Assembly: GCA_004299095.1 (NCBI GenBank)
Contig: SCQQ01000105.1
Span: 1-61,281, forward strand
From: Burkholderiaceae bacterium
Lineage (GTDB): Bacteria; Pseudomonadota; Gammaproteobacteria; Burkholderiales; Burkholderiaceae_C
Direction: 5' to 3'
DNA: 61,281 nt
Below are positions 1-61,281 of this stretch, one piece after another. Below the pieces are notes generated by a model that searched no databases, was not told the origin of the DNA, and saw only the letters and a program-made list of their open reading frames with translations. Position 1 is the first letter of the stretch. The number at the start of each line of letters is the position of its first letter. Made by a program: the position numbers and the translations under genes.

Positions 1-12
1 GCCGCGAGCGGG

Positions 13-1149
13 TCACGGAAACAGCGTCCTACCAGTCAGGCGTTGGTGCTCGCGCAGGGCGAAGCGGTCGGTCATGCCGGCGATGTAATCCGCCACGGCA
101 CGCTCGCGATCGACACGCTCTGCGAAGCTGGGACGCAGCTCTTCCGGGCGATCCAGATAGAGCGCAAACAACTCGCGCACCACCTGCTGGGCGCGCCGGT
201 TGATGTCGACCACTTGCGGATGCCGATACAGATTGCGGAACAGAAAGTGCTTGAGTTCAGTGGAATCCGCGCGCATCGCGTCGCTGAAATGCACCAGCGG
301 CGCGCTGGCGCGCACCGCGTCCACGTCGGCCGGCGCTGCTGCATCAATGCTGGCCTGCGTGGCCGCGATCACGTCATAGACCTGGGCCGACAGCATGCGG
401 CGGATGGCTTCGTACAGCAGCCGGCGGCCTTTGATGTCCGGCCAATCCCGATGAGCCTGGTCGCAATGGCGGGCAAACAGCGGCACGATGGCGAGTTGCT
501 CCAGCGTGATCAGGCCGGAGCGCACGCCGTCGTCGATGTCGTGCGCGTTGTAGGCGATTTCGTCGGCCAGATTGGCCAGTTGCGCTTCCAGGCTGGGCTG
601 CGTGCCCGCGATGAAGCGCCGCCCCACGCCGCCGGGCTCCTGCACTTCCAGCGCATGCGCTTGGCGCTGCGTGCAGTGCTTCAGGATGCCCTCGCGCGTT
701 TCGAACGTCAGATTCAGGCCGTCGTGATCGGGGTAGCGGTGTTCCAACTCGTCGACCACGCGCAGGCTTTGGCGGTTGTGCTCGAAGCCGCCGAAATCGC
801 GCATGCAGTCGTTCAACGTGTCCTGGCCGGCGTGACCGAACGGCGTGTGGCCGAGGTCGTGCGCCAGCGCAATCGCTTCCACCAGGTCTTCGTGCAGCCG
901 CAGCGGTCGGGCGATGTCGCGCGCCAGTTGCGCCACTTCAAGCGAATGCGTAAGGCGCGTACGAAACAGATCGCCTTCATGGTTCAGGAAAACCTGGGTC
1001 TTGTACACCAGTCGCCGGAAGGCGGTCGAGTGCACGATGCGGTCGCGGTCGCGCTGGAAATCGTTGCGCGTGGGCGCGGGTGGGACGGGATGACGGCGGC
1101 CGCGCGAGTGTGCGGGATCGCAGGCATAGCGCGCCAAGGGAGTACTCAT
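13..1149 (-). CDS. dgt: dGTPase-like HD-domain triphosphohydrolase
   Basis: Deoxyguanosinetriphosphate triphosphohydrolase-like protein, 378 aa from the chosen ATG. It belongs to the HD phosphohydrolase superfamily: the metal-binding signature is visible as RLTHSLEVAQ followed by HDLGHTPFGHAG, and a later ANLADEIAYNAHDIDDG segment supplies the other metal ligands of the dGTPase family. The family cleaves dNTPs to deoxynucleoside and triphosphate; the real substrate of this shorter type is uncertain. An in-frame start at 1224 would overlap the end of aroB; I prefer the ATG at 1149 because the N-terminus MSTPLARYACDP fits the family better. It follows aroB closely on the same strand and is probably co-transcribed with aroK-aroB. 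Confidence 0.88.
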   Translation of the reverse strand: MSTPLARYACDPAHSRGRRHPVPPAPTRNDFQRDRDRIVHSTAFRRLVYKTQVFLNHEGDLFRTRLTHSLEVAQLARDIARPLRLHEDLVEAIALAHDLGHTPFGHAGQDTLNDCMRDFGGFEHNRQSLRVVDELEHRYPDHDGLNLTFETREGILKHCTQRQAHALEVQEPGGVGRRFIAGTQPSLEAQLANLADEIAYNAHDIDDGVRSGLITLEQLAIVPLFARHCDQAHRDWPDIKGRRLLYEAIRRMLSAQVYDVIAATQASIDAAAPADVDAVRASAPLVHFSDAMRADSTELKHFLFRNLYRHPQVVDINRRAQQVVRELFALYLDRPEELRPSFAERVDRERAVADYIAGMTDRFALREHQRLTGRTLFP

Positions 1150-1208
1150 TGGTGACGTGGGCACCGCATCGCCCGCGTGCCCCCCAACCAGGCTCCCAGG
1201 TGGTTGAT

Positions 1209-2336
1209 TCAGGTCGCGCAGCATCGGTCGATGACCTCCCGCACCAGCGCGTCGGGCACAGCACGCACCACCGCGCCATGTCCTCGTTCGATCAAGACAT
1301 AACGGATTTCGCCCGCCTGTGCTTTCTTGTCCACCCGCATGTGCTCCAGGTAGCTCCCGGCGTTGTCCGCCGGGTCGATGACCGGACCGTGCGTCGGCAG
1401 GCCGGCGCGTTCCAGCAGGGCCACCAGGCGCTGCACGAATGCGCGATCCGCAAGCCCCAGCTCCTGCGAAACGTGCGCCGCCATCACCATGCCGGCGGCT
1501 ACCGCTTCGCCGTGCAGCCAGGCGCCAAAGCCCAGTCCGGCCTCGATCGCGTGGCCGAACGTGTGACCGAAATTGAGGATGGCGCGCAAGCCGGCTTCAC
1601 GTTCGTCCTGGGCCACCACGTCGGCCTTGATTTCACAACTGCGCTTGACGGCATGCGCCAGCGCGGGCAAATCGCCCGCCCGCAAGGCGTTCATGTGCTG
1701 CTCCAGCCAATCAAAAAACGCCATATCGGCAATCGGTCCGTACTTGATGACTTCAGCCAACCCCGCGGAGAGCTCGCGCGCGGGCAGGGTTTTCAGCACA
1801 TCCAGATCGCATACCACCGCCTGCGGCTGGTAGAACGCGCCGATCATGTTCTTGCCGAGCGGGTGGTTGATGGCGGTCTTGCCGCCGACGGAAGAATCCA
1901 CTTGCGCGAGCAGCGTGGTGGGGACTTGCACGAACGGCACGCCGCGCATGTAACAGGCGGCGGCAAATCCGGTCATGTCGCCGATCACGCCGCCACCCAG
2001 CGCGTACAACGTGGTCTTGCGGTCGGCCGCGCGCCGCAGCAGCGCATCGAAGATCAGATTCAGCGTGGCCCAAGTCTTGTATTGCTCGCCATCAGGCAGG
2101 AGCAGCCTCGCCACGTGACGGTGATGCCCCGCCAGCGCGCGCTCGAGGCGCTCGGCATACAGCGGCCCGACCGTGGTGTTGCTCACGATCAGCGCATCCG
2201 ACCCCGCCGACACATGGGAAAAGCTTCCCGGATCGGCCAGCAGCGCGCGGCCGATCAGGATGGGATAGCTGCGCGCGCCGAGCGCAATCTCGATGCGCGT
2301 CACGGGCCCGTCTTCAGCCAAAGTTTCTGCAGTCAC
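1209..2336 (-). CDS. aroB: 3-dehydroquinate synthase
   Basis: Second step of the shikimate pathway: converts DAHP to 3-dehydroquinate, an NAD- and divalent-metal-dependent cytosolic enzyme. The 375 aa length is normal. Visible family motifs are the glycine-rich NAD-binding [19 protein letters not shown], the substrate loop [18 protein letters not shown], and the metal ligands in [12 protein letters not shown] and [11 protein letters not shown]. Its start overlaps the aroK stop by four bases (ATGA), so the two genes are translationally coupled; the aroK-aroB pair is the standard arrangement in beta- and gammaproteobacteria. Confidence 0.97.
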
Positions 2337-2899
2337 GACGCAACGTCCTCGTGAATATCGGGATACGGCACACTGACCCCGCCGCTTTCATCAGGCATCA
2401 GTTCCAGTTGCATCAGGATGCGGTGGATCAGCAGCCCGCGCGAGGACCGCAGCACGTCCATCACGAAATGGGCGCTTTCCCGGTAGAGCGGATCACGCTC
2501 GGCGTAAAGTTCTTTCAGGCGCGCGAGCGGATCCGCCACCTGCAGCAGTGGCCGGCGCGTGTCGTGGCGCAAACGGCGGAACAGGAACTCAGGGGCGGCA
2601 CGCAGATAAATGACGGTGCCACGCTCATGCAGACAGCGCCGGTTGGCTGCGCGCAGCACCACGCCGCCGCCGGTCGCCAGCACGCCGGGCGCGCCGTCCA
2701 TCAACTCGTCCAGCACGCGTTGCTCCAGATCACGGAACGCCACCTCGCCCTGGCTCGCAAAGTATTCCCGGATGCTGGTCCCCAGGCGCCGCTCGATCAC
2801 GCTGTCGCTGTCCCAAAGCGGCACACCCAAGCTGTGCGCCAACTGGCGCGCGACGGTTGATTTGCCCACACCGGGCATGCCCACGAGAACGACGGTCAT
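2333..2899 (-). CDS. aroK: shikimate kinase
   Basis: Phosphorylates shikimate at the 3-hydroxyl with ATP; cytosolic enzyme of aromatic amino acid synthesis. The 188 aa protein starts with the Walker A loop GMPGVGKST (about residues 7-15), followed by the shikimate-binding DSD segment, the RxxE-like FRDLEQ and the GGG motif (LATGGGVVL). The LID arginine region [12 protein letters not shown] is present. It overlaps aroB by four bases. In many relatives aroK directly follows pilQ; here an oppositely oriented oxyR and nitrobindin-like gene lie between them, so aroK must have its own promoter in the 2900-3162 gap. Confidence 0.97.
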
Positions 2900-3126
2900 G
2901 ATGAAAGCGCTATTTTGCGGCCAGCCAACCGCCCTCTCCCGTGGCCATCGCAGCCTGCTCGGGGAAAAATTCGCGCCGGCAGACGAAGTCGATTCGAGCT
3001 TAACCGATTCAATGCCCGCGATCGGAGCGGCCGCACTGGACTGGCGAGACCCATCGACCGGGCATTGGCCAGATCATCCCATTGCAAGCAGCGGAACGCG
3101 CCCTGCGGTACGACCGCATCATCTGG

Positions 3127-3132
3127 TAGATT
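3127..3132 (+). promoter_or_regulatory. candidate extended -10 element for oxyR
   Basis: TGGTAGATT (TG-N-TAGATT) lies about 30 bases upstream of the oxyR ATG. It resembles an extended -10 box; no convincing -35 is visible at the expected distance, which is tolerated for extended -10 promoters. The overlapping ATCTGGTAGAT is a short imperfect dyad that could be an autoregulatory site. Weak evidence only. Confidence 0.3.
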
Positions 3133-3162
3133 GCCCACCATGCCCCACCGAACCGCGACGCC

Positions 3163-4179
3163 ATGAATTTGCGTGACCTGACTTACCTCGTGGCGCTGGC
3201 GGACTACCGGCACTTCGGACGGGCGGCCGATGCCAGCTTTGTCAGCCAGCCAACGTTGTCAACCCAAATCAAGAAGCTGGAAGCCGAACTGGGCGTGACG
3301 CTGATCGACCGCGCACCGCGCAAGGTTCTGCTGACCGATGCCGGCGAGCAGATCGTGGCGCGCGCGCGCAATGTGCTGCACGAAATCGCGCAGATCAAAT
3401 CCATCGCACGGCAGCAGCAAGACCCGGAATCGGGCACGCTGCGCCTCGGCATTTTTCCAACGCTCGGGCCGTACCTGCTGCCGCACGTGCTGGACCGTTT
3501 GCGCACCAGCCTGCCGCGGCTGGAGTTGCTGCTGACTGAAGAAAAAACCGAATCCTTGTTGAAGCGCCTGCACGCCGGCCAACTGGACGCGGCCATCCTC
3601 GCGCAACCCATCCACGATGCCGGCTTGCGCGCCGAATTCCTGTTCGAAGAACCGTTCGTACTGGCCACGCCCAGCGGACACGCACTCGCCGGAAAGCCCG
3701 CGCTCAGGGTGGCCGATCTCGCGCACCAGCAACTGCTCCTGCTGGAAGAAGGCCATTGCCTGCGGGATCAGGCCCTTGAAGTCTGCCACCTGTCCAACGC
3801 CAGCGAGAGAAGCGAATTTCGCGCCACCAGCCTGGAAACCCTGCGGCAAATGGTCGCCATGAACGTCGGCATCACGCTGCTGCCGGTGCTGGCCGTGCAA
3901 CCGCCCATTGCGCGCACCGCCAACATCTGCCTGACCGCGTTCCAGGGCGCTCATCCAAGCCGGCGGCTGGCGATTTTCTGGCGCAAGACGTCGGCGCTGC
4001 ACGAGTTGCTGCTGAAAGTGGCCCGCATCTTTCAAAGCCTGCCGGTGGCGCTGCTGGACCCGTGCGCGGCAAGCCATCCAACCGGACGATCCACAAACAA
4101 TCGCCAACCTGGAACCGAACCCGCGCAAACGCAGGCCTTGCGCCAGCCATCCAAAGCGCCGGTTCAGGGGCGCCCGTAA
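3163..4179 (+). CDS. oxyR: OxyR hydrogen-peroxide-sensing LysR regulator
   Basis: LysR-type activator of peroxide-defence genes. The N-terminal winged helix-turn-helix (about residues 1-60) includes SFVSQPTLSTQIKKLE. The redox centre of OxyR is present at exactly the Escherichia coli positions: Cys199 in GHCLRDQ and Cys208 nine residues later, followed by the family motif FRATSLETLRQMVA. That distinguishes it from generic LysR proteins. The last ~35 residues form a polar Pro/Gln/Thr-rich tail beyond the normal OxyR end; its role is unknown. Divergent from aroK, with a nitrobindin-like gene 170 bases downstream on the same strand. Confidence 0.93.
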   Translation: MNLRDLTYLVALADYRHFGRAADASFVSQPTLSTQIKKLEAELGVTLIDRAPRKVLLTDAGEQIVARARNVLHEIAQIKSIARQQQDPESGTLRLGIFPTLGPYLLPHVLDRLRTSLPRLELLLTEEKTESLLKRLHAGQLDAAILAQPIHDAGLRAEFLFEEPFVLATPSGHALAGKPALRVADLAHQQLLLLEEGHCLRDQALEVCHLSNASERSEFRATSLETLRQMVAMNVGITLLPVLAVQPPIARTANICLTAFQGAHPSRRLAIFWRKTSALHELLLKVARIFQSLPVALLDPCAASHPTGRSTNNRQPGTEPAQTQALRQPSKAPVQGRP

Positions 4180-4349
4180 CTTGCTCAAACAGGTTCAGGC
4201 GGGTACCCGCGGTGAATCAAACAAGCGCAGGTGACGGGCCGTTTCAATAGGACGCATCTATCCCCCACATCAAATCAATCGATTGGACACACTCCCGGCG
4301 AACGCACTAAGCTTGGGCCTTCTTTCAACATTCAACAAGGAGCATCAGC

Positions 4350-4955
4350 ATGGCGGAAACAATTCAAGGGCCGCAACGCCTGGGACCGCTGACCTGGCTG
4401 GTCGGCGAATGGGAAGGCAACGTCGGCGTCGACCTGTCCTACCACAACAACGACGATGAAACCGGCAAAACCGGCTACTTCGAAAAAGCTCATTTCCATC
4501 CGATCCCGACAACCCAGAACGGCAAGCAGTTCCTGGAAGGCCTGACCTATCAGATGACTGCCTGGCGCCACGGCGAAGAAGCCTCCGATCCCTTCCACGA
4601 CGAAGTGGGTTACATGCTGTGGGACAAGCCCACCGGCCAAGTGATGCGCACCGTCGTGTTCGGCCGCGGCATCGCCATGATCGTGGGCGGTACGGCCAAA
4701 GTCCACGACACCAGCTTTCACCTCAGGGCCACGCCGGGTGACGCGAACTACGGCATTCTGCAAAACAAGTACCTGTCGGAGCGGGCCGAATTGCGCGGGT
4801 TTGAAAGCACGTTCACGATGAACAAGGACGGCACCATCCACTACAAGCAGGACTTGATCCTGAAACTGGCGGCGCTGGGTGGCAAGGAAATGCACCACAC
4901 CGACGAGAACACGTTGCATCTGGTCAAGCGTTACCACCCGAGCGCCGAAGCGTAA
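4350..4955 (+). CDS. nitrobindin-like heme-binding beta-barrel protein (FABP/THAP4 type)
   Basis: 201 aa protein with the N-terminal LTWLVGEWEGNVGVD, the Gly-x-Trp-x-Gly signature of the small beta-barrel family that includes nitrobindins and the heme domain of THAP4. Nitrobindins bind ferric heme and react with NO and peroxynitrite; the family role in bacteria is still poorly defined. The start is fixed by AAGGAG at 4337-4342, seven bases before ATG. A strong terminator follows. Position just after oxyR suggests a link to reactive oxygen/nitrogen stress (inference). It is longer than minimal nitrobindins (~160 aa), so function is assigned at family level only. Confidence 0.72.
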   Translation: MAETIQGPQRLGPLTWLVGEWEGNVGVDLSYHNNDDETGKTGYFEKAHFHPIPTTQNGKQFLEGLTYQMTAWRHGEEASDPFHDEVGYMLWDKPTGQVMRTVVFGRGIAMIVGGTAKVHDTSFHLRATPGDANYGILQNKYLSERAELRGFESTFTMNKDGTIHYKQDLILKLAALGGKEMHHTDENTLHLVKRYHPSAEA

Positions 4956-4980
4956 TCCGCGGCCATCGCTCACGCAGCAA

Positions 4981-5006
4981 AAAGCCCGCGGCAACGCGGG
5001 CTTTTT
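4981..5006 (+). terminator. Rho-independent terminator after the nitrobindin-like gene
   Basis: Perfect 10-bp stem AAAAGCCCGC (4981-4990) / GCGGGCTTTT (4997-5006) around a six-base loop, continuing into a T run on the plus strand. The A run on the other side means it could also stop pilQ transcripts arriving on the minus strand, although pilQ ends 110 bases away. Confidence 0.88.
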
Positions 5007-5119
5007 TGTGGTCCCGAAGATGATCAGCCCCCGCTGACGGTTTGTCGTCCTTCGCAGTGCGGGATGGCTCCGGAAAGACGCGGCGACACCAAGTGACTTG
5101 GGACCCTTCGAGCGCGACC

Positions 5120-7267
5120 TCAGCGCATCGCCGTCCGCTCCGACACCACCTTGGGCGTGATGAAGATCAGCAATTCCTGCTTGTTAGACTGCTTCGTCGT
5201 TTGCTTGAAGAGATTCCCCAGGACCGGGATGTCGCCCAAGAGCGGCACCTTGTTGACGGAATCGCTTTCGCTCAGCTCGTAAATACCGCCGATGACCACA
5301 GTGCCGCCGTTTTCGACCAGCACCTGCGTCTGCACGCGCTTGGTGTTGATCGACACGCCGCCCTCCACCGTTTGTCCCGGGCTGTCCTTGTTGACAGTCA
5401 GGTCGAGGATGATGTTGCCCTCGGGCGTGATCTGCGGCGTGACTTCCAGGCTCAGGACGGCCTTGCGGAAAGTCACGGCGGTCGCGCCGCTGGAAGTCGC
5501 TTGCTGGTACGGAATTTCCGTGCCTTGTTCGATGATGGCCTTGGTTTGATCGGCCGTGACCACGCGCGGACTCGACACGATGCGCCCGCGCCCATCCGCT
5601 TCGAGCGCCGACAGTTCCAGGCTCAGGAAGTGATTGGCGGCTGAATTGAACAACGTGACCGCAAAGTTGCCCGGGTTCACGCCTGGGGCGATCGTCGAGG
5701 TGTCCGCCGGCAGGTTGACGAACGCGGAATTGAGCGCGCTCGCTGCCGCGGAAGTTGAACCTCCAGTCACAGGACTGATGGCATCGTAGGCACCCCCGGC
5801 CGCATAGCCTCCCGAAGTCGTGACCCCAGGGGCCTGATTTCCGAGTCGACCGCCGAGGCGCGCGCCCAGCGAACGGCCGAAGTTGTCAGTGGCCTCGACG
5901 ATGCGCGCCTCGATCAGCACCTGCCGCACCGGGACGTCGAGCTTGGCGATCATCTGGCGAATTTTGTCGAGTCGCGACGGGATGTCGGTGATAAACAGCT
6001 GATTCGTCCGCGGCTCCGCAATCACCGATCCACGAGAACTCAACATGCTGCCGGTCGTACCGCTGGTACCCCCACCACCGCCACCCGTCCCCGAGTTGCT
6101 CAACTGGTTCTTGATTTCCGTCGCCTTGGTGTAGTTGAGTTGGAATGATTCGGTTTGCAGCGGCTCCAGATCACGGATGGAGGCCTGCGCTTCCAGGTCC
6201 GCTTTCTCTTTGGCCGCCATCTCGTCCTTGGGCGCGATCTGGAGCACGTTGCCGACGCGCTTCATGCCCAGGTTCTTGGCCTGCAGAATGATGTCCAGCG
6301 CCTGGTCCCACGGCACGTCCTTGAGGCGCAGCGTGAGATTCCCCTGCACCGAGTCTGACGTGACGATATTGAAGTTGGTGAAATCGGCAATCACCTGCAG
6401 CAGCGAGCGCACGTCGATGTTCTGGAAGTTGAGCGACAGTTTCTCGCCGTGGTAGCCCGGGCCTTGCGTCAACTTGTTCGGATCGGTCTTCTGGTGCCGC
6501 ACTTCCACCACGAGCTGGTTGTCGCTTTGATAGGCGCTGTACTCCCAGGGGCCGGCCATGTCGATCACCATGCGCACCCGGTCGCGCGCCTGCGTGGTGC
6601 TGACGGTCTGCACCGGCGTACCGAAATCCGACACGTCCAGGCGCCGGCGCAAGCCTTCGGGCAAGCTCGTTTTCAGAAATTCAACCACCAGGCTCTGGCC
6701 GTGCTGCTGGATGTCGACGCCGACCTGGTTGTTGGCCAGGCCGACGATCACACGACCCGCGTTCTCGACGCCACGCTTGAAATCGATGTCGCGCAACGGC
6801 AACGTGTCTTCGTTCTGATTTTGCGCAAACGCCACCTGCGCCGGCGCTGGCACCGATTCAGCGATCGCCGGCGCCAGCGTCACCAATACGCTCTTGCCAC
6901 GCAGTTCGGTGCGATACGTGGTGGAACGATTAAGACTCAGCACCACGCGCGTCAAACCGGACACCTGCGCAATCTTTGCGGAACGCACGTTGCCCTGGTT
7001 GACGGGGATCGAACTCTCCCCCGTGCCATTGGTCACCCCGGGGAAATCCAGCGCGATGTTGGCTGGCGCCCGGGTTGCAAATCCCGAAGGCGGCGCCGCG
7101 AGCGGTTGATTCAGATCAATCCGCACGACCTCGCTGCCGCCCTGGACTGACGCCGTCACCGATTCGATGCGCGTTTGCGCCAGCGCCAGTGTCGTCGTCG
7201 CCATCCAGCCCACCACGACCGCCACGCCCCAGCGCGCCAAGAATCCAATCGGCGCTCCTCTAACCAT
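5120..7267 (-). CDS. pilQ: type IV pilus secretin PilQ
   Basis: Outer-membrane secretin through which the type IV pilus is extruded. From ATG 7267 it is 715 aa: signal peptide (hydrophobic core WGVAVVVGWMATTTLALAQ), AMIN-type beta domains that bind peptidoglycan (about residues 30-260), secretin/TonB short N-terminal domain (LNFQNIDVRSLLQVIADFT), an N1 domain with a Gly/Ser/Thr-rich loop (residues ~410-430), and the C-terminal secretin domain ending VPLLGDIPVLGNLFKQTTK. An upstream in-frame ATG at 7321 lies deep in pilP and lacks a signal-peptide context; the chosen start overlaps the pilP stop by eight bases. Last gene of the pilMNOPQ operon. Confidence 0.96.
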   Translation of the reverse strand: MVRGAPIGFLARWGVAVVVGWMATTTLALAQTRIESVTASVQGGSEVVRIDLNQPLAAPPSGFATRAPANIALDFPGVTNGTGESSIPVNQGNVRSAKIAQVSGLTRVVLSLNRSTTYRTELRGKSVLVTLAPAIAESVPAPAQVAFAQNQNEDTLPLRDIDFKRGVENAGRVIVGLANNQVGVDIQQHGQSLVVEFLKTSLPEGLRRRLDVSDFGTPVQTVSTTQARDRVRMVIDMAGPWEYSAYQSDNQLVVEVRHQKTDPNKLTQGPGYHGEKLSLNFQNIDVRSLLQVIADFTNFNIVTSDSVQGNLTLRLKDVPWDQALDIILQAKNLGMKRVGNVLQIAPKDEMAAKEKADLEAQASIRDLEPLQTESFQLNYTKATEIKNQLSNSGTGGGGGGTSGTTGSMLSSRGSVIAEPRTNQLFITDIPSRLDKIRQMIAKLDVPVRQVLIEARIVEATDNFGRSLGARLGGRLGNQAPGVTTSGGYAAGGAYDAISPVTGGSTSAAASALNSAFVNLPADTSTIAPGVNPGNFAVTLFNSAANHFLSLELSALEADGRGRIVSSPRVVTADQTKAIIEQGTEIPYQQATSSGATAVTFRKAVLSLEVTPQITPEGNIILDLTVNKDSPGQTVEGGVSINTKRVQTQVLVENGGTVVIGGIYELSESDSVNKVPLLGDIPVLGNLFKQTTKQSNKQELLIFITPKVVSERTAMR

Positions 7268-7814
7268 TTTTCTTCTCCTGTTGCTGCAACTGCAAGGTGG
7301 CGGCCCGTTCGATCCAATCACCAGTCGCGTCCTGCACCACTTCCCGCAAGGTCACTTCATTGTCGGAAATCGCCGTGACCAAACCATAGTGCTGCCCCAG
7401 ATGTTCCCCGACGCGCACCTGGTACAGGAGCCGGTCCACCCGCACCAAGGCCACTTTCTTGCCGCCGCCGTCGAGCGTGCCGACCATGGACATGACGTCC
7501 AGCGGGAACGCTTCAAGCGGCTCCTTGCGCCGTTCCAGTTCACGCGCGATCAGGGACGCCCCGGTATTGCGGGTGGTCTCGGTTCGGAGCACACGGGTCA
7601 GGCGTTCCTGGCTGAACGGGTCGGGCGCCGAGGCCTGGGAGTACGCCAACGGCGTGTAGACCGTGGGCTGTTTCAGGGGCGTCACTTTCGGCACGGCTTG
7701 TTGGCGCTCCTGCGCTATCCAGGCATCAAGGTCCGCATGTCCTTGCGAACAACCCGTTGCCAACAACACGAGCGCTGCCAGTGCGGCGCCCATCGGAACA
7801 AAACGTGGACTCAT
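7260..7814 (-). CDS. pilP: type IV pilus inner-membrane lipoprotein PilP
   Basis: 184 aa lipoprotein linking the PilNO inner-membrane complex to the PilQ secretin. The N-terminus has a signal peptide with lipobox LLATGC (Cys22), followed by a disordered linker and the C-terminal beta domain (VRVGEHLGQHYGLVTAISDNEVTLREVVQD) typical of PilP. Overlaps pilO by four bases upstream and pilQ by eight bases downstream, so expression is tightly coupled. Confidence 0.95.
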   Translation of the reverse strand: MSPRFVPMGAALAALVLLATGCSQGHADLDAWIAQERQQAVPKVTPLKQPTVYTPLAYSQASAPDPFSQERLTRVLRTETTRNTGASLIARELERRKEPLEAFPLDVMSMVGTLDGGGKKVALVRVDRLLYQVRVGEHLGQHYGLVTAISDNEVTLREVVQDATGDWIERAATLQLQQQEKKNG

Positions 7815-8518
7815 TTCGCGCCGCTCGCTTTCGGCTTGGCCTTGGATTTGGCCTGGCGTTGCGCCGCAATCTCATCCGGATCCAGGTAACGGAACGTCTT
7901 GGCCGTCGCCTGCAAAACCAGCACGCCGTTGCCGTCCTTGGCATTGGCCGGGGCAATCGACAGATTGTTGAGCGTCACGATGCGCGACAAATGGGCAATG
8001 TCGGCCGTGAACGCACCAATGTCGTGGAAGCGGCCCGAGATCTTGAGCGCGATGGGCAGCTCCGCGTAATAGTCTTTGACATCCAGTTGTCCTGGTTTGA
8101 ACAAGTCGAACTGCAGGCTCCGGCCCAAACCAGCCTGATTGATATCGGAAAGCAGCGCGTCCATTTCAGCCTTCCCAGGCAATTGCTTTTCCAGGACTTC
8201 GACATACTGCGCGACTTGCGCTTTTTGCTTCTTCAACGCGTCGAGGCTGACCGCTTTCTGTAGCTTGACGTGGTATTCCTGCTTGAGTTTGGTTTCCTGC
8301 CCGCGCGCGTGATCGAGATCCTCGTCAACGCCTTTCAACCACAGGAACCAGAGCACGGCCACCACGAGGACAGCCACCACCACAAACAGGAGATAACGGG
8401 GCAGCCACGGCCACGATGCGCCATCCTGCAGATTCAGCCCTTGGAACTGGGTCGTGATGGCTGCGCGAACGCGCTTGGCATCAACGCTTGCAGCCGGTTT
8501 TTTTTGTTTTTCTGGCAT
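7811..8518 (-). CDS. pilO: type IV pilus alignment protein PilO
   Basis: 235 aa bitopic inner-membrane protein. A basic cytoplasmic N-terminus (Lys-rich) precedes one transmembrane helix (YLLFVVVAVLVVAVLWFLW, about residues 45-63), a coiled-coil stretch (ETKLKQEY...LDALKKQKAQVAQYVEVLEKQL) and a periplasmic ferredoxin-like domain. It forms heterodimers with PilN and binds PilP. The C-terminal ~20 residues are Lys/Ala-rich. Second-to-last position before pilP, with a four-base overlap. Confidence 0.94.
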   Translation of the reverse strand: MPEKQKKPAASVDAKRVRAAITTQFQGLNLQDGASWPWLPRYLLFVVVAVLVVAVLWFLWLKGVDEDLDHARGQETKLKQEYHVKLQKAVSLDALKKQKAQVAQYVEVLEKQLPGKAEMDALLSDINQAGLGRSLQFDLFKPGQLDVKDYYAELPIALKISGRFHDIGAFTADIAHLSRIVTLNNLSIAPANAKDGNGVLVLQATAKTFRYLDPDEIAAQRQAKSKAKPKASGAK

Positions 8519-8524
8519 GGGTTT

Positions 8525-9145
8525 CTAATGCGCCTTGTGGGCCGCTGCCGGTGCCGCGGCAGCCATTCCGGGTTTGCCGGCCGCTTCGGGACGACGCAAC
8601 TGGTAGCGCACCGTGAAGTTGTAGACCCGGCGCTTCTCGTTCGCGCCGAGTGCCACGCTGGACGACACGATTTCAACCAACTCGGGGTGGCTGATCCAGT
8701 CGGAGCCATGGGTCAGGTTGCGCAGCAGCTCGGACACGCGTTCGTTGGACTGCGCCACGCCCTGAATCAGGACGTTGCTGCCCTCCTGCTTGACGGAACT
8801 CAAATAAACGCCGTCGGGCAACTCCTTGACCGATTCGTTCATCAAGTGCACCGGCAAATTACGATCGGTCTGCAGGCTTTCGACGGCATCCTGGCGCGCC
8901 CTGAGCGCGGCAATTTCGTCGCCGAGCGCGGCCACTTCCTTGATTTGGCTGTCCAGCTCGGTCACTTTGCCCTGCAAGAAGGCATTGCGCGCTTGCTGGT
9001 TGCTGATCTGGTTCTGGTACCAACCATAGACGGCCACCGCAACCAGCGCGCCAATCACCGCCGACAGCACCAACGCCCCATTGAAGGTCCGCTGCGCCTG
9101 CTGGCGCGCGATCGCCCGGTGCGGCAGGAGGTTGATCAAAATCAT
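8525..9145 (-). CDS. pilN: type IV pilus assembly protein PilN
   Basis: 206 aa from the ATG at 9145. The conserved N-terminal motif INLLPHR (residues 3-9) is the segment that docks into PilM in the cytoplasm. One transmembrane helix (ALVLSAVIGALVAVAVYGW) follows, then a coiled coil and a periplasmic ferredoxin-like domain. A further upstream in-frame ATG is possible but would put ten residues before the PilM-binding motif; the chosen start gives the normal N-terminus and a four-base ATGA overlap with pilM. Confidence 0.95.
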   Translation of the reverse strand: MILINLLPHRAIARQQAQRTFNGALVLSAVIGALVAVAVYGWYQNQISNQQARNAFLQGKVTELDSQIKEVAALGDEIAALRARQDAVESLQTDRNLPVHLMNESVKELPDGVYLSSVKQEGSNVLIQGVAQSNERVSELLRNLTHGSDWISHPELVEIVSSSVALGANEKRRVYNFTVRYQLRRPEAAGKPGMAAAAPAAAHKAH

Positions 9146-10218
9146 CGCAGGAACCTCCGCATCGCCAACCCGCATGCGGTCAGGTAGGTCGACGCCGTGC
9201 GCGTCAACCGATCCCGATTCACCGCCCGACCGTATTGCATCCCCGCGAACGGGTCAACCACTTCACACGGGAACGACGTGTGTTCGTCCACCGCCTCAGC
9301 CAAGCCAATGAGCCCGGCGCTGCCGCCGGCCAGCAAGATGCGTTCGACCTTGTTGTGCGGTGTGCTGGTAAAGAAAAACTTCAGCGCACGCTCGATTTCC
9401 TGCGCCAGGCTTTCGACGAAGGGCGCCAGCACCGCGTCGGCGTAGTCAGCCGGCAAATCGCCCGCGCGCTTCTTGCTCTCGGCTTCATCCTCGGTAAAGC
9501 CGTATTGGTGGGCGATCGCCTGTGTGAGCTGCGCCCCGCCAAACAGTTGCTCGTGCTCGTAAACGAGATCCTCGCCCGCCAATACCGACAGGTTCGAGGT
9601 CGCACCGCCAATCTCGAACAGCGCAACCGGCGCGCGGGTGTCAAGTGCCGGTGCAGGCTCGATCAGGCGCCCGAGTGCCAGGCGCGCGGCGTAGGTGTCC
9701 ACGTCCATCACGACCGGCGTCAGCCCGACCGCCTCGGCCAGACCTTGCCGGCCTTCGACCTTCTCGCGCCGAGACGCCGTGATCATGACATCGACGTCTT
9801 CCTCGGAACTTGTGGTGGGCCCGATGACACAAAAGTCCAAGCTGACTTCATCAAGCGAAAACGGGATGTACTGATTGGCCTCCATTTCAACTTGCGCTTC
9901 CATTTCGCGCTCGGTCAAAACGGCTGGCAAAACCATTTTCTTGCTGATGACTGCAGATGCCGGCATTGCCAGCGCAACCTGCTTGGCGCGCGTGCGGGTC
10001 TTTTGCAACAGGCGCTTGGCTGCATCGGCCACTGCATCGAAGTTTTCGATGTTGCCTTCGCTGACCCACCCGTGTTGCAGCGGCTCCACGCCGCAGCGCT
10101 CCAGAGTGAATTCGCCCGCTGGCGAATCTTGCGTGAGTTCGACGAGCTTGATGCTGGAGGCGCTGATATCCAGCCCGATCAACGGCGCCGGCTGACGTTT
10201 GAATAGCGATTCGATCAT
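9142..10218 (-). CDS. pilM: type IV pilus assembly ATPase-fold protein PilM
   Basis: Actin/FtsA-like cytoplasmic protein of 358 aa that binds the N-terminal tail of PilN and couples the inner-membrane platform to the pilus motors. The N-terminal actin-fold phosphate loop region is LIGLDISASSIKLVEL; the second phosphate region is LFEIGGATSNLSVL and the adenosine motif is ILLAGGSAGLIGL. First gene of pilMNOPQ, with a purine-rich ribosome binding site (GGAGGGGG read on the minus strand) just upstream. Divergent from mrcA across 308 bases, the usual betaproteobacterial arrangement. Confidence 0.96.
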   Translation of the reverse strand: MIESLFKRQPAPLIGLDISASSIKLVELTQDSPAGEFTLERCGVEPLQHGWVSEGNIENFDAVADAAKRLLQKTRTRAKQVALAMPASAVISKKMVLPAVLTEREMEAQVEMEANQYIPFSLDEVSLDFCVIGPTTSSEEDVDVMITASRREKVEGRQGLAEAVGLTPVVMDVDTYAARLALGRLIEPAPALDTRAPVALFEIGGATSNLSVLAGEDLVYEHEQLFGGAQLTQAIAHQYGFTEDEAESKKRAGDLPADYADAVLAPFVESLAQEIERALKFFFTSTPHNKVERILLAGGSAGLIGLAEAVDEHTSFPCEVVDPFAGMQYGRAVNRDRLTRTASTYLTACGLAMRRFLR

Positions 10219-10526
10219 CAGCGCGCTGCCCCCTCCGATTGATGCGAATATGAAATCATGAATTTGTTCGCAAGCGGACGCATGCTACCAGCAAGGCCCC
10301 CCATAGGGAATAAAGAGTGCCGCGAAAGCGCCACGGGTGTCGTAAAAACGACAGCAAACGGCGATAATTACGGGCTCGCGGCGTGACGGGTGCTCTGTCA
10401 TCCCGCACGCAACTGCACCTTGAGAACTGACCACCGCCACGCGGGATTCACCGCCAGCCCATCGGCGCCTCCGTCCCGCTCCCGCGCATTTTCGGCGTGC
10501 ATTCCCATCCTGCACGCTCAACCCTC
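10219..10526. other. divergent intergenic region pilM / mrcA
   Basis: 308 bases with no gene I can support. It should carry promoters for both pilM (minus) and mrcA (plus). The only structure that stands out is the 16-base dyad TGTCGT-AAAA-ACGACA at 10338-10353, followed by GCGATAATT, which could be a -10 element for mrcA. No strong -35 is visible on either strand. Confidence 0.4.
10338..10353. repeat. short perfect inverted repeat in the mrcA leader
   Basis: TGTCGT (10338-10343), AAAA, ACGACA (10348-10353): a perfect 6-bp dyad just upstream of a possible -10 (GATAAT). It may be an operator or a small hairpin. Dyads of this length do occur by chance. Confidence 0.35.
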
Positions 10527-12944
10527 ATGAACGACATGCATGCCGACAAACGTTCGCCCGACCGCGAACCACCCCGCGCCCCGCGCCGCCACCATTGGTT
10601 GCTGCGATCCCTCTGGCTGACCGTACTGGGTTTGGGCACGTTGGGCGTGGGCGCCGTCATCGCCGTACTGATTGCGCTGGCGATCGCCTACCCGAGTATT
10701 CCCGACGTTTCCTCGCTCGCACACTATCGCCCGAAGCAGCCGCTGCGGGTCTACACCAGCGATGATCAGCTGATCGGCGAATTCGGCCAGGAGCGGCGCA
10801 ATCTCACGCCCATCGACCAGATTCCGCAGGTCATGAAAAACGCGGTGCTGGCCGCTGAAGATGCGCGCTTTTACGAGCACGGCGGCGTCGATTACCTGGG
10901 CGTCATCCGCGCGGCGTTGGCTAACCTGGCCAAGCGGAAAAGTCAGGGCGCGTCTACCATCACCATGCAAGTGGCACGCAACGTCTATCTGTCTTCCGAA
11001 AAGACCTATACGCGCAAGATTTACGAGTTGCTGCTCTCGCTCAAGCTGGAGCATTCGCTCACCAAGGATCAGATTCTCGAGATTTACATGAATCAGATCT
11101 TTCTCGGCAACCGCTCGTACGGCTTCGCCACGGCCGCCGAGACCTATTTCGGCAAGCCGCTGCAAGACCTGGACATCGCACAGGCGGCGATGCTGGCCGG
11201 CATCCCGAAATCGCCTTCCACGGCCAATCCCATCGCCAATTTCGCGCGCGCCAAGAAGCGCCAGTTGTATGTGATCGACCGCATGGTGGATAGCGGCTTC
11301 ATCACGCCCGATCAAGGCCGTCAGGCCGCGGCTGAAAAGCTGACTATTCGCAAGGGCAACGACAACCAGACAGTGCACGGGCAGTACATCGCCGAGATGG
11401 TGCGGCAAATCGTGTTTGCGCAGTATGGGGATGACGCGTACAGCCGCGGCTTGAATGTCTACACCTCCATCGATTCGGCCGATCAAGCGGCGGCATCCGC
11501 CGCGCTGCGCAACGGCATCCTGGATTATTCGGCCCGCCAGGCTTACCGCGGGCCAGAAAAATTCATCGACTTGCCCAAAGACCCGGCGGAGCGCAACGAC
11601 GCCATCGACGAAGCGCTGGCCGACATTCCCGACATCGGCGAAATGGAAGCCGCCGTTGTCTTGAGCGCAGATCCGCACAAGATTACCGCAGCGGTCAACG
11701 ACAGCAGCCAAATCATCGAAATCACCGGCACCACGACAGGGCTGCGCGCGGTCTGGTCGGGTTTGCAAAAAAGCGCAGCACCCAATATCAAGTTGCGTCC
11801 GGGCGCCATCATTCGCGTGATCCACAAGGACAACGACCAGTGGGAAACGGCGCAATTGCCCGAAGTCGAGGGCGCGTTCGTGGCGCTCGACCCCAATACC
11901 GGAGCCATCAAGGCGCTGGTGGGCGGTTTCGACTTCAATCAGAACGAATTCAACCACGTGACGCAAGCGTGGCGCCAGCCGGGCTCGAGCTTCAAGCCGT
12001 TCATTTACTCGGCGGCGCTGCACAAAGGGCTATCGCCCGCCACCATCATCGATGACGCGCCGCTGTATTTCGGCAGCGATGTCACCGGCGGGAAGCCGTG
12101 GATTCCGAAGAACTATGGCGGCGGCTTCGAGGGCCCCATGACAATGCAGGAAGGCTTGGCGCGGTCGCGCAACTTGATCGCGATTCGCGTGCTGCAGGCG
12201 GTCACCCCGCGGTTTGCGCAGGGCTGGGCCGAACGCTTTGGTTTCGATCCGAGCCGGCAGCCGCCATACCTGACCATGGCACTCGGGGCCGGTACCGTCA
12301 CGCCGCTGCAAATGGTGGCGGCCTACGGGGTGTTCGCCAATGGCGGCCATCGCGTCAACCCCTACCTGATCACGCGCATCACCGATCAATCGGGCAAGGT
12401 GCTGTTGCAGACCGAACCCACGCTCCCGAGCGAATCCGACCGCGTGATCAGCGCGCGCAATGCCTTCGTCATGGACAGCATGCTGCAGGCGGTGACACGC
12501 AACGGCACCGCGGCGCAGGCGCAGGCGCAACTGAAGCGCCCCGACCTGTTCGGCAAGACCGGAACCACGAATGATTCGCTCGACTCCTGGTTCGTCGGCT
12601 TCCAGCCCTCTTCGCTGGTGGCCGCAGTCTGGATGGGTTACGACACGCCGCGCACCTTGGGCGCACGCGCCACGGGCGGCGGCCTCGCCTTGCCGATCTG
12701 GATCAACTTCATGCGCACCGCGCTCAAAGGCGTCCCGGTAACCACGCTGAAGCCACCCGACGGCGTCACCAACGTGGGTGGGCTGTGGGCTTACAACGAG
12801 TACGCCAATGGCGGTGGCGTTGCCAGCCTGAGCGATTCGCCAGGGTCTGAGCCGCCGCCCGATGAAGTGGCGGGCAGCGGCGCGGCTCCCGCGCCAGCGT
12901 CACCCGATGAACGCAGCCGGATTTTGAATATGTTCCGTAATTGA
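10527..12944 (+). CDS. mrcA: penicillin-binding protein 1A (bifunctional class A PBP)
   Basis: 805 aa peptidoglycan synthase. A Pro/Arg-rich cytoplasmic tail precedes one transmembrane helix (residues ~30-58). The glycosyltransferase family 51 domain shows the catalytic Glu in AAEDARFYEHGGVDYLG, then GASTITMQVARN and the EIYMNQIFLGN helix. An OB-like PBP1A linker follows. The transpeptidase domain has SxxK in QPGSSFKPFIYS (nucleophile Ser), SRN in ARSRNLIAIRV and KTGTTND. The C-terminal ~40 residues are Gly/Pro/Ser-rich. The ATG at 10527 is chosen over an upstream in-frame ATG because the latter adds only a non-conserved ten residues. Confidence 0.96.
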   Translation: MNDMHADKRSPDREPPRAPRRHHWLLRSLWLTVLGLGTLGVGAVIAVLIALAIAYPSIPDVSSLAHYRPKQPLRVYTSDDQLIGEFGQERRNLTPIDQIPQVMKNAVLAAEDARFYEHGGVDYLGVIRAALANLAKRKSQGASTITMQVARNVYLSSEKTYTRKIYELLLSLKLEHSLTKDQILEIYMNQIFLGNRSYGFATAAETYFGKPLQDLDIAQAAMLAGIPKSPSTANPIANFARAKKRQLYVIDRMVDSGFITPDQGRQAAAEKLTIRKGNDNQTVHGQYIAEMVRQIVFAQYGDDAYSRGLNVYTSIDSADQAAASAALRNGILDYSARQAYRGPEKFIDLPKDPAERNDAIDEALADIPDIGEMEAAVVLSADPHKITAAVNDSSQIIEITGTTTGLRAVWSGLQKSAAPNIKLRPGAIIRVIHKDNDQWETAQLPEVEGAFVALDPNTGAIKALVGGFDFNQNEFNHVTQAWRQPGSSFKPFIYSAALHKGLSPATIIDDAPLYFGSDVTGGKPWIPKNYGGGFEGPMTMQEGLARSRNLIAIRVLQAVTPRFAQGWAERFGFDPSRQPPYLTMALGAGTVTPLQMVAAYGVFANGGHRVNPYLITRITDQSGKVLLQTEPTLPSESDRVISARNAFVMDSMLQAVTRNGTAAQAQAQLKRPDLFGKTGTTNDSLDSWFVGFQPSSLVAAVWMGYDTPRTLGARATGGGLALPIWINFMRTALKGVPVTTLKPPDGVTNVGGLWAYNEYANGGGVASLSDSPGSEPPPDEVAGSGAAPAPASPDERSRILNMFRN

Positions 12945-13060
12945 ATGGTTGATCAAGGCCGCAGGCAATGCGGTTGGGTTTCCGCCACTTTGTTTACCGG
13001 CACCGCCCGCGCGTAGCAGCCAATCCGGTCCGCACTGCGGCACCACTACAATTTGTCGCC

Positions 13061-13294
13061 ATGTTGCGACAGCGCTGGTACGGACCTTGGTTGACGCTCG
13101 CGGCGACTTGCGCGCTCGTCAGCTTGCTCGGAGCGTGCGGACAGAAAGGCCCGCTTTATATCCCGAATACGCCTGAAGCCGCGCAACGCGCGACGTTGCC
13201 GCAAACTCTTTTCGGCACGGCAAAAAAGGACCGACAGCACGACGCTGAAAGCGATGGCGACGTGGTACCAACAACGCCGCCCGCCAAACCCTGA
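13061..13294 (+). CDS. lptM: LptM-type small outer-membrane lipoprotein
   Basis: 77 aa lipoprotein. The signal peptide ends in the lipobox LLGAC and is followed directly by GQKGPLYIP, the hallmark of the LptM (YifL/LppL) family that assists maturation of the LptDE lipopolysaccharide translocon. ATG 13061 gives a short basic n-region (MLRQRW) as expected; longer in-frame starts add unlikely residues. The C-terminal half is polar and poorly conserved. In many proteobacteria the gene lies beside cyaY and directly upstream of lysA; neither is present here. Confidence 0.85.
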   Translation: MLRQRWYGPWLTLAATCALVSLLGACGQKGPLYIPNTPEAAQRATLPQTLFGTAKKDRQHDAESDGDVVPTTPPAKP

Positions 13295-13665
13295 CAGCGC
13301 CCCTTCGCCGCATCGCTTGCAATGGCGCTGGTGCCATGGGACAAGCACGGCGCTCGCCGGATCCAGAGGCCCGCGCTCCCAACCTGCGGCCGCGCCACCA
13401 CCGGGCCGCCCGCGTCACCGCCAGCGCACACATGAGTCAGGCGAGCGGTTTGGCGGTCCGATGCGACAAACGGGAGTGCCCGTCCATCTCTGCGGCTCTC
13501 AATAAACCTCTTCAAATCCACGCTGGCATAGAGTAGGCCAACCTGCTCGGCGAGCCATTAGTAGGCAGCGCGCGCCGCGCTCACATCGCTTGCAGTGAGG
13601 CCGCAGCAAGCTCGACGACGCGTTGTGCGCGGGGGGAACCGGGCCGGCGTCTCTCTCAGCCGGAC
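13295..13665. other. gene-poor gap where lysA would be expected
   Basis: 371 bases between lptM and the convergent ccsA-type gene. I inspected the possible reading frames for a diaminopimelate decarboxylase or frataxin remnant and saw none; translations are Arg/Pro/Ala-rich and look like non-coding GC-rich sequence. No terminator with a T run was found. Confidence 0.5.
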
Positions 13666-14991
13666 TCAGAGCGTACCGTAGCTGTGCAAGCCGGACAGGA
13701 ACATGTTGACGCCGAGGAACGCGAACGTCGTGACTGCCAGGCCGGCCAATGCCCACCAGGAAGCCACCGTGCCGCGCAGGCCCTTCATCAGGCGCATGTG
13801 CAGCCAAGCGGCGTAATTGAGCCAGACGATCAGCGCCCAGGTTTCCTTGGGATCCCAACTCCAGTAGCCGCCCCAGGCTTCCGCAGCCCAGAGACCGCCC
13901 AGGATAGTGGCCACGGTGAAGAAGGCAAAGCCCACCGCGATGGCGCGGTACATCACATCGTCCAGGACTTCCAGGCTGGGCAGGCGCGCGGCGATGCGCT
14001 TGCGGCCGAACAGGATGCCGCCAACGATCGCAGTGGCCACCAGGGCATAGCCCACCCAGTAGTCGCCGCCCGTCGCCGTCAGATTGCGTTCGCGGAAAGC
14101 AATCGGGACGAAGCACAGGGCGATGCCGAAAAGCCAGATCGGAGTCAGCTTGTACCAGTGCGTTTCGGTGGCCTGCTGCTTGATCAGGTAGGCAAACGCC
14201 ACCATGGCAGCCAAGGCGAAGGTGCCGTAGCCAATGAAGTTGGCCGGAACGTGCAGCTTCATCCACCAGCTTTGCAGCGCCGGAATGAGCGGCTGAATTT
14301 CCTGTGCACCGCGCACCAGCGTGTACCAAAGCAGGAAGCCGACGGCGGCGCTGACCACCAGCATCACGAACGCGCCCATGGAGCGGGTTTGGTACTTTTG
14401 TTCGTAATACAGGTAGAAGAGCGCGGTGATCCAGCTGAACAGCACGAACACTTCATACAAATTGCTGACCGGGATGTGACCCACGCCAGGGCCCATCTGG
14501 TAGCTCTCGTACCAGCGCACCATCGTGCCCACCAGAGCCAGGGTAATCGCCGACCACGCGAGCTTGCTGCCCAGGCTCTCGAAGACCTCCGACGACTTGC
14601 CGGCGAACATGCCGATCCAGTAGAACGCCGTGCTCATGAAAAACAGCATGCTCATCCACAGGATGGCCGATTGACTGGAGACGAAGTATTTCAACCAGAA
14701 ATTGGATTCGCTGCGTGCCAAGTCGCCGCCATACAGACTGACGGCAAAAAGCGACAGTGCCGCCACCGCCAGCATCAGGCGGCGCAGCGGCTTCCACGAC
14801 CAGCCGAGCCAGATGGCGGTGGGCACCGCGACCAGCAGGATGCCCTTCTCCCAGTAACCCATGTCCACGTGGTAGCGTTGGAACGTGAACAGCGCCCCGC
14901 CCACCACCAGCGCCGCGAACAGCCAGTCGGCCCAGCGCGGCTGAATGCGCGAGGCGCGGGGCAGTTGCAAGGTTACGGTTGTACTCGTCAT
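13666..14991 (-). CDS. ccsA: System II cytochrome c biogenesis heme exporter (CcsA/ResC type)
   Basis: 441 aa polytopic membrane protein with the heme-handling WWD signature WGGYWSWDPKETWALIVWL near the C-terminus and periplasmic histidines in the flanking loops (PVSNLYEVFVLFSW, WWMKLHVPANFIGY). With ResB it exports reduced heme and ligates it to apocytochromes c. Note that the naming is inconsistent: this WWD protein is called CcsB in some databases and CcsA in Bordetella. Its ATG overlaps the resB stop by four bases, forming a two-gene operon. Confidence 0.95.
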   Translation of the reverse strand: MTSTTVTLQLPRASRIQPRWADWLFAALVVGGALFTFQRYHVDMGYWEKGILLVAVPTAIWLGWSWKPLRRLMLAVAALSLFAVSLYGGDLARSESNFWLKYFVSSQSAILWMSMLFFMSTAFYWIGMFAGKSSEVFESLGSKLAWSAITLALVGTMVRWYESYQMGPGVGHIPVSNLYEVFVLFSWITALFYLYYEQKYQTRSMGAFVMLVVSAAVGFLLWYTLVRGAQEIQPLIPALQSWWMKLHVPANFIGYGTFALAAMVAFAYLIKQQATETHWYKLTPIWLFGIALCFVPIAFRERNLTATGGDYWVGYALVATAIVGGILFGRKRIAARLPSLEVLDDVMYRAIAVGFAFFTVATILGGLWAAEAWGGYWSWDPKETWALIVWLNYAAWLHMRLMKGLRGTVASWWALAGLAVTTFAFLGVNMFLSGLHSYGTL

Positions 14992-17162
14992 GGTTTCTTG
15001 CTTTCTTCGTCACGGTCGGCGCCGAACAGTTCGTGGCGCAGTTCCTCAAATTCTCGATCGGTATCCAGCGTTTTGCGGTTGGACGAAAGGGCCATCATAG
15101 CGTGCGTGCCCGCCCCCTGCGCCGGCGTGAGCCACACCCAAAGACGCCGCTCGCGGATGTAAAGCATCGCAAAAACGCCCAGGATGAGCAACAACGCACC
15201 CAAATAAACCACGGTTTTGCCGGGGGCGCGCGCCACTTGGAACACGCTCGCCTGGATTTGCTTGAAGTTGGACAGTTGAAAAACCATCGGCGACGGGTAC
15301 AGCGACGCATCCGACAACGCCAGCACCGCTTGCGTCATGAACGCGCGCGTGCGCTCCAGGCTCTGGTCGAGCGGCGCTTCGCCCTGTTGCTCGCGTGCCA
15401 ACGTGTCCAGTTCGAACAAGCAGCCATTCAGGATACGCAACAACACACTGGCCGCGCGCTCACGCTCGCCTTTGGGCACGGCGGTTTCAATGAAATCCGA
15501 GACCGCCTGCAGGCCGCCGGGCTTCTTCCCGTCGATGGATTCCGTGCCGGCAAACAAGTCGAGGGCGCGGCCGGCCGAGGTCGTCAAATCCTCGGCCAGT
15601 TCAGGGCGCGCATCGCCCACGGCCCTGGCCACGTAACGCCGCACCGCCTCGGCGCGCATGTCCTTGTTGTGCAGCGCTTCCTGCAAATGGATGAAGCCTT
15701 CCATCGAGTTCTTGTCATCGGCCGGAATGCGCAAATAGCGGAACGGCTCCGCCTCGGTATCGCGCACGCCCAGCAGGAATTCCGGTACACCGTCGCCCAT
15801 CTTGATGGGGAGCATGTAGTTGTTGTACTCGCGCGCCTGGCCCGCGGCATCGCGCAGGCGATAGGTGACGCTCGGACCGACGTTGTGCAGGTCGCGGTCT
15901 TCGGTGCGCTGGTCTGCGGCACCCAGGCTGCGCGCGAACACCTGGGAAAAACTGGTGCGCTGCTTGACGCCAGCGTCCTTCTTGCGCGCAGCGCTCAGGT
16001 TCTCGACGTTGATCACGCGCAAATTGCTGTACTCGAGTGTGAGCTTCTGCTTGCCATCGGTGATTTGCGACGAACCGCCGATGGTGCCCTGCACCGTGAA
16101 CGGGCGCGCGTTGCCATGCATCGGCAATGCGGTCAAAGTCACGTGCGAGCCGCCATCGTCGAAATCGCTTTGGTAGATCTGGACGCCGTCGTAGCTCACT
16201 GGGTGGTTGACTTCGACCCGCTCGGGAATCGCTTTGCCGGTCTTCGGATCGTGGATCACGATGTCGCTGGCAAACAGCTTGGGCTGGCCGTTCGGGTAGT
16301 AGTCGACCGTGAATTTCTTCAATTCGATCGTGAACGGCAGGTCTTGCAGCAGCACGCCATTGGATTCGTTCAGGATGGCGACGTTGGACCTGCCACCCTC
16401 GGGCACCAGCAGGTTGCCGCGGAAAGTCGGGTTGCTGGCAGGCATCCGATGCTGGTTGCCGATTTCAGAAATCAGGCCGCTGCCGGAATACACGCTGCGG
16501 CCGGCCAGCCAGCCCATGGTGCGCGTGAACAGGTTGCCGTCCATCAGCCCGCCCAGGCAGATCAGCACGATGGCGCTGTGCGCCGCGATGTAGCCGATCT
16601 TGTTGGCGCCACCGGTCTTGGCGGCGATCATCCAGCCAGTGCCCGTGGGGCGCTGGCGCTGCTGCACCTTGGCCTTCCAGTGGCGCTTTTGCAGCACCGC
16701 CTGAAGGCGCTCGATCACGGCCTGCGGTGTTTCCCATACCAGGTCGCCTTCGGCCTTGTGGTGAAAAACGCGCAGGCTTTGCTCGCGGATGTTTTCCTTA
16801 TAGTTGCGCACATCGGCCAGAAACTTGGGCGTGTTGCGGGCAATGCAAAGCGAGGTGCTGATCACCAGGAACGTGAGGATCAGCAGAAACCACCAGGCGC
16901 TGTAGACCGCGTTCAGGTTGAGTGCAAGAAAAATACTGGCCCAGAACGGGCCGAACTGATCGACGTAATTGACCGTGGGCCGGAATTGCTCGAGCACCGT
17001 GCCCACCACCGACGCAATGCAAATGATGGTGAAGAGCGCGATGGCAAAGCGCATCGACGACAGCAACTCGATCGCCGAACGCCACGCCTTCGATCCGCGC
17101 CGCGGCACGTAGCCGTGCATGTCTGCTTCAAGTGAAGTTGTTACCGTTGATTCCACGCTCAC
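14988..17162 (-). CDS. resB: System II cytochrome c biogenesis protein ResB
   Basis: 724 aa partner of the WWD heme exporter. Three transmembrane helices lie near the N-terminus (MRFAIALFTIICIASVVGTV; SAWWFLLILTFLVISTSL; AHSAIVLICLGGLMDGN), then a long periplasmic domain (about residues 200-650) and a final C-terminal helix (TVVYLGALLLILGVFAMLYI). The far C-terminus is a short acidic cytoplasmic tail. The longest start is GTG 17162; ATG 17120 is an alternative. Together with the downstream WWD protein it matures cytochromes such as the c4 encoded just upstream. Confidence 0.95.
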   Translation of the reverse strand: MSVESTVTTSLEADMHGYVPRRGSKAWRSAIELLSSMRFAIALFTIICIASVVGTVLEQFRPTVNYVDQFGPFWASIFLALNLNAVYSAWWFLLILTFLVISTSLCIARNTPKFLADVRNYKENIREQSLRVFHHKAEGDLVWETPQAVIERLQAVLQKRHWKAKVQQRQRPTGTGWMIAAKTGGANKIGYIAAHSAIVLICLGGLMDGNLFTRTMGWLAGRSVYSGSGLISEIGNQHRMPASNPTFRGNLLVPEGGRSNVAILNESNGVLLQDLPFTIELKKFTVDYYPNGQPKLFASDIVIHDPKTGKAIPERVEVNHPVSYDGVQIYQSDFDDGGSHVTLTALPMHGNARPFTVQGTIGGSSQITDGKQKLTLEYSNLRVINVENLSAARKKDAGVKQRTSFSQVFARSLGAADQRTEDRDLHNVGPSVTYRLRDAAGQAREYNNYMLPIKMGDGVPEFLLGVRDTEAEPFRYLRIPADDKNSMEGFIHLQEALHNKDMRAEAVRRYVARAVGDARPELAEDLTTSAGRALDLFAGTESIDGKKPGGLQAVSDFIETAVPKGERERAASVLLRILNGCLFELDTLAREQQGEAPLDQSLERTRAFMTQAVLALSDASLYPSPMVFQLSNFKQIQASVFQVARAPGKTVVYLGALLLILGVFAMLYIRERRLWVWLTPAQGAGTHAMMALSSNRKTLDTDREFEELRHELFGADRDEESKKP

Positions 17163-17328
17163 GTCCGTTGAAGCATGCTTCCATGTGATTTCAGCGCGCT
17201 TTTCAAGTTCCTGGCGCCCGGCGGTGGAAAACCCGCGACTTCGACCGGGGTGATTGCCGTCGCGACTGCGCTCTCGCCGGTGACCGACTGCCGCCGCACG
17301 TCAGCGCCCGAGGCCGGAGCGACCGGAC

Positions 17329-17946
17329 CTAACGCAGGCCGGCGATGTAATCCGACACGGCCTTGATTTCGTTGTCGGTCATGTAATGCGCCACGTCGTG
17401 CATGACGTCGCTGTTGGCGCGTTCGCCGCTGCGGAATTGCTTGAGCTGCGTCGCCACGTAGTCCTCAAATTGACCACCCAGGCGCGGATACTGAATCGGG
17501 ATGCCGGCGCCATTCGGGCTGTGGCACGCGGCGCAGGCCGGAATGTGCCGGTCCATGATGCCGCCGCGATAAATCGCCTGGCCGCGCGTGGCCAGTTTTT
17601 CGTCGGACGAAAAGCCCCACGTCATCTTTTGCGACGCGAGCCACCACGCGACGTTGCGCATGTCCTGCTCCGAGAGCGCACTGGCAAAGCCCTTCATGAT
17701 GGCGCTGGTGCGCGCGCCGCTCTTGAAATCTTCCAGTTGCTTGACCAGGTACTCGGGATGTTGCTGCGCCAGCTTGGGCTGGGCCGGGACGGTGGAATTG
17801 CCATCGGCACCGTGGCAGGCCACGCAGGTGGCGCTGAAAGTCGCTTGCCCGGCCTTGAGATCCGGCGCAGCCGGAGCGGCGGCGTCCGCGGCCCACGCTG
17901 AGGCCGCAAACAGTGAAGCAATCAAAAAGGCTGCAAGCGACTTCAT
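17329..17946 (-). CDS. diheme cytochrome c4
   Basis: 205 aa periplasmic electron carrier. A signal peptide (residues 1-19, ending AWAA) is followed by two tandem cytochrome c domains with heme-attachment motifs CVACH (41-45) and CAACH (138-142) and axial methionines in the conserved IMKGFASALSEQDM and the C-terminal HYMTDNEIKAVSDYIAGL regions. Cytochromes c4 donate electrons to terminal oxidases, commonly cbb3. ATG 17946 was chosen for the signal peptide; it opens into a divergent promoter region shared with engB. Confidence 0.95.
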   Translation of the reverse strand: MKSLAAFLIASLFAASAWAADAAAPAAPDLKAGQATFSATCVACHGADGNSTVPAQPKLAQQHPEYLVKQLEDFKSGARTSAIMKGFASALSEQDMRNVAWWLASQKMTWGFSSDEKLATRGQAIYRGGIMDRHIPACAACHSPNGAGIPIQYPRLGGQFEDYVATQLKQFRSGERANSDVMHDVAHYMTDNEIKAVSDYIAGLR

Positions 17947-17993
17947 GGGTGATCGTCTTGTTTGGCTGGGAATGACTTGAGGCGGGGGCATTC

Positions 17994-17999
17994 TACAAT
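17994..17999 (+). promoter_or_regulatory. candidate -10 element for engB
   Basis: TACAAT matches the sigma-70 -10 consensus at five of six positions, about 75 bases before the engB ATG. The hexamer 17 bases upstream (AATGAC) is a poor -35, so the call is tentative. Confidence 0.35.
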
Positions 18000-18075
18000 G
18001 TGCCGTAGCAACGCTCCACACGCTGTGATGGTTATCGATAGCCGGGCAGCGGCACTCTTTCCTCTGCAGGCGCGC

Positions 18076-18768
18076 ATGGATTCTCACCTTCTCGATCCCA
18101 CCGCGGCGCACGAGGCGCGTGGCTGGTTGCACACCACGCGCTTCTTGACCACGGCGCCGGAAATGCGCCATCTGCCGAAAGTCGCCGCGCCAGAAATCGC
18201 GTTCGTCGGGCGCTCCAACGTCGGCAAATCCACGGCGATCAACGCGCTCACGCAGCAAACCCAGTTGGCGTTCGCGTCCCGGCGGCCGGGGCGCACGCGC
18301 GATATCAACTTGTTCGCGGTCGGGCGGCTGGGCCGTACCGATACGCTGCTCGCCGATCTTCCCGGTTACGGTTACGCTGCGGTGTCGCAAGCCGACAAGG
18401 AGCGCTGGCAAGGAATGCTGACGCGCTACCTGGTCCAGCGCCCCAACTTGCGTGGCGTGGTGCTGCTGTGCGACGCCCGCCACGGTTTGCGGCCGTTGGA
18501 TCTAACGTTGCTGGAAGCCGTCCGGCCGCGCGCGCAATCGGGCTTCGGCGTTCTGATCCTGATGACCAAGTGCGACAAATTGACCCGTGCCGAGCAAGCC
18601 CGTGCGCTTGCCGGTGGGCGCGCGGCCGCACCCGACGCTGACGTGCTGCTGTTTTCTGCGCCCAAGCGTGTCGGGCTGGATGATGCGAGCCTGTGGCTGC
18701 ACGGGCACACGCATCCGGACGCAGCCGCGCCATCCGCAACCCTCTCCACCAAGGAAACCACGCCATGA
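18076..18768 (+). CDS. engB: ribosome biogenesis GTPase EngB (YihA/YsxC)
   Basis: 230 aa TrmE-Era-EngA-like GTPase needed for assembly of the large ribosomal subunit. G1 is GRSNVGKST, G3 DLPGYGYA with the family tail, and G4 TKCDKL. Ser-Ala-containing G5 is FSAPKRVGLDD. The C-terminus carries a ~30 residue His/Ala/Ser/Thr tail beyond the G domain. ATG 18076 is used; longer in-frame starts would run into the divergent promoter region. Its TGA overlaps the ATG of the next gene. Confidence 0.93.
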   Translation: MDSHLLDPTAAHEARGWLHTTRFLTTAPEMRHLPKVAAPEIAFVGRSNVGKSTAINALTQQTQLAFASRRPGRTRDINLFAVGRLGRTDTLLADLPGYGYAAVSQADKERWQGMLTRYLVQRPNLRGVVLLCDARHGLRPLDLTLLEAVRPRAQSGFGVLILMTKCDKLTRAEQARALAGGRAAAPDADVLLFSAPKRVGLDDASLWLHGHTHPDAAAPSATLSTKETTP

Positions 18769-19667
18769 TCGACACTTGGATGGCTGATTTGCCCAATGGC
18801 ACCCGCCTGAGTTGCCGTTCGGCAGGCACCCCCGGCCGGCCGCTGATGCTTTTCCTGCACGGTTTTCCCGAAGGCGCATTCGTCTGGGATCGGTTGATGG
18901 CGCACTTCGCTGCGCCGGAGCACGGCGGATTCCGCTGCGTAGCGCCGAATTTGCGCGGCTTCGAGCGTTCCAGCGCGCCAGCTGCGGTCGAGGCCTACAA
19001 GCCGGGACCCTTGATCGAAGACGTGATGCAGCTGGCCGCCCGCGAAAGCCAAAGTGGCCGCATCCATACGCTCGTGGCGCACGATTGGGGCGGCGCCTTC
19101 GCCTGGGGGGCGGCGCACGCGCATCACGACCGGATCGAACGCCTGGTCATCATCAACTCACCCCATCCCGCCACGTTTGCGCGCGATTTGCGCAGCAACC
19201 CCGAGCAGCAGAAGGCCAGCGCCTACATGCACTTCCTGTGCCGCGCCGATGCCGAAGAGCGGCTGGCAGCGAACGATTACGAGTTGATGTGGCGCTTCAT
19301 GCAGGGCAGCGACGCCACCCTGTCGTGGCTCACGGAACAAGTGAAAGACCAATACCGCGAGGTCTGGGACTGCGGCCTGACCGGCGGCTGCAACCTGTAC
19401 CGCGTAACGCCGCTCAAGCCGCCGCTGCCCGGAACCACCACAGCCGCCGATATCCCCGTGCTCACGCCCGAGCGCGTGCGGGTGTCGGTGCGCACGCTGG
19501 TGCTGTGGGGCCTGGACGACGCCGCGCTGCGCCCCGGCTTGCTGGATGGGCTGGAGGCATACGTTCCCGACCTCACGGTGCAGCGCATTCCACACGCCAC
19601 GCATTGGGTCGTGCACGAGCAACCCGATTTGATTGCCAGCCGCATCGAACGCTTCAACGCGAACTGA
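18765..19667 (+). CDS. alpha/beta hydrolase, epoxide hydrolase/dehalogenase-like
   Basis: 300 aa alpha/beta-hydrolase-fold enzyme. The oxyanion motif HGFPEG (residues 32-37) and the nucleophile elbow AHDWGGA with Asp107 place it with epoxide hydrolases and haloalkane dehalogenases rather than serine esterases. The catalytic His is probably the one in PHATHWVVHEQP near the C-terminus, and the acid lies in VLWGLDDAALRP. HGFPEG favours the epoxide hydrolase side. Start codon overlaps the engB stop (ATGA), so it is probably translated from the same message. Natural substrate unknown. Confidence 0.82.
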   Translation: MIDTWMADLPNGTRLSCRSAGTPGRPLMLFLHGFPEGAFVWDRLMAHFAAPEHGGFRCVAPNLRGFERSSAPAAVEAYKPGPLIEDVMQLAARESQSGRIHTLVAHDWGGAFAWGAAHAHHDRIERLVIINSPHPATFARDLRSNPEQQKASAYMHFLCRADAEERLAANDYELMWRFMQGSDATLSWLTEQVKDQYREVWDCGLTGGCNLYRVTPLKPPLPGTTTAADIPVLTPERVRVSVRTLVLWGLDDAALRPGLLDGLEAYVPDLTVQRIPHATHWVVHEQPDLIASRIERFNAN

Positions 19668-19724
19668 AGCGCGGCACCGGCCCATGACGCAAGGCCAGCC
19701 GAGAGCACGGCACTCGGCCAGACA

Positions 19725-20588
19725 TCAGTAAACCGGCGGTTCACCCGGCGGGCGTGTCTTGAAGCGCCGGTGCACCCAGTAGTACTGCTCGGGCATCTGC
19801 CGGACGTAGCCCTCCAGTTGCGCGTTCATGTAGGTCGTATCGGCTTCCACGTCGTCGGTCGGATAGTGCGCCCACGCGGGGTGGACCTGCACTTCGTAGC
19901 CGCCGCGCGTCATGCGCGTGACCACGGGCACCACGCGAGCGTTGCCGAGCTTGGCAAAGCGCGCCACCGAAGGCACGGTTGCCGCCGGCACACCGAAAAA
20001 CGGCACGAAGATTGATTCTTCTGGGCCGAAGTCCATGTCCGGCAGCAGATAAAGGCCTTTGCCCTGCCGCAAGGTCCGTACCACGCCGCGTACACCCTCG
20101 GTTCGCGAGAGCAGCGTCAGGTGGCCAAAGCGCGTGCGGCCGGCCCGCATCCAGGCGTCGATCGCGGAATTGGACTGGGTCGAATAAATGGAGCAAGCTG
20201 GCCGGTCGATTTGCTGCAGCAGCGCGCTGCCACCCGCATCCAGCCCGTAGAAATGCGGAGCAAACACGATCACCGCGCCCACCCGCGTGATGTCGTCCAC
20301 CGCGCCGGTGATCCGGATGCGCGCCCGCACCACGTCCTCCGGCCCGTGCCAGACCCAGGCGCGGTCCAGCGCGGCCTGGCAGAAGGTGACGAAGTTGCGG
20401 CGCGCGACGCGGCGGCGGCGCTCGGGGCTCCAATCCGGAAAGCACAGCGCCAGGTTGGTCAGCGCGATGTGACGGCGCGAGCGCGCCACGAAAAACAACA
20501 AATGGCCGAGCGCCGCGCCCAGCCCCCGCAAGACCGGCAGGGGCAGCGGCGCGAGCGCGCGCATCAGCAGCACGACCGGGTGCGTCAT
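19725..20588 (-). CDS. lysophospholipid/lipid A acyltransferase family protein (LpxL-like), copy 2
   Basis: 287 aa member of the HtrB/MsbB (LpxL/LpxM) family, which adds secondary acyl chains to lipid A at the cytoplasmic face of the inner membrane. The HX4D catalytic motif is seen as APHFYGLD, and the family signature DMDFGPEESIFVPFFG corresponds to the substrate-binding block. The N-terminal hydrophobic helix is short (PLPLPVLRGLGAALGHLLFFVA). It overlaps the upstream paralogue by four bases, and the pair probably adds two different acyl chains (inference). Confidence 0.9.
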   Translation of the reverse strand: MTHPVVLLMRALAPLPLPVLRGLGAALGHLLFFVARSRRHIALTNLALCFPDWSPERRRRVARRNFVTFCQAALDRAWVWHGPEDVVRARIRITGAVDDITRVGAVIVFAPHFYGLDAGGSALLQQIDRPACSIYSTQSNSAIDAWMRAGRTRFGHLTLLSRTEGVRGVVRTLRQGKGLYLLPDMDFGPEESIFVPFFGVPAATVPSVARFAKLGNARVVPVVTRMTRGGYEVQVHPAWAHYPTDDVEADTTYMNAQLEGYVRQMPEQYYWVHRRFKTRPPGEPPVY

Positions 20589-21424
20589 GCGGCCGCGCCC
20601 GGACGCGGTGTCTTGTAGCGCCCGTAACCCCACAGGTACTGCTGCGGGCAGCGGCGGATCAGGCGTTCCATCGCGGCGTTGATTTGTCCCACCGCGGTGT
20701 CCAGATCGGCGCTCATCTCTTCCGGAAAGCGCTCGATGTGCAGGACGAATCCGCGGGCATGCGGCAAGCGCTCGCCCCAGGCCAGCAACGGCGTGGCGCC
20801 GCTACTCTGGATCAGGCGCGCCGCCAGCGTCATGGTGTAGGCCGGGCGCCCGAAGACCGGCGACCACACGCCCTGGCCGTCGGGCGGAACCTGATCCGGC
20901 AGCAACCCCACGGCTTGCCCACGGCGCAGCGCGCGCATGAGCTGGCGCACGCCCGACAACGTGGCAGGCGCGGTTTCCAGTCCCGGGCGGTCACGCGAGC
21001 GATCGATCACGGCGGCCAGCCACGGCTGACGTGCGCGCCGAAACAGCACGGTGATCGGACCATAGCGATCGAGGTAGCGCGCGCCCACGACCTGCGCCGT
21101 GATTTCGAAGCAGCCGAGGTGCGGCGTCATGAACACGATGCCGCGGCCCGCGGCATACGCCTGCTCCAGCAGTTGCGCCGGCACATCCCACGTGACAGCG
21201 ACAGGGCTGCCAAACCACAGGCGCGGCGTTTCCATGGCCATGCGACCGGCGTGGCCGATGCACGCGCGCACGTCGGCCAAGTGATAACCCGCTTGCGCCG
21301 CGTTGGCCGCGATGCGCCGGCGGTAGGTGGGCGATGCGGCCCACGTGAGCCACCCCAGTGCCACGCCGAACGCGTGTAAAAGACCCAGCGGCCAACGCGC
21401 CATCCAGTGGAACAACCTCAACAT
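20585..21424 (-). CDS. lysophospholipid/lipid A acyltransferase family protein (LpxL-like), copy 1
   Basis: 279 aa paralogue of the following gene in the same family. Here the catalytic motif is HX4E (TPHLGCFE), the form used by LpxL/LpxM of enterics, and the second block is LLPDQVPPDGQGVWSPVFG. An N-terminal hydrophobic stretch (WPLGLLHAFGVALGWLTWAA) anchors it to the membrane. It is first in the two-gene minus-strand operon and divergent from metK. Confidence 0.92.
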   Translation of the reverse strand: MLRLFHWMARWPLGLLHAFGVALGWLTWAASPTYRRRIAANAAQAGYHLADVRACIGHAGRMAMETPRLWFGSPVAVTWDVPAQLLEQAYAAGRGIVFMTPHLGCFEITAQVVGARYLDRYGPITVLFRRARQPWLAAVIDRSRDRPGLETAPATLSGVRQLMRALRRGQAVGLLPDQVPPDGQGVWSPVFGRPAYTMTLAARLIQSSGATPLLAWGERLPHARGFVLHIERFPEEMSADLDTAVGQINAAMERLIRRCPQQYLWGYGRYKTPRPGAAA

Positions 21425-21499
21425 GCGATTTGACTAAAATGAAGCGGTCGCCGAGTTACTGAACCACTTGCAGGGCGACGTTAAAAAAGACTGCTAAAG

Positions 21500-21537
21500 C
21501 GTTCGCCAGCGCTCTCGAAAGTTTGGCAACGCGAACG
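21500..21537 (+). repeat. inverted repeat in the metK leader
   Basis: CGTTCGC (21500-21506) and GCGAACG (21531-21537) form a 7-bp perfect dyad around a 24-base loop, ending 26 bases before the metK ATG. It could fold as a leader hairpin. I could not match it to a known SAM or SAH riboswitch. Confidence 0.35.
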
Positions 21538-21563
21538 TTCACAAACTTCTTGGAGTGTATGCA

Positions 21564-22811
21564 ATGTCACTGGCGAGCAGCTTTCTTTTCACCTCGGAGT
21601 CGGTGTCTGAAGGGCATCCAGACAAGGTCGCGGATCAAATCTCCGACGCCGTGCTGGACGCGGCGCTGAAAGTCGACAACCGCGCGCGCGTGGCGGCCGA
21701 AACGCTGGTCAACACGGGGCTGGTGGTGCTGGCGGGCGAAATCAGCCTGCGCTCGGACGTGATCACGCCCGACTACATCGACATCGCACGCAACACCATC
21801 CGGCGCATCGGCTACGACAACACGGACTACGGCATCGACTATCGCGGCTGCGCCGTGCTGGTGTGCTACGACAAGCAAAGCAACGACATCGCGCAAGGCG
21901 TCGATCACGCGAGCGACGACCACTTGAACCGCGGTGCCGGCGACCAGGGCCTGATGTTCGGCTACGCCTGCGACGAGACGCCCGAGCTGATGCCCGCGCC
22001 GCTCTACTACGCGCACCGGTTGATGGAACGCCAGGCGCAACAACGCAAGAGCGGCGCGCTGCCCTTCCTGCGACCCGACGCCAAGAGCCAGGTGACGATG
22101 CGCTACGTCGACGGCAAGCCGCACTCCATCGAAACCGTGGTGCTGTCGACGCAGCACAGCCCGGACCAGAGCGAAACGCCGACGAAGATGAAAGCGAGCT
22201 TCATCAAGGCCGTGGTCGAGCAGATCATCAAGCCGGTGCTGCCCAAGGAGTGGTTGAAAAACACGCGCTACCTGGTCAATCCGACCGGGCGCTTCGTGGT
22301 CGGCGGCCCCAAGGGCGATTGCGGGCTCACTGGCCGCAAGATCATCGTCGACACCTACGGCGGCGCCTGCCCGCACGGTGGCGGCGCATTCAGCGGCAAG
22401 GACCCGACCAAGGTCGATCGCTCGGCCGCATACGCCACGCGCTACGTGGCCAAGAACGTCGTGGCCGCGGGCCTGGCGCGCCAGTGCCAGATCCAGGTGG
22501 CGTACGCGATCGGTGTGGCCAATCCGGTGAACATCACGGTCTACACCGAGGGCACCGGCGTGATTCCCGACGAAAAGATCGCGGCGCTGATCCGCGAGCA
22601 CTTCGACCTGCGGCCCAACGGCATCATCGAAATGCTGGATCTGCAGCGGCCGATTTACGAAAAGACCGCCGCGTACGGCCACTTTGGCCGCGACGAGCCC
22701 GAGTTCACCTGGGAACACACTGACAAGGCGCAAGAACTGCGTGACGCGGCCGGCCTGGGCAGCACGCAACACACGCCCAAGCAAAAAGCCGAATCGGCCA
22801 CTGCTGCCTGA
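21564..22811 (+). CDS. metK: S-adenosylmethionine synthetase
   Basis: Makes S-adenosylmethionine from methionine and ATP; tetrameric cytosolic enzyme. The 415 aa sequence shows all family landmarks: [19 protein letters not shown] at the N-terminus, [12 protein letters not shown] in the middle and [19 protein letters not shown] in the C-terminal third. ATG 21564 gives the normal N-terminus [14 protein letters not shown]. Divergent from the acyltransferase pair. A TAAAAT at 21435-21440 could be its -10. Confidence 0.98.
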
Positions 22812-22814
22812 CGC

Positions 22815-23390
22815 TCAGGCCGCAAAGGCGCGCCGCGCGCCTTGATAGCGGCGCGCGAAGTAGGGATTCGACAAGCGGGTTTTGTGCACCATGCCGCCGG
22901 TCGACGGCGCGTGCACGAATTCGCCGTCGCCCACGAACAGTCCCATGTGCGAAAACGGGCGGCCCGTGGTGTTGAAGAACACCAGGTCGCCGCGCTCTGC
23001 CTGCCGATTGCTGACCGGAACCGTCGCGTCCGCCCATTGCGCGGTCGTGCGCGGCAGGCGGCGATCGCCAGTCACGTGCTGGAACACGTAATAAATCAAC
23101 CCGCTGCAATCAAAACCGCCCTGAGGCGTATTGCCGCCATAGGTGTAGGGCGTGTTCACCAGCAGCATCGCCTGCGCCACCGCCAGTTCGCGTTCGCTCG
23201 GATCGAAATTCAAGCCGCCGGCAATCGGCGCGGGTCCGGGCGCAGGGCTCGGTTCCGGCCAACTGCTCGCGGTACGCACCGGCGGACGTGACGCACAGCC
23301 CGCCAGCAAGCCGATCCCGATCAGCGCCAGAGCCAGGCGCCGGCGCTCCAGTTGCGCTTTGTCTCGGGAATAAACCTGAGTCGCCTCCAT
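22815..23390 (-). CDS. NlpC/P60 family lipoprotein, peptidoglycan endopeptidase
   Basis: 191 aa outer-membrane lipoprotein of the Spr/NlpC type. A basic n-region, hydrophobic stretch and lipobox LLAGC (about Cys32) precede a Pro-rich linker and the NlpC/P60 papain-like domain. The catalytic Cys is in GGFDCSGLIYYVF and the His in FSHMGLFVGDGEFVHAP. Such enzymes cleave peptide cross-links in peptidoglycan. It is convergent with metK, only a few bases apart. Confidence 0.92.
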   Translation of the reverse strand: MEATQVYSRDKAQLERRRLALALIGIGLLAGCASRPPVRTASSWPEPSPAPGPAPIAGGLNFDPSERELAVAQAMLLVNTPYTYGGNTPQGGFDCSGLIYYVFQHVTGDRRLPRTTAQWADATVPVSNRQAERGDLVFFNTTGRPFSHMGLFVGDGEFVHAPSTGGMVHKTRLSNPYFARRYQGARRAFAA

Positions 23391-23742
23391 GAGTTACCTC
23401 GTTATTTTGAAGTGGGCGAGACAGCTAATGTAACCCAGGGCGTCACCGTTCGCCAGGGGCCACGGCCGCCAGCGCCGGCATCAGTGCGGCGCCGGTCGCG
23501 TGCGCTGCCGCTTCAAACAAGAAAGGCGAGCGCGGCGCGTGGACTCGGGCAACGTGAGCAGCGAAGAGGATTGCGCACCGGGTCGCTCTTGTCGTGATTG
23601 GCCAAAAAAGCCGTGGCATTCAGGTCCCAGGTGAACCCTCGAGGAGCGGGGGTCTTTCGCACAGCCCCCGCGCCCGGCCTCCGCCCTCTGCGCCAGTTCG
23701 GCGCAGCCTGTTGGGTGCAACGCGATCAGCCGCGTGATTCGC
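23391..23742. other. gene-free gap
   Basis: 352 bases between the NlpC/P60 gene and the GNAT gene, both on the minus strand. No coding frame looks real. A 7-bp GC-rich dyad, GCGGGGG (23646-23652) / CCCCCGC (23665-23671), lacks a T run, so it is not an obvious intrinsic terminator. The promoter of the NlpC gene presumably lies here. Confidence 0.4.
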
Positions 23743-24039
23743 TCAGGCCTGCGGTTCCAGGAGGGCCTGGTACTGCGGGTGCCGTTCGATGTACGCGCGC
23801 ACGAAAGAACACGTCGGATGCACCTGCAATTTCTGCTGCTGGGCGTAGTCGAGGATGTGCTTGACCAGGGCGCTGCCCACACCGTGGCCTTCCAGTTCGT
23901 GCGGCACAAGGGTATGGAAATAGGTGATCTCGCCGGGCGCACGAGAGAATTCGGCAAACGCCAGATGGCCGTCGATCGGCAGTTCGAACCGGCTTGCGGC
24001 CTCGTTCAGGCGGATTGAGTACGACGGCGGCACGAGCAC
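23743..24039 (-). CDS. small GNAT-fold N-acetyltransferase (YjdJ/NATD1 type)
   Basis: 98 aa, the size of the minimal GCN5-related acetyltransferases of the YjdJ/Gtt1/NATD1 family. The acetyl-CoA binding loop is HELEGHGVGSALV, followed by the Cys-containing CSFVRAYIERHPQY, in which the family has the conserved HPTCSFVRAYI block. The biological substrate of this family is not established. Monocistronic, divergent from the catabolic-island TetR regulator. Confidence 0.87.
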   Translation of the reverse strand: MLVPPSYSIRLNEAASRFELPIDGHLAFAEFSRAPGEITYFHTLVPHELEGHGVGSALVKHILDYAQQQKLQVHPTCSFVRAYIERHPQYQALLEPQA

Positions 24040-24176
24040 GCTCCTTGATGTTTGGGAATAGGTGCTTTCAGTGTAGCGACGCGCCGAACGGGCCGACCCA
24101 CGTGAGGTCGTCCGCGTGCGCTGGCCGCGCCGGGCTCCCGGTGAATGATTTTCCTTCGTTTTCCATTAGCATCGAG

Positions 24177-24186
24177 CAAGCGCTTG
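24177..24186. promoter_or_regulatory. candidate TetR-family operator
   Basis: Perfect palindrome CAAGCGCTTG, 33 bases before the TetR start, directly upstream of a possible -10 (TAATAT, 24194-24199). A flanking A/T pair extends the symmetry with one mismatch. TetR regulators commonly bind such dyads over their own promoters. No second perfect copy was noticed elsewhere in the window. Confidence 0.45.
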
Positions 24187-24218
24187 GTGAAAATAATATT
24201 TCTGCTTAGACTGTGCGA

Positions 24219-24938
24219 ATGAGCCCCATGACGGACGCGCCGGTTGCGTTGAAAAACAGGCCCCGTGGCCGTCCGCACAAATCGGCGAGTGACCGCGCCT
24301 TGAACGCGCGCCGCGTGGAGTTGCTGCGCCAGGCGGCCAGGTTGTTCCGCGCACAGGGCTACGCGGCCAGCACGACGCGCGAAATCGCCGAGGCGGCCGG
24401 CATGCAAAGCGGCTCGCCCTTTTATTACTTCAAGAGCAAGGGCGCGCTGTTGTGCGAAGTCATGCGGGACGGCATGGAGCGTGCGCTGCGCAGCCAGGAG
24501 CACGCCCTGCGCGCGCTTGATTCGGACACCGCCCCGCGCACGCAACTGCAGGTGTTGATCCGCCAGCACCTGGAAGTGTGCGTGGGCGCAGATGCGGATT
24601 TCATTCCGGTGATGCTGCTGGAATGGCGCGCGCTGTCGCCGGCGCAGCGGGCACGGGTCACGGCGCAGAAAGACCAGTACGAAGGCATCTGGATGCCCGT
24701 CCTCTCCGCCCTGCACGCGAGCGGCGCGCTGCAGGTGGAGCCACATATCGCGCGGCTCTATATTTTTGGCGCGCTCAATTGGGCGGTGCGCTGGTTTGAC
24801 CCCAGCGGCCGCCTGACGCTGGATGACATGGCGGAACAGGCCGTGCATCTATTTCTGCGAGAGGACGGACCTGTCGACCCGAGCGACAAGGCGCGTCGGC
24901 TGGCGACCGGACGACATCCACGACGGCAAACGGAATAG
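24219..24938 (+). CDS. TetR/AcrR-family regulator of the catabolic island
   Basis: 239 aa. The N-terminus is basic (RPRGRPHKS) and leads into a TetR helix-turn-helix (about residues 30-75) with AARLFRAQGYAASTTREIAEAAGMQSGSPFYYFKSKGALL. The C-terminal ligand domain is typical in length; ligand unknown, an acyl-CoA being plausible from context. Two in-frame ATGs (24219, 24228) are close together; the first is used. The enoyl-CoA hydratase gene starts eight bases after its stop, so the regulator is probably part of the operon it controls, through the CAAGCGCTTG palindrome upstream (inference). Confidence 0.88.
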   Translation: MSPMTDAPVALKNRPRGRPHKSASDRALNARRVELLRQAARLFRAQGYAASTTREIAEAAGMQSGSPFYYFKSKGALLCEVMRDGMERALRSQEHALRALDSDTAPRTQLQVLIRQHLEVCVGADADFIPVMLLEWRALSPAQRARVTAQKDQYEGIWMPVLSALHASGALQVEPHIARLYIFGALNWAVRWFDPSGRLTLDDMAEQAVHLFLREDGPVDPSDKARRLATGRHPRRQTE

Positions 24939-24945
24939 CCATCAC

Positions 24946-25734
24946 ATGAATCCATCGACCCAATCCAGCGCCGACGAGCTGCTGCAGCGCCAGCAAGACG
25001 GCGTGCTCACGCTCACCATCAACCGCCCGGAGCGGCGCAACGCCATGAGCCCCGCGGTGCTTCAGGGCTTGAGCGCCGCCTTGGTGCAAGCGCGCAGCGA
25101 CCGCAGCGTGCGCGCCATCGTCCTCACCGCTGCGGGCGACCGGGCGTTCTGCGCCGGCGCCGACCTGCAAACCGGCCAGTCCTTCAAGTTCGACTATTCC
25201 GAACCCGAGCAGGCCTTCGCCAACCTGATGCGCACCGCGCGCGCCACACACGTGCCGCTCATCGCCCGCGTCAACGGCGCCTGCGTCGCGGGCGGCATGG
25301 GACTCTTGGCGATGTGCGATTTCGCAGTTGCCTCACCGAGCGCGCGCTTTGGTTTGCCCGAAGTGAAGATCGGCGTGTTCCCGGCGCAGGTGTTAAGCGT
25401 GCTGCAGGGACTCATCGGCCGGCGCATGCTCACCGAGCTTTGCATCACCGGCGAGCTGATCGACGCCCAGCAAGCGCTCGCGTGTGGCTTGATCAACGCC
25501 GTGGCTGAAGACCTGGACGCGGACGTGCAGCGGCTGCTTTCCCGCATCACCGACAAATCCCCCGCTGCCATCCGGCGTGGGCTTTATTTGATGAAGCACA
25601 TCGAAGCGTTGCCCTTCGAAGCCGCGATGGCGTTCACCGAAGGGCAAATCGGCCTGTTTGCGCTCACCGAAGACGCGGCCGAGGGCCAGGCGGCTTTCCG
25701 CGAAAAACGCCCACCTCACTGGATCGGGAGATAG
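24946..25734 (+). CDS. enoyl-CoA hydratase/isomerase family protein, AtuE-like
   Basis: 262 aa crotonase-fold enzyme. The oxyanion-hole segment AFCAGADL (residues 67-74) and GACVAGGMGLLAMCD (111-125) are present. By alignment with rat enoyl-CoA hydratase, the Glu164 equivalent is kept (Glu139 in FGLPEVKIG) but the Glu144 position is Gly119. A single catalytic acid with GGMGL is what I recall in hydratases of 3-methylglutaconyl- and isohexenylglutaconyl-CoA type, not in classical beta-oxidation crotonases. With the AtuA-like and carboxylase genes downstream, hydration of a glutaconyl-type intermediate is the best guess. Confidence 0.82.
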   Translation: MNPSTQSSADELLQRQQDGVLTLTINRPERRNAMSPAVLQGLSAALVQARSDRSVRAIVLTAAGDRAFCAGADLQTGQSFKFDYSEPEQAFANLMRTARATHVPLIARVNGACVAGGMGLLAMCDFAVASPSARFGLPEVKIGVFPAQVLSVLQGLIGRRMLTELCITGELIDAQQALACGLINAVAEDLDADVQRLLSRITDKSPAAIRRGLYLMKHIEALPFEAAMAFTEGQIGLFALTEDAAEGQAAFREKRPPHWIGR

Positions 25735-25736
25735 CC

Positions 25737-27572
25737 GTGAGCAACCGTTCTGAAAACGACAAGATCGTCCGCATCGGCGGCGCTTCCGGCTTCTGGGGCG
25801 ATTCGAGCGTGGGCGCGCCGCAACTCGTGGCGAGCGGTCAGGTGGACTACCTCGTCTTCGACTACCTGGCCGAGCTCACCATGTCGATTCTCGCGGCCGC
25901 TCGCATGAAAAAGCCCGAGCTTGGATACGCCACCGACTTCGTCACGGTGACGATGCGGGCCATCCTGCAAGACATCGCCGCCAAGGGCATTCGGGTCGTC
26001 AGCAACGCCGGCGGCGTGAATCCCGAGGGGTGCGCTGATGCCGTGCGCGCCTTGGCAAAGGATCTCGGGGTAAGCGTGAAGATCGCCGTGGTCATGGGCG
26101 ACGACGTGATGCCGCTCCTGCCGGAACTGCGAAACGCGAAACCGCCCGTGCGCGAGCTGCAAAGCGACGCGCCGCTGCCCGCCAAGGTCGTCACCGCCAA
26201 CGCGTATCTGGGCGCGCTGCCCATCAGGGCGGCGCTCGATGCGGGAGCACAGATCGTCATCACCGGCCGCTGCGTCGATTCGGCGGTGACCTTGGGCGTG
26301 CTGATGCACGAGTTCGGCTGGAAGGCGAGTGACCTGGATCACCTTGCGTGTGGGAGTCTTGCGGGCCACATCATCGAATGCGGCTGCCAGGCGACCGGCG
26401 GGCTGCACACCGACTGGGAGAGCGTGCCGGACTGGGCGCACATCGGCTATCCGATCGTCGAATGCGCGGCCGATGGCAGCTTCACGGTGACCAAGCCCAA
26501 AGGCACCGGCGGCCTGGTCGCGCCGCAGACCGTGGCCGAGCAGATGCTCTACGAAATCCACGATCCGGCGGCGTACCTCCTTCCCGACGTGGTGTGCGAT
26601 TTCACGCAAGTTGAAATCAAACAGGCAGGCGAGCAGCGCGTGCACGTGCAAGGCGCGCGCGGCAAAGCGCCGACGCCCACCCACAAGGTTTGCGCGACTT
26701 ACATCGACGGTTTCAAGACGTCCGCCGAGCTCACCATCGTCGGCTTTGATGCGGTGCGCAAAGCCAAGCGCACGGGCGAAGCGATCCTTGTACGCGTGGG
26801 CGAGCTGCTGGCGGCGCAAGGCATGGCGCCGTTCACGCGCACGAATCTGGAAGTGCTGGGCAGCGAAAGCCCGTATGGCCCGCACGCCAACGCCGACGTG
26901 CAGCGCACGCGCGAAGCCATCCTGCGCTTGAGCGCCTGCCACATGGACAAGGCGGCGCTGCAACTGCTCGCGCGCGAAATCGCGCCAGCCGGAACGTCGT
27001 GGTCGCCTGGAACGACCGGCGCCAGCGGGCGCTCGCGCGTCTCGCCGCTGATTCGCCAGTACGCGTTCCTGCTCGACAAAAACAAGGTCCAAGCATGCGT
27101 TGAACTCGACGGCGCGCCGGTTGAAGTCCCGAACTCCGGGTCAGCTGCAGCAACCGAAAGAAGCGCACCACCCCCGTCATCACCCGCGGATTTGCCCACC
27201 GAACCCGTCTCCGGCAAATCCATCACCGTCCCATTGATCCGCCTCGCTTGGGCGCGCTCGGGCGACAAGGGTGACACCTCGAACATCGGCGTGATCGCGC
27301 GCCGGCCCGAATGGCTGCCGCTGCTGCGCGCCGAGCTCACGCCAGAGCGCATGCGCAGCTTCCTCGCGCACCTGGTGAAGGGGAAAGTCACCCGCTACGA
27401 AGTGCCCGGCATCCATGCCTTCAACTTCGTGTGCGAGCAAGCGCTCGGCGGCGGCGGCATGGCGTCGCTGCGCAACGACGCACTTGGCAAGGGCATGGGG
27501 CAGGTCCTGCTGTCCATGCCGGTCCAGGTCCCCGCGGCCTGGTTGGCGCACCAAAACCAGGAGCACCGATGA
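25737..27572 (+). CDS. AtuA-family protein (acyclic terpene utilization, DUF1446)
   Basis: 611 aa protein starting with GTG, two bases after the hydratase stop. The large N-terminal DUF1446/AtuA domain (about residues 10-455) begins IRIGGASGFWGDS and contains VVSNAGGVNPEGCA and VITGRCVDSAVTLG. A low-complexity Ser/Pro/Ala linker (about 464-496) joins it to a small C-terminal domain of ~110 aa (LAWARSGDKGDTSNIGV ... GGGGMASLRND). AtuA is required for citronellol/geraniol degradation in Pseudomonas, but its reaction is not known. Homologues also sit in other acyl-CoA carboxylase clusters, so the substrate cannot be read from this gene alone. Confidence 0.88.
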   Translation: MSNRSENDKIVRIGGASGFWGDSSVGAPQLVASGQVDYLVFDYLAELTMSILAAARMKKPELGYATDFVTVTMRAILQDIAAKGIRVVSNAGGVNPEGCADAVRALAKDLGVSVKIAVVMGDDVMPLLPELRNAKPPVRELQSDAPLPAKVVTANAYLGALPIRAALDAGAQIVITGRCVDSAVTLGVLMHEFGWKASDLDHLACGSLAGHIIECGCQATGGLHTDWESVPDWAHIGYPIVECAADGSFTVTKPKGTGGLVAPQTVAEQMLYEIHDPAAYLLPDVVCDFTQVEIKQAGEQRVHVQGARGKAPTPTHKVCATYIDGFKTSAELTIVGFDAVRKAKRTGEAILVRVGELLAAQGMAPFTRTNLEVLGSESPYGPHANADVQRTREAILRLSACHMDKAALQLLAREIAPAGTSWSPGTTGASGRSRVSPLIRQYAFLLDKNKVQACVELDGAPVEVPNSGSAAATERSAPPPSSPADLPTEPVSGKSITVPLIRLAWARSGDKGDTSNIGVIARRPEWLPLLRAELTPERMRSFLAHLVKGKVTRYEVPGIHAFNFVCEQALGGGGMASLRNDALGKGMGQVLLSMPVQVPAAWLAHQNQEHR

Positions 27573-28246
27573 TCGATCTCTACCACTGCGTGGACGCGCG
27601 CTCCTTCCGGCCACTCTGGGTGCTGGAAGAAATGAGGCTGGAATATCGGCTGCACGTGATGCCGTTTCCGCCGCGCGCCACCACGCCCGAATACAAAAAG
27701 CTCAATCCGCTGGGCACGATTCCGCTCTTGCTCGACGGCGCCGTGCGCATGACCGAATCGAGCGCGATCGGCCACTACCTCGCGGTGCACTACGGGCCGT
27801 CGCCGCTGGCGGTCGATGCGGCCGAAGCCGACTTTGGCGCATTCCTGAACTGGAACGTCTTTGGTGAAGCGACGCTCACTTTCCCGCAGACGCTGGTGCT
27901 GCGCTACCGCTACTTCGAGCCGCCCGAGCGCCGCCAGCCGCAGGTGGCCGACGACTACGCCAAGTGGTTCCTGGCGCGCTTGCGCGCCATCGAGACGGCG
28001 CTGGACGACCGTGACTACCTGTGCGCGCAGCGCTTCACCGTGGCCGACGTGTCGGTGGGGTACGCGCTGATGCTCGCCAGCACCATCGGGCTGGCGGACC
28101 AGTTCGGACCCCGCGTGACGGCCTATTGGGCGCGCCTGACGCAGCGCGACGGCTTTCACCGTGCCCAGCGGGCGCAGCAGGCCGCGGCCGACGCCGCCGG
28201 GCTGAGGCTGGGCACATTCGGCATTCCGGCAACGCCAGGTGCCTGA
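27569..28246 (+). CDS. glutathione S-transferase family protein
   Basis: 225 aa. The N-terminal thioredoxin-like domain contains the GST signature LNPLGTIPLLLDGAVRMTESSAIGHYLA, in which the cis-Pro and the E-S pair bind glutathione. The C-terminal all-helical domain (about residues 90-210) holds the FTVADVSVGYALMLAS capping box. Start codon overlaps the AtuA-like stop (ATGA). Within a catabolic operon it may detoxify a reactive intermediate or act as an isomerase; there is no direct evidence for either. Confidence 0.87.
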   Translation: MIDLYHCVDARSFRPLWVLEEMRLEYRLHVMPFPPRATTPEYKKLNPLGTIPLLLDGAVRMTESSAIGHYLAVHYGPSPLAVDAAEADFGAFLNWNVFGEATLTFPQTLVLRYRYFEPPERRQPQVADDYAKWFLARLRAIETALDDRDYLCAQRFTVADVSVGYALMLASTIGLADQFGPRVTAYWARLTQRDGFHRAQRAQQAAADAAGLRLGTFGIPATPGA

Positions 28247-28294
28247 CGCGCGGCCAGCATGTCGATAGTCTGTGAAGCACAACCCGCCACGCCC

Positions 28295-29914
28295 ATGAGC
28301 ACCCCTTTCGAATCCACCTGGAACGCCGGCAGCGCGGTTGCGCAGCAGCGGCGCGCCGTCATGCTGGCGCGCATCGCGCGGTTGCGGGCGCTGAAAGAGC
28401 GGGCCGCGCAAAAGTCGGCGCAAGCCTGCCCGCGCTTTGCCAAGCGCGGGCAGTTACTGCCGCGCGAGCGCGTCGCACTGCTGCTCGATCGCGGCGCACC
28501 GTGGCTGCCGCTGTGCTCGCTTGCGGGCTTTCGCTGCGACGTTCCCGACGCCGAGCAGTCGGTGCCGGGCGGCGGCATCGTCGCCGGCGTCGGCTTCGTC
28601 AGCGGCACGCGCTGCATGGTGGTGGCGAGCGACTCGGGCATCGATGCCGGCGCCATCCAGCCCATGGGGCTCGACAAGATCCTGCGCGTGCAAGAGATCG
28701 CGCTGCAGGAGCGCCTGCCGTTCATCCACCTGGTCGAAAGCGCAGGCGCCAACCTGACGCACTACTGCGTCGAAGGCTTCGTGCACGGCGGCGCGCTCTT
28801 TCGCAACCTGGCGCGGCTCTCGGCCGCGGGCATCCCGGTGATTACCGTCCAGCACGGCTCGGGCACCGCGGGCGGCGCCTACATGCCCGGGCTCTCGGAC
28901 ATCGTGATCATGGTCGAAGGGCGTTCGCGCGCATTCCTCGCGGGTCCGCCGCTGCTGAAAGCCGCGACCGGCGAAATCGCCACGCAGGAGGAACTGGGCG
29001 GCGCGCTCATGCACACCACGGTTTCGGGCCTGGGCGAATACCTGGCGCGCGACGACCGCGAGGCGCTCGGCATCGCGCGGCAAGTCATTGCGCAACTGGA
29101 CTGGCACCGCGCCGAACCCGGGACCCCAGGCTACGACGCCCCGCCCTGGCCTGCCGACGAGCTGCTGGGTCTCATGCCCGAGCATCACCGCGAGCCGGTC
29201 GACATGCGCGAGATCGCCGCGCGCCTCGCCGACGGCGGCGAGTTGCTGAACTTCAAGGCCGGCTACGGCGCCGCCACGGTCTGCCTGCAAGCGCACCTCC
29301 ACGGCCACGCCGTCGGCATCCTCACCAACAACGGACCCATCGACATCGCCGGCGCCAACAAGGCCACGCATTTCATCCAATGGATGTGCCAGTTGGGCCA
29401 TCCGCTCATCTACCTGCAGAACACCACCGGCTACATGGTCGGCAAGGACGTGGAACAAGGCGGCATCATCAAGCACGGCAGCAAGATGATCCAGGCGATC
29501 ACCAGCGCCAGCGTGCCGCAGATCACCATCCAGTGCGGCGCGAGTTTCGGCGCCGGCAACTACGGCATGTGCGGGCGCGGCTTCGCGCCGCGCTTCCTGT
29601 TCACCTGGCCGAGCGCGATCACAGCCGTGATGGGCGGCGAGCAGGCCGCGGGCACCATGCGCATCGTCACGGAAGAAGCCTTGAAACGCAAAGGCAAGAC
29701 GCCGGACGCCGCGGCGCTGCAGCGGCAATACGACCAGATCGTCGCCATCTTCGAGCGCCAGCAGGACGCCTTCACCACCAGCGGCCTGCTGCTGGACGAC
29801 GGCGTGATCGACCCGCGCGACACGCGCGCCGTGCTGGGCTTTTGCCTCGACACCGTCGCCGAAGCCGGGCAGCGCCGCTTGCGACCGATGCAATTCAGCG
29901 TGGCGCGCATGTAG
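28295..29914 (+). CDS. acyl-CoA carboxylase carboxyltransferase (beta) subunit, AtuC/MCC-like
   Basis: 539 aa carboxyltransferase that moves CO2 from carboxybiotin to an acyl-CoA. The two crotonase-like halves are visible: N-half with HGSGTAGGAYMPGLSD and FLAGPPLLKAATGE (acyl-CoA site), C-half with LYLQNTTGYMVGKDVEQGGIIKHGSKM and GASFGAGNYGMCGRG (biotin site). These are the signatures of methylcrotonyl/geranyl-CoA carboxylases. The HGSGTAGGAYMPGLSD stretch looks closer to geranyl-CoA carboxylase (AtuC) than to the GSCTAGGAYVP form of methylcrotonyl-CoA carboxylase, from memory. ATG 28295 is preferred; an alternative start lies at 28259. Confidence 0.9.
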   Translation: MSTPFESTWNAGSAVAQQRRAVMLARIARLRALKERAAQKSAQACPRFAKRGQLLPRERVALLLDRGAPWLPLCSLAGFRCDVPDAEQSVPGGGIVAGVGFVSGTRCMVVASDSGIDAGAIQPMGLDKILRVQEIALQERLPFIHLVESAGANLTHYCVEGFVHGGALFRNLARLSAAGIPVITVQHGSGTAGGAYMPGLSDIVIMVEGRSRAFLAGPPLLKAATGEIATQEELGGALMHTTVSGLGEYLARDDREALGIARQVIAQLDWHRAEPGTPGYDAPPWPADELLGLMPEHHREPVDMREIAARLADGGELLNFKAGYGAATVCLQAHLHGHAVGILTNNGPIDIAGANKATHFIQWMCQLGHPLIYLQNTTGYMVGKDVEQGGIIKHGSKMIQAITSASVPQITIQCGASFGAGNYGMCGRGFAPRFLFTWPSAITAVMGGEQAAGTMRIVTEEALKRKGKTPDAAALQRQYDQIVAIFERQQDAFTTSGLLLDDGVIDPRDTRAVLGFCLDTVAEAGQRRLRPMQFSVARM

Positions 29915-29941
29915 CGCCCGCCCCGATCCAGGAGACCCGCA

Positions 29942-31117
29942 ATGCCATTGACCCACGAACACGAACAGATCCGCGACACGCTCACGCGCTACATCGACGA
30001 GCACATCAACCCGCACGTCGACGAATGGGAAGCGGCCGAACAGTTCCCGGCACACCAAGTCTTCAAAGACCTGGGCGACCTGGGGCTGCTCGGCCTCACG
30101 AAACCGGTCGAATACGGCGGCATGGGGCTCGACTATTCCTACAGCATGGTGATGGCCGAAACGCTGGGCCGCATCCGCTGCGGCGGCGTGCCGATGGCCA
30201 TCGGCGTGCAAACCGACATGTGCACGCCGGCCCTCGCGCGCTTCGGCAGCGATGAACTGAAGCGCGAGTTCCTGGCGCCTGCGATTACCGGCGACCAGGT
30301 GGGCTGCATCGGCGTGAGCGAGCCGGGCGCCGGCAGCGACGTCTCCGGCATCAAAAGCCACGCCCGCAAGGATGGTGACGACTACCTCATCAGCGGCCAG
30401 AAAATGTGGATCACCAACAGCCTGCAGGCCGACTGGATGTGCATGCTGGTGAACACCGGCGGCGACAACGTCCACAAGAACAAGAGCTTGGTGATGGTGC
30501 CGATGCGCGACGGGCCGAATGGCAAGCTCACAAAAGGCATCGAGGTCGCGCGCAAGATTCGCAAGATTGGCATGCACTCCTCGGACACCGGTCTGATTTA
30601 CTTCGACAACGTGCGCGTGCCGCAGCGCAACCGCATCGGCGAAGAAGGCCAGGGCTTCATCTACCAGATGCAGCAGTTCCAAGAGGAGCGCCTGTGGGCC
30701 GGCGCCCACGGTCTCTACGCGCTGGACGAATGCGTGCGCGAAACCATCGAATACGCGCGCCAGCGCCACCTGTTCGGCGGCACCCTGCTGGATCAGCAGT
30801 GGGTGCAGTTCAAGCTGGTCGAACTGCAAACCGAAATCGAAGCGCTGCGCGCGCTCACCTGGGCCGCCGGCGAGCGCTACATCGCGGGCGAGAACGTGTT
30901 GCAGTGGGCCAGCATGGTCAAGCTGAAAGCCGGACGCCTCAACCGCCAGGTGGCCGACACCTGCCTGCAGTTCTGGGGTGGCATGGGCTTCACACTGGAA
31001 AACCGGGTGGCGCGCCTGTACCGCGATGGGCGCCTAGCGTCGATCGGCGGCGGCGCCGACGAAGTGATGATGGGCATCATCGCCAAGACCATGGGCATGG
31101 CGAAGAAACCCGCATGA
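29942..31117 (+). CDS. acyl-CoA dehydrogenase, AtuD-like
   Basis: 391 aa FAD-dependent dehydrogenase, introducing a 2,3-double bond in an acyl-CoA and passing electrons to ETF. FAD-binding motifs IGVSEPGAGSDVSG and MWITNS and the C-terminal QFWGGMGFTLENRVARLYRD are typical. The usual C-terminal catalytic Glu position is Gly (IGGGADE); the base is instead Glu249 in EERLWAG, as in isovaleryl-CoA dehydrogenase, which fits branched substrates. Preceded by AGGAG seven to ten bases before ATG; its TGA overlaps the carboxylase alpha-subunit ATG. Confidence 0.92.
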   Translation: MPLTHEHEQIRDTLTRYIDEHINPHVDEWEAAEQFPAHQVFKDLGDLGLLGLTKPVEYGGMGLDYSYSMVMAETLGRIRCGGVPMAIGVQTDMCTPALARFGSDELKREFLAPAITGDQVGCIGVSEPGAGSDVSGIKSHARKDGDDYLISGQKMWITNSLQADWMCMLVNTGGDNVHKNKSLVMVPMRDGPNGKLTKGIEVARKIRKIGMHSSDTGLIYFDNVRVPQRNRIGEEGQGFIYQMQQFQEERLWAGAHGLYALDECVRETIEYARQRHLFGGTLLDQQWVQFKLVELQTEIEALRALTWAAGERYIAGENVLQWASMVKLKAGRLNRQVADTCLQFWGGMGFTLENRVARLYRDGRLASIGGGADEVMMGIIAKTMGMAKKPA

Positions 31118-33180
31118 ACCGCATCCTGATCGCCAACCGTGGCGAGATCGCCCGCCGCGTCATTGCGACGGCCCGGCGCATGGGAATCGAAACGGTGGCC
31201 GTTTATTCCGACGCCGACGCGGATTCCCTGCACGTGCGTGAAGCGACGGCGAGTTATGCGCTGGGCGGCAACACACCCGCCGAAACCTATTTGCGCGTCG
31301 ACAAGCTGCTCGCCGCGGCGCATGCGACTGGCGCCGACGCAGTGCACCCCGGCTACGGCTTCCTGAGTGAAGACGCGGGCTTTGCGCAAGCGGTGATCGA
31401 CGCCGGACTCACCTGGATCGGTCCGCCGCCCGAAGCCACGCGGGCGCTTGGCAACAAGGCGCACGCCAAAATCCTTGCAGCCCGGCACCACGTGCCGTGC
31501 CTGCCCGGCTACAACGGCGACGACCAGTCGTCCGAGCGCTTCGCCGCCGAAGCCGAGAAAGTTGGCTACCCCGTGATGGTCAAGGCTGTCGCGGGCGGTG
31601 GCGGCCGCGGCATGCGCCTGGTGATGAACGCGGGCGAGCTGCGCGCCGCACTTGAAAGCGCGCGTTCCGAAGCGCTTTCCGGCTTTGGCAACGGCGACCT
31701 GCTGATCGAGCGCGCCGTGATGACGCCGCGCCACGTCGAAATCCAGGTGTTTGCCGACCAGCACGGCCACGCGGTTCACTTGGGTGAACGTGACTGCTCG
31801 GTGCAGCGGCGCCACCAGAAGCTCATTGAGGAAACGCCGAGCCCGGCGGTCACGCCCGAGCTGCGCGAGCGCATGGGCGCTTGTGCCGTGGCGCTCACGC
31901 TCGCCGCGGGCTACGTCGGCGCGGGAACCGTCGAGTTCCTGCTGGAGGGCAGCGAGTTCTTGAGCGCCGCCGGGCCGTCCCGAGGTGCGAGGGCCCCCTC
32001 GGGGGGCAGCGCGGCAGGCGAAGCCGCGAAGCGTGGGGACTTTTTCCTCATGGAAATGAACACGCGCCTGCAGGTCGAGCACACCATTACCGAAGGGTGC
32101 ACCGGCCTGGACCTGGTGGAATGGCAGATCCGCGTGGCGCGCGGCGAGCCGCTGCCGCTCACGCAGGAACAGATTCAGTTCCATGGCCATGCGATCGAAG
32201 TGCGCCTGTGTGCCGAAGATGAGAACTACGTGCCGCACGCGGGGCGCATCCGGCACTTCGCGGCACCCGCGGCGACGCACTTCCAGAGCGCCGCGCTGCG
32301 CTTCGACGGTTTCATCGAAAGCGGCACCGATATCACGCCGTACTACGACGCGCTGCTCGGCAAGCTGATCGTGCACCAGCCCACGCGCGCCGAAGCCATA
32401 GCCGCCATGCTGACCACGCTGGCGCAGGTCGAAGTGCTCGGCTTGCCGACCAACCGGGGCTTCCTGATGGAATGTCTGGACGATGCGCGCTTCCGCAACG
32501 GCGATGCGCTGATTTCTTTCCTCGACCAGCACGCCGACGAACTGCGCGATCGCTTGCACCAGAAGGAACGCACCGCGCACCAGCGCTACGCCCTTGCCGT
32601 CCTGTATGGCCGCGGCACCAGTGCGCTTGCATGCGCATTTGCCGTGCCACTGCGCCTCAGGCACCGCGACGAAACCGCCACGTTCGCAGTGAAAGTCGTT
32701 GCGGACGGCATCGAGGTCGCCGGCGACAACGCGCGGCACATCCGCTTGGCGCCGCTGGGTGATGGTGCCGTGCGCTGCAGCGAAGGCGGCGTCGGCGCGC
32801 AGATTCGCGCTGTCGGCATCCCAGCGACCGATGTCCCACGCCGCTGGCACGCGCAGGCGGGCGACGTCGACTGGTGGTTCGACGACATCTCGTTCGAGCC
32901 CACCGCGGACGCCAGCAACGCCCAGGCGGCCACGGAACTGAAAGCGCCTTTCAACGGCCGCGTCGTCCGCATCGCTGCGGAAACCGGACAGAAGCTCAGG
33001 GCCGGCGAAAGCGCCGTCGTCATCGAATCGATGAAGCTGGAACACAACCTGGCGCCGCGCGCCGCCGCGACGGTGGCCGAAGTGCTGGTCGCGGAAGGCC
33101 AGCAAGTCACGCCGGGACAGGTGCTGCTGCGTTTTGACGTGTCGACTGCACGCGCCGACGCACCCGGAGATCCAGCATGA
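31114..33180 (+). CDS. acyl-CoA carboxylase biotin carboxylase/BCCP (alpha) subunit with in-frame repeat insertion, AtuF-like
   Basis: 688 aa. Biotin carboxylase domain (about residues 1-470): MNRILIANRGEIARRV, ATP-grasp loop AVAGGGGRGMRLV, HLGERDCSVQRRHQK, and MEMNTRLQVEHTITEG. A BT linker domain follows and a C-terminal biotinyl domain with ESMKLEHN, biotinylated Lys641. Between FLLEGSEF and FFLMEMN, where relatives have no extra residues, 27 residues (283-309, Gly/Ala/Ser/Arg-rich) are encoded by an 81-base palindromic GC-rich element. The frame is kept. The insertion lies next to the conserved catalytic core, so it may alter or, if tolerated as a surface loop, spare activity. Start overlaps the acyl-CoA dehydrogenase stop. 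Confidence 0.92.
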   Translation: MNRILIANRGEIARRVIATARRMGIETVAVYSDADADSLHVREATASYALGGNTPAETYLRVDKLLAAAHATGADAVHPGYGFLSEDAGFAQAVIDAGLTWIGPPPEATRALGNKAHAKILAARHHVPCLPGYNGDDQSSERFAAEAEKVGYPVMVKAVAGGGGRGMRLVMNAGELRAALESARSEALSGFGNGDLLIERAVMTPRHVEIQVFADQHGHAVHLGERDCSVQRRHQKLIEETPSPAVTPELRERMGACAVALTLAAGYVGAGTVEFLLEGSEFLSAAGPSRGARAPSGGSAAGEAAKRGDFFLMEMNTRLQVEHTITEGCTGLDLVEWQIRVARGEPLPLTQEQIQFHGHAIEVRLCAEDENYVPHAGRIRHFAAPAATHFQSAALRFDGFIESGTDITPYYDALLGKLIVHQPTRAEAIAAMLTTLAQVEVLGLPTNRGFLMECLDDARFRNGDALISFLDQHADELRDRLHQKERTAHQRYALAVLYGRGTSALACAFAVPLRLRHRDETATFAVKVVADGIEVAGDNARHIRLAPLGDGAVRCSEGGVGAQIRAVGIPATDVPRRWHAQAGDVDWWFDDISFEPTADASNAQAATELKAPFNGRVVRIAAETGQKLRAGESAVVIESMKLEHNLAPRAAATVAEVLVAEGQQVTPGQVLLRFDVSTARADAPGDPA
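31960..32040 (+). repeat. 81-bp palindromic GC-rich element inserted in frame in the biotin carboxylase gene
   Basis: Central hairpin GCCCCC (31993-31998), TCG, GGGGGC (32002-32007); outer arms GTCCC (31977-31981) and GGGAC (32036-32040) also pair. The element is exactly 27 codons. It resembles the REP-like intergenic repeat, with a CCCCTCGGGGGGCAGC core, that I remember as abundant in Comamonadaceae genomes. The encoded residues are absent from the biotin carboxylase family at this position. Confidence 0.75.
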
Positions 33181-33488
33181 AAGTGTTTCACGGCAGTTCG
33201 TTCAAAGCCGACCGACCCTGGGGTGCGGTCACGATTGCACGCATGAACGGCATCACAACGCGCCTGCACTGGGCGGATCAACCGTACCGGTGGCACGTCA
33301 ACGACGGCGAAGAAGTGTTCGCGGTGCTCACCGGACGCGTCGAAATGCGCTACCTGGAATCGGGAACCGAACACCGGATCGTGCTGGAAGCAGGAGATAT
33401 CTTTCACGCCACCGTGGGCACGGAACACATGGCGTACCCGATGGGCGAGGCCAGGATTCTTGTCGTCGAACAAGAAGGAAGCGTGTAG
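33177..33488 (+). CDS. small cupin-domain protein
   Basis: 103 aa single-domain cupin. The first cupin motif is seen as WHVNDGEEVFAVLTGRVEMRY and the second as GDIFHATVGTEHMAYPMGEARILVVE. Several metal-ligand positions of classical cupins (HxH...E...H) are partly kept (His in WHVND, Glu in GEEVF, His in GTEHMA). Function unknown. Its ATG overlaps the stop of the carboxylase alpha subunit, so it belongs to the operon. It might be a small isomerase, a dioxygenase-like enzyme or a sensor. Confidence 0.8.
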   Translation: MKVFHGSSFKADRPWGAVTIARMNGITTRLHWADQPYRWHVNDGEEVFAVLTGRVEMRYLESGTEHRIVLEAGDIFHATVGTEHMAYPMGEARILVVEQEGSV

Positions 33489-33494
33489 CCGTCC

Positions 33495-34727
33495 GTGGGT
33501 CCGAACGAGTCCAACAGGAACCGAGGTCAAGCCTTGCGACACACCAGCACACCCGACGCATCCGACCAATTGACGGCGCCCGAGCTGCGCGCCGCGCGCG
33601 AAGCGCTCACCGATACCGTGCAGCGCTTTGCCAGCACCGAAATCGCGCCGCACGTGACCGAATGGGACGCTGCCGGCGAATTCCCGCGTGCGCTCTATCG
33701 CCGCGCCGCGGAAATCGGTTTGCTCGGCATCGGCTACCCCGAGGAATTCGGCGGCACGCCAGCGCCGTATGCGCTCAAGCTCGTGCTCTGGCGCACGCTC
33801 TGCCGCTTCGGCACGTCGGGCGGCGTGCAGGCCAGCCTGCTGTCGCACAACATCGGCCTGCCGCCGGTGGTGCTGCTGGCACGCGACGACGTCAAGCGCG
33901 AAGTGGTTCCGGCCGTGCTTGCCGGAGAAAAAATCTCAGCGCTCGCCATCACCGAGCCGGGCGGCGGCTCCGACGTCGCCGCCTTGCGCGCGTCGGCCCG
34001 GCGCGAGGGCGACGAGTACGTCGTGAGCGGCGAAAAGACCTTCATCACATCGGGCATGCGCGCCGACTGGATCACGGTTGCGGTACGCACCGATCCGGAC
34101 GCGCGTGGCGCCAGAGGCATCAGTCTTTTGCTGGTGCCGGGTGACAGCACGGGCCTCTCGCGCCGCCGCCTCGACAAGATGGGCTGGCTTTGTTCCGACA
34201 CGGCGCAGCTCTATTTCGACCGGGTCCGGGTGCCGGCGCGCTTTCTCCTCGGTGAAGAAGGCACGGGCTTTCGCGCCGTGATGAACAACTTCAACGGCGA
34301 GCGCTTCGGCATCGCCGCGGGCGCGCTGGGCTTTGCCGAAGCCTGCTGGGACGAAGCACTCGCCTGGGCGCAGCAACGCAAGACATTTGGCCGCGCGCTG
34401 GTGGAACACCAGGTGATTCGCCACAAGCTCATCGACATGCAGCAGCGCATCCGCGCCACGGCCGCCTGGCTGGAACGTGTCGCCGCACGCGCCGATACCG
34501 GCGACCTGGGCGCGGATTGGGTGGGCGAGGTCGCCACGCTGAAAAACCAAGCCACGCAAACGATGGCGTTCTGCGCCGACGCCGGCGTGCAGATCCTGGG
34601 CGGCATGGGCTACATGCGCGGCACGGTGTGCGAGCGCATCTACCGCGAAGTGAAAGTGATCACCATCGGCGGCGGCACCGAAGAGATCATGAAGGAGCTG
34701 GCCGCGCGCCAGTGGGGTATCGTTTAG
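33495..34727 (+). CDS. acyl-CoA dehydrogenase (second paralogue)
   Basis: 410 aa. FAD/substrate motifs AITEPGGGSDVAALR, FITSGMRADW and LGGMGYMRGTVCERIYRE are clear. As in the upstream paralogue the C-terminal position is Gly (IGGGTEE), and the catalytic Glu is placed at Glu269 in GERFGIAAG, the isovaleryl-CoA dehydrogenase arrangement. The assigned start is GTG 33495, six bases after the cupin stop; the first ~25 residues are polar and non-conserved, so a later start is possible. It shares little sequence with the first dehydrogenase and may act at a different chain length. Confidence 0.9.
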   Translation: MGPNESNRNRGQALRHTSTPDASDQLTAPELRAAREALTDTVQRFASTEIAPHVTEWDAAGEFPRALYRRAAEIGLLGIGYPEEFGGTPAPYALKLVLWRTLCRFGTSGGVQASLLSHNIGLPPVVLLARDDVKREVVPAVLAGEKISALAITEPGGGSDVAALRASARREGDEYVVSGEKTFITSGMRADWITVAVRTDPDARGARGISLLLVPGDSTGLSRRRLDKMGWLCSDTAQLYFDRVRVPARFLLGEEGTGFRAVMNNFNGERFGIAAGALGFAEACWDEALAWAQQRKTFGRALVEHQVIRHKLIDMQQRIRATAAWLERVAARADTGDLGADWVGEVATLKNQATQTMAFCADAGVQILGGMGYMRGTVCERIYREVKVITIGGGTEEIMKELAARQWGIV

Positions 34728-34824
34728 CGACATCACAAAGCCGGCTTGCAGGTGGCGCAAAAGGCGCAACGACCGGCGCCCCGCTCGCCATGCATCGTTT
34801 GATTCCGATCCGCAGGAGACGACC

Positions 34825-36384
34825 ATGGATCAAGGCATAGGCCACTGGACCACGATTCACGCCCGGCGCAACCCGCAACGGACGGCGCTGATCGACGGCG
34901 ATACCGGCCGGAAATTCACGTATGGCGAGCTGGAGCAGCGCACGAACGCGCTCGCCCACGCGTTGAGCCAGAAAGGCGTGCGCAAGGGCGATCGCGTGGC
35001 GATCATGGCGCTCAACAGCCCGCACTTCATGGAAGTGGCGATCGCTGTCGCCAAGCTGGGCGCGATCCTGGTGCCGGTCAACTTCCGCCTGACCGCGCCG
35101 GAAGTGCGCTATATCCTGGACGATGCGGCGCCGTATCTCCTGTTCACGTCGCCGCAGACCGACGTCACGGCACGCAAGGCCGCTGAAGGCAGCCTGGTGC
35201 GCGAGCGGATCGAAATTCCGTCGGCCGAACAACGTTCGGCCGCCAAGGAAACGGCTTACGAAAAGCTGATCGCCGAGGGAAGCCCGGAACGCATCGAAGT
35301 ACGCATCGGCCTGGACGAAGTCGCTGCGCTTATCTACACCTCGGGCACCACCGGCTTTCCCAAGGGCGCCATGCTTACGCACGGCAACCACTTCTGGAAC
35401 GCGCTCACGCACTTCAGCATGAGCGAAGGGCTGTTCCCCAACGACATTTCGCTGGTCGCGGCGCCCCTGTTTCACATTGGCGCATTCGGGATTTACACAC
35501 TGGCGCTGATTTACCTGGGCGGCACGTCGGTCATTCTCGAATCGTTCAAACCCGGCACCTGGCTGGATGCGGTCGAGACCTACAAGCCGACGCTCGCGTT
35601 TTGCGTTCCGGCGATGTGGGCCGCCATTGCGCAAGCCGGGCTGGACGGCCGGGATCTGACGTCGCTGCGCTACACCATTTCGGGCGGCGCGCCCTGCCCA
35701 TTGGTCCTGATCAAGACGTTGCGCGAGCACGGGATGGTGTTCACCGAGGGCTTCGGTCTGACCGAAACCGCGCCGGTGGCGTCAGCGCTGGGCGCGGCGG
35801 AAGTGATCACGCATGCCGGCTCTGTCGGCAAGCCCATCGCCCACGTCGAATACCGCATCGCCGACGATCAAGGACACGACGTGCCAGTTGGCGAAATCGG
35901 CGAGTTGCTGATCCGCGGCCCCAACGTGTTCGTCGGCTACTGGCAAAAGCCGGAAGCCACGCGCGCCGTGTTGCAGCAAGACGGCTGGTTCCATAGCGGC
36001 GACCTGGCGCGGGTGGATGCGGAAGGTTATTACTACATTGTCGACCGCAAGAAGGACATGGTGATCAGCGGCGGTGAAAACGTTTATCCGGCGGAGGTCG
36101 AGCAGGTGCTCTACCAGCGGCCGGAAATCGCCGAAGTCGCAGTCATCGGCACGCCCGACGTCAAGTGGGGCGAGGCCGTGACCGCAGTGGTGGCGCTGAA
36201 GAAAGATCAATGGCTTGAACCGGAAGTGCTGATCGCCTGGGCGCGTGAACGGCTGGCCGGCTTCAAGTGCCCGCGGAGCGTGAAATTCGTTGACGCGCTG
36301 CCGCGCACTGCCACGGGCAAGGTGTTGAAGCGCGAGCTGCGCCAGCGCTTGGCCGGCGAAAACGCGACTGCCGTGCAGCGCTGA
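34825..36384 (+). CDS. AMP-dependent acyl-CoA ligase 1
   Basis: 519 aa member of the ANL superfamily that activates a carboxylic acid to acyl-AMP and then acyl-CoA. ATP-binding P-loop YTSGTTGFPKGAMLTH (residues 171-186), A5 motif EGFGLTETAP, hinge VDRKKDMVISGGENVYPAEVE and the C-terminal catalytic Lys in RTATGKVLKREL are present. The N-terminus is short, as in fatty-acid- and side-chain-activating ligases (FadD3-like). AGGAG lies ahead of the ATG. First of three consecutive ligase genes; the substrate is unknown but should be an acid of the island's pathway. Confidence 0.9.
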   Translation: MDQGIGHWTTIHARRNPQRTALIDGDTGRKFTYGELEQRTNALAHALSQKGVRKGDRVAIMALNSPHFMEVAIAVAKLGAILVPVNFRLTAPEVRYILDDAAPYLLFTSPQTDVTARKAAEGSLVRERIEIPSAEQRSAAKETAYEKLIAEGSPERIEVRIGLDEVAALIYTSGTTGFPKGAMLTHGNHFWNALTHFSMSEGLFPNDISLVAAPLFHIGAFGIYTLALIYLGGTSVILESFKPGTWLDAVETYKPTLAFCVPAMWAAIAQAGLDGRDLTSLRYTISGGAPCPLVLIKTLREHGMVFTEGFGLTETAPVASALGAAEVITHAGSVGKPIAHVEYRIADDQGHDVPVGEIGELLIRGPNVFVGYWQKPEATRAVLQQDGWFHSGDLARVDAEGYYYIVDRKKDMVISGGENVYPAEVEQVLYQRPEIAEVAVIGTPDVKWGEAVTAVVALKKDQWLEPEVLIAWARERLAGFKCPRSVKFVDALPRTATGKVLKRELRQRLAGENATAVQR

Positions 36385-36471
36385 AACACCAAAGTGCCGG
36401 CACAACCCGGCGCCCGAGCGACGCCAAGCGAATGCAACGGCCAGCGGGTCAACCGTCCAACCAGGAGCCCC

Positions 36472-38067
36472 ATGATGATCGACATGCCAAGAACCCAAGA
36501 ACTGCAGCGCATCCAGCGCGTGGCGCTCGGTGATTTCGTGCACCGCAGCGCGCTCAAATTTCCAAAGCGCACGGCGCTGGTCGACGGCGCCATCCGCCTG
36601 AGCTATGCGGAGCTGGATGCCCGCAGCTCGCGCTTCGGCCACTATCTGCAATCCACGATTGGATCGGGCCAGCAAATCGGCATGCTGTGCCAGAACTCGG
36701 CCGACATGGTGGTGGCCTACAACGGCATCCACAAGTCCGGCAACGTCTGGGTGCCGGTCAACCTCAAGCTGGACGCCGCCACCATCGCCTACATCCTGCG
36801 CCACGCCGAAGTCTCGGCCGTGGTGGTGGACGAGGCGTTCGCGGCAGTCCCCGAGATTGCAGGGTTGCTGAACAAGCTGGGCGTGCCGCTCATCCTGACG
36901 ATGGTCGCCACCGCGGAAGCCGTGGGCACGACGCTTGCTCAGGCCGAACGTGGCCAGGAAGACGCCCTGCCCGACGCGGCGATCGATGGCGGCCAGCCGG
37001 CGCTCATCATGTACACCAGCGGCACCACCGGCAACCCCAAGGGGGTCGTGCACTCGCACGTCTCGGTGGCAACCGCAACGCTGGGTTCGGTGGCCGGGTT
37101 CGGCTACACCGAACGCGATGTCGCTTCCGGCGTGTTGCCGCTATTCCATTGCGCCCAGCACACGCTGGCGGCCACCGTTCACGCCGCGGGTGGCTGCCTG
37201 GTGCTGTCGCGCGGCTTCGTGCCGGACGACATCCGCGCGCTGATGCTGCGGGAAAAATTCACCGCGTTTGTCGGTCTGCCGATGATGTACGCGGCTCTGC
37301 TGGCCGATCCAGGCTTCCACTGCCCCAGCTTGCGCCTAGCGGTCTACGCCATGGCACCCATTCCCAAACCGCTGATTGCGCAGATCGCCGAGCGCCTGAC
37401 CCGCAACGTGATGCTGGCCACGGGTCAAACCGAAATCTATCCGCCCACCATGACGTTCCAGCCGCTCATGCACCCCGGCCTGGATGCCAATTACTGGGGG
37501 ATATCGCTGATCCACAATGAAACCGCGGTGATGGACGAAAGCGGCCGCCTCCTCGGACCCGGCGAACCGGGAGAAATCGTACATCGCGGCGCCAACGTCA
37601 TGCTGGGCTACTTCAAGGACCCGGACGCCACGGCCGCGGCGCAGCGCTTCGGCTGGCACCACACCGGCGACCTCGGCATGTGGGGCGAGGAAGGGCAAAT
37701 GATGTTCCTCGACCGCAAGAAGGACATGGTCAAGACCGGCGGCGAAAACGTCGCCAGCGTCAAGGTCGAAGCGGCGCTGCTGGCGCATCCCGCGGTGGCC
37801 GGCGTGGGCGTTGTCGGTTTGCCGCATCCGCGCTGGGCCGAGGCCGTGTGCGCCTTCGTGGTGAAGAAGCCGGACGCCGCTTTGACCGAAGCCGACCTGC
37901 TCGCCCACTGCCGCGAGCACCTGAGTGGCTTCGAGGTACCCAAGCTGATCCGCTTCATTGACGCGCTGCCCGCCACCGCCACCGGCAAGGTGCGCAAGAA
38001 CGTGCTGCGCGAGCAGTTCGCCGAAACGGCGGCCGAGGTCTTCTCCAAGGAGATGAACGCGCTCTGA
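36472..38067 (+). CDS. AMP-dependent acyl-CoA ligase 2
   Basis: 531 aa ANL-superfamily ligase. P-loop MYTSGTTGNPKGVVHSH, adenine-binding ATGQTEIYPPTM, hinge DRKKDMVKTGGENVASVKVE, and the C-terminal Lys in PATATGKVRKNVL. The A5 motif begins GQTE and not GLTE, which often correlates with different substrate pockets. The start ATG 36472 is set by AGGAG at 36463-36467. It diverges clearly from ligases 1 and 3, so the three are not recent tandem duplicates. Confidence 0.9.
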   Translation: MMIDMPRTQELQRIQRVALGDFVHRSALKFPKRTALVDGAIRLSYAELDARSSRFGHYLQSTIGSGQQIGMLCQNSADMVVAYNGIHKSGNVWVPVNLKLDAATIAYILRHAEVSAVVVDEAFAAVPEIAGLLNKLGVPLILTMVATAEAVGTTLAQAERGQEDALPDAAIDGGQPALIMYTSGTTGNPKGVVHSHVSVATATLGSVAGFGYTERDVASGVLPLFHCAQHTLAATVHAAGGCLVLSRGFVPDDIRALMLREKFTAFVGLPMMYAALLADPGFHCPSLRLAVYAMAPIPKPLIAQIAERLTRNVMLATGQTEIYPPTMTFQPLMHPGLDANYWGISLIHNETAVMDESGRLLGPGEPGEIVHRGANVMLGYFKDPDATAAAQRFGWHHTGDLGMWGEEGQMMFLDRKKDMVKTGGENVASVKVEAALLAHPAVAGVGVVGLPHPRWAEAVCAFVVKKPDAALTEADLLAHCREHLSGFEVPKLIRFIDALPATATGKVRKNVLREQFAETAAEVFSKEMNAL

Positions 38068-38125
38068 GTCCGCCGCCAAACAATGACGCGCGAGGTAGCC
38101 TTTTCAATTGCGGAGGGATTCGTCC

Positions 38126-39736
38126 ATGTTCAATGAAACCACCTACCCACAACTCCTCGCTGCTGTCACGCAGGCGCACGGCCGCCGGACTTTCCTGGAA
38201 GCGGCATCGGCGCTGCAGGGCCAGCGCGTTACCCTCACTTACGCAACGTTCGAACGGCAGAGCCGCCGCGTGGCCGCCGGCCTGCTGGCGCTGGGGCTGC
38301 GCCGCGGCGACCGCATGGCCATCGCGGCGCCCAACCAAATCGAATGGCTGGAACTCTTTTTCGGCGCCGCACGCATCGGCGTGATCGTGGTCACGCTCAA
38401 CGTGCGCTATCGCGAAAGCGAGCTCGATTACATGCTAAACCAGTCCGGCGCGCGCCTGGTGGTGTCGGCGGCGCACTCGGGAGGATTCGATTTCGAGCAT
38501 TTCTACGCCGGGTTTCACGCGCGCATTCCCACGGTCGAACGCGTGTTGTTCCTGGGTGCAAGCAATCCCCATGACAGTTACGCGACGCTGCTCACCCATC
38601 CGGTCGACGACCAACTCACGCTGGAAGAGCAAAAAGTGGGCCCGGACGACCCGGCAGTCATCCTCTACACCTCGGGCACGACCGGTCGGCCCAAAGGCGC
38701 CGTGCTCACGCACTGCAGCCTGATTGCTTCCGGCCGCGCGCAAGTACTCAACTACGGTTCAACGGAAGAAGATGTTTACATGGGTCTCATGCCGCTCAAC
38801 CATGTGGGCGGCATCACCTGCACCATCACGGCAGCGCTGCTCGCGGGTTCTGCAGTCATTCTGGAAGACGCCTTTTCGCCCGGACGCGCACTGGAAGTAT
38901 TGAACGAACACGGCGTGACCACTTTCGGCGGCGTCCCCACCATGTGGAAACTGATGCTGGCGCACGAGTCCATCGCCCGCGTCAACAAGGAGACACTGCG
39001 CTTCCCCATCATCGGCGGCGCCAACGTCGAACCTGCACTGGCGCGCCAGATCGTCGACACATTTCCGAACGCACGCCTCACCAACCTGTACGGCCTGTCC
39101 GAATCATCGGGCGCGGCCGTGATCTCGCCAGTCACCGATTCGCTCGAAGCCGTGGCGCGCAGCATCGGCCTGCCGCTTGCGGGGGTCGAGGCCCGCGTGG
39201 TCGACGCGGACGGCACGGCATTGCCGCCGGGGCAGGAAGGCGAATTGCAACTGCGCGGGTCCGGCGTGGCTGCCGGTTATTGGCAAATGCCCAAGGAGAC
39301 GACGGAAACGTTCCTGCCCGGCGGCTGGCTCGCCACCGGCGACATGGTGAGCCAGGAACCCGATGGCCATTTGCTCCTGCGCGGTCGGCGCAAGGAAATG
39401 TTCATCCAAGGCGGCTACAACGTCTATCCCGTGGAAATCGAAAACGTCCTTGCAGCGCATCCGGCGGTGGCCATGGCGGCCGGCATCGGCATCCCCGATG
39501 CCGTGCTGGGCGAGGTCGGCTGCTACTACGTGACGCTGCGGCCCGGAAAGGCATCGACCGAGGCCGAGCTGATCGACCACTGCGGCGCCAAACTGGCCGA
39601 CTACAAAGTGCCGCGCCGCATCGTTTTCACGCCCGAATTGCCACTCACGCCGTCGGGAAAGATCGCCAAGGCCGAACTGCGGGAACGGATAACCCCCACC
39701 AGCCTGATCGGCAGGCGCCCCGTCCAAGGCACGTGA
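38126..39736 (+). CDS. AMP-dependent acyl-CoA ligase 3
   Basis: 536 aa ANL-superfamily ligase. P-loop LYTSGTTGRPKGAVLTH, A5 motif LYGLSESSGAAV, hinge RGRRKEMFIQGGYNVYPVEIE and catalytic Lys in LTPSGKIAKAEL. The start ATG 38126 is preceded by GGAGGG at 38112-38117. The LSES version of the A5 motif resembles ligases for aromatic or cyclic acids more than long-chain fatty acids, but this is only suggestive. Third of the ligase trio and followed by the SDR gene. Confidence 0.9.
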   Translation: MFNETTYPQLLAAVTQAHGRRTFLEAASALQGQRVTLTYATFERQSRRVAAGLLALGLRRGDRMAIAAPNQIEWLELFFGAARIGVIVVTLNVRYRESELDYMLNQSGARLVVSAAHSGGFDFEHFYAGFHARIPTVERVLFLGASNPHDSYATLLTHPVDDQLTLEEQKVGPDDPAVILYTSGTTGRPKGAVLTHCSLIASGRAQVLNYGSTEEDVYMGLMPLNHVGGITCTITAALLAGSAVILEDAFSPGRALEVLNEHGVTTFGGVPTMWKLMLAHESIARVNKETLRFPIIGGANVEPALARQIVDTFPNARLTNLYGLSESSGAAVISPVTDSLEAVARSIGLPLAGVEARVVDADGTALPPGQEGELQLRGSGVAAGYWQMPKETTETFLPGGWLATGDMVSQEPDGHLLLRGRRKEMFIQGGYNVYPVEIENVLAAHPAVAMAAGIGIPDAVLGEVGCYYVTLRPGKASTEAELIDHCGAKLADYKVPRRIVFTPELPLTPSGKIAKAELRERITPTSLIGRRPVQGT

Positions 39737-39802
39737 CCACATGGGACATTCCCGCAGGCGGATTCAGGATGAATGTGCCTCACACTTCAGAAGGAGAAAC
39801 AG

Positions 39803-40531
39803 GTGACAGAAAAGAAAGCAATCCTGGTGATTGGCGCCGGAGACGCCACGGGCGGCGCGATTGCCCGGCGTTTCGCGCGCGAAGGCTACGTCGCGTGCGT
39901 GACCCGGCGCCACGCCGAGAAGCTACAGCCGCTCGTCGAGCAGATTCGGGCCGCTGGCGGCGAGGCCCACGGATTCGGTTCCGACGCACGCAAGGAAGAA
40001 GAAATGATGTCCCTGGTACAAAAGATCGAGACCGAGATCGCGCCCATCGAGGTGGCCGTTTTCAACATCGGTGCCAACGTGCGTTTTGGCATTACCGAGA
40101 CCACCGCGCGGGTGTATTACAAGGTCTGGGAAATGGCCTGCTTCGCGGGCTTCCTGATGGGTCGCGAGGTCGCCAAGGCGATGCTGCCGCGCGGCCGCGG
40201 GACCATCCTCTTCACCGGCGCCACGGCGAGCCTCAGAGGCAAGGAAGGCTTTGCCGCGTTCGCGGGCGCCAAGCATGCGCTGCGCGCCCTGGCGCAAAGC
40301 ATGGCACGCGAACTCTGGTCCCAGGGGATTCATGTCGCCCATCCCGTCATCGATGGCGCCATTGACACCGATTTCATTCGCACCAATTTCCCGGAGCGCT
40401 ATGCCACCAAGGATCGGGATGGCATCGTCAATCCCGAGCACATTGCCGACGTTTACTGGCAGCTCCACATGCAGCCGCGCGACGCCTGGACGCACGAGAC
40501 CGAGATCCGCCCCTGGATGGAGCCCTGGTAG
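39803..40531 (+). CDS. short-chain dehydrogenase/reductase lacking the catalytic Tyr
   Basis: 242 aa Rossmann-fold protein. The cofactor loop is GAGDATGGAIARRF (residues 11-24) and the NNAG-equivalent is NIGAN. Where classical SDRs have Tyr-x-x-x-Lys the sequence reads FAGAK, so Tyr is Phe153 while Lys157 is kept. The preceding block TGATASLRG matches a subgroup of SDRs in which this Tyr is also missing. It may use another residue or act as a binding protein. The start is GTG 39803, set by AAGGAG at 39791-39796. By context a counterpart of AtuB/AtuG oxidoreductases. Confidence 0.83.
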   Translation: MTEKKAILVIGAGDATGGAIARRFAREGYVACVTRRHAEKLQPLVEQIRAAGGEAHGFGSDARKEEEMMSLVQKIETEIAPIEVAVFNIGANVRFGITETTARVYYKVWEMACFAGFLMGREVAKAMLPRGRGTILFTGATASLRGKEGFAAFAGAKHALRALAQSMARELWSQGIHVAHPVIDGAIDTDFIRTNFPERYATKDRDGIVNPEHIADVYWQLHMQPRDAWTHETEIRPWMEPW

Positions 40532-40584
40532 GGCAGCGCGCGCGCCACCGACCCGTCGACGAACCCTCAATCCGAAAGCAAGCC

Positions 40585-41208
40585 ATGACGCCAGTGACCG
40601 TCCAATTCATGTTCGACTTCGGCAGCCCCAATGCCTACCTGAGCCACAAGGTCATTCCCGAGATCGAGGCCAGGAGCGGAGCCCGGTTCGAATACGTCCC
40701 GGTCCTGTTGGGTGGCCTGTTCAAGCTGGCCAACAACCGATCTCCGATGGAAGCCTACGCGCAAATTCCCAAGAAGCTCGCCTACGAGCGGCTGGAAATG
40801 CGCCGATTCGTGCGCAAGCACCGCGTCACGGCTTTCAAGTTCAATCCCCATTTCCCGATCAACACGCTGCCGATCATGCGTGGCGCAGTGGCGGCGCAAC
40901 AGCTCGGCTGCTTCGAGCGCTATGTGAACGCGGTGTACGCGAGCATGTGGGAGCGTGAATGCAACATGGCAGACCCGCAGATCGTCGCTGCCGAGCTGTC
41001 GGCCGCGGGGCTCGAAGCGCAAGCCATTCTGGCAGCCAGCCAGGAACCCGACGTCAAGCGGCGGCTGATCGAGAACACCCAGGACGCCTACGACCGCGGC
41101 GCGTTCGGCAGCCCGATTTTCTTCGTCGGCGACGAGATGTTCTTCGGCAAGGACCGGCTCGGCGAAGTCGAAGAAGAAATCGCGCAAGTGCATCAACACC
41201 CACGGTGA
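40585..41208 (+). CDS. 2-hydroxychromene-2-carboxylate isomerase-like (DsbA/GST-kappa family)
   Basis: 207 aa DsbA-fold protein. The N-terminal FMFDFGSPNAYL aligns with the glutathione-activating Ser of 2-hydroxychromene-2-carboxylate isomerase and GST kappa; the disulfide CxxC of true DsbA is absent. The helical insert and the C-terminal GAFGSPIFFVGDEMFFGKDRL (cis-Pro loop) are typical. In naphthalene catabolism the enzyme isomerises a ring-cleavage product; many homologues lie in non-aromatic clusters with unknown roles. It is the last gene of the island, right before a bidirectional terminator. Confidence 0.87.
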   Translation: MTPVTVQFMFDFGSPNAYLSHKVIPEIEARSGARFEYVPVLLGGLFKLANNRSPMEAYAQIPKKLAYERLEMRRFVRKHRVTAFKFNPHFPINTLPIMRGAVAAQQLGCFERYVNAVYASMWERECNMADPQIVAAELSAAGLEAQAILAASQEPDVKRRLIENTQDAYDRGAFGSPIFFVGDEMFFGKDRLGEVEEEIAQVHQHPR

Positions 41209-41214
41209 AGACGT

Positions 41215-41248
41215 GACGAAAAAACCGCCGAATGGCGGTTTTTTCGTC
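41215..41248. terminator. bidirectional Rho-independent terminator
   Basis: Perfect 15-bp inverted repeat, GACGAAAAAACCGCC (41215-41229) and its complement (41234-41248), with a GAAT loop. Each strand ends in a T6 run after the GC stem, so it can end both the catabolic-island transcript and the convergent ABC-transporter operon. Confidence 0.93.
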
Positions 41249-41263
41249 AGCCAGAGGAGCCGG

Positions 41264-42427
41264 TTACCGGATGTAGTCGGACACCACTTTCCAGCGCCCG
41301 TTCTGGATTTGCGACAGGCGCGAAGCGTCGCTGCCGAGGTGTTTGGTCGCGGTGAACGTGAGCGTGTCCATGCCGAAGAGGTCGGGCGGAATGGTGAGGT
41401 GGCTCATGGCGTTGACGAAGCTGTCGGTGGTCAGGTTCGGCCCGGCTTTTTCCACGGCCTGCGCAAAATCGTCGATCAGGACGTAGCCGTAGACCGAGAA
41501 CACCGTCGGATCGGTGTTGAACTTGGTCTTGTATTTGTTGGCCCAGAAGCGAATTTTGTCGGATGCGGCGTCCAGATACGGGTGCTGCACTGTCATCGTG
41601 GCGTAAAGGCCGTTCATGGCTTCGCCGCCCAGCTTGTGGATCAGGTCGGTGTAGGCGCCCGAGGAGCCCAGGAACGTGGGATCGAACCCGGTCTTGCGTG
41701 CATCGGCAATGGTGCCGATGGTCTCGCGAATCAGCGTGCCCAGGACGACGAAATCGCAACCGGCCGCCTTCATCTTGGCAACCTGCGATGAGAAATCAGT
41801 CGCTCCACGCTTGAAGCTGGTCTTTTCGGTCAACGCCATGCCAAGCGACTTGGCGGCCGCCTCGGCGCCCTGCAGCACTTCCTGGCCGAAATCGTCGTCC
41901 TGATAGATCGCGCAAATCTTCTTGGCGTTCTTTTGCTTGATCAGCACCGGTGCCGCCAGGCGAATCTGATCGTAATAGGTGGCGGCGAAGGAATAGGTCA
42001 GCCGGTTCAGCGGTTCATACATCTGGCGCGCCGCCGTGACTGGGAAGAAATTGATCACGTTTTTCTTGAACAGGATCGGGAACGTGGCCAGGTTGCCGGC
42101 GGTGCCGATGTGCCCCACCATGGCAAAGATGTGGTCCTGGTTCACCAGTTTTTGCGCCGCCAGCACGGCACGTTTCGGGTCATAGCCCGAGTCCTCGACC
42201 TTGAGCTCGATCTTGCGGCCGTTGATGCCGCCCTGCTCGTTGATTTCATCGACGCGCAGCAGCATGCCGTCGCGCACCTGCTTGCCGAACGCCGCGATCG
42301 GACCCGACAGGTCCTGGATGGAGCCGAGCTTGATTTCAGTCTTGCTCACGCCCTGGGTTTGCGCAAACGCGGTGGTGGCCATCGCGGTTGCGCAGATCAG
42401 GGTGAACACGGTTCGCTTGTTGAACAT
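41264..42427 (-). CDS. ABC transporter substrate-binding protein (LivK-like)
   Basis: 387 aa periplasmic binding protein of the branched-chain amino acid (HAAT) type, class I fold. A signal peptide (ICATAMATTAFAQ) precedes the mature domain starting IKLGSIQDLSGPIAAFGKQV. The family motif DSGYDPKRAVLAAQKLV and the second-lobe GYVLIDDFAQAVEKAG are clear. HAAT proteins bind amino acids but also amides, urea, aromatic acids and other small organics; the ligand here is open. The start ATG 42427 has GAGGAG just upstream. Last gene of livHMGF-ligase-SBP operon on the minus strand. Confidence 0.92.
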   Translation of the reverse strand: MFNKRTVFTLICATAMATTAFAQTQGVSKTEIKLGSIQDLSGPIAAFGKQVRDGMLLRVDEINEQGGINGRKIELKVEDSGYDPKRAVLAAQKLVNQDHIFAMVGHIGTAGNLATFPILFKKNVINFFPVTAARQMYEPLNRLTYSFAATYYDQIRLAAPVLIKQKNAKKICAIYQDDDFGQEVLQGAEAAAKSLGMALTEKTSFKRGATDFSSQVAKMKAAGCDFVVLGTLIRETIGTIADARKTGFDPTFLGSSGAYTDLIHKLGGEAMNGLYATMTVQHPYLDAASDKIRFWANKYKTKFNTDPTVFSVYGYVLIDDFAQAVEKAGPNLTTDSFVNAMSHLTIPPDLFGMDTLTFTATKHLGSDASRLSQIQNGRWKVVSDYIR

Positions 42428-42472
42428 GGTCGCTCTCCTCTTCACAGTGGTTGAAAAACGAAAATCGTGCGC

Positions 42473-44332
42473 TCAGTGCGCATACATGGCCTCGATCTGC
42501 GGCGCATACTTTTTCTGCACGAGCTTGCGCTTCAGTTTCATCGTCGGCGTGAGCTCTTCGTCCTCGGCGCCCAGTTGCGTGTCGAGCAGGAAGAACTTCT
42601 TGACCTGCTCGACCCGCGCAAATTTCCGGTTCACGCCATCGATCACGCCCTGGATCAGCGCCTGGACCTCGGGCGCGCGCGTGAGGCTCGCGTAATTGGA
42701 AAACGGCACGTCGTGGTCCTGCGCGTATTTCTCCACGTTTTCCTGGTCGATCATGACGATCGCCGTGAGGTAGGCGCGCGCGTCGCCGATCACCACGGCG
42801 TCGGTGATGTACGGGTTGAACTTAAGCTCGTTTTCGATCTCGCTAGGCGTTACGTTCTTGCCGCCCGCGGTGATGATGATGTCCTTCATGCGGTCAGTGA
42901 TGCGAAAGAACCCGTCCGCATCCACCGCGCCGACGTCGCCAGTCTTCAGCCAGCCGTCTTCGGTGAACGTCTCCGCCGTCTTTTCCGGCAGGTTCAGGTA
43001 GCCGGCGAACACGTTCTTGCCCTTGACCTGGATTTCACCCGTGGCGGGATCGATGCGCACCTGGTTGTAGCCCACCGCCTGGCCGATGGTGCCGGGCCGG
43101 ATGCGCGTGGGCGGCACCAACGTGGATACGCCGCAGGTCTCGGTCATGCCCCAGACTTCCAGCATGGGGACGCCGAGCGACAGATACCAGCGGATCAACG
43201 CGGGCGAAATCGGTGCCGCGCCCGTGAGCAGGTAGCGCACGCGGTGGATGCCGATCAGCTTGCGCACGTTGTCGAGCGCAAGCCAGCGCGCAACGTAGAA
43301 GCGAGCCTTGAGTCTGGCCGGCACCGGCTCGCCCGCCAGCACCCGGTCCGCAATTTGCCGGCCCACGCCAATGGCCCAACCGTAGACGGCGCGCTGCACG
43401 CGGGTGCTTTCCTGCAGCGCAATGGTGACGCTGGAATAAAACTTTTCCCAGATGCGCGGTACGGCGAAGAAAACCGTGGGTGCGATTTCGCGCACGTTCT
43501 CGGGAACGGTTTCGGGGTTCTCGACGAAGTTGACCTTGGAGCCGGTGTAGACGGCGAAATACTCGCCGGAGGTGCGCTCCGCCACGTGGCACAGGGGCAA
43601 GAAACCCATGCACTCGTCGCTCTCGTCGCGCGGCAGCAGCTTGGTCGCTTCCTTCACCAGGAAAACCAGGCCGCCGTGGGTGTGCATGGCGCCTTTGGGC
43701 TTGCCGGTGGTGCCCGAGGTGTAAATCAGCACCGCCACGTCGTCGGGTTTGACGGCAGCGACCCGCTGCTGCAGCGCGCCGGGATGTTCTGCGTTGTAGA
43801 CGCGTCCCAGCTCGCGCAATTGATCCAGGCTGATCACACGCTCGTCACGCAGATCGTGCAACCCTTCCATGTCGAACACGATGATCCTGGCGAGCAACGG
43901 CAGGCGCTCGCGCGCTTCCAGCGCCTTGTCGAGCTGTTCGTCGTCTTCGACGAACAGCACGCGCGTGCTCGAGTCTTCGCACAGGTACTGCACCTGACTG
44001 GCCGCATCGGTCGGATAAATGCCATTGGAAATGCCGCCACACGAGAGCACCGCCAAGTCGCACCAGACCCATTCGATCACCGTGTTGGACAGGATGGACG
44101 AGGTGTGATGCGCCTCGAAACCCAGGCTCATCAGGCCACCGGCAATTTCGGCCACGCGCTCGGCGTTCTGCGTCCAGGTCCAACTGCGCCAAATGCCCAA
44201 TGCCTTCTCGCGCAGCCAGACCTTGTCGGCGCGCGCGGCCGCCGCGTTCCAGAACATCGCGGCCATGGTTTCGCCTTCGACCACCGTGTCGGCGCTTGCT
44301 TGCAGTCGCGACAAATCCCAAAGCCCTGTCAT
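42473..44332 (-). CDS. AMP-dependent acyl-CoA synthetase of the ABC-transporter operon (long-chain type)
   Basis: 619 aa ANL ligase of the long-chain/bubblegum type. P-loop IYTSGTTGKPKGAMHTHGG, A5 motif VWGMTETCG, hinge TDRMKDIIITAGGKNVTPSEIE and a basic C-terminus TPTMKLKRKLVQKKY. It lies between livF (three bases upstream) and the binding-protein gene, so import and CoA activation of the transported compound are probably coupled (inference). This operon design (HAAT transporter + acyl-CoA synthetase) is recurrent in betaproteobacteria, from memory. Confidence 0.9.
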   Translation of the reverse strand: MTGLWDLSRLQASADTVVEGETMAAMFWNAAAARADKVWLREKALGIWRSWTWTQNAERVAEIAGGLMSLGFEAHHTSSILSNTVIEWVWCDLAVLSCGGISNGIYPTDAASQVQYLCEDSSTRVLFVEDDEQLDKALEARERLPLLARIIVFDMEGLHDLRDERVISLDQLRELGRVYNAEHPGALQQRVAAVKPDDVAVLIYTSGTTGKPKGAMHTHGGLVFLVKEATKLLPRDESDECMGFLPLCHVAERTSGEYFAVYTGSKVNFVENPETVPENVREIAPTVFFAVPRIWEKFYSSVTIALQESTRVQRAVYGWAIGVGRQIADRVLAGEPVPARLKARFYVARWLALDNVRKLIGIHRVRYLLTGAAPISPALIRWYLSLGVPMLEVWGMTETCGVSTLVPPTRIRPGTIGQAVGYNQVRIDPATGEIQVKGKNVFAGYLNLPEKTAETFTEDGWLKTGDVGAVDADGFFRITDRMKDIIITAGGKNVTPSEIENELKFNPYITDAVVIGDARAYLTAIVMIDQENVEKYAQDHDVPFSNYASLTRAPEVQALIQGVIDGVNRKFARVEQVKKFFLLDTQLGAEDEELTPTMKLKRKLVQKKYAPQIEAMYAH

Positions 44333-44335
44333 CGC

Positions 44336-45109
44336 CTATCTCCACGTTTTGCGTTTTTTCCAGCGGCGCTCGCCGCGCACGCCGCTGTCTTTCATACCCA
44401 GGTAGAACTCCTTGATGTCCTCTTTTTCGCGCAAGCGTTCGCAGGTGTCCTCCATGACGATGCGGCCGTTTTCCAGCACATAGCCGTAATCGGCCGCGTT
44501 CAGCGCCATGTTGGCGTTCTGCTCGACCAGCAGGATGGTGGTGCCGCGCTCGCGGTTGATGCGCACCACGATTTCGAAAATCTCCTTGGTCAGACGCGGC
44601 GACAGGCCGAGGCTGGGTTCGTCCAGCAGGATCAGCCTGGGCTCGGCCATGAGCGCGCGACTGATGGCCAGCATTTGCTGCTGCCCGCCGGAAAGCAGGC
44701 CGGCGTCCTGCGCCGCGCGCTCTTTCAGGATGGGGAAATACGCGTACACCTGCTCCAAGTCGCGTGCCACGCCGTCGCGATCGGTGCGCGTGTAGGCACC
44801 CATGAGCAGGTTGTCCCGGATCGACAGCAGCGGAAACACCTCGCGCCCTTCCGGCACCTGCACCAAGCCGAGCCGCACGATGCACGCCGGGTCTTGCGCA
44901 GTGATGTCTTGTCCGGCAAACGTGACGGTCCCCTTGCGCGGATCGATCATGCCGGAGATGGTTTTGAGAATGGTGGTCTTGCCCGCGCCGTTGCTGCCGA
45001 GCACGGTGGCAATCTGCCCCTGTTCCACTTGCAGGCTGACGCCGCGGATGGCCTTGACCGGGCCATAGGCGCTTTCCACGTTGGCGAGCTGCAGCACGGC
45101 ATCGCTCAT
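44336..45109 (-). CDS. livF: ABC transporter ATPase LivF-like
   Basis: 257 aa ABC ATPase of the HAAT family. Walker A GSNGAGKTT, Q-loop region LVQVPEGREVFPLLSI, signature LLSGGQQQMLAIS, Walker B RLILLDEP and switch His region follow in order. The C-terminal ~20 residues after the ABC core are basic. It pairs with LivG to power the LivHM channel. ATG 45109 overlaps the livG stop by four bases. Confidence 0.95.
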   Translation of the reverse strand: MSDAVLQLANVESAYGPVKAIRGVSLQVEQGQIATVLGSNGAGKTTILKTISGMIDPRKGTVTFAGQDITAQDPACIVRLGLVQVPEGREVFPLLSIRDNLLMGAYTRTDRDGVARDLEQVYAYFPILKERAAQDAGLLSGGQQQMLAISRALMAEPRLILLDEPSLGLSPRLTKEIFEIVVRINRERGTTILLVEQNANMALNAADYGYVLENGRIVMEDTCERLREKEDIKEFYLGMKDSGVRGERRWKKRKTWR

Positions 45110-45918
45110 GCAGTTCTCCTGAGCGACGCCACGTCGTCCGCCGAACCCAGATAGGCTTCCGCCACGGCCGCACTGCCCTGCACTTCGGCCGGCGTACCAG
45201 CGGCCAGCACTTCGCCGTGGTTCAGCGCCACCACGCGATCCGAGACGCGCGAGACCAGTCCCATGTCGTGTTCGACCATCAGCACGGTGATGCCCAAGTC
45301 GCGCACGATGTCGTGGATCCAGAACGCCATGTCGTCGGTTTCTTCCACGTTCAACCCGGACGACGGCTCGTCCAGCAGGATCAATTGCGGTTCGGCGCAG
45401 AGCGCGCGCGCCAGCTCGACCACCTTGCGCACGCCGTACGGCAGGCCGCTGACCATCAGGTCGCGGTAGCGCTGCAAATCGAGGAAATCGATCACTTTCT
45501 CCACCCGCTCGCGCGCCCGGCGTTCGGCCGCGCGCGTCGCCGGCGTGAACAGCAGCTCGCCCCAGAAACCGCTTTCCCGGTGCGTGTGGTGGCCGATCAG
45601 CAGGTTGCGCAGCACGCTCGCGTGCTCGAACAGCTCGATGTTCTGGAACGTGCGCGCAATGCCCAGCGCGGCGATCTTGTGCGCCGGCTGGCGCGTCAAC
45701 TCGATTTCGCCCTGTGCGCCGCGATAAATGATTTCGCCGCTGGTGGGCTGATAAATGCGGCTGATCAGATTGAACACGGTGGTCTTGCCCGCGCCATTCG
45801 GGCCGATCAGCGTGAAGACTTCGCCGCGGCGCACGTCGAAGCTCACGTCGTTCACTGCCAGCACGCCGCCGAAGCGGACGCTCAGGTGGCGCGCGGACAG
45901 CAGCACGTCATCCGTCAT
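45106..45918 (-). CDS. livG: ABC transporter ATPase LivG-like
   Basis: 270 aa ABC ATPase. Walker A is [14 protein letters not shown], the Q-loop region [17 protein letters not shown] is typical of LivG, and Walker B is [12 protein letters not shown]. The signature motif is [12 protein letters not shown], a LivG-typical variation of LSGGQ. The chosen ATG 45918 begins [18 protein letters not shown]; an upstream in-frame ATG adds a non-conserved stretch. Confidence 0.94.
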
Positions 45919-46021
45919 GACCGGGTGACCTCGCCGCGCGCAGGTGACGGTGCCGTGCGCCATGAGGTGCGGGCACCGCCAATCTTCATAAGCACCGCGC
46001 GCACGGCCGGACCGTTCTTCA

Positions 46022-47098
46022 TCATTTCAGGCGCTCCGATTTCTGGAACGATTTCTGGCGCCTGAACATGCCTTTTTCGTAAAACGGAAACATCTGCAGC
46101 CACGTGCGCATCTTGAGCCAGCGGCCGTAGAAGCCCATGGGCTCGAACAGCACGAAGGCAATCAGCACCAGGCCGTAAATGAAGGCTTGCAGCCCTGGCG
46201 CCTGGCCGATGTTGTCGGGCAGGTAATCCTTGACGAGCGAGATGAGCTGCGGCATGGAAATGAGAAACGCCGCGCCCAGAAACGCGCCGTGGATCGAGCC
46301 CAGGCCGCCGATCACCACCAGCAGCAGCAAATCGATCGATTGGACGATGTCGAATTGCTCGGGCGTCAAAAACTGCAGCTTGTGGGCATAGAGCGCGCCC
46401 GCCAGTCCGGTGAGCGCCGCCGACACCGCGAACGACAGCGTCTTGTAATACGCCAGGTTGATGCCCATGCTCTGCGCCGATATTTCCGAATCGCGAATGG
46501 CCACGAAGGCGCGGCCCGTGGGCGCGCGCAGCAGATTGAGAATGGCCAGAGTGGACAGAACCGCGAGCGCCAGGCAAATGAAATAAAAGCCGGCGTTGGA
46601 ATCAATTTCCCAGCCGAAGATGGCGGGCGAGCCCAACGACAGGCCCGAGTTGCCGCCGGTCACGCTTTCCCAGCGTGCCATCACTTCTTCGACGATGAAG
46701 CCAAAGGCCAGCGTGGCGATCGCCAGGTAAATTCCTTTCACGCGCAGCGCCGGCAGCCCGACCACGATGCCCACGGCGGCGGCCAGCAGCGCGGCGCACG
46801 CCATGGAGATGGGGAACGGAAGGCCGGCGTTGGACAGCACCGCTTCGGTGTAAGCGCCCACGCCCAGAAAAGCGGCATGGCCGATGGAAAACAGGCCGGT
46901 ATAACCCGTGAGCAACATCAGCCCGAGACCCGCGATGCCGTAAATCAGCACGAACGTCAGTTGCGCCAGCCAATAGTCGCCCATCAGCCACGGGGCGGCC
47001 AGCAGAGCCAGCAGCAACAGGCCATACCAGAAAACGATGCCACCGTGTTTCGCCAGGCGGATGTCCTGGTCGTAGCTGGTCTTGAAGATAAAACGCAC
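46022..47098 (-). CDS. livM: ABC transporter permease LivM-like
   Basis: 358 aa permease with about nine hydrophobic segments (for example FWYGLLLLALLAAPWLMG, LTFVLIYGIAGLGLMLL). The family motif GHAAFLGVGAYTEAVL and the coupling EAA-like LVVIGGLGSIHGAFLGAAFL are seen. It starts with GTG and the typical MRFIFKTSYDQDIRL. A gap of about 100 bases separates it from livG. The C-terminus carries a cytoplasmic tail (KMRTWLQMFPFYEKGMFRRQKSF) as in related HAAT permeases. Confidence 0.94.
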   Translation of the reverse strand: MRFIFKTSYDQDIRLAKHGGIVFWYGLLLLALLAAPWLMGDYWLAQLTFVLIYGIAGLGLMLLTGYTGLFSIGHAAFLGVGAYTEAVLSNAGLPFPISMACAALLAAAVGIVVGLPALRVKGIYLAIATLAFGFIVEEVMARWESVTGGNSGLSLGSPAIFGWEIDSNAGFYFICLALAVLSTLAILNLLRAPTGRAFVAIRDSEISAQSMGINLAYYKTLSFAVSAALTGLAGALYAHKLQFLTPEQFDIVQSIDLLLLVVIGGLGSIHGAFLGAAFLISMPQLISLVKDYLPDNIGQAPGLQAFIYGLVLIAFVLFEPMGFYGRWLKMRTWLQMFPFYEKGMFRRQKSFQKSERLK

Positions 47099-47109
47099 GG
47101 CGCCGATCC

Positions 47110-47985
47110 CTAGACCTTCTTCGCCAGACGTTCACCGAACAAGCCATTGGGTTTGACCATCAGCATGATCAGCACCACGATGTAGGCGGCGATGTCCTTG
47201 AATCCTTCCGGCAGATAGAAACCGGACAGCGATTCGATGACGCCGATCACGAGCCCGCCCACGATCGCGCCCGGCAAGCTGCCAAAGCCGCCCACCACCG
47301 CGGCAGGAAACGCTTTCAGGCCGATGAACCCCATGTTGGCGTACACGAAGGTGATCGGCGCAAGCAGCAAGCCGGCAATCGCCGCGACGGACGCCGCCAG
47401 ACCCCACACCAGCCCGTTCAGGCGCTTGACCGGAATCCCCATGTAATACGCCGCCAACTGGTTCTGCGACGTGGCCTGCATGGCGATTCCGAGCTTGGTG
47501 TAACGAAACAGGGCGAAGAGCGCCGCGCACAGCGCCACGGTCACGCCGATCACCACGATTTGCTCAGCGCTCAGCACCAGCGAACCGGCATTCCAGACCA
47601 CGTCCTTGTAGGGCACCGGCAGGGCGTGCGTGTCGGTGCCGGCACCGGGAATCATGGTGATCAGGCCACGCGCCACGTAGCCGATGCCGAACGTGACCAT
47701 GATGATGGAAAACACCGGCTCGCCCAGGATCGGGCGGATCACGATGCGCTCCAGCAGCACGCCGACGATGCCCATGCCGGCAATGCTGGCGAGGACCGCC
47801 AGCCAGAACGGGAAGCCCAGCACGGTGAGCACCGCGAGGCCCAGGAAAGCGCCCAGCATCATCAGTTCGCCCTGGGCGAAGCTGACCACTTCGGTGGCCT
47901 TGTAGATCAGCACGAAACCGAGCGCGATCAAGCCGTAGATACAGCCCTGTGCCACACCGCTGATGACCAGTTGTAGAAACTGCAC
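47110..47985 (-). CDS. livH: ABC transporter permease LivH-like
   Basis: 291 aa permease, first gene of the transporter operon. Motifs ISGVAQGCIYGLIALGFVLI and SFAQGELMMLGAFLG at the N-terminus and FPAAVVGGFGSLPGAIVGGL (coupling loop) near the C-terminus define the LivH family. The start is GTG 47985 with a purine-rich ribosome binding site (GGGAGCGGGGG) just upstream. The 48,000-48,190 region would hold the promoter. Confidence 0.95.
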   Translation of the reverse strand: MQFLQLVISGVAQGCIYGLIALGFVLIYKATEVVSFAQGELMMLGAFLGLAVLTVLGFPFWLAVLASIAGMGIVGVLLERIVIRPILGEPVFSIIMVTFGIGYVARGLITMIPGAGTDTHALPVPYKDVVWNAGSLVLSAEQIVVIGVTVALCAALFALFRYTKLGIAMQATSQNQLAAYYMGIPVKRLNGLVWGLAASVAAIAGLLLAPITFVYANMGFIGLKAFPAAVVGGFGSLPGAIVGGLVIGVIESLSGFYLPEGFKDIAAYIVVLIMLMVKPNGLFGERLAKKV

Positions 47986-48194
47986 GCGCCCCCGCTCCCC
48001 TGCCTCGAGAAAACTTGGGGACTCTACCGAATCGGGCCGCGACCGGATAGCTCAGGTAAACCCTTACAGGCAGCGGATGATCTCGCGTGCTGCGCGCAAA
48101 CCCGCATCGACCCGGCAGCCGTGGCACGCGTTGCACGCCGGCAGAAAAGGCGTTCGAGTGCGGCCGCGCTCAGGCCACGCGCACCGCACGCCGC

Positions 48195-51100
48195 TTACAT
48201 GTTGCGCCGGTACTGCCCGCCCACTTCATAGAGCGCGTTGGTGATCTGTCCGAGCGAGCAGCAGCGCACGGCGTCCATCAGCGTCTCGAACACGTTGCCA
48301 TGGTCGATCACGGTCTGCTGCAAGTGTTTGAGCACGGCCGGCGCCTCCTGGGCATGGCGCTTGTGGAAATCTTCCAGGCGCTTCAATTGCGACTCTTTTT
48401 CTTCGTGGGTCGAGCGCGCCAACTGGATGTGCTTGGGCACTTCTTCGCCGTGCGGATTGCGGAAGGTGTTGACGCCGATGATGGGCAACTCGCCGGTGTG
48501 CTTCAGGCGCTCGTAGTACAGGCTTTCTTCCTGGATCTGCCCGCGCTGGTAGCCGGTTTCCATGGCGCCCAGCACGCCGCCGCGCTCGCTGATGCGAGTG
48601 AACTCGGTGAGCACCGCTTCTTCCACCAGTTCGGTCAGCTCGTCGATGATGAAAGCGCCCTGATTCGGGTTTTCGTTCTTTGCCAGACCCCACTCGTGGT
48701 TGATGATGAGCTGGATCGCCAGCGCCCGGCGCACGCTCTCTTCGGTGGGCGTGGTGATCGCCTCGTCGTAGGCGTTGGTGTGCAGGCTGTTGCAGTTGTC
48801 GTAGATCGCGATCAGCGCCTGCAGCGTGGTGCGAATGTCGTTGAAGGAGATTTCCTGCGCGTGCAAGCTGCGGCCACTGGTCTGGATGTGGTACTTCAGC
48901 TTTTGGCTGCGCTCGTTGGCGCCATATTTTTCCTTCATCGCCACCGCCCAGATGCGGCGCGCGACGCGCCCCATCACGGTGTATTCCGGGTCCATGCCGT
49001 TGCTGAAGAAAAAGCTCAGGTTGGGCGCGAAATCGTCGATGTGCATGCCGCGCGCCAGATACGCCTCCACCAAGGTGAAGCCGTTGGAGAGCGTGAAAGC
49101 GAGCTGGCTGATGGGATTCGCGCCGGCCTCGGCAATGTGATAGCCGCTGATCGATACCGAATAGAAGTTGCGCACGTTGTGGTGCACGAAGTACTGGGCG
49201 ATGTCGCCCATCACCTTCAGGCTGAACTCCGTGGAGAAAATGCAGGTGTTCTGTCCCTGGTCTTCTTTCAGGATGTCGGCCTGCACCGTGCCGCGGACGT
49301 TGGCAAGCACCCATTCGCGGATTTTTGCGGTCTCGGTTTCGGTCGGCTCGCGACCGTTGTCGGCCTTGAATTTCTCCAAGTTCTGGTCGATGGCGGTGTT
49401 CATGAACATCGCCAGGATCGTCGGCGCCGGGCCGTTGATCGTCATGCTGACCGATGTTTTCGGCGAGCACAGATCAAAGCCGTCGTACAGCACTTTCAGG
49501 TCGTCCAGCGTGGCGATCGACACGCCCGAATTGCCGACCTTGCCGTAGATATCCGGCCGCCGATCGGGATTGGCGCCGTAGAGCGTGACGGAATCAAACG
49601 CGGTGGACAGGCGCTTGGCGTCCATGCCGGCGCTCACCAGCTTGAAGCGCTTGTTGGTACGGAACGCATCGCCCTCGCCCGCGAACATGCGCGTCGGGTC
49701 TTCGCCTTCGCGCTTGAACGCAAACGTGCCAGCGGTGTACGGATAGCTGCCCGGCACGTTCTCCAGCATCAGCCATTTCAGGATTTCGCCGTGGTCCTGG
49801 TACGCCGGCAGCGCCACTTTGCGGATGATGGTGCCCGACAGCGTCTTGTGCGTGAGCTGGGTGCGGATTTCCTTGTCGCGAATCTTGACGACGTACTCGT
49901 CGCCCGAGTACGCCTTCTGCATGGCGGGCCACTGTTCCAACAGCTTTGCGGCCTCGGCGTCGAGGCGCTTGGCGCGCACGTCTGCCAGCTTCTCGACCGT
50001 GGTGCGCGCGCCATTACGATCGGGGTCGTCTTCGGCGAGCATGCGAGCCGATTCGCGCAACTGCTGCACTTCGCGCGCCAGCTTGACCTGCGCGCCCACG
50101 CGGCTCTTGTAGGCATGCACCGTGTCGACGATTTCGGCCAGGTAGCGCACTCGCGCCCCCGGAACGATGGGGTGCTCGTCGGTGCTGAAGCGCGTGTTCG
50201 CCGGCGCGAGGCGCCCCTTTTTCAGCGGCAGGCCAAGTTCGCCCAAGCGCTTCTTGAGTGCCTGATAGAGCGCGGTCACGCCGTCGTCGTTGAAGCGCGA
50301 CGCCTGCGTACCATAGACCGGCATGGTGTCTGGGTTCACGTTGAACGCCGTGCGGTTGCGCTGCACCTGTTTCGACACATCGCGCAGCGCATCCATGGCG
50401 CCGCGTCGGTCGAACTTGTTGATGACGACGAACTCGGCAAAGTCGAGCATGTCGATTTTTTCGAGTTGGCTCGCGGCGCCGTATTCCGGCGTCATGACGT
50501 ACATCGGCACGTCGACGAATGGCACGATGGCCGCATCGCCCTGACCGATGCCGGACGTCTCGACGATCACCAGATCGAACGCCGCCGCCTTGCACGCCGC
50601 AATCACGTGCGCCAACGCCGGGCTGATTTCGCCACCCGAGGCACGCGTCGCCAGGCTGCGCATGAACACGCGCTGGCCGTTGCCCCAAGGCACGATGGCA
50701 TTCATGCGGATGCGGTCGCCCAGGAGCGCGCCGCCAGTCTTGCGACGACTCGGGTCGATCGAAATCAGCGCGATGTGCAGCGCATCTTCCTGATCCAGCC
50801 GCAAACGCCGCACCAGCTCGTCCGTCAGGCTGGATTTGCCGGCGCCGCCAGTGCCGGTGATGCCGACCACCGGCACCGACTTGATCGCGGCCGCCGCCTG
50901 GAGCGCCGACGTCAGTGCGGCGCTGGCCGAACCGCTTTCCAGCGCGGTGATGAGTTGCGCGAGCGCGCGCCACGCCGCCTCGGTGTGGCCCTTGACAGCG
51001 TCGATCTTCTTCGGCGCGTAGCCCGACAAATCCTTGTCACAGGCCATCACCATTTCGCCAATCATGCCCTGCAGCCCCATGCGCTGGCCGTCTTCGGGGC

Positions 51101-51488
51101 TGTAAATGCGCGCCACGCCGTACTCGTGCAGCGCCTTGATTTCGTCCGGAACGATCACGCCGCCGCCACCGCCGTACACCTGGATGTGCGCGCCGCCGCG
51201 TTCGCGCAGCAGGTCGATCATGTACTTGAAGTACTCCATGTGACCGCCCTGGTAGGAGCTCACGGCCACGCCCTGCACGTCTTCCTGCAGCGCCGCGGTC
51301 ACCACTTCATCGACGCTGCGGTTGTGCCCCAGGTGGATCACTTCGGCGCCCATGCCCTGCAGGATGCGGCGCATGATGTTGATGGCCGCGTCGTGCCCAT
51401 CGAACAGCGATGCTGCGGTGACGAAGCGCACTTTGTTCTTCGGGCGATAGTCGGCCAAGGCCTTGTATTCAGCAGATAGTTCAGTCAC
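48195..51488 (-). CDS. icmF: fused isobutyryl-CoA mutase IcmF
   Basis: 1097 aa adenosylcobalamin-dependent mutase fused to its own G-protein chaperone. Domains in order: B12-binding domain with the cobalt-ligating DGHDAA (His32), MeaI-type GTPase with P-loop GTGGAGKSS (212-220), ETSGIGQGD (310-318) and NKFD (357-360), a linker, then the substrate-binding TIM barrel ([29 protein letters not shown]). It interconverts isobutyryl- and n-butyryl-CoA; close relatives act on isovaleryl/pivalyl-CoA, so the exact substrate is open. GTG start with AAGGAG at 51496-51501. Located after the ABC-transporter operon on the same strand, separated by 209 bases. Confidence 0.95.
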
Positions 51489-51517
51489 GGCGGGTCTCCT
51501 TGATCAGCCGGCGCGGG

Positions 51518-51534
51518 CGGCGCTCCGAGCGCCG
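51518..51534. promoter_or_regulatory. 17-base palindrome upstream of icmF
   Basis: CGGCGCTC-C-GAGCGCCG, two 8-base arms with a single central base, about 30 bases before the icmF GTG and 17 bases before its ribosome binding site. Could be an operator or a leader hairpin. In GC-rich DNA such dyads are not rare. Confidence 0.35.
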
Positions 51535-51711
51535 TGCCGCGGGAACCGTCCCGAGCGCACGACGCGCGCCGGAACACGTTTTGACCGTATTCCCCGCGCC
51601 CATACATGGTTTTCATTATGGCGCGCGCTCAAGGCCTGTGGTCGTGGCACGCGCGTCAGCCACGATCGACCGCCTTCTGGCCAAAGCGCGGGGACCGCCG
51701 GCACCCGCCAA

Positions 51712-53106
51712 TCAGCGCCGCATCCCCGGCGGCAGGCCGCCCGGCCCCATCAAGCCGCCGAGGCCCTTCGCGCCACCCATGCGGCGCATCATCTTCATGA
51801 GTGCGCCGCCTTTCATTTTTTTCATCATGCCGCGCATCTGCTCGAATTCGCTCAACATGCGGTTGACTTCCTGTACCGAAACGCCCGCGCCCGCGGCGAT
51901 GCGGCGCTTGCGGCTCGCTTTGAGCAATTCGGGCTTGTGGCGCTCTTCGTGCGTCATGCTGCAAATGATGCCTTCCTTGCGCCGCACGTCGCGCTCGGCG
52001 CGCGTCAGATCGGCGTCGCTCGCGCGGGCGGCCAGTTGCGTGGGCAATTTGTCCATCAGGCTCGACAGACCGCCCATCTGCTTCATCTGCTGCAACTGCG
52101 CCAGGAAATCCTTCAGGTCGAACTTGGCGCCTTTCTTGACTTTGTCGGCCAGCTTCCTGGCGGCCTCGACGTCGACATTGGCGGTGACCTGCTCGACCAG
52201 CGCCACCACGTCGCCCATGCCCAGCACGCGGCCAGCGTGGCGCTCGGCGTCGAACAATTCCAGGCCATCGAGCTTTTCCGACACGCCGGCAAACTTGATC
52301 GGCGCACCGGTAATCTGCCGCACCGAAAGCGCCGCGCCGCCGCGCGCGTCGCCATCCAGCTTGGTGAGCACGATGCCGGTGAGCGGCAGGGCTTCCTTGA
52401 ACGCCCGCGCGGTATTCGCGGCGTCCTGACCCTGCATGGCGTCCACCACGAACAATGTTTCCACCGGATTGAGCGCCTGGTGCAGCGCCTTGATCTCGGC
52501 CATCAGTTCCGCGTCGATCGCCAGGCGCCCGGCGGTATCGACCAGCAGTACGTCGTAGAAGTGCTTTTTGGCGTGCTCCAGTGCCGCGCGCGCGATCTCG
52601 ACCGGCTTCTGGTCGGGTGATGACGGGAACCAGTCGGCTCCCGCTTGCGCCGTCACGGTCTTCAACTGCTCGATGGCCGCCGGCCGGTACACGTCGCCCG
52701 ACACTGTCAGCACTTTTTTCCTGCGCTTTTGGATCAGGTAGCGCGCCAGCTTGGCGGTCGTCGTGGTTTTGCCCGCACCTTGCAAGCCCGCCATCAGCAC
52801 CACCGCCGGCGGCTGCGCCGCGAGATTCAGATCGCTCACGCCCGCGCCCATGGTGGCCGCCAGCTCGCGGTTGACGATGCCCACCAGCGCCTGGCCCGGC
52901 TTCAGGCTGCCCAGCACCTCCTGTCCAAGCGCCTTTTCCCTGACGCGCGCGATGAAGTCGCGCACCACCGGCAGCGCGACGTCGGCTTCGAGCAGCGCCA
53001 GGCGCACCTCGCGCAACATGTCCTGCACGTTGCTTTCGGTGATGCGCGCCTGGCCGCTGATCTTCTTGACGATCCCGGACAGTTTTTCGGTCAGAACGGA
53101 GGCCAT
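51712..53106 (-). CDS. ffh: signal recognition particle protein Ffh
   Basis: 464 aa GTPase that targets nascent membrane proteins to the Sec translocon together with 4.5S RNA. Helical N domain, G domain with GLQGAGKTTT, DTAGR and TKLDGDARGGAALS, then a Met-rich M domain (AGVSVQEVNRMLSEFEQMRGMMKKM, about residues 395-450) ending GGLPPGMRR. Single gene, divergent from ypjD, as in other beta- and gammaproteobacteria. Confidence 0.98.
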   Translation of the reverse strand: MASVLTEKLSGIVKKISGQARITESNVQDMLREVRLALLEADVALPVVRDFIARVREKALGQEVLGSLKPGQALVGIVNRELAATMGAGVSDLNLAAQPPAVVLMAGLQGAGKTTTTAKLARYLIQKRRKKVLTVSGDVYRPAAIEQLKTVTAQAGADWFPSSPDQKPVEIARAALEHAKKHFYDVLLVDTAGRLAIDAELMAEIKALHQALNPVETLFVVDAMQGQDAANTARAFKEALPLTGIVLTKLDGDARGGAALSVRQITGAPIKFAGVSEKLDGLELFDAERHAGRVLGMGDVVALVEQVTANVDVEAARKLADKVKKGAKFDLKDFLAQLQQMKQMGGLSSLMDKLPTQLAARASDADLTRAERDVRRKEGIICSMTHEERHKPELLKASRKRRIAAGAGVSVQEVNRMLSEFEQMRGMMKKMKGGALMKMMRRMGGAKGLGGLMGPGGLPPGMRR

Positions 53107-53207
53107 GGCAGTGAGCGATGTCTGTGCGTTTGGAGAAGGCGCGCCGCCTTGCCGGCCGCTGCGCGAATGGCCGCGCGAGGCAGGTCGTGCGGATAAACTC
53201 TGTGCCC

Positions 53208-54020
53208 ATGATTCTAGTGGGCGCTACCCCCGTGAGCGTTGTGCTGGGCGCGGCCGCTGCCGTGGCTTACGCCGTGCCTGCGCTTGCGGCGCGCCGTGTC
53301 GGGCTTTTGAGCGCGCGCCGCCTGTTGCTCGCGGCGTGGGCGTTGCACGGGCTGCAACTCGGCTGGCTGATCGCCGGTGAACCGGCGCGCTTCGGTTTCG
53401 CCCAAACCCTGTCGATCACCGTCTGGCTGGTGCTCACGATTTACCTGGTTGAAACCCGCTTGTACCCACGCATGCCGATCCGCTGGGCGTTGGCGGGGTT
53501 CGGCTCGCTAGCCATCATCCTGGCCTTCATTTACCCCGGCGCGCACCTGCCGGACACCACCTCGCCGTTGTTGGCGCTGCACTGGGCCCTCGGGTTGACG
53601 GCCTACGGCCTGCTGGCGGTGGCCGTGGCGCACGGCTGGCTGATGCGGCGCGCCGAGCAGGCGATGCGCGGCGCTGCCGCCGACGACGACGCCAGCGGCA
53701 TTCCGCTACTCAAGCTCGAACGCCTGATGTTTCGCTTCGTCGGCGCCGGTTTCGTGCTCCTCACGCTCACCTTGGTGGTCGGCACCTTTTTCGGCGAGCA
53801 ACTCTACGGGCCCGTAGACCTGGGTTGGCACTGGGATCACAAACACGTGTTCACCGTGCTCTCGTGGATCGTGTTCGCGGCGCTGCTGGTGGGGCACTGG
53901 CGCTTTGGCTGGCGCGGCCGGCGCGCCGTGCGCATGCTCAATACCGGCGCGGTGCTGTTGCTGCTGGGCTACGTCGGATCGCGCTTCGTGATGGAAGTCT
54001 TGCTGGGGCGCACCGGATGA
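53208..54020 (+). CDS. ypjD: CcsA-like inner membrane protein YpjD
   Basis: 270 aa protein with about eight transmembrane segments and the cytochrome c assembly (CcmC/CcsA) domain, but without the full WWD motif of the true heme exporter: the corresponding region reads LGWHWDHKHVFTVLSWIVFAALL. Its role is uncertain; the E. coli homologue YpjD is beside ffh too and is not a cytochrome c maturation factor. ATG 53208 is chosen because upstream in-frame codons are Arg/Gly-rich. Overlaps the next small gene by four bases. Confidence 0.9.
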   Translation: MILVGATPVSVVLGAAAAVAYAVPALAARRVGLLSARRLLLAAWALHGLQLGWLIAGEPARFGFAQTLSITVWLVLTIYLVETRLYPRMPIRWALAGFGSLAIILAFIYPGAHLPDTTSPLLALHWALGLTAYGLLAVAVAHGWLMRRAEQAMRGAAADDDASGIPLLKLERLMFRFVGAGFVLLTLTLVVGTFFGEQLYGPVDLGWHWDHKHVFTVLSWIVFAALLVGHWRFGWRGRRAVRMLNTGAVLLLLGYVGSRFVMEVLLGRTG

Positions 54021-54250
54021 GCAAAGTCCTGATTCCGCTCCTGGCCGTGCTGGCGATCGTATGGTTGTGGCGCCGCGGCCAACAGACGCGCCGCGTCCAT
54101 CCCCCGCACCCCGCGCCGCACCAGCCCTTGCCGATGGTGCCGTGTGCCCGCTGCGGCGTGCACGTCCCGCGCAACCAGGCGATCTCCGGCAAGCACGGCG
54201 ACTACTGCTGCGTCGCCCACCGGCGCGAGGCCGAACGCGATGGCGTCTAA
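54017..54250 (+). CDS. small zinc-ribbon-like membrane protein (PP0621 family)
   Basis: 77 aa. One N-terminal transmembrane helix (VLIPLLAVLAIVWLWRRG), a Pro/His-rich linker, then a Cys pattern CARCGVH ... YCCVAH that could bind a zinc ion. The protein belongs to a conserved unknown family often found between ypjD and pilS in Burkholderiales (context knowledge). ATG overlaps the ypjD stop, and the stop overlaps the start of pilS by 11 bases, so the three genes are translated from one message. Confidence 0.8.
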   Translation: MSKVLIPLLAVLAIVWLWRRGQQTRRVHPPHPAPHQPLPMVPCARCGVHVPRNQAISGKHGDYCCVAHRREAERDGV

Positions 54251-56033
54251 AAAAACACCCGGCAGCGCGGCGTCGCTGCGACACGATGGCGCGGCCGCGG
54301 TCCAGGCGCCGACCTGGCTGGCCCCGGCCGCTGCGCCCACCACCGGCAAGCAGCCGATGGAGGCGGCGACGATCTATGGCCGCTTCGCGCGCCGCACATT
54401 TACGCACCAGTGGGAAGCCTTCATGTCGGCGCGGATCGTGCTGGCGCTTGCCATCCTCGGTCTGCACGCCAGCGCGGACACGGCCACGCAAGCCCTGCCC
54501 GGATGGGCTTATAGCGCCGCGATCGCCTACACCGTGCTGACGCTGGTTGAGCTGATCTTCATGCGTCCGCCGCGACCGGGGCAATCGTTCGATAGCCAAT
54601 GGCTCTATACGACGGGGATCGACCTCTTGTATTTTTGCGTCCTGCGTTCGCGTTCGGTCGCCGGCGTGGACTACACACCCTTCCTGGTGTTCCCGGTTTT
54701 CATGGCCGCCATCCTGAGCTCCCGCACGCTGGCGCTATCGACGGCCGTCCTGGCAGGCGCGGCGCAGTTTTACGCCGCCATCATCGAATCGCAGGGGGCG
54801 CTCTGGTCACATGCGACGCAGCTTGGTCAAGCGGCGTTCGTGGGCGTTGGGTTGGTCGCGCTGGCATGGGCCACGAACTTCCTGGCCGCACGCGTCATTC
54901 GCGAGGAAGTCCGCTCCGAACGCAGCCGCGCGGACAGCAAGACCCAGGCGCTCGTCAACCGCCTGGTGATGGAAACCTTGGGCGACGGCATCCTGGTGGC
55001 CAACGCCGAAGGCGAAGTGCATGCCGCTAATCCGTCGGCGCGCGCGCTGCTCGCGGGCGATGCGGCCTTGGTCACCAACATCTTCAACCTCGGTGACAAG
55101 CCGGATTGGGCACCGCTGGCAACGCTGGTGCATCGGACGTTTGAGAGCGGCCCCATTCAACCGGCGGAAACCGCGCTGCTGCAGCGCAGCTCCTACACGG
55201 CGCACGTCCGCGTGCGCACCGAACGGGCAGTGGCGCCGGACGACGATTCCACCGGCCTGTGTGTACTTTTCCTGCAGGATCAGCGGGAGCTGGAGGCGCG
55301 CATCCGCACGGAAAAACTGGCTTCCATGGGGCGCGTATCGAGCGCGGTCGCGCACGAATTCCGCAATCCGCTGGCCGCCATCCAGCAGGCCAACGAACTG
55401 TTGAGCGAAGCACTGGCAGCGCCGGCAGATCGGAGGTTAAGCACCATCATCCAACAAAACGTGGAGCGTCTGAAACACACCGTCGAAGACATTCTGGATG
55501 TGGCCCGCGTACAAACCCGCGCGGTCGATTCGGCCATTTTGGACCTGGACGCCGCAACGCAAGCCGTGTGCGACGAATGGATCCAACTGCACGGACAAGC
55601 CGGCCGGGTACGCGTGCTGCTGGGTGCGACCGCGCTGGAGGTCCAGTTCAAATCCGAGTCGCTGCGCCGGTTGCTCATCAACCTGCTGGACAACGCGGCG
55701 CGTTACGCCAGCCGGCAAAGCGACGCGATCATGGTGACCACGCACGCGGATCCATCCGGAACCGTGGTGCTGTCCGTCTGGAGCGACGGCGCGCCGCTCG
55801 ATGCGTCGCTGCAACGCCACTTATTCGAGCCGTTTTTTTCTTCCGAGAGCCGCTCCAGCGGGTTGGGCCTCTTCATCTGCCGGCAACTGTGTGAACAGTA
55901 CGATGCGTCCATCAATCATCAAAGCACCACCCGGCGACGCAATGGCGTGGTCGCCTCGGGCAACGAGTTCCTGATTCACTTCCTGCGCGCAGCGCCCGGT
56001 GCCCAGCCCAACGCCCAATCGACACAGGCATGA
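54240..56033 (+). CDS. pilS: type IV pilus sensor histidine kinase PilS
   Basis: 597 aa membrane histidine kinase that phosphorylates PilR to activate pilin transcription. After a ~70 residue polar tail come about six transmembrane helices (residues ~95-230), a PAS-like sensory domain, the dimerisation helix with VAHEFRNPLAAIQQ (phosphoacceptor His372) and the ATPase domain with LLINLLDNAARYA (N box), EPFFSSESRSSGLGLFICRQ (F and G2 boxes). ATG 54240 is the first start after the small zinc-ribbon gene; translation is coupled to it. Confidence 0.93.
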   Translation: MASKKTPGSAASLRHDGAAAVQAPTWLAPAAAPTTGKQPMEAATIYGRFARRTFTHQWEAFMSARIVLALAILGLHASADTATQALPGWAYSAAIAYTVLTLVELIFMRPPRPGQSFDSQWLYTTGIDLLYFCVLRSRSVAGVDYTPFLVFPVFMAAILSSRTLALSTAVLAGAAQFYAAIIESQGALWSHATQLGQAAFVGVGLVALAWATNFLAARVIREEVRSERSRADSKTQALVNRLVMETLGDGILVANAEGEVHAANPSARALLAGDAALVTNIFNLGDKPDWAPLATLVHRTFESGPIQPAETALLQRSSYTAHVRVRTERAVAPDDDSTGLCVLFLQDQRELEARIRTEKLASMGRVSSAVAHEFRNPLAAIQQANELLSEALAAPADRRLSTIIQQNVERLKHTVEDILDVARVQTRAVDSAILDLDAATQAVCDEWIQLHGQAGRVRVLLGATALEVQFKSESLRRLLINLLDNAARYASRQSDAIMVTTHADPSGTVVLSVWSDGAPLDASLQRHLFEPFFSSESRSSGLGLFICRQLCEQYDASINHQSTTRRRNGVVASGNEFLIHFLRAAPGAQPNAQSTQA

Positions 56034-57547
56034 ATACCAGCAGCATCCCAAAACCCACCGTCCTGGTGGTTGAAGACGAGCCGGATTTGCTCACGCTCTA
56101 CGAACTGACGCTGCTGCGCGAAGGCTTCCAGGTCGAAACGGCTGACACCGTGGCGCGCGGGCGGCATCAGCTTGCGAAGCGTACCTTCGATGTCGTGCTC
56201 ACCGACATGCGACTGCCCGACGGCAATGGTCTTGACCTGTTGCGCGAGCTGACCGCTGCCAAACGGCCGGAACGCTGCGTCGTCATGACCGCCTACGGCT
56301 CCGCGGAAAACGCCGTCGATGCGTTGAAGGCTGGCGCGTTCGACTACCTCACCAAGCCGGTCGAACTCAAGCAGTTTCGGCGCGTGGTCCACTCGGCACT
56401 CGGCAACGCGGCCGAAGGCAGCCCCGTGCCCGTGCCAGCACCTGCTCCGCCACCCGACGAGCAGAAAAGCAATCGCTCGCTGGCTCCCAAGCAAGAGGCG
56501 CAGTCCGAGCACGACCACAACGCACTCGATCAACTGATTGGCCATTCGGCCGCCATGCGCGCGGTCCGGGAGCGCATTCGGGCGGTTGCGGGCACAATGG
56601 CGCCGGTCCTCATCCAGGGCGAATCAGGCACCGGAAAAGAGTTGGCGGCACACGCGCTGCACGACTGTAGCCACCGCGCCAAGGGTCCGTTCGTTCCGGT
56701 CAACTGCGGCGCCATCCCCGAGAATCTGCTGGAGGCGGAATTCTTCGGCGCGCGCAAAGGTGCCTATACCGGTGCAACGCAGGACCGGAAAGGTTTTTTC
56801 CAGGCGGCCAGCGGTGGCACGCTGTTCCTCGACGAAATCGGCGAGTTGCCGGTGTCCATGCAGGCCAAGCTGTTGCGCGCAATTCAGGAGCGCTGCGTGC
56901 GCCCCCTGGGTACGACCACGGAAGAACTGGTCGACGTGCGCATCGTCAGTGCCACCCACAAGGACCTCGCCGCGGAAGTCCAGAGTGGGCACTTCCGGAG
57001 CGACTTGTTTTATCGACTGAACGTGATCGGTATTGCGCTTCCGCCGCTGCGCGACCGACGTGAAGATATTCCGGCGCTCTGTACTGCGCTGCTGACACGT
57101 CTGGCGCCGCGGATCGGCGTGGAAGCGCCGCAAATTACGCCCGCGCAACTCGATCAAATCAAGAAAGCGCCCCTGCCTGGAAATGTGCGCGAGTTGGAAA
57201 ACCTGTTGCAGCGCGCTCTCGCGTTGGGGGAACAGGCCGATCTGAACCGGGGCGACCTGTCCGGCAATGCGACATCATCGTCCAGTGTCACGGTGGCCAT
57301 CGAGCCACCGCCGAAAATCGATGACGACGCTGCCGCGGACAACACGCCAGCGGCCATGCCCGGCCGCACGCTCGCAGCATGGCTTGACGCGCAGGAACGT
57401 GAATTGCTCACGCAATCCCTGGCAGCCAGCGACTTCCAGTCCGACGTTGCCGCAGCGCAGCTGGGCTTGACGCCGCGCCAGTTGCACCGGCGCTTGCAAC
57501 GTCTGAACGTACTCCGGGCGCCCATCGCTGGAGCGACGCCGACGTGA
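56030..57547 (+). CDS. pilR: type IV pilus response regulator PilR (NtrC family)
   Basis: 505 aa sigma-54 activator. Receiver domain with acidic pocket EDE (15-17) and phosphoacceptor Asp59 in LTDMRLPDG; a Pro-rich linker; AAA+ domain with Walker A GESGTGKE; the sigma-54 loop is GAYTGA (244-249) where the consensus is GAFTGA, a tolerated Tyr variant; sensor region [10 protein letters not shown]-terminal Fis-type helix-turn-helix ([21 protein letters not shown]). Start overlaps pilS by four bases. It drives pilA transcription from a sigma-54 promoter; no such promoter is visible in this window. Confidence 0.95.
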
Positions 57548-58143
57548 CCGGGCCGACGACCGCCGTCGGAAATTGGGATGCGGGCTGGTATGCCAGTGCA
57601 CGCGTGCTGGCCTCACCCAATTGCGATGCCCGCCCCGTGGCGGGCGACGTATCGCTGATCGTGGTGCATTCCATCAGCTTGCCGCCGGGTGAATTCGGCG
57701 GCGACGAAGTCCCGGCGTTGTTCACCAACACGCTCGATTGGGACGCACACCCTTACTTTCAATCGATCCGCGGATTGCGCGTGTCGCCACACTTTTTCAT
57801 CCGGCGCGATGGGTCGTTGTGGCAGTTTGCCAGCTGCGACGCGCGTGCCTGGCATGCCGGCGTCTCGATGTTCGGGAATCGATCCCAATGCAACGACTTC
57901 TCGGTGGGGATCGAATTGGAGGGTCTCGAAGGGGAGCGCTTCGAACGTGTGCAATACGACACGCTCGTCGCACTCTGTCGCGCGATCGCAACACATTACC
58001 CGATCAAAGCAATCGCCGGGCATGAGCACATCGCTCCCGGGCGCAAGCACGATCCCGGCCCCGGCTTCGACTGGCGGCTCGTGCAACAGGCGCTTGGGTG
58101 GCCCGACGACCGGTTCCCACCCCATGCGTTCGCAGCAGCGTGA
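57544..58143 (+). CDS. ampD: 1,6-anhydro-N-acetylmuramyl-L-alanine amidase AmpD
   Basis: 199 aa zinc amidase of peptidoglycan recycling that removes the peptide from anhydro-muropeptides in the cytoplasm. The zinc ligands are His in IVVHSISLPPG, His in AGHEHIAPGRK and Asp in HDPGPGFDW; the family motifs SPHFFIRRDGSLWQF and WHAGVSMFGNRSQCNDFSVGIELEG are complete. The start is GTG 57544, overlapping the pilR TGA by four bases. Confidence 0.95.
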   Translation: MTGPTTAVGNWDAGWYASARVLASPNCDARPVAGDVSLIVVHSISLPPGEFGGDEVPALFTNTLDWDAHPYFQSIRGLRVSPHFFIRRDGSLWQFASCDARAWHAGVSMFGNRSQCNDFSVGIELEGLEGERFERVQYDTLVALCRAIATHYPIKAIAGHEHIAPGRKHDPGPGFDWRLVQQALGWPDDRFPPHAFAAA

Positions 58144-58415
58144 CGAATGCGTTTACGCCTCGCTGATCGGTGGGTTGGGTACCGATGCTGACGCGGCCGG
58201 CTTCCGATTGAAACCCAACGCGTCGCACAGGTCCGGCGGACCGTCTACCTCGCGTTCTGGGCATCTCCCCGACCTGGCAGATGGAAGCCGACGACTTGGC
58301 TGAATGCCAGAAAACGCGTTAAGCTGCCGCCCAAACAAAGTGTGTACGTTGCGGCGGCCGGGGAGGCCGCTCTCATCTCATCGGACAACGGCCCACACGA
58401 GCAGGAGAACTTTGA

Positions 58416-58709
58416 ATGGCGACGAAATCTGTCAAGAAGCCGGCGAAATCAACCAAGGCGCCAGAAGCGAAACGCGGCCAGGGGGAAAGCGTTGCGCCGA
58501 AGGCCCGTCCCCACGCGAAATCCGAGATAACCCGACCCACTCCCAGCAAAAAGGCGGCGAGTGTAAAGGCCCCCGCAAAAGTGACCGCCGTAAAAAAGCA
58601 ACACGAAACGGCAACACCGAAGAAAACCCCGGCCAAATCGTCAACTGCAGCCAAGACGACCTTGAGTTCGCGCGCTGCCTGGCCTTTCCCCACGGCGGCC
58701 AAGCCGTAG
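58416..58709 (+). CDS. lysine/alanine-rich histone-H1-like protein
   Basis: 97 aa, very basic: about a quarter is Lys, mostly in KKPAKS, KKAAS, KAPAK and PKKTPAK style repeats with Ala, Pro, Ser and Thr, as in bacterial histone H1-like (Hc1/AlgP-type) proteins that coat DNA. The C-terminus ends in a distinct non-basic block with AWPFPT. No globular domain is visible. The start is set by AGGAG at 58403-58407. Located 272 bases after ampD, likely its own transcription unit. Low-complexity composition makes a purely sequence-based function unsafe. Confidence 0.7.
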   Translation: MATKSVKKPAKSTKAPEAKRGQGESVAPKARPHAKSEITRPTPSKKAASVKAPAKVTAVKKQHETATPKKTPAKSSTAAKTTLSSRAAWPFPTAAKP

Positions 58710-58828
58710 CAAAGGCTGACGGAGATCGGCCGCCGCTTGGCAGATGGAGAGAAAAGTCTCAACGAAAGCGGATAGCCTCGGCGGCTTAGCGTTTATACGC
58801 GTTCAGGCCAACGGCCCACGGCCGCGAT

Positions 58829-60289
58829 TCACGCCGTCCCGCCCACCGTGAGTCCATCGATACGTATCGTCGGCAACCCCACGCCGACCGGCACGCTTTG
58901 GCCATCTTTGCCGCAAGTTCCAACTCCGGAATCGAGTTCGGTGTTGTTGCCGATCAGCGAAATCTTCTTGAGAGACTCAGGGCCGCTACCCACCAAGGTA
59001 GCGCCCTTGACAGGATACTGGATCTTGCCGTTTTCGATCCAGAACGCCTCGCTGGCCGAAAACACAAATTTCCCGCTGGTGATATCGACCTGACCGCCGG
59101 CAAAATTGGTAGCGTACAGTCCTCGTTTGACGCTGGCGACGACTTCTTCGGGGTCTTTATCGCCACCCAACATGAAGGTGTTGGTCATGCGTGGAATCGG
59201 AATGGCCGCGTAGCTCTCCCGGCGGCCGCTGCCCGTGGGCTTGGCTTTCATCAAACGGGCATTGAGCGAGTCTTGCAGATAACTCTTCAGAATCCCGTCT
59301 TCGATCAAAACGTTGCGTTGGGTAACGCGGCCCTCATCGTCCATGTTGAGGCTGCCGCGCCGCCCCGCGAGTGTACCGTCGTCAATGACCGTCACGCCAG
59401 GTGCCGCAACGCGCTCACCCATCCGACCGCTGAAGGCACTCGAGCCTTTGCGGTTGAAATCGCCCTCGAGCCCATGTCCGACCGCTTCGTGCAGCAAAAC
59501 CCCAGGCCACCCCGGACCCAGCACCACCGTCATTTCTCCGGCCGGTGCAGGTCGCGATTCCAAGTTGGTCACCGCACCGCGCACCGCTGAATCGACATAG
59601 TGTTGCAAAATTGCATCATCAAAATAATCGAGTCCGGCGCGCCGGCCACCGCCGTAGGATCCGACTTCACGCCGACCTGCCTGCTCAGCAATCACGGTGA
59701 CCGACAGACGCACCAGCGGACGCACATCTGCTGCAATCACGCCGTCAAGCCGTGCCACCAAAACCACCTCGTACTCACAGGCCAGTCCGGCCATGACTTG
59801 CGCGACCCGTGGATCTTTCGCGCGGCAGAGTTTTTCAACGCGTTCGAGCAGCCGCACCTTGGCTGCACTGTCCATCGAAGCAATCGGGTCCGCGTCGCTG
59901 TACAGCGTTAGTCGGCCGGCCGCCGCCTTCGAACCATGGTTCGATACCTTGACGGAACCAGATGCGCCGATCGATCGCACGGTTCGCGCCGCGTCCATCA
60001 GCGACGAGAATGAAAGATCATCCGAATACGCAAATGCGGTTTTCTCGCCACTGACGGCGCGCACGCCGACGCCCTGATCGATTCCGAAGCTGCCTGCTTT
60101 GACGATCCCCTCCTCCAAACCCCAGCTTTCGGCGCGCGAGTACTGGAAATACAAATCCGCATCGTCGACCCGGTGCGAGGCGATCAGCCCGAGCGCGCGG
60201 CCCAAGTCCCCTTCCGTCAATCCGAACGGGTCCAACAGCAACTTCTTCGCGGTCGCCAACCTCGTGAGCGTGGGTTCATGCAGCTTCAT
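58829..60289 (-). CDS. tldD: metalloprotease TldD
   Basis: 486 aa subunit of the TldD-TldE zinc protease, which trims unfolded peptides and matures microcins/PQQ-type peptides. The catalytic motif HEAVGHGLEGD places zinc ligands His267 and His272, with the conserved Cys in GTCGKDGQSVPVG near the C-terminus as additional family landmark. ATG 60289 gives the usual short N-terminus; a longer frame to 60400 reads through a repeat-like sequence and is unlikely. tldE is not in this window. Downstream in orientation of an rRNA operon but separated by a strong terminator. Confidence 0.95.
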   Translation of the reverse strand: MKLHEPTLTRLATAKKLLLDPFGLTEGDLGRALGLIASHRVDDADLYFQYSRAESWGLEEGIVKAGSFGIDQGVGVRAVSGEKTAFAYSDDLSFSSLMDAARTVRSIGASGSVKVSNHGSKAAAGRLTLYSDADPIASMDSAAKVRLLERVEKLCRAKDPRVAQVMAGLACEYEVVLVARLDGVIAADVRPLVRLSVTVIAEQAGRREVGSYGGGRRAGLDYFDDAILQHYVDSAVRGAVTNLESRPAPAGEMTVVLGPGWPGVLLHEAVGHGLEGDFNRKGSSAFSGRMGERVAAPGVTVIDDGTLAGRRGSLNMDDEGRVTQRNVLIEDGILKSYLQDSLNARLMKAKPTGSGRRESYAAIPIPRMTNTFMLGGDKDPEEVVASVKRGLYATNFAGGQVDITSGKFVFSASEAFWIENGKIQYPVKGATLVGSGPESLKKISLIGNNTELDSGVGTCGKDGQSVPVGVGLPTIRIDGLTVGGTA

Positions 60290-60324
60290 GGATGCATTGT
60301 AGGTCGCGATCGACGCACTTTCAG

Positions 60325-60380
60325 CGCCCGCGGGCCCCCCTTCGGCCATCCGCGACCTAGGTGAAGCGAGCGAGCCATTT
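60325..60380 (-). repeat. degenerate dispersed-repeat copy in the tldD leader
   Basis: Read on the minus strand the stretch contains CTCGCTTCACCTAGGTCGC, then GGATGGCCGAAGGGGGGCCC. A conceptual translation gives ASPRSRMAEGGPAG, a string I remember from spurious N-terminal extensions in Burkholderiales annotations, consistent with a dispersed non-coding repeat. Its identity is from memory, not a search. Confidence 0.4.
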
Positions 60381-60408
60381 ACCAGTAACACATTGACCAA
60401 ACCCGCTC

Positions 60409-60435
60409 AGCATAGCAGGCACGAAATCGTCGCAA
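60409..60435 (-). promoter_or_regulatory. candidate tldD promoter
   Basis: On the minus strand TTGCGA and TATGCT are separated by 15 bases, shorter than the optimal 17. They lie about 120 bases before the tldD ATG. Tentative. Confidence 0.28.
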
Positions 60436-60574
60436 GGTTCGGCCCTTTGGGCGCGCGCATCATCGACACAGACTTGGATTGTCCGAATGTGCTCGGAATG
60501 CCTGACCCGCGCCACCAGACACAGGGCATATTGCCAGTCGCCACTTCTGGCGCTGAATATCTCAGCGCATAAAA

Positions 60575-60606
60575 AAATGCCCGGCCTTCGAAAAGGTCGG
60601 GCATTT
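60575..60606 (-). terminator. rRNA operon terminator
   Basis: 12-base arms AAATGCCCGGCC (60575-60586) and GGTCGGGCATTT (60595-60606) with an eight-base loop; one G-T type mismatch. On the minus strand the stem runs into a T run, directly after the 5S gene. Confidence 0.9.
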
Positions 60607-60618
60607 CCCGGTTATTTA

Positions 60619-60733
60619 GCCTGACAATGTCCTACTTTCACACGGGAATCCGCACTATCATTGGCGCAAAGGTGTTTCACTGTCCTGTTCGGGATGGGAA
60701 GGAGTGGGACCACCTCGCTATGGTCATCAGGCA
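60619..60733 (-). rRNA. rrf: 5S ribosomal RNA
   Basis: Read on the minus strand it starts TGCCTGATGACCATAGCG, contains GGTGGTCCCACTCC, CATCCCGAACAGGACAGTG and ends GTAGGACATTGTCAGGC, matching the 5S pattern. The two ends pair as the helix I stem. Length about 115 nt. A terminator follows at 60575-60606. Confidence 0.95.
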
Positions 60734-60842
60734 TAACTTGTTGCCACCCAGCCCTCCGGCTCGGCAGCCAATTCATAAAGCCGATCAGCAATCTCACGTT
60801 GCGTCACTCGACATAACAGCCTCGATCAATTGATCAAAGTTA
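60734..60842 (-). other. 23S-5S internal transcribed spacer
   Basis: About 110 bases between the 3' end of 23S and the 5S gene on the minus strand. No tRNA gene is recognisable. The AATTGATCAAAG stretch next to the 23S end is likely part of the processing stem. Confidence 0.6.

Positions 60843-61281
<439 letters not shown>

Follow-up and report, generated by a model that had tools for sequence, protein, structure and literature searches.

An acyl-CoA carboxylase gene within the 61,281-nt stretch of Burkholderiaceae DNA analysed here (the window; contig SCQQ01000105.1) is interrupted, in frame, by what we read as a copy of a palindromic repeat that is dispersed and non-autonomous. With a probability of roughly 0.86, this repeat inserted into the carboxylase and is translated as a tolerable flexible loop, its frame being set by selection. 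In-frame copies are not rare in the window's genus, contrary to the sequence-only reading, which had taken the insertion for a rare case: five congeners alone hold 61 in-frame arrays. The window's own genome (G000) measures 3.14 Mb, and the other G numbers denote other genomes compared.

The open reading frame at 31114-33180 (+) encodes 688 amino acids with biotin carboxylase and biotinyl domains, the alpha subunit of an acyl-CoA carboxylase. Its closest solved relative is 3u9s (methylcrotonyl-CoA carboxylase alpha), in which residue 285 is followed directly by 286 at the place of the insert. The approximately 27 extra residues lie between the invariant glutamates E274 and E314, presumably the counterparts of the metal-binding glutamates in the E. 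coli enzyme, and we argue from the alignment that the insertion point is likely to be a hairpin turn of the ATP-grasp domain. The linker from GTVEFLL to LMEMNTRLQVEH has 34 residues here versus 6-7 in 64 of 77 matched linkers, a set in which duplicates of the same place and paralogues are counted (6 residues, n=22; 7, n=42; 10, n=1; 12, n=1; 15, n=5). The remaining five long linkers belong to G018 (three loci, one place) and G016 (two loci, one place). The 27 in-frame extra residues first noticed from the letters of the window, encoded by 31960-32040, are thus real. The features of the gene and of the insert, with the evidence for each, are the following.

31114..33180, + strand: carrier gene, methylcrotonyl-CoA carboxylase-like (Pfam Biotin_carb_N, CPSase_L_D2, Biotin_carb_C and Biotin_lipoyl (BCCP); best solved relative 3u9s)
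31960..32040, + strand: inserted element, about 81 nt and about 27 residues (LSAAGPSRGARAPSGGSAAGEAAKRGD), element frame (+,1) (orthologues without it; copies elsewhere; frame call)
31961..31967, + strand: stem 1 (variable; decayed in the window copy), left arm (family comparison)
31968..31984, + strand: 17-nt loop CGCCGGGCCGTCCCGAG, conserved in the repeat family (family comparison)
31985..31991, + strand: right arm of stem 1, with 5 of 7 pairs to the left arm (pairing count)
31993..32007, + strand: hairpin of the core, GCCCCC-TC-GGGGGGC, conserved more than any other part, with the core pattern at 31994-32011 (family comparison)
32011..32027, + strand: third, smaller possible hairpin GCGGC-AGGCGAA-GCCGC (by reading of the sequence)
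32030..32040, + strand: 3' end AGCGTGGGGAC; family consensus AGCGTGGGGGC (family comparison)

When the own genome and its relatives were searched with the element, seven further copies of an 86-base stretch were found in the own genome (E 2.8e-22 to 6.9e-8), and matches this strong, seven in the same genome, exclude a chance match. The best matches, those in relatives included, share 76-92% identity over nearly the whole length and lie in unrelated genes as well as outside genes. Matches at E <= 1e-6 were present in 24 of the 29 genomes of the window's genus, in a search whose per-genome match counts are to be read as "at least". Core copies with up to one mismatch numbered 7 in G000, 31 in G011, 9 in G014, 5 in G024 and 49 in G018, and the control gave 0 in all five. 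The exact 18-base core occurs in 105 of 150 genomes of the own family, representing 83 of 115 genera, with up to 73 copies; read backward, it was found in none of the 150. A class-wide sample yielded the core in 3 of 281 genomes, two of which are members of the own family, so that outside the family it was seen once in 278 genomes, as a single copy. Plasmid records matching at E <= 1e-3 came from Variovorax paradoxus, Rhodoferax antarcticus and Azoarcus (half the length), and phage records gave no match at E <= 0.01; scanning viral contigs brought up nothing useful either. Literature searches, the core letters included, returned no description of the repeat, which is weak evidence given their poor coverage of subscription papers.

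The insert is GC-rich and rich in Gly, Ala, Pro and Ser, and some carriers hold tandem copies, as would befit a lineage-specific low-complexity loop born of local slippage or tandem duplication, with no dispersed element behind it. Yet the same sequence of about 80 bp recurs in unrelated genes and outside genes, and its core is family-wide with an empty reversed control. An origin by slippage is already refuted by these dispersed copies, and we give it next to no credence. The insert is instead one member of a palindromic repeat with many copies, both in its own genome and in the family.

In the family the element consists, in this order, of the variable stem 1 round a 17-nt loop (CGCCGGGCCGYCCCAAG), the core hairpin, the possible small hairpin and the end AGCGTGGGGGC. 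The nested inverted repeats first proposed for the window copy fared differently. The GCCCCC/GGGGGGC core (31993-32007) holds up family-wide, whereas the outer arms GTCCC/GGGAC are present but are not a family feature, since most copies end GTGGGGGC. The arms of stem 1 are 7-8 nt long and differ from copy to copy, yet they are often complementary; the 5 of 7 pairs in the window copy are counted with G-T allowed. Folded alone, the window stretch is no more stable than its shuffles (z -1.14 as DNA, -0.09 as RNA), and for this reason the case for structure rests on the repeat family.

That case was assessed on 128 arrays, two of which were dropped for lack of anchors. Taking the first copy of each of the remaining 126, stem 1 reaches at least 6 bp in 70, as against 4.4% when left arms are exchanged between copies, and is shorter in 56. 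There are 58 distinct arms among the 70 paired stems. In a further count, arm diversity was lower in other genera (14 distinct of 25) than in the window's genus, with 29 of 35 in its in-frame arrays and 8 of 8 in its other arrays. At the site shared by the glycyl-tRNA synthetase gene glyQ (GlyQ) of G000, G001 and G009 the arms differ, and each set makes 7 of 7 pairs (G-T allowed); several other sites behave alike. This highly variable yet often complementary 7-bp stem is a new detail. Whether the left arm might be copied from the target was judged by eye in the empty sites of GlyQ, ValS and PEP carboxylase: in GlyQ the arm is not host sequence, whereas at the first ValS site a short GCAGC stretch is present on either side. 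Because of the G-runs of the element, we also considered an intrastrand triplex motif of the kind outlined in PMC4666352.

Stems that stay complementary as their letters change, as in GlyQ, might suggest a nucleic-acid device, such as an mRNA structure or a terminator-like REP, that is useful in genes and yields its peptide as a by-product. The excess of paired stems over exchanged ones speaks for this idea. It is countered by the 56 arrays with a shorter stem and by loss of the stem in some copies at shared sites (6/7 pairs in GlyQ of G016, 5-6/7 in three carboxylases, 4-5 in L167/L222; the tandem pair in L214 pairs at 2/7). Nor does the window copy fold better than shuffles, and at the elements tested no Rfam family exceeded its cut-off, Guanidine-II staying below it with 18.7 bits against 32 (an Rfam sRNA family does match in L281, away from the element). 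Moreover, imperfect palindromes can be corrected by template switching, and this could preserve the pairing of the arms even if they had no function. We thus regard a device of this kind as unlikely.

For a frame census we used five of the 29 congeners, chosen as complete or as carrying the carboxylase insert, and took every core copy with at most one mismatch, which gave 101 copies in 84 arrays; twelve repeat-bearing stretches of other congeners (L232-L243) stand outside all counts. Frames were called from the flanks only, by codon usage trained on the window's genes, and the caller was right for 161 of 161 pieces of 240 bp, the test genes having also seeded the training. Sixty-one arrays are in frame (same frame on both flanks, no stop), 20 have discordant flanks, one contains a stop and two lie at contig ends. 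Hence 61 of 82 scorable arrays are in frame and 21 are not. In four genomes of other genera the proportions are reversed, with 9 of 44 arrays in frame and 35 not (all exact copies of G151 and G106, 29 of 33 in G133 and 2 of 5 in G047). Fisher's test on the in-frame share gives p 6e-9, a value to be read with the reservation that copies within a genome are not independent and that four genomes are no random sample. In a rough sum, assuming that about nine tenths of the genome is coding and that one third of genic insertions survive, a genic to non-genic ratio of about 3:1 is expected, which agrees with the 61:21 seen.

The frames themselves are restricted. Two of the six frames hold 59 of the 61 in-frame arrays (p 6e-26, the two frames having been picked after seeing the data), and 52 of 54 once shared sites are merged (p 1e-22). 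Frame (+,1) gives peptides like AAGPSQGG-APSGGSA--AAGERGG and frame (-,2) peptides like PPRSPAA-GALPPEGA-AALGRPG, so that a conserved peptide goes with each preferred frame. The exceptions are L221, with a short ORF of 185 residues, and L203, whose ORF crosses masked sequence. Of the 9 in-frame arrays in the other genera, 7 use the same two frames; one of the rare departures is a triple tandem array in G106 (L290), which is read in frame (+,2). Stop codons do not explain the restriction, because 53-58 of the 61 copies are free of stops in each of the remaining four frames. What sets these four apart is that they are strongly basic: with 15-20% arginine, their peptides average a net charge of +3.3 to +5.0, whereas the two frames used average +0.7 and +1.0. 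Tandem copies are spaced by 81, 84 or 87 bases, and 21 of 22 spacings are divisible by three; the sole exception, 83, occurs in an array with discordant flanks. Since the frame would be irrelevant if the element were excised or bypassed, the frame restriction and the spacing in multiples of three argue that the insert is translated.

The most likely sequence of events is as follows. A repeat of the window's bacterial family would insert at the hairpin turn of the ATP-grasp domain and, once translated, would form a flexible, nearly uncharged Gly/Ala/Pro/Ser loop, which is probably harmless. In the window's genus, insertions may reach coding sequence freely. Purifying selection would then remove frame-shifting inserts together with those reading one of the four strongly basic frames, leaving survivors of 3n length that use just two frames, a single one for each orientation. 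In such a scenario it would be selection on the peptide, and not the mechanism of insertion, that sets the frame. On the other hand, two exact phases, one per orientation, could reflect a target motif with a codon phase, the frame then being fixed by insertion at a given codon position. A flank scan revealed no strong target motif beyond the element's own ends and no consistent target-site duplication of the kind that would mark a MITE (there is a weak excess at scattered offsets, with best flank identities of 0.30-0.42 versus 0.26-0.38 expected), and the two frames used are precisely the near-neutral ones. We therefore consider a mechanistic origin of the frame restriction quite unlikely, and selection on the peptide the better account.

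As to the carboxylase itself, most orthologues are without the insert, by alignment 8 of 10 from other congeners. As copies of the element also abound elsewhere, neither of the two results named beforehand as refuting the sequence-only reading came about. In the gene tree, inserts occur in 3 of 22 orthologues: those of G000 and G018, which are sisters (support 82/75), and that of G016, which stands apart and holds two full copies of the element in tandem plus a remnant. This forces at least two gains or losses at the site, which on the tree was probably filled at least twice. The sequence-only reading had offered, as an alternative, that the insertion marks a carboxylase losing its function, and the presence of other biotin carboxylase-like places in G000 (8 matches in all) might favour this, since the gene need not be essential. 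However, the frame is open, and E274, E314, N316, R318 and the biotinyl lysine K641 are kept, being invariant across 37 alignment rows. The dN/dS ratio between G000 and its sister G018 is 0.21, within the 0.12-0.36 spanned both by all 28 pairs and by the insert-free pairs. The element also resides inside essential enzymes (GlyQ and ValS). Gene decay is thus very unlikely, and we retain the reading of a tolerated loop.

Those other enzymes provide further orthologous sites, some filled and some empty. In the own genome the sole match to glyQ contains the element. Of 23 GlyQ loci, 20 could be read by pattern: three have an insert at the loop (G000, G001 and G009, the last in frame and missing the core hairpin) and 17 do not. 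Among the three unread loci, the alignments of G016 and G042 are broken at the loop, and G016 has the element's arms there. ValS of G011 bears two inserts. At the second site G023 and G002 have one too, whereas the 11 other loci read have none; the first site is bare in 13 loci, and the G041 alignment is broken at both. Naming of carriers covered 19 protein entries from the 61 arrays (the carboxylase included, ValS entered twice), and further carriers are RecQ, HrpA (in G000 and G011), UvrA, AidB, RecG, RecJ, UvrD, PEP carboxylase and GcvP. The repeat is accordingly found in frame in conserved genes whose orthologues lack it. Beyond the genus, a protein of Rhodoferax antarcticus annotated as Fic-family (WP_075587959.1) contains LSAAGPPQGASTPQGGSDPRSGGARG, which is the frame read in the window copy; on the plasmid of this species (L373:1001-1076), the element lies shortly after the HPFDDGNGR motif of the Fic-family protein.

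The element presumably moves. As a mover we considered the REP-associated RAYT/Y1 transposase (PF01797) and rejected it, because the own genome assembly gave no PF01797 match, although a former or unassembled copy may exist. None was found either in G016, an assembly 86% complete with at least 56 element matches. PF01797 matches occur in 21 of the 29 genomes of the window's genus. In G014, with just 9 core copies, the Y1 transposase has about 20 matches, several of which resemble one another in score or in the way they are split.

Other palindromes were seen alongside this one. The carboxylase insert of G018 (L039) is a longer form that holds a second palindrome. This one matches 26 times in G018, 6 times in G041, 4 times in G017 and twice in G000, but not in G007. 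As 6 of its 22 distinct matches with scored flanks are in frame, this second palindrome is mostly not in frame. The orthologous carboxylase of Comamonas sp. SCN 67-35 (L068:4534-4635) is also interrupted in frame, near its C-terminal half, by an insert of other sequence (RALPDSSGGSGFSREEAHSRLKPLPPQGNVQPPW). The DNA of that insert has 23 matches in its genome, which amount to about 12 places because a palindrome matches both strands. It may perhaps represent a second coding palindrome family.

Protein-coding palindromes were reportedly described by Ogata et al. in Rickettsia in 2000 and 2002 (the Rickettsia palindromic elements, RPE) and in Wolbachia in 2005. By the accounts in PMC2229807 and PMC10969869, RPE are palindromic repeats that occupy intergenic sites as well as in-frame positions within conserved genes, where they encode a conserved peptide; one carrier enzyme, guanylate kinase, is active. 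The present repeat shares the in-frame position inside conserved genes and the conserved peptide, a likeness of kind, drawn from those descriptions. Judged by this analogy, it belongs to a known kind, that of RPE-like protein-coding palindromic elements. The comparison with Rickettsia, and the idea of an in-frame repeat kept as a predicted peptide loop, had been put forward from the window alone, and the copies and their frames bear it out. By the same descriptions, the differences are the bacterial family, the length (about 80 bp here versus 105-146 bp for RPE), the use of two frames, one per orientation, and the several short stems, the first of them highly variable.

Assignment to the REP type, also proposed at first, does not hold in the classical sense. 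PMC12306157 gives a REP as a unit of 14-40 nt that seldom overlaps genes, whereas the unit here is about 80 nt and 61 of 82 scorable arrays in the window's genus lie in genes (those of other genera are mostly not in frame). PMC3733652 reports GTAG/CGTC-tagged REPs that lie inside the ORFs of several bacteria, Thauera and Opitutus terrae among them, the genes being those of DNA-repair proteins, RNA helicases and tRNA synthetases, and different REPs at about the same recB site in two Xanthomonas. DNA-repair proteins and tRNA synthetases are likewise among the carriers here. By the same source those REPs are 20-40 bp long and mostly intergenic, unlike the present unit of about 80 bp, which in one genus is mostly in genes. 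A word search of the main text of PMC3733652 gave no hit for Comamonad-, Delftia, Variovorax or Acidovorax. The sections of PMC2229807 on Correia/NEMIS, ERIC and YPAL describe mini-elements with open frames that may become joined to genes in frame; target-site duplications are marked there for all of them and terminal inverted repeats for Correia and ERIC. The present repeat resembles these as a small non-autonomous repeat with open frames fused in frame, and differs in that no clear target-site duplication was seen.

What is new, then, is a repeat of about 80 bp in another bacterial family, with one acceptable frame per orientation and a variable, often paired stem, and mostly genic among the copies examined in one genus. 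Most of the known in-frame coding palindromes come from Rickettsia and Wolbachia, whose reduced genomes readily explain them through drift. The relatives of the window's genus include Comamonas, Acidovorax and Polaromonas, which are free-living. A broader possibility, which we put forward tentatively and would ourselves doubt more than believe, is that in one genus a family-wide mobile repeat supplies enzymes generally with disordered loops inserted in frame. It would be acceptable to proteins in both orientations, and its stem 1 would be re-made as a palindrome, by template switching or selection, while its letters change, so that the shape stays while the coding sequence becomes adapted to its host protein. 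The five genomes examined hold 5-49 core copies each, with most arrays in frame, and the genus thus provides dozens of natural insertions for which empty orthologous sites exist. These insertions, those in essential tRNA synthetases included, would allow direct tests of how new loops are tolerated by proteins and of how such elements spread.
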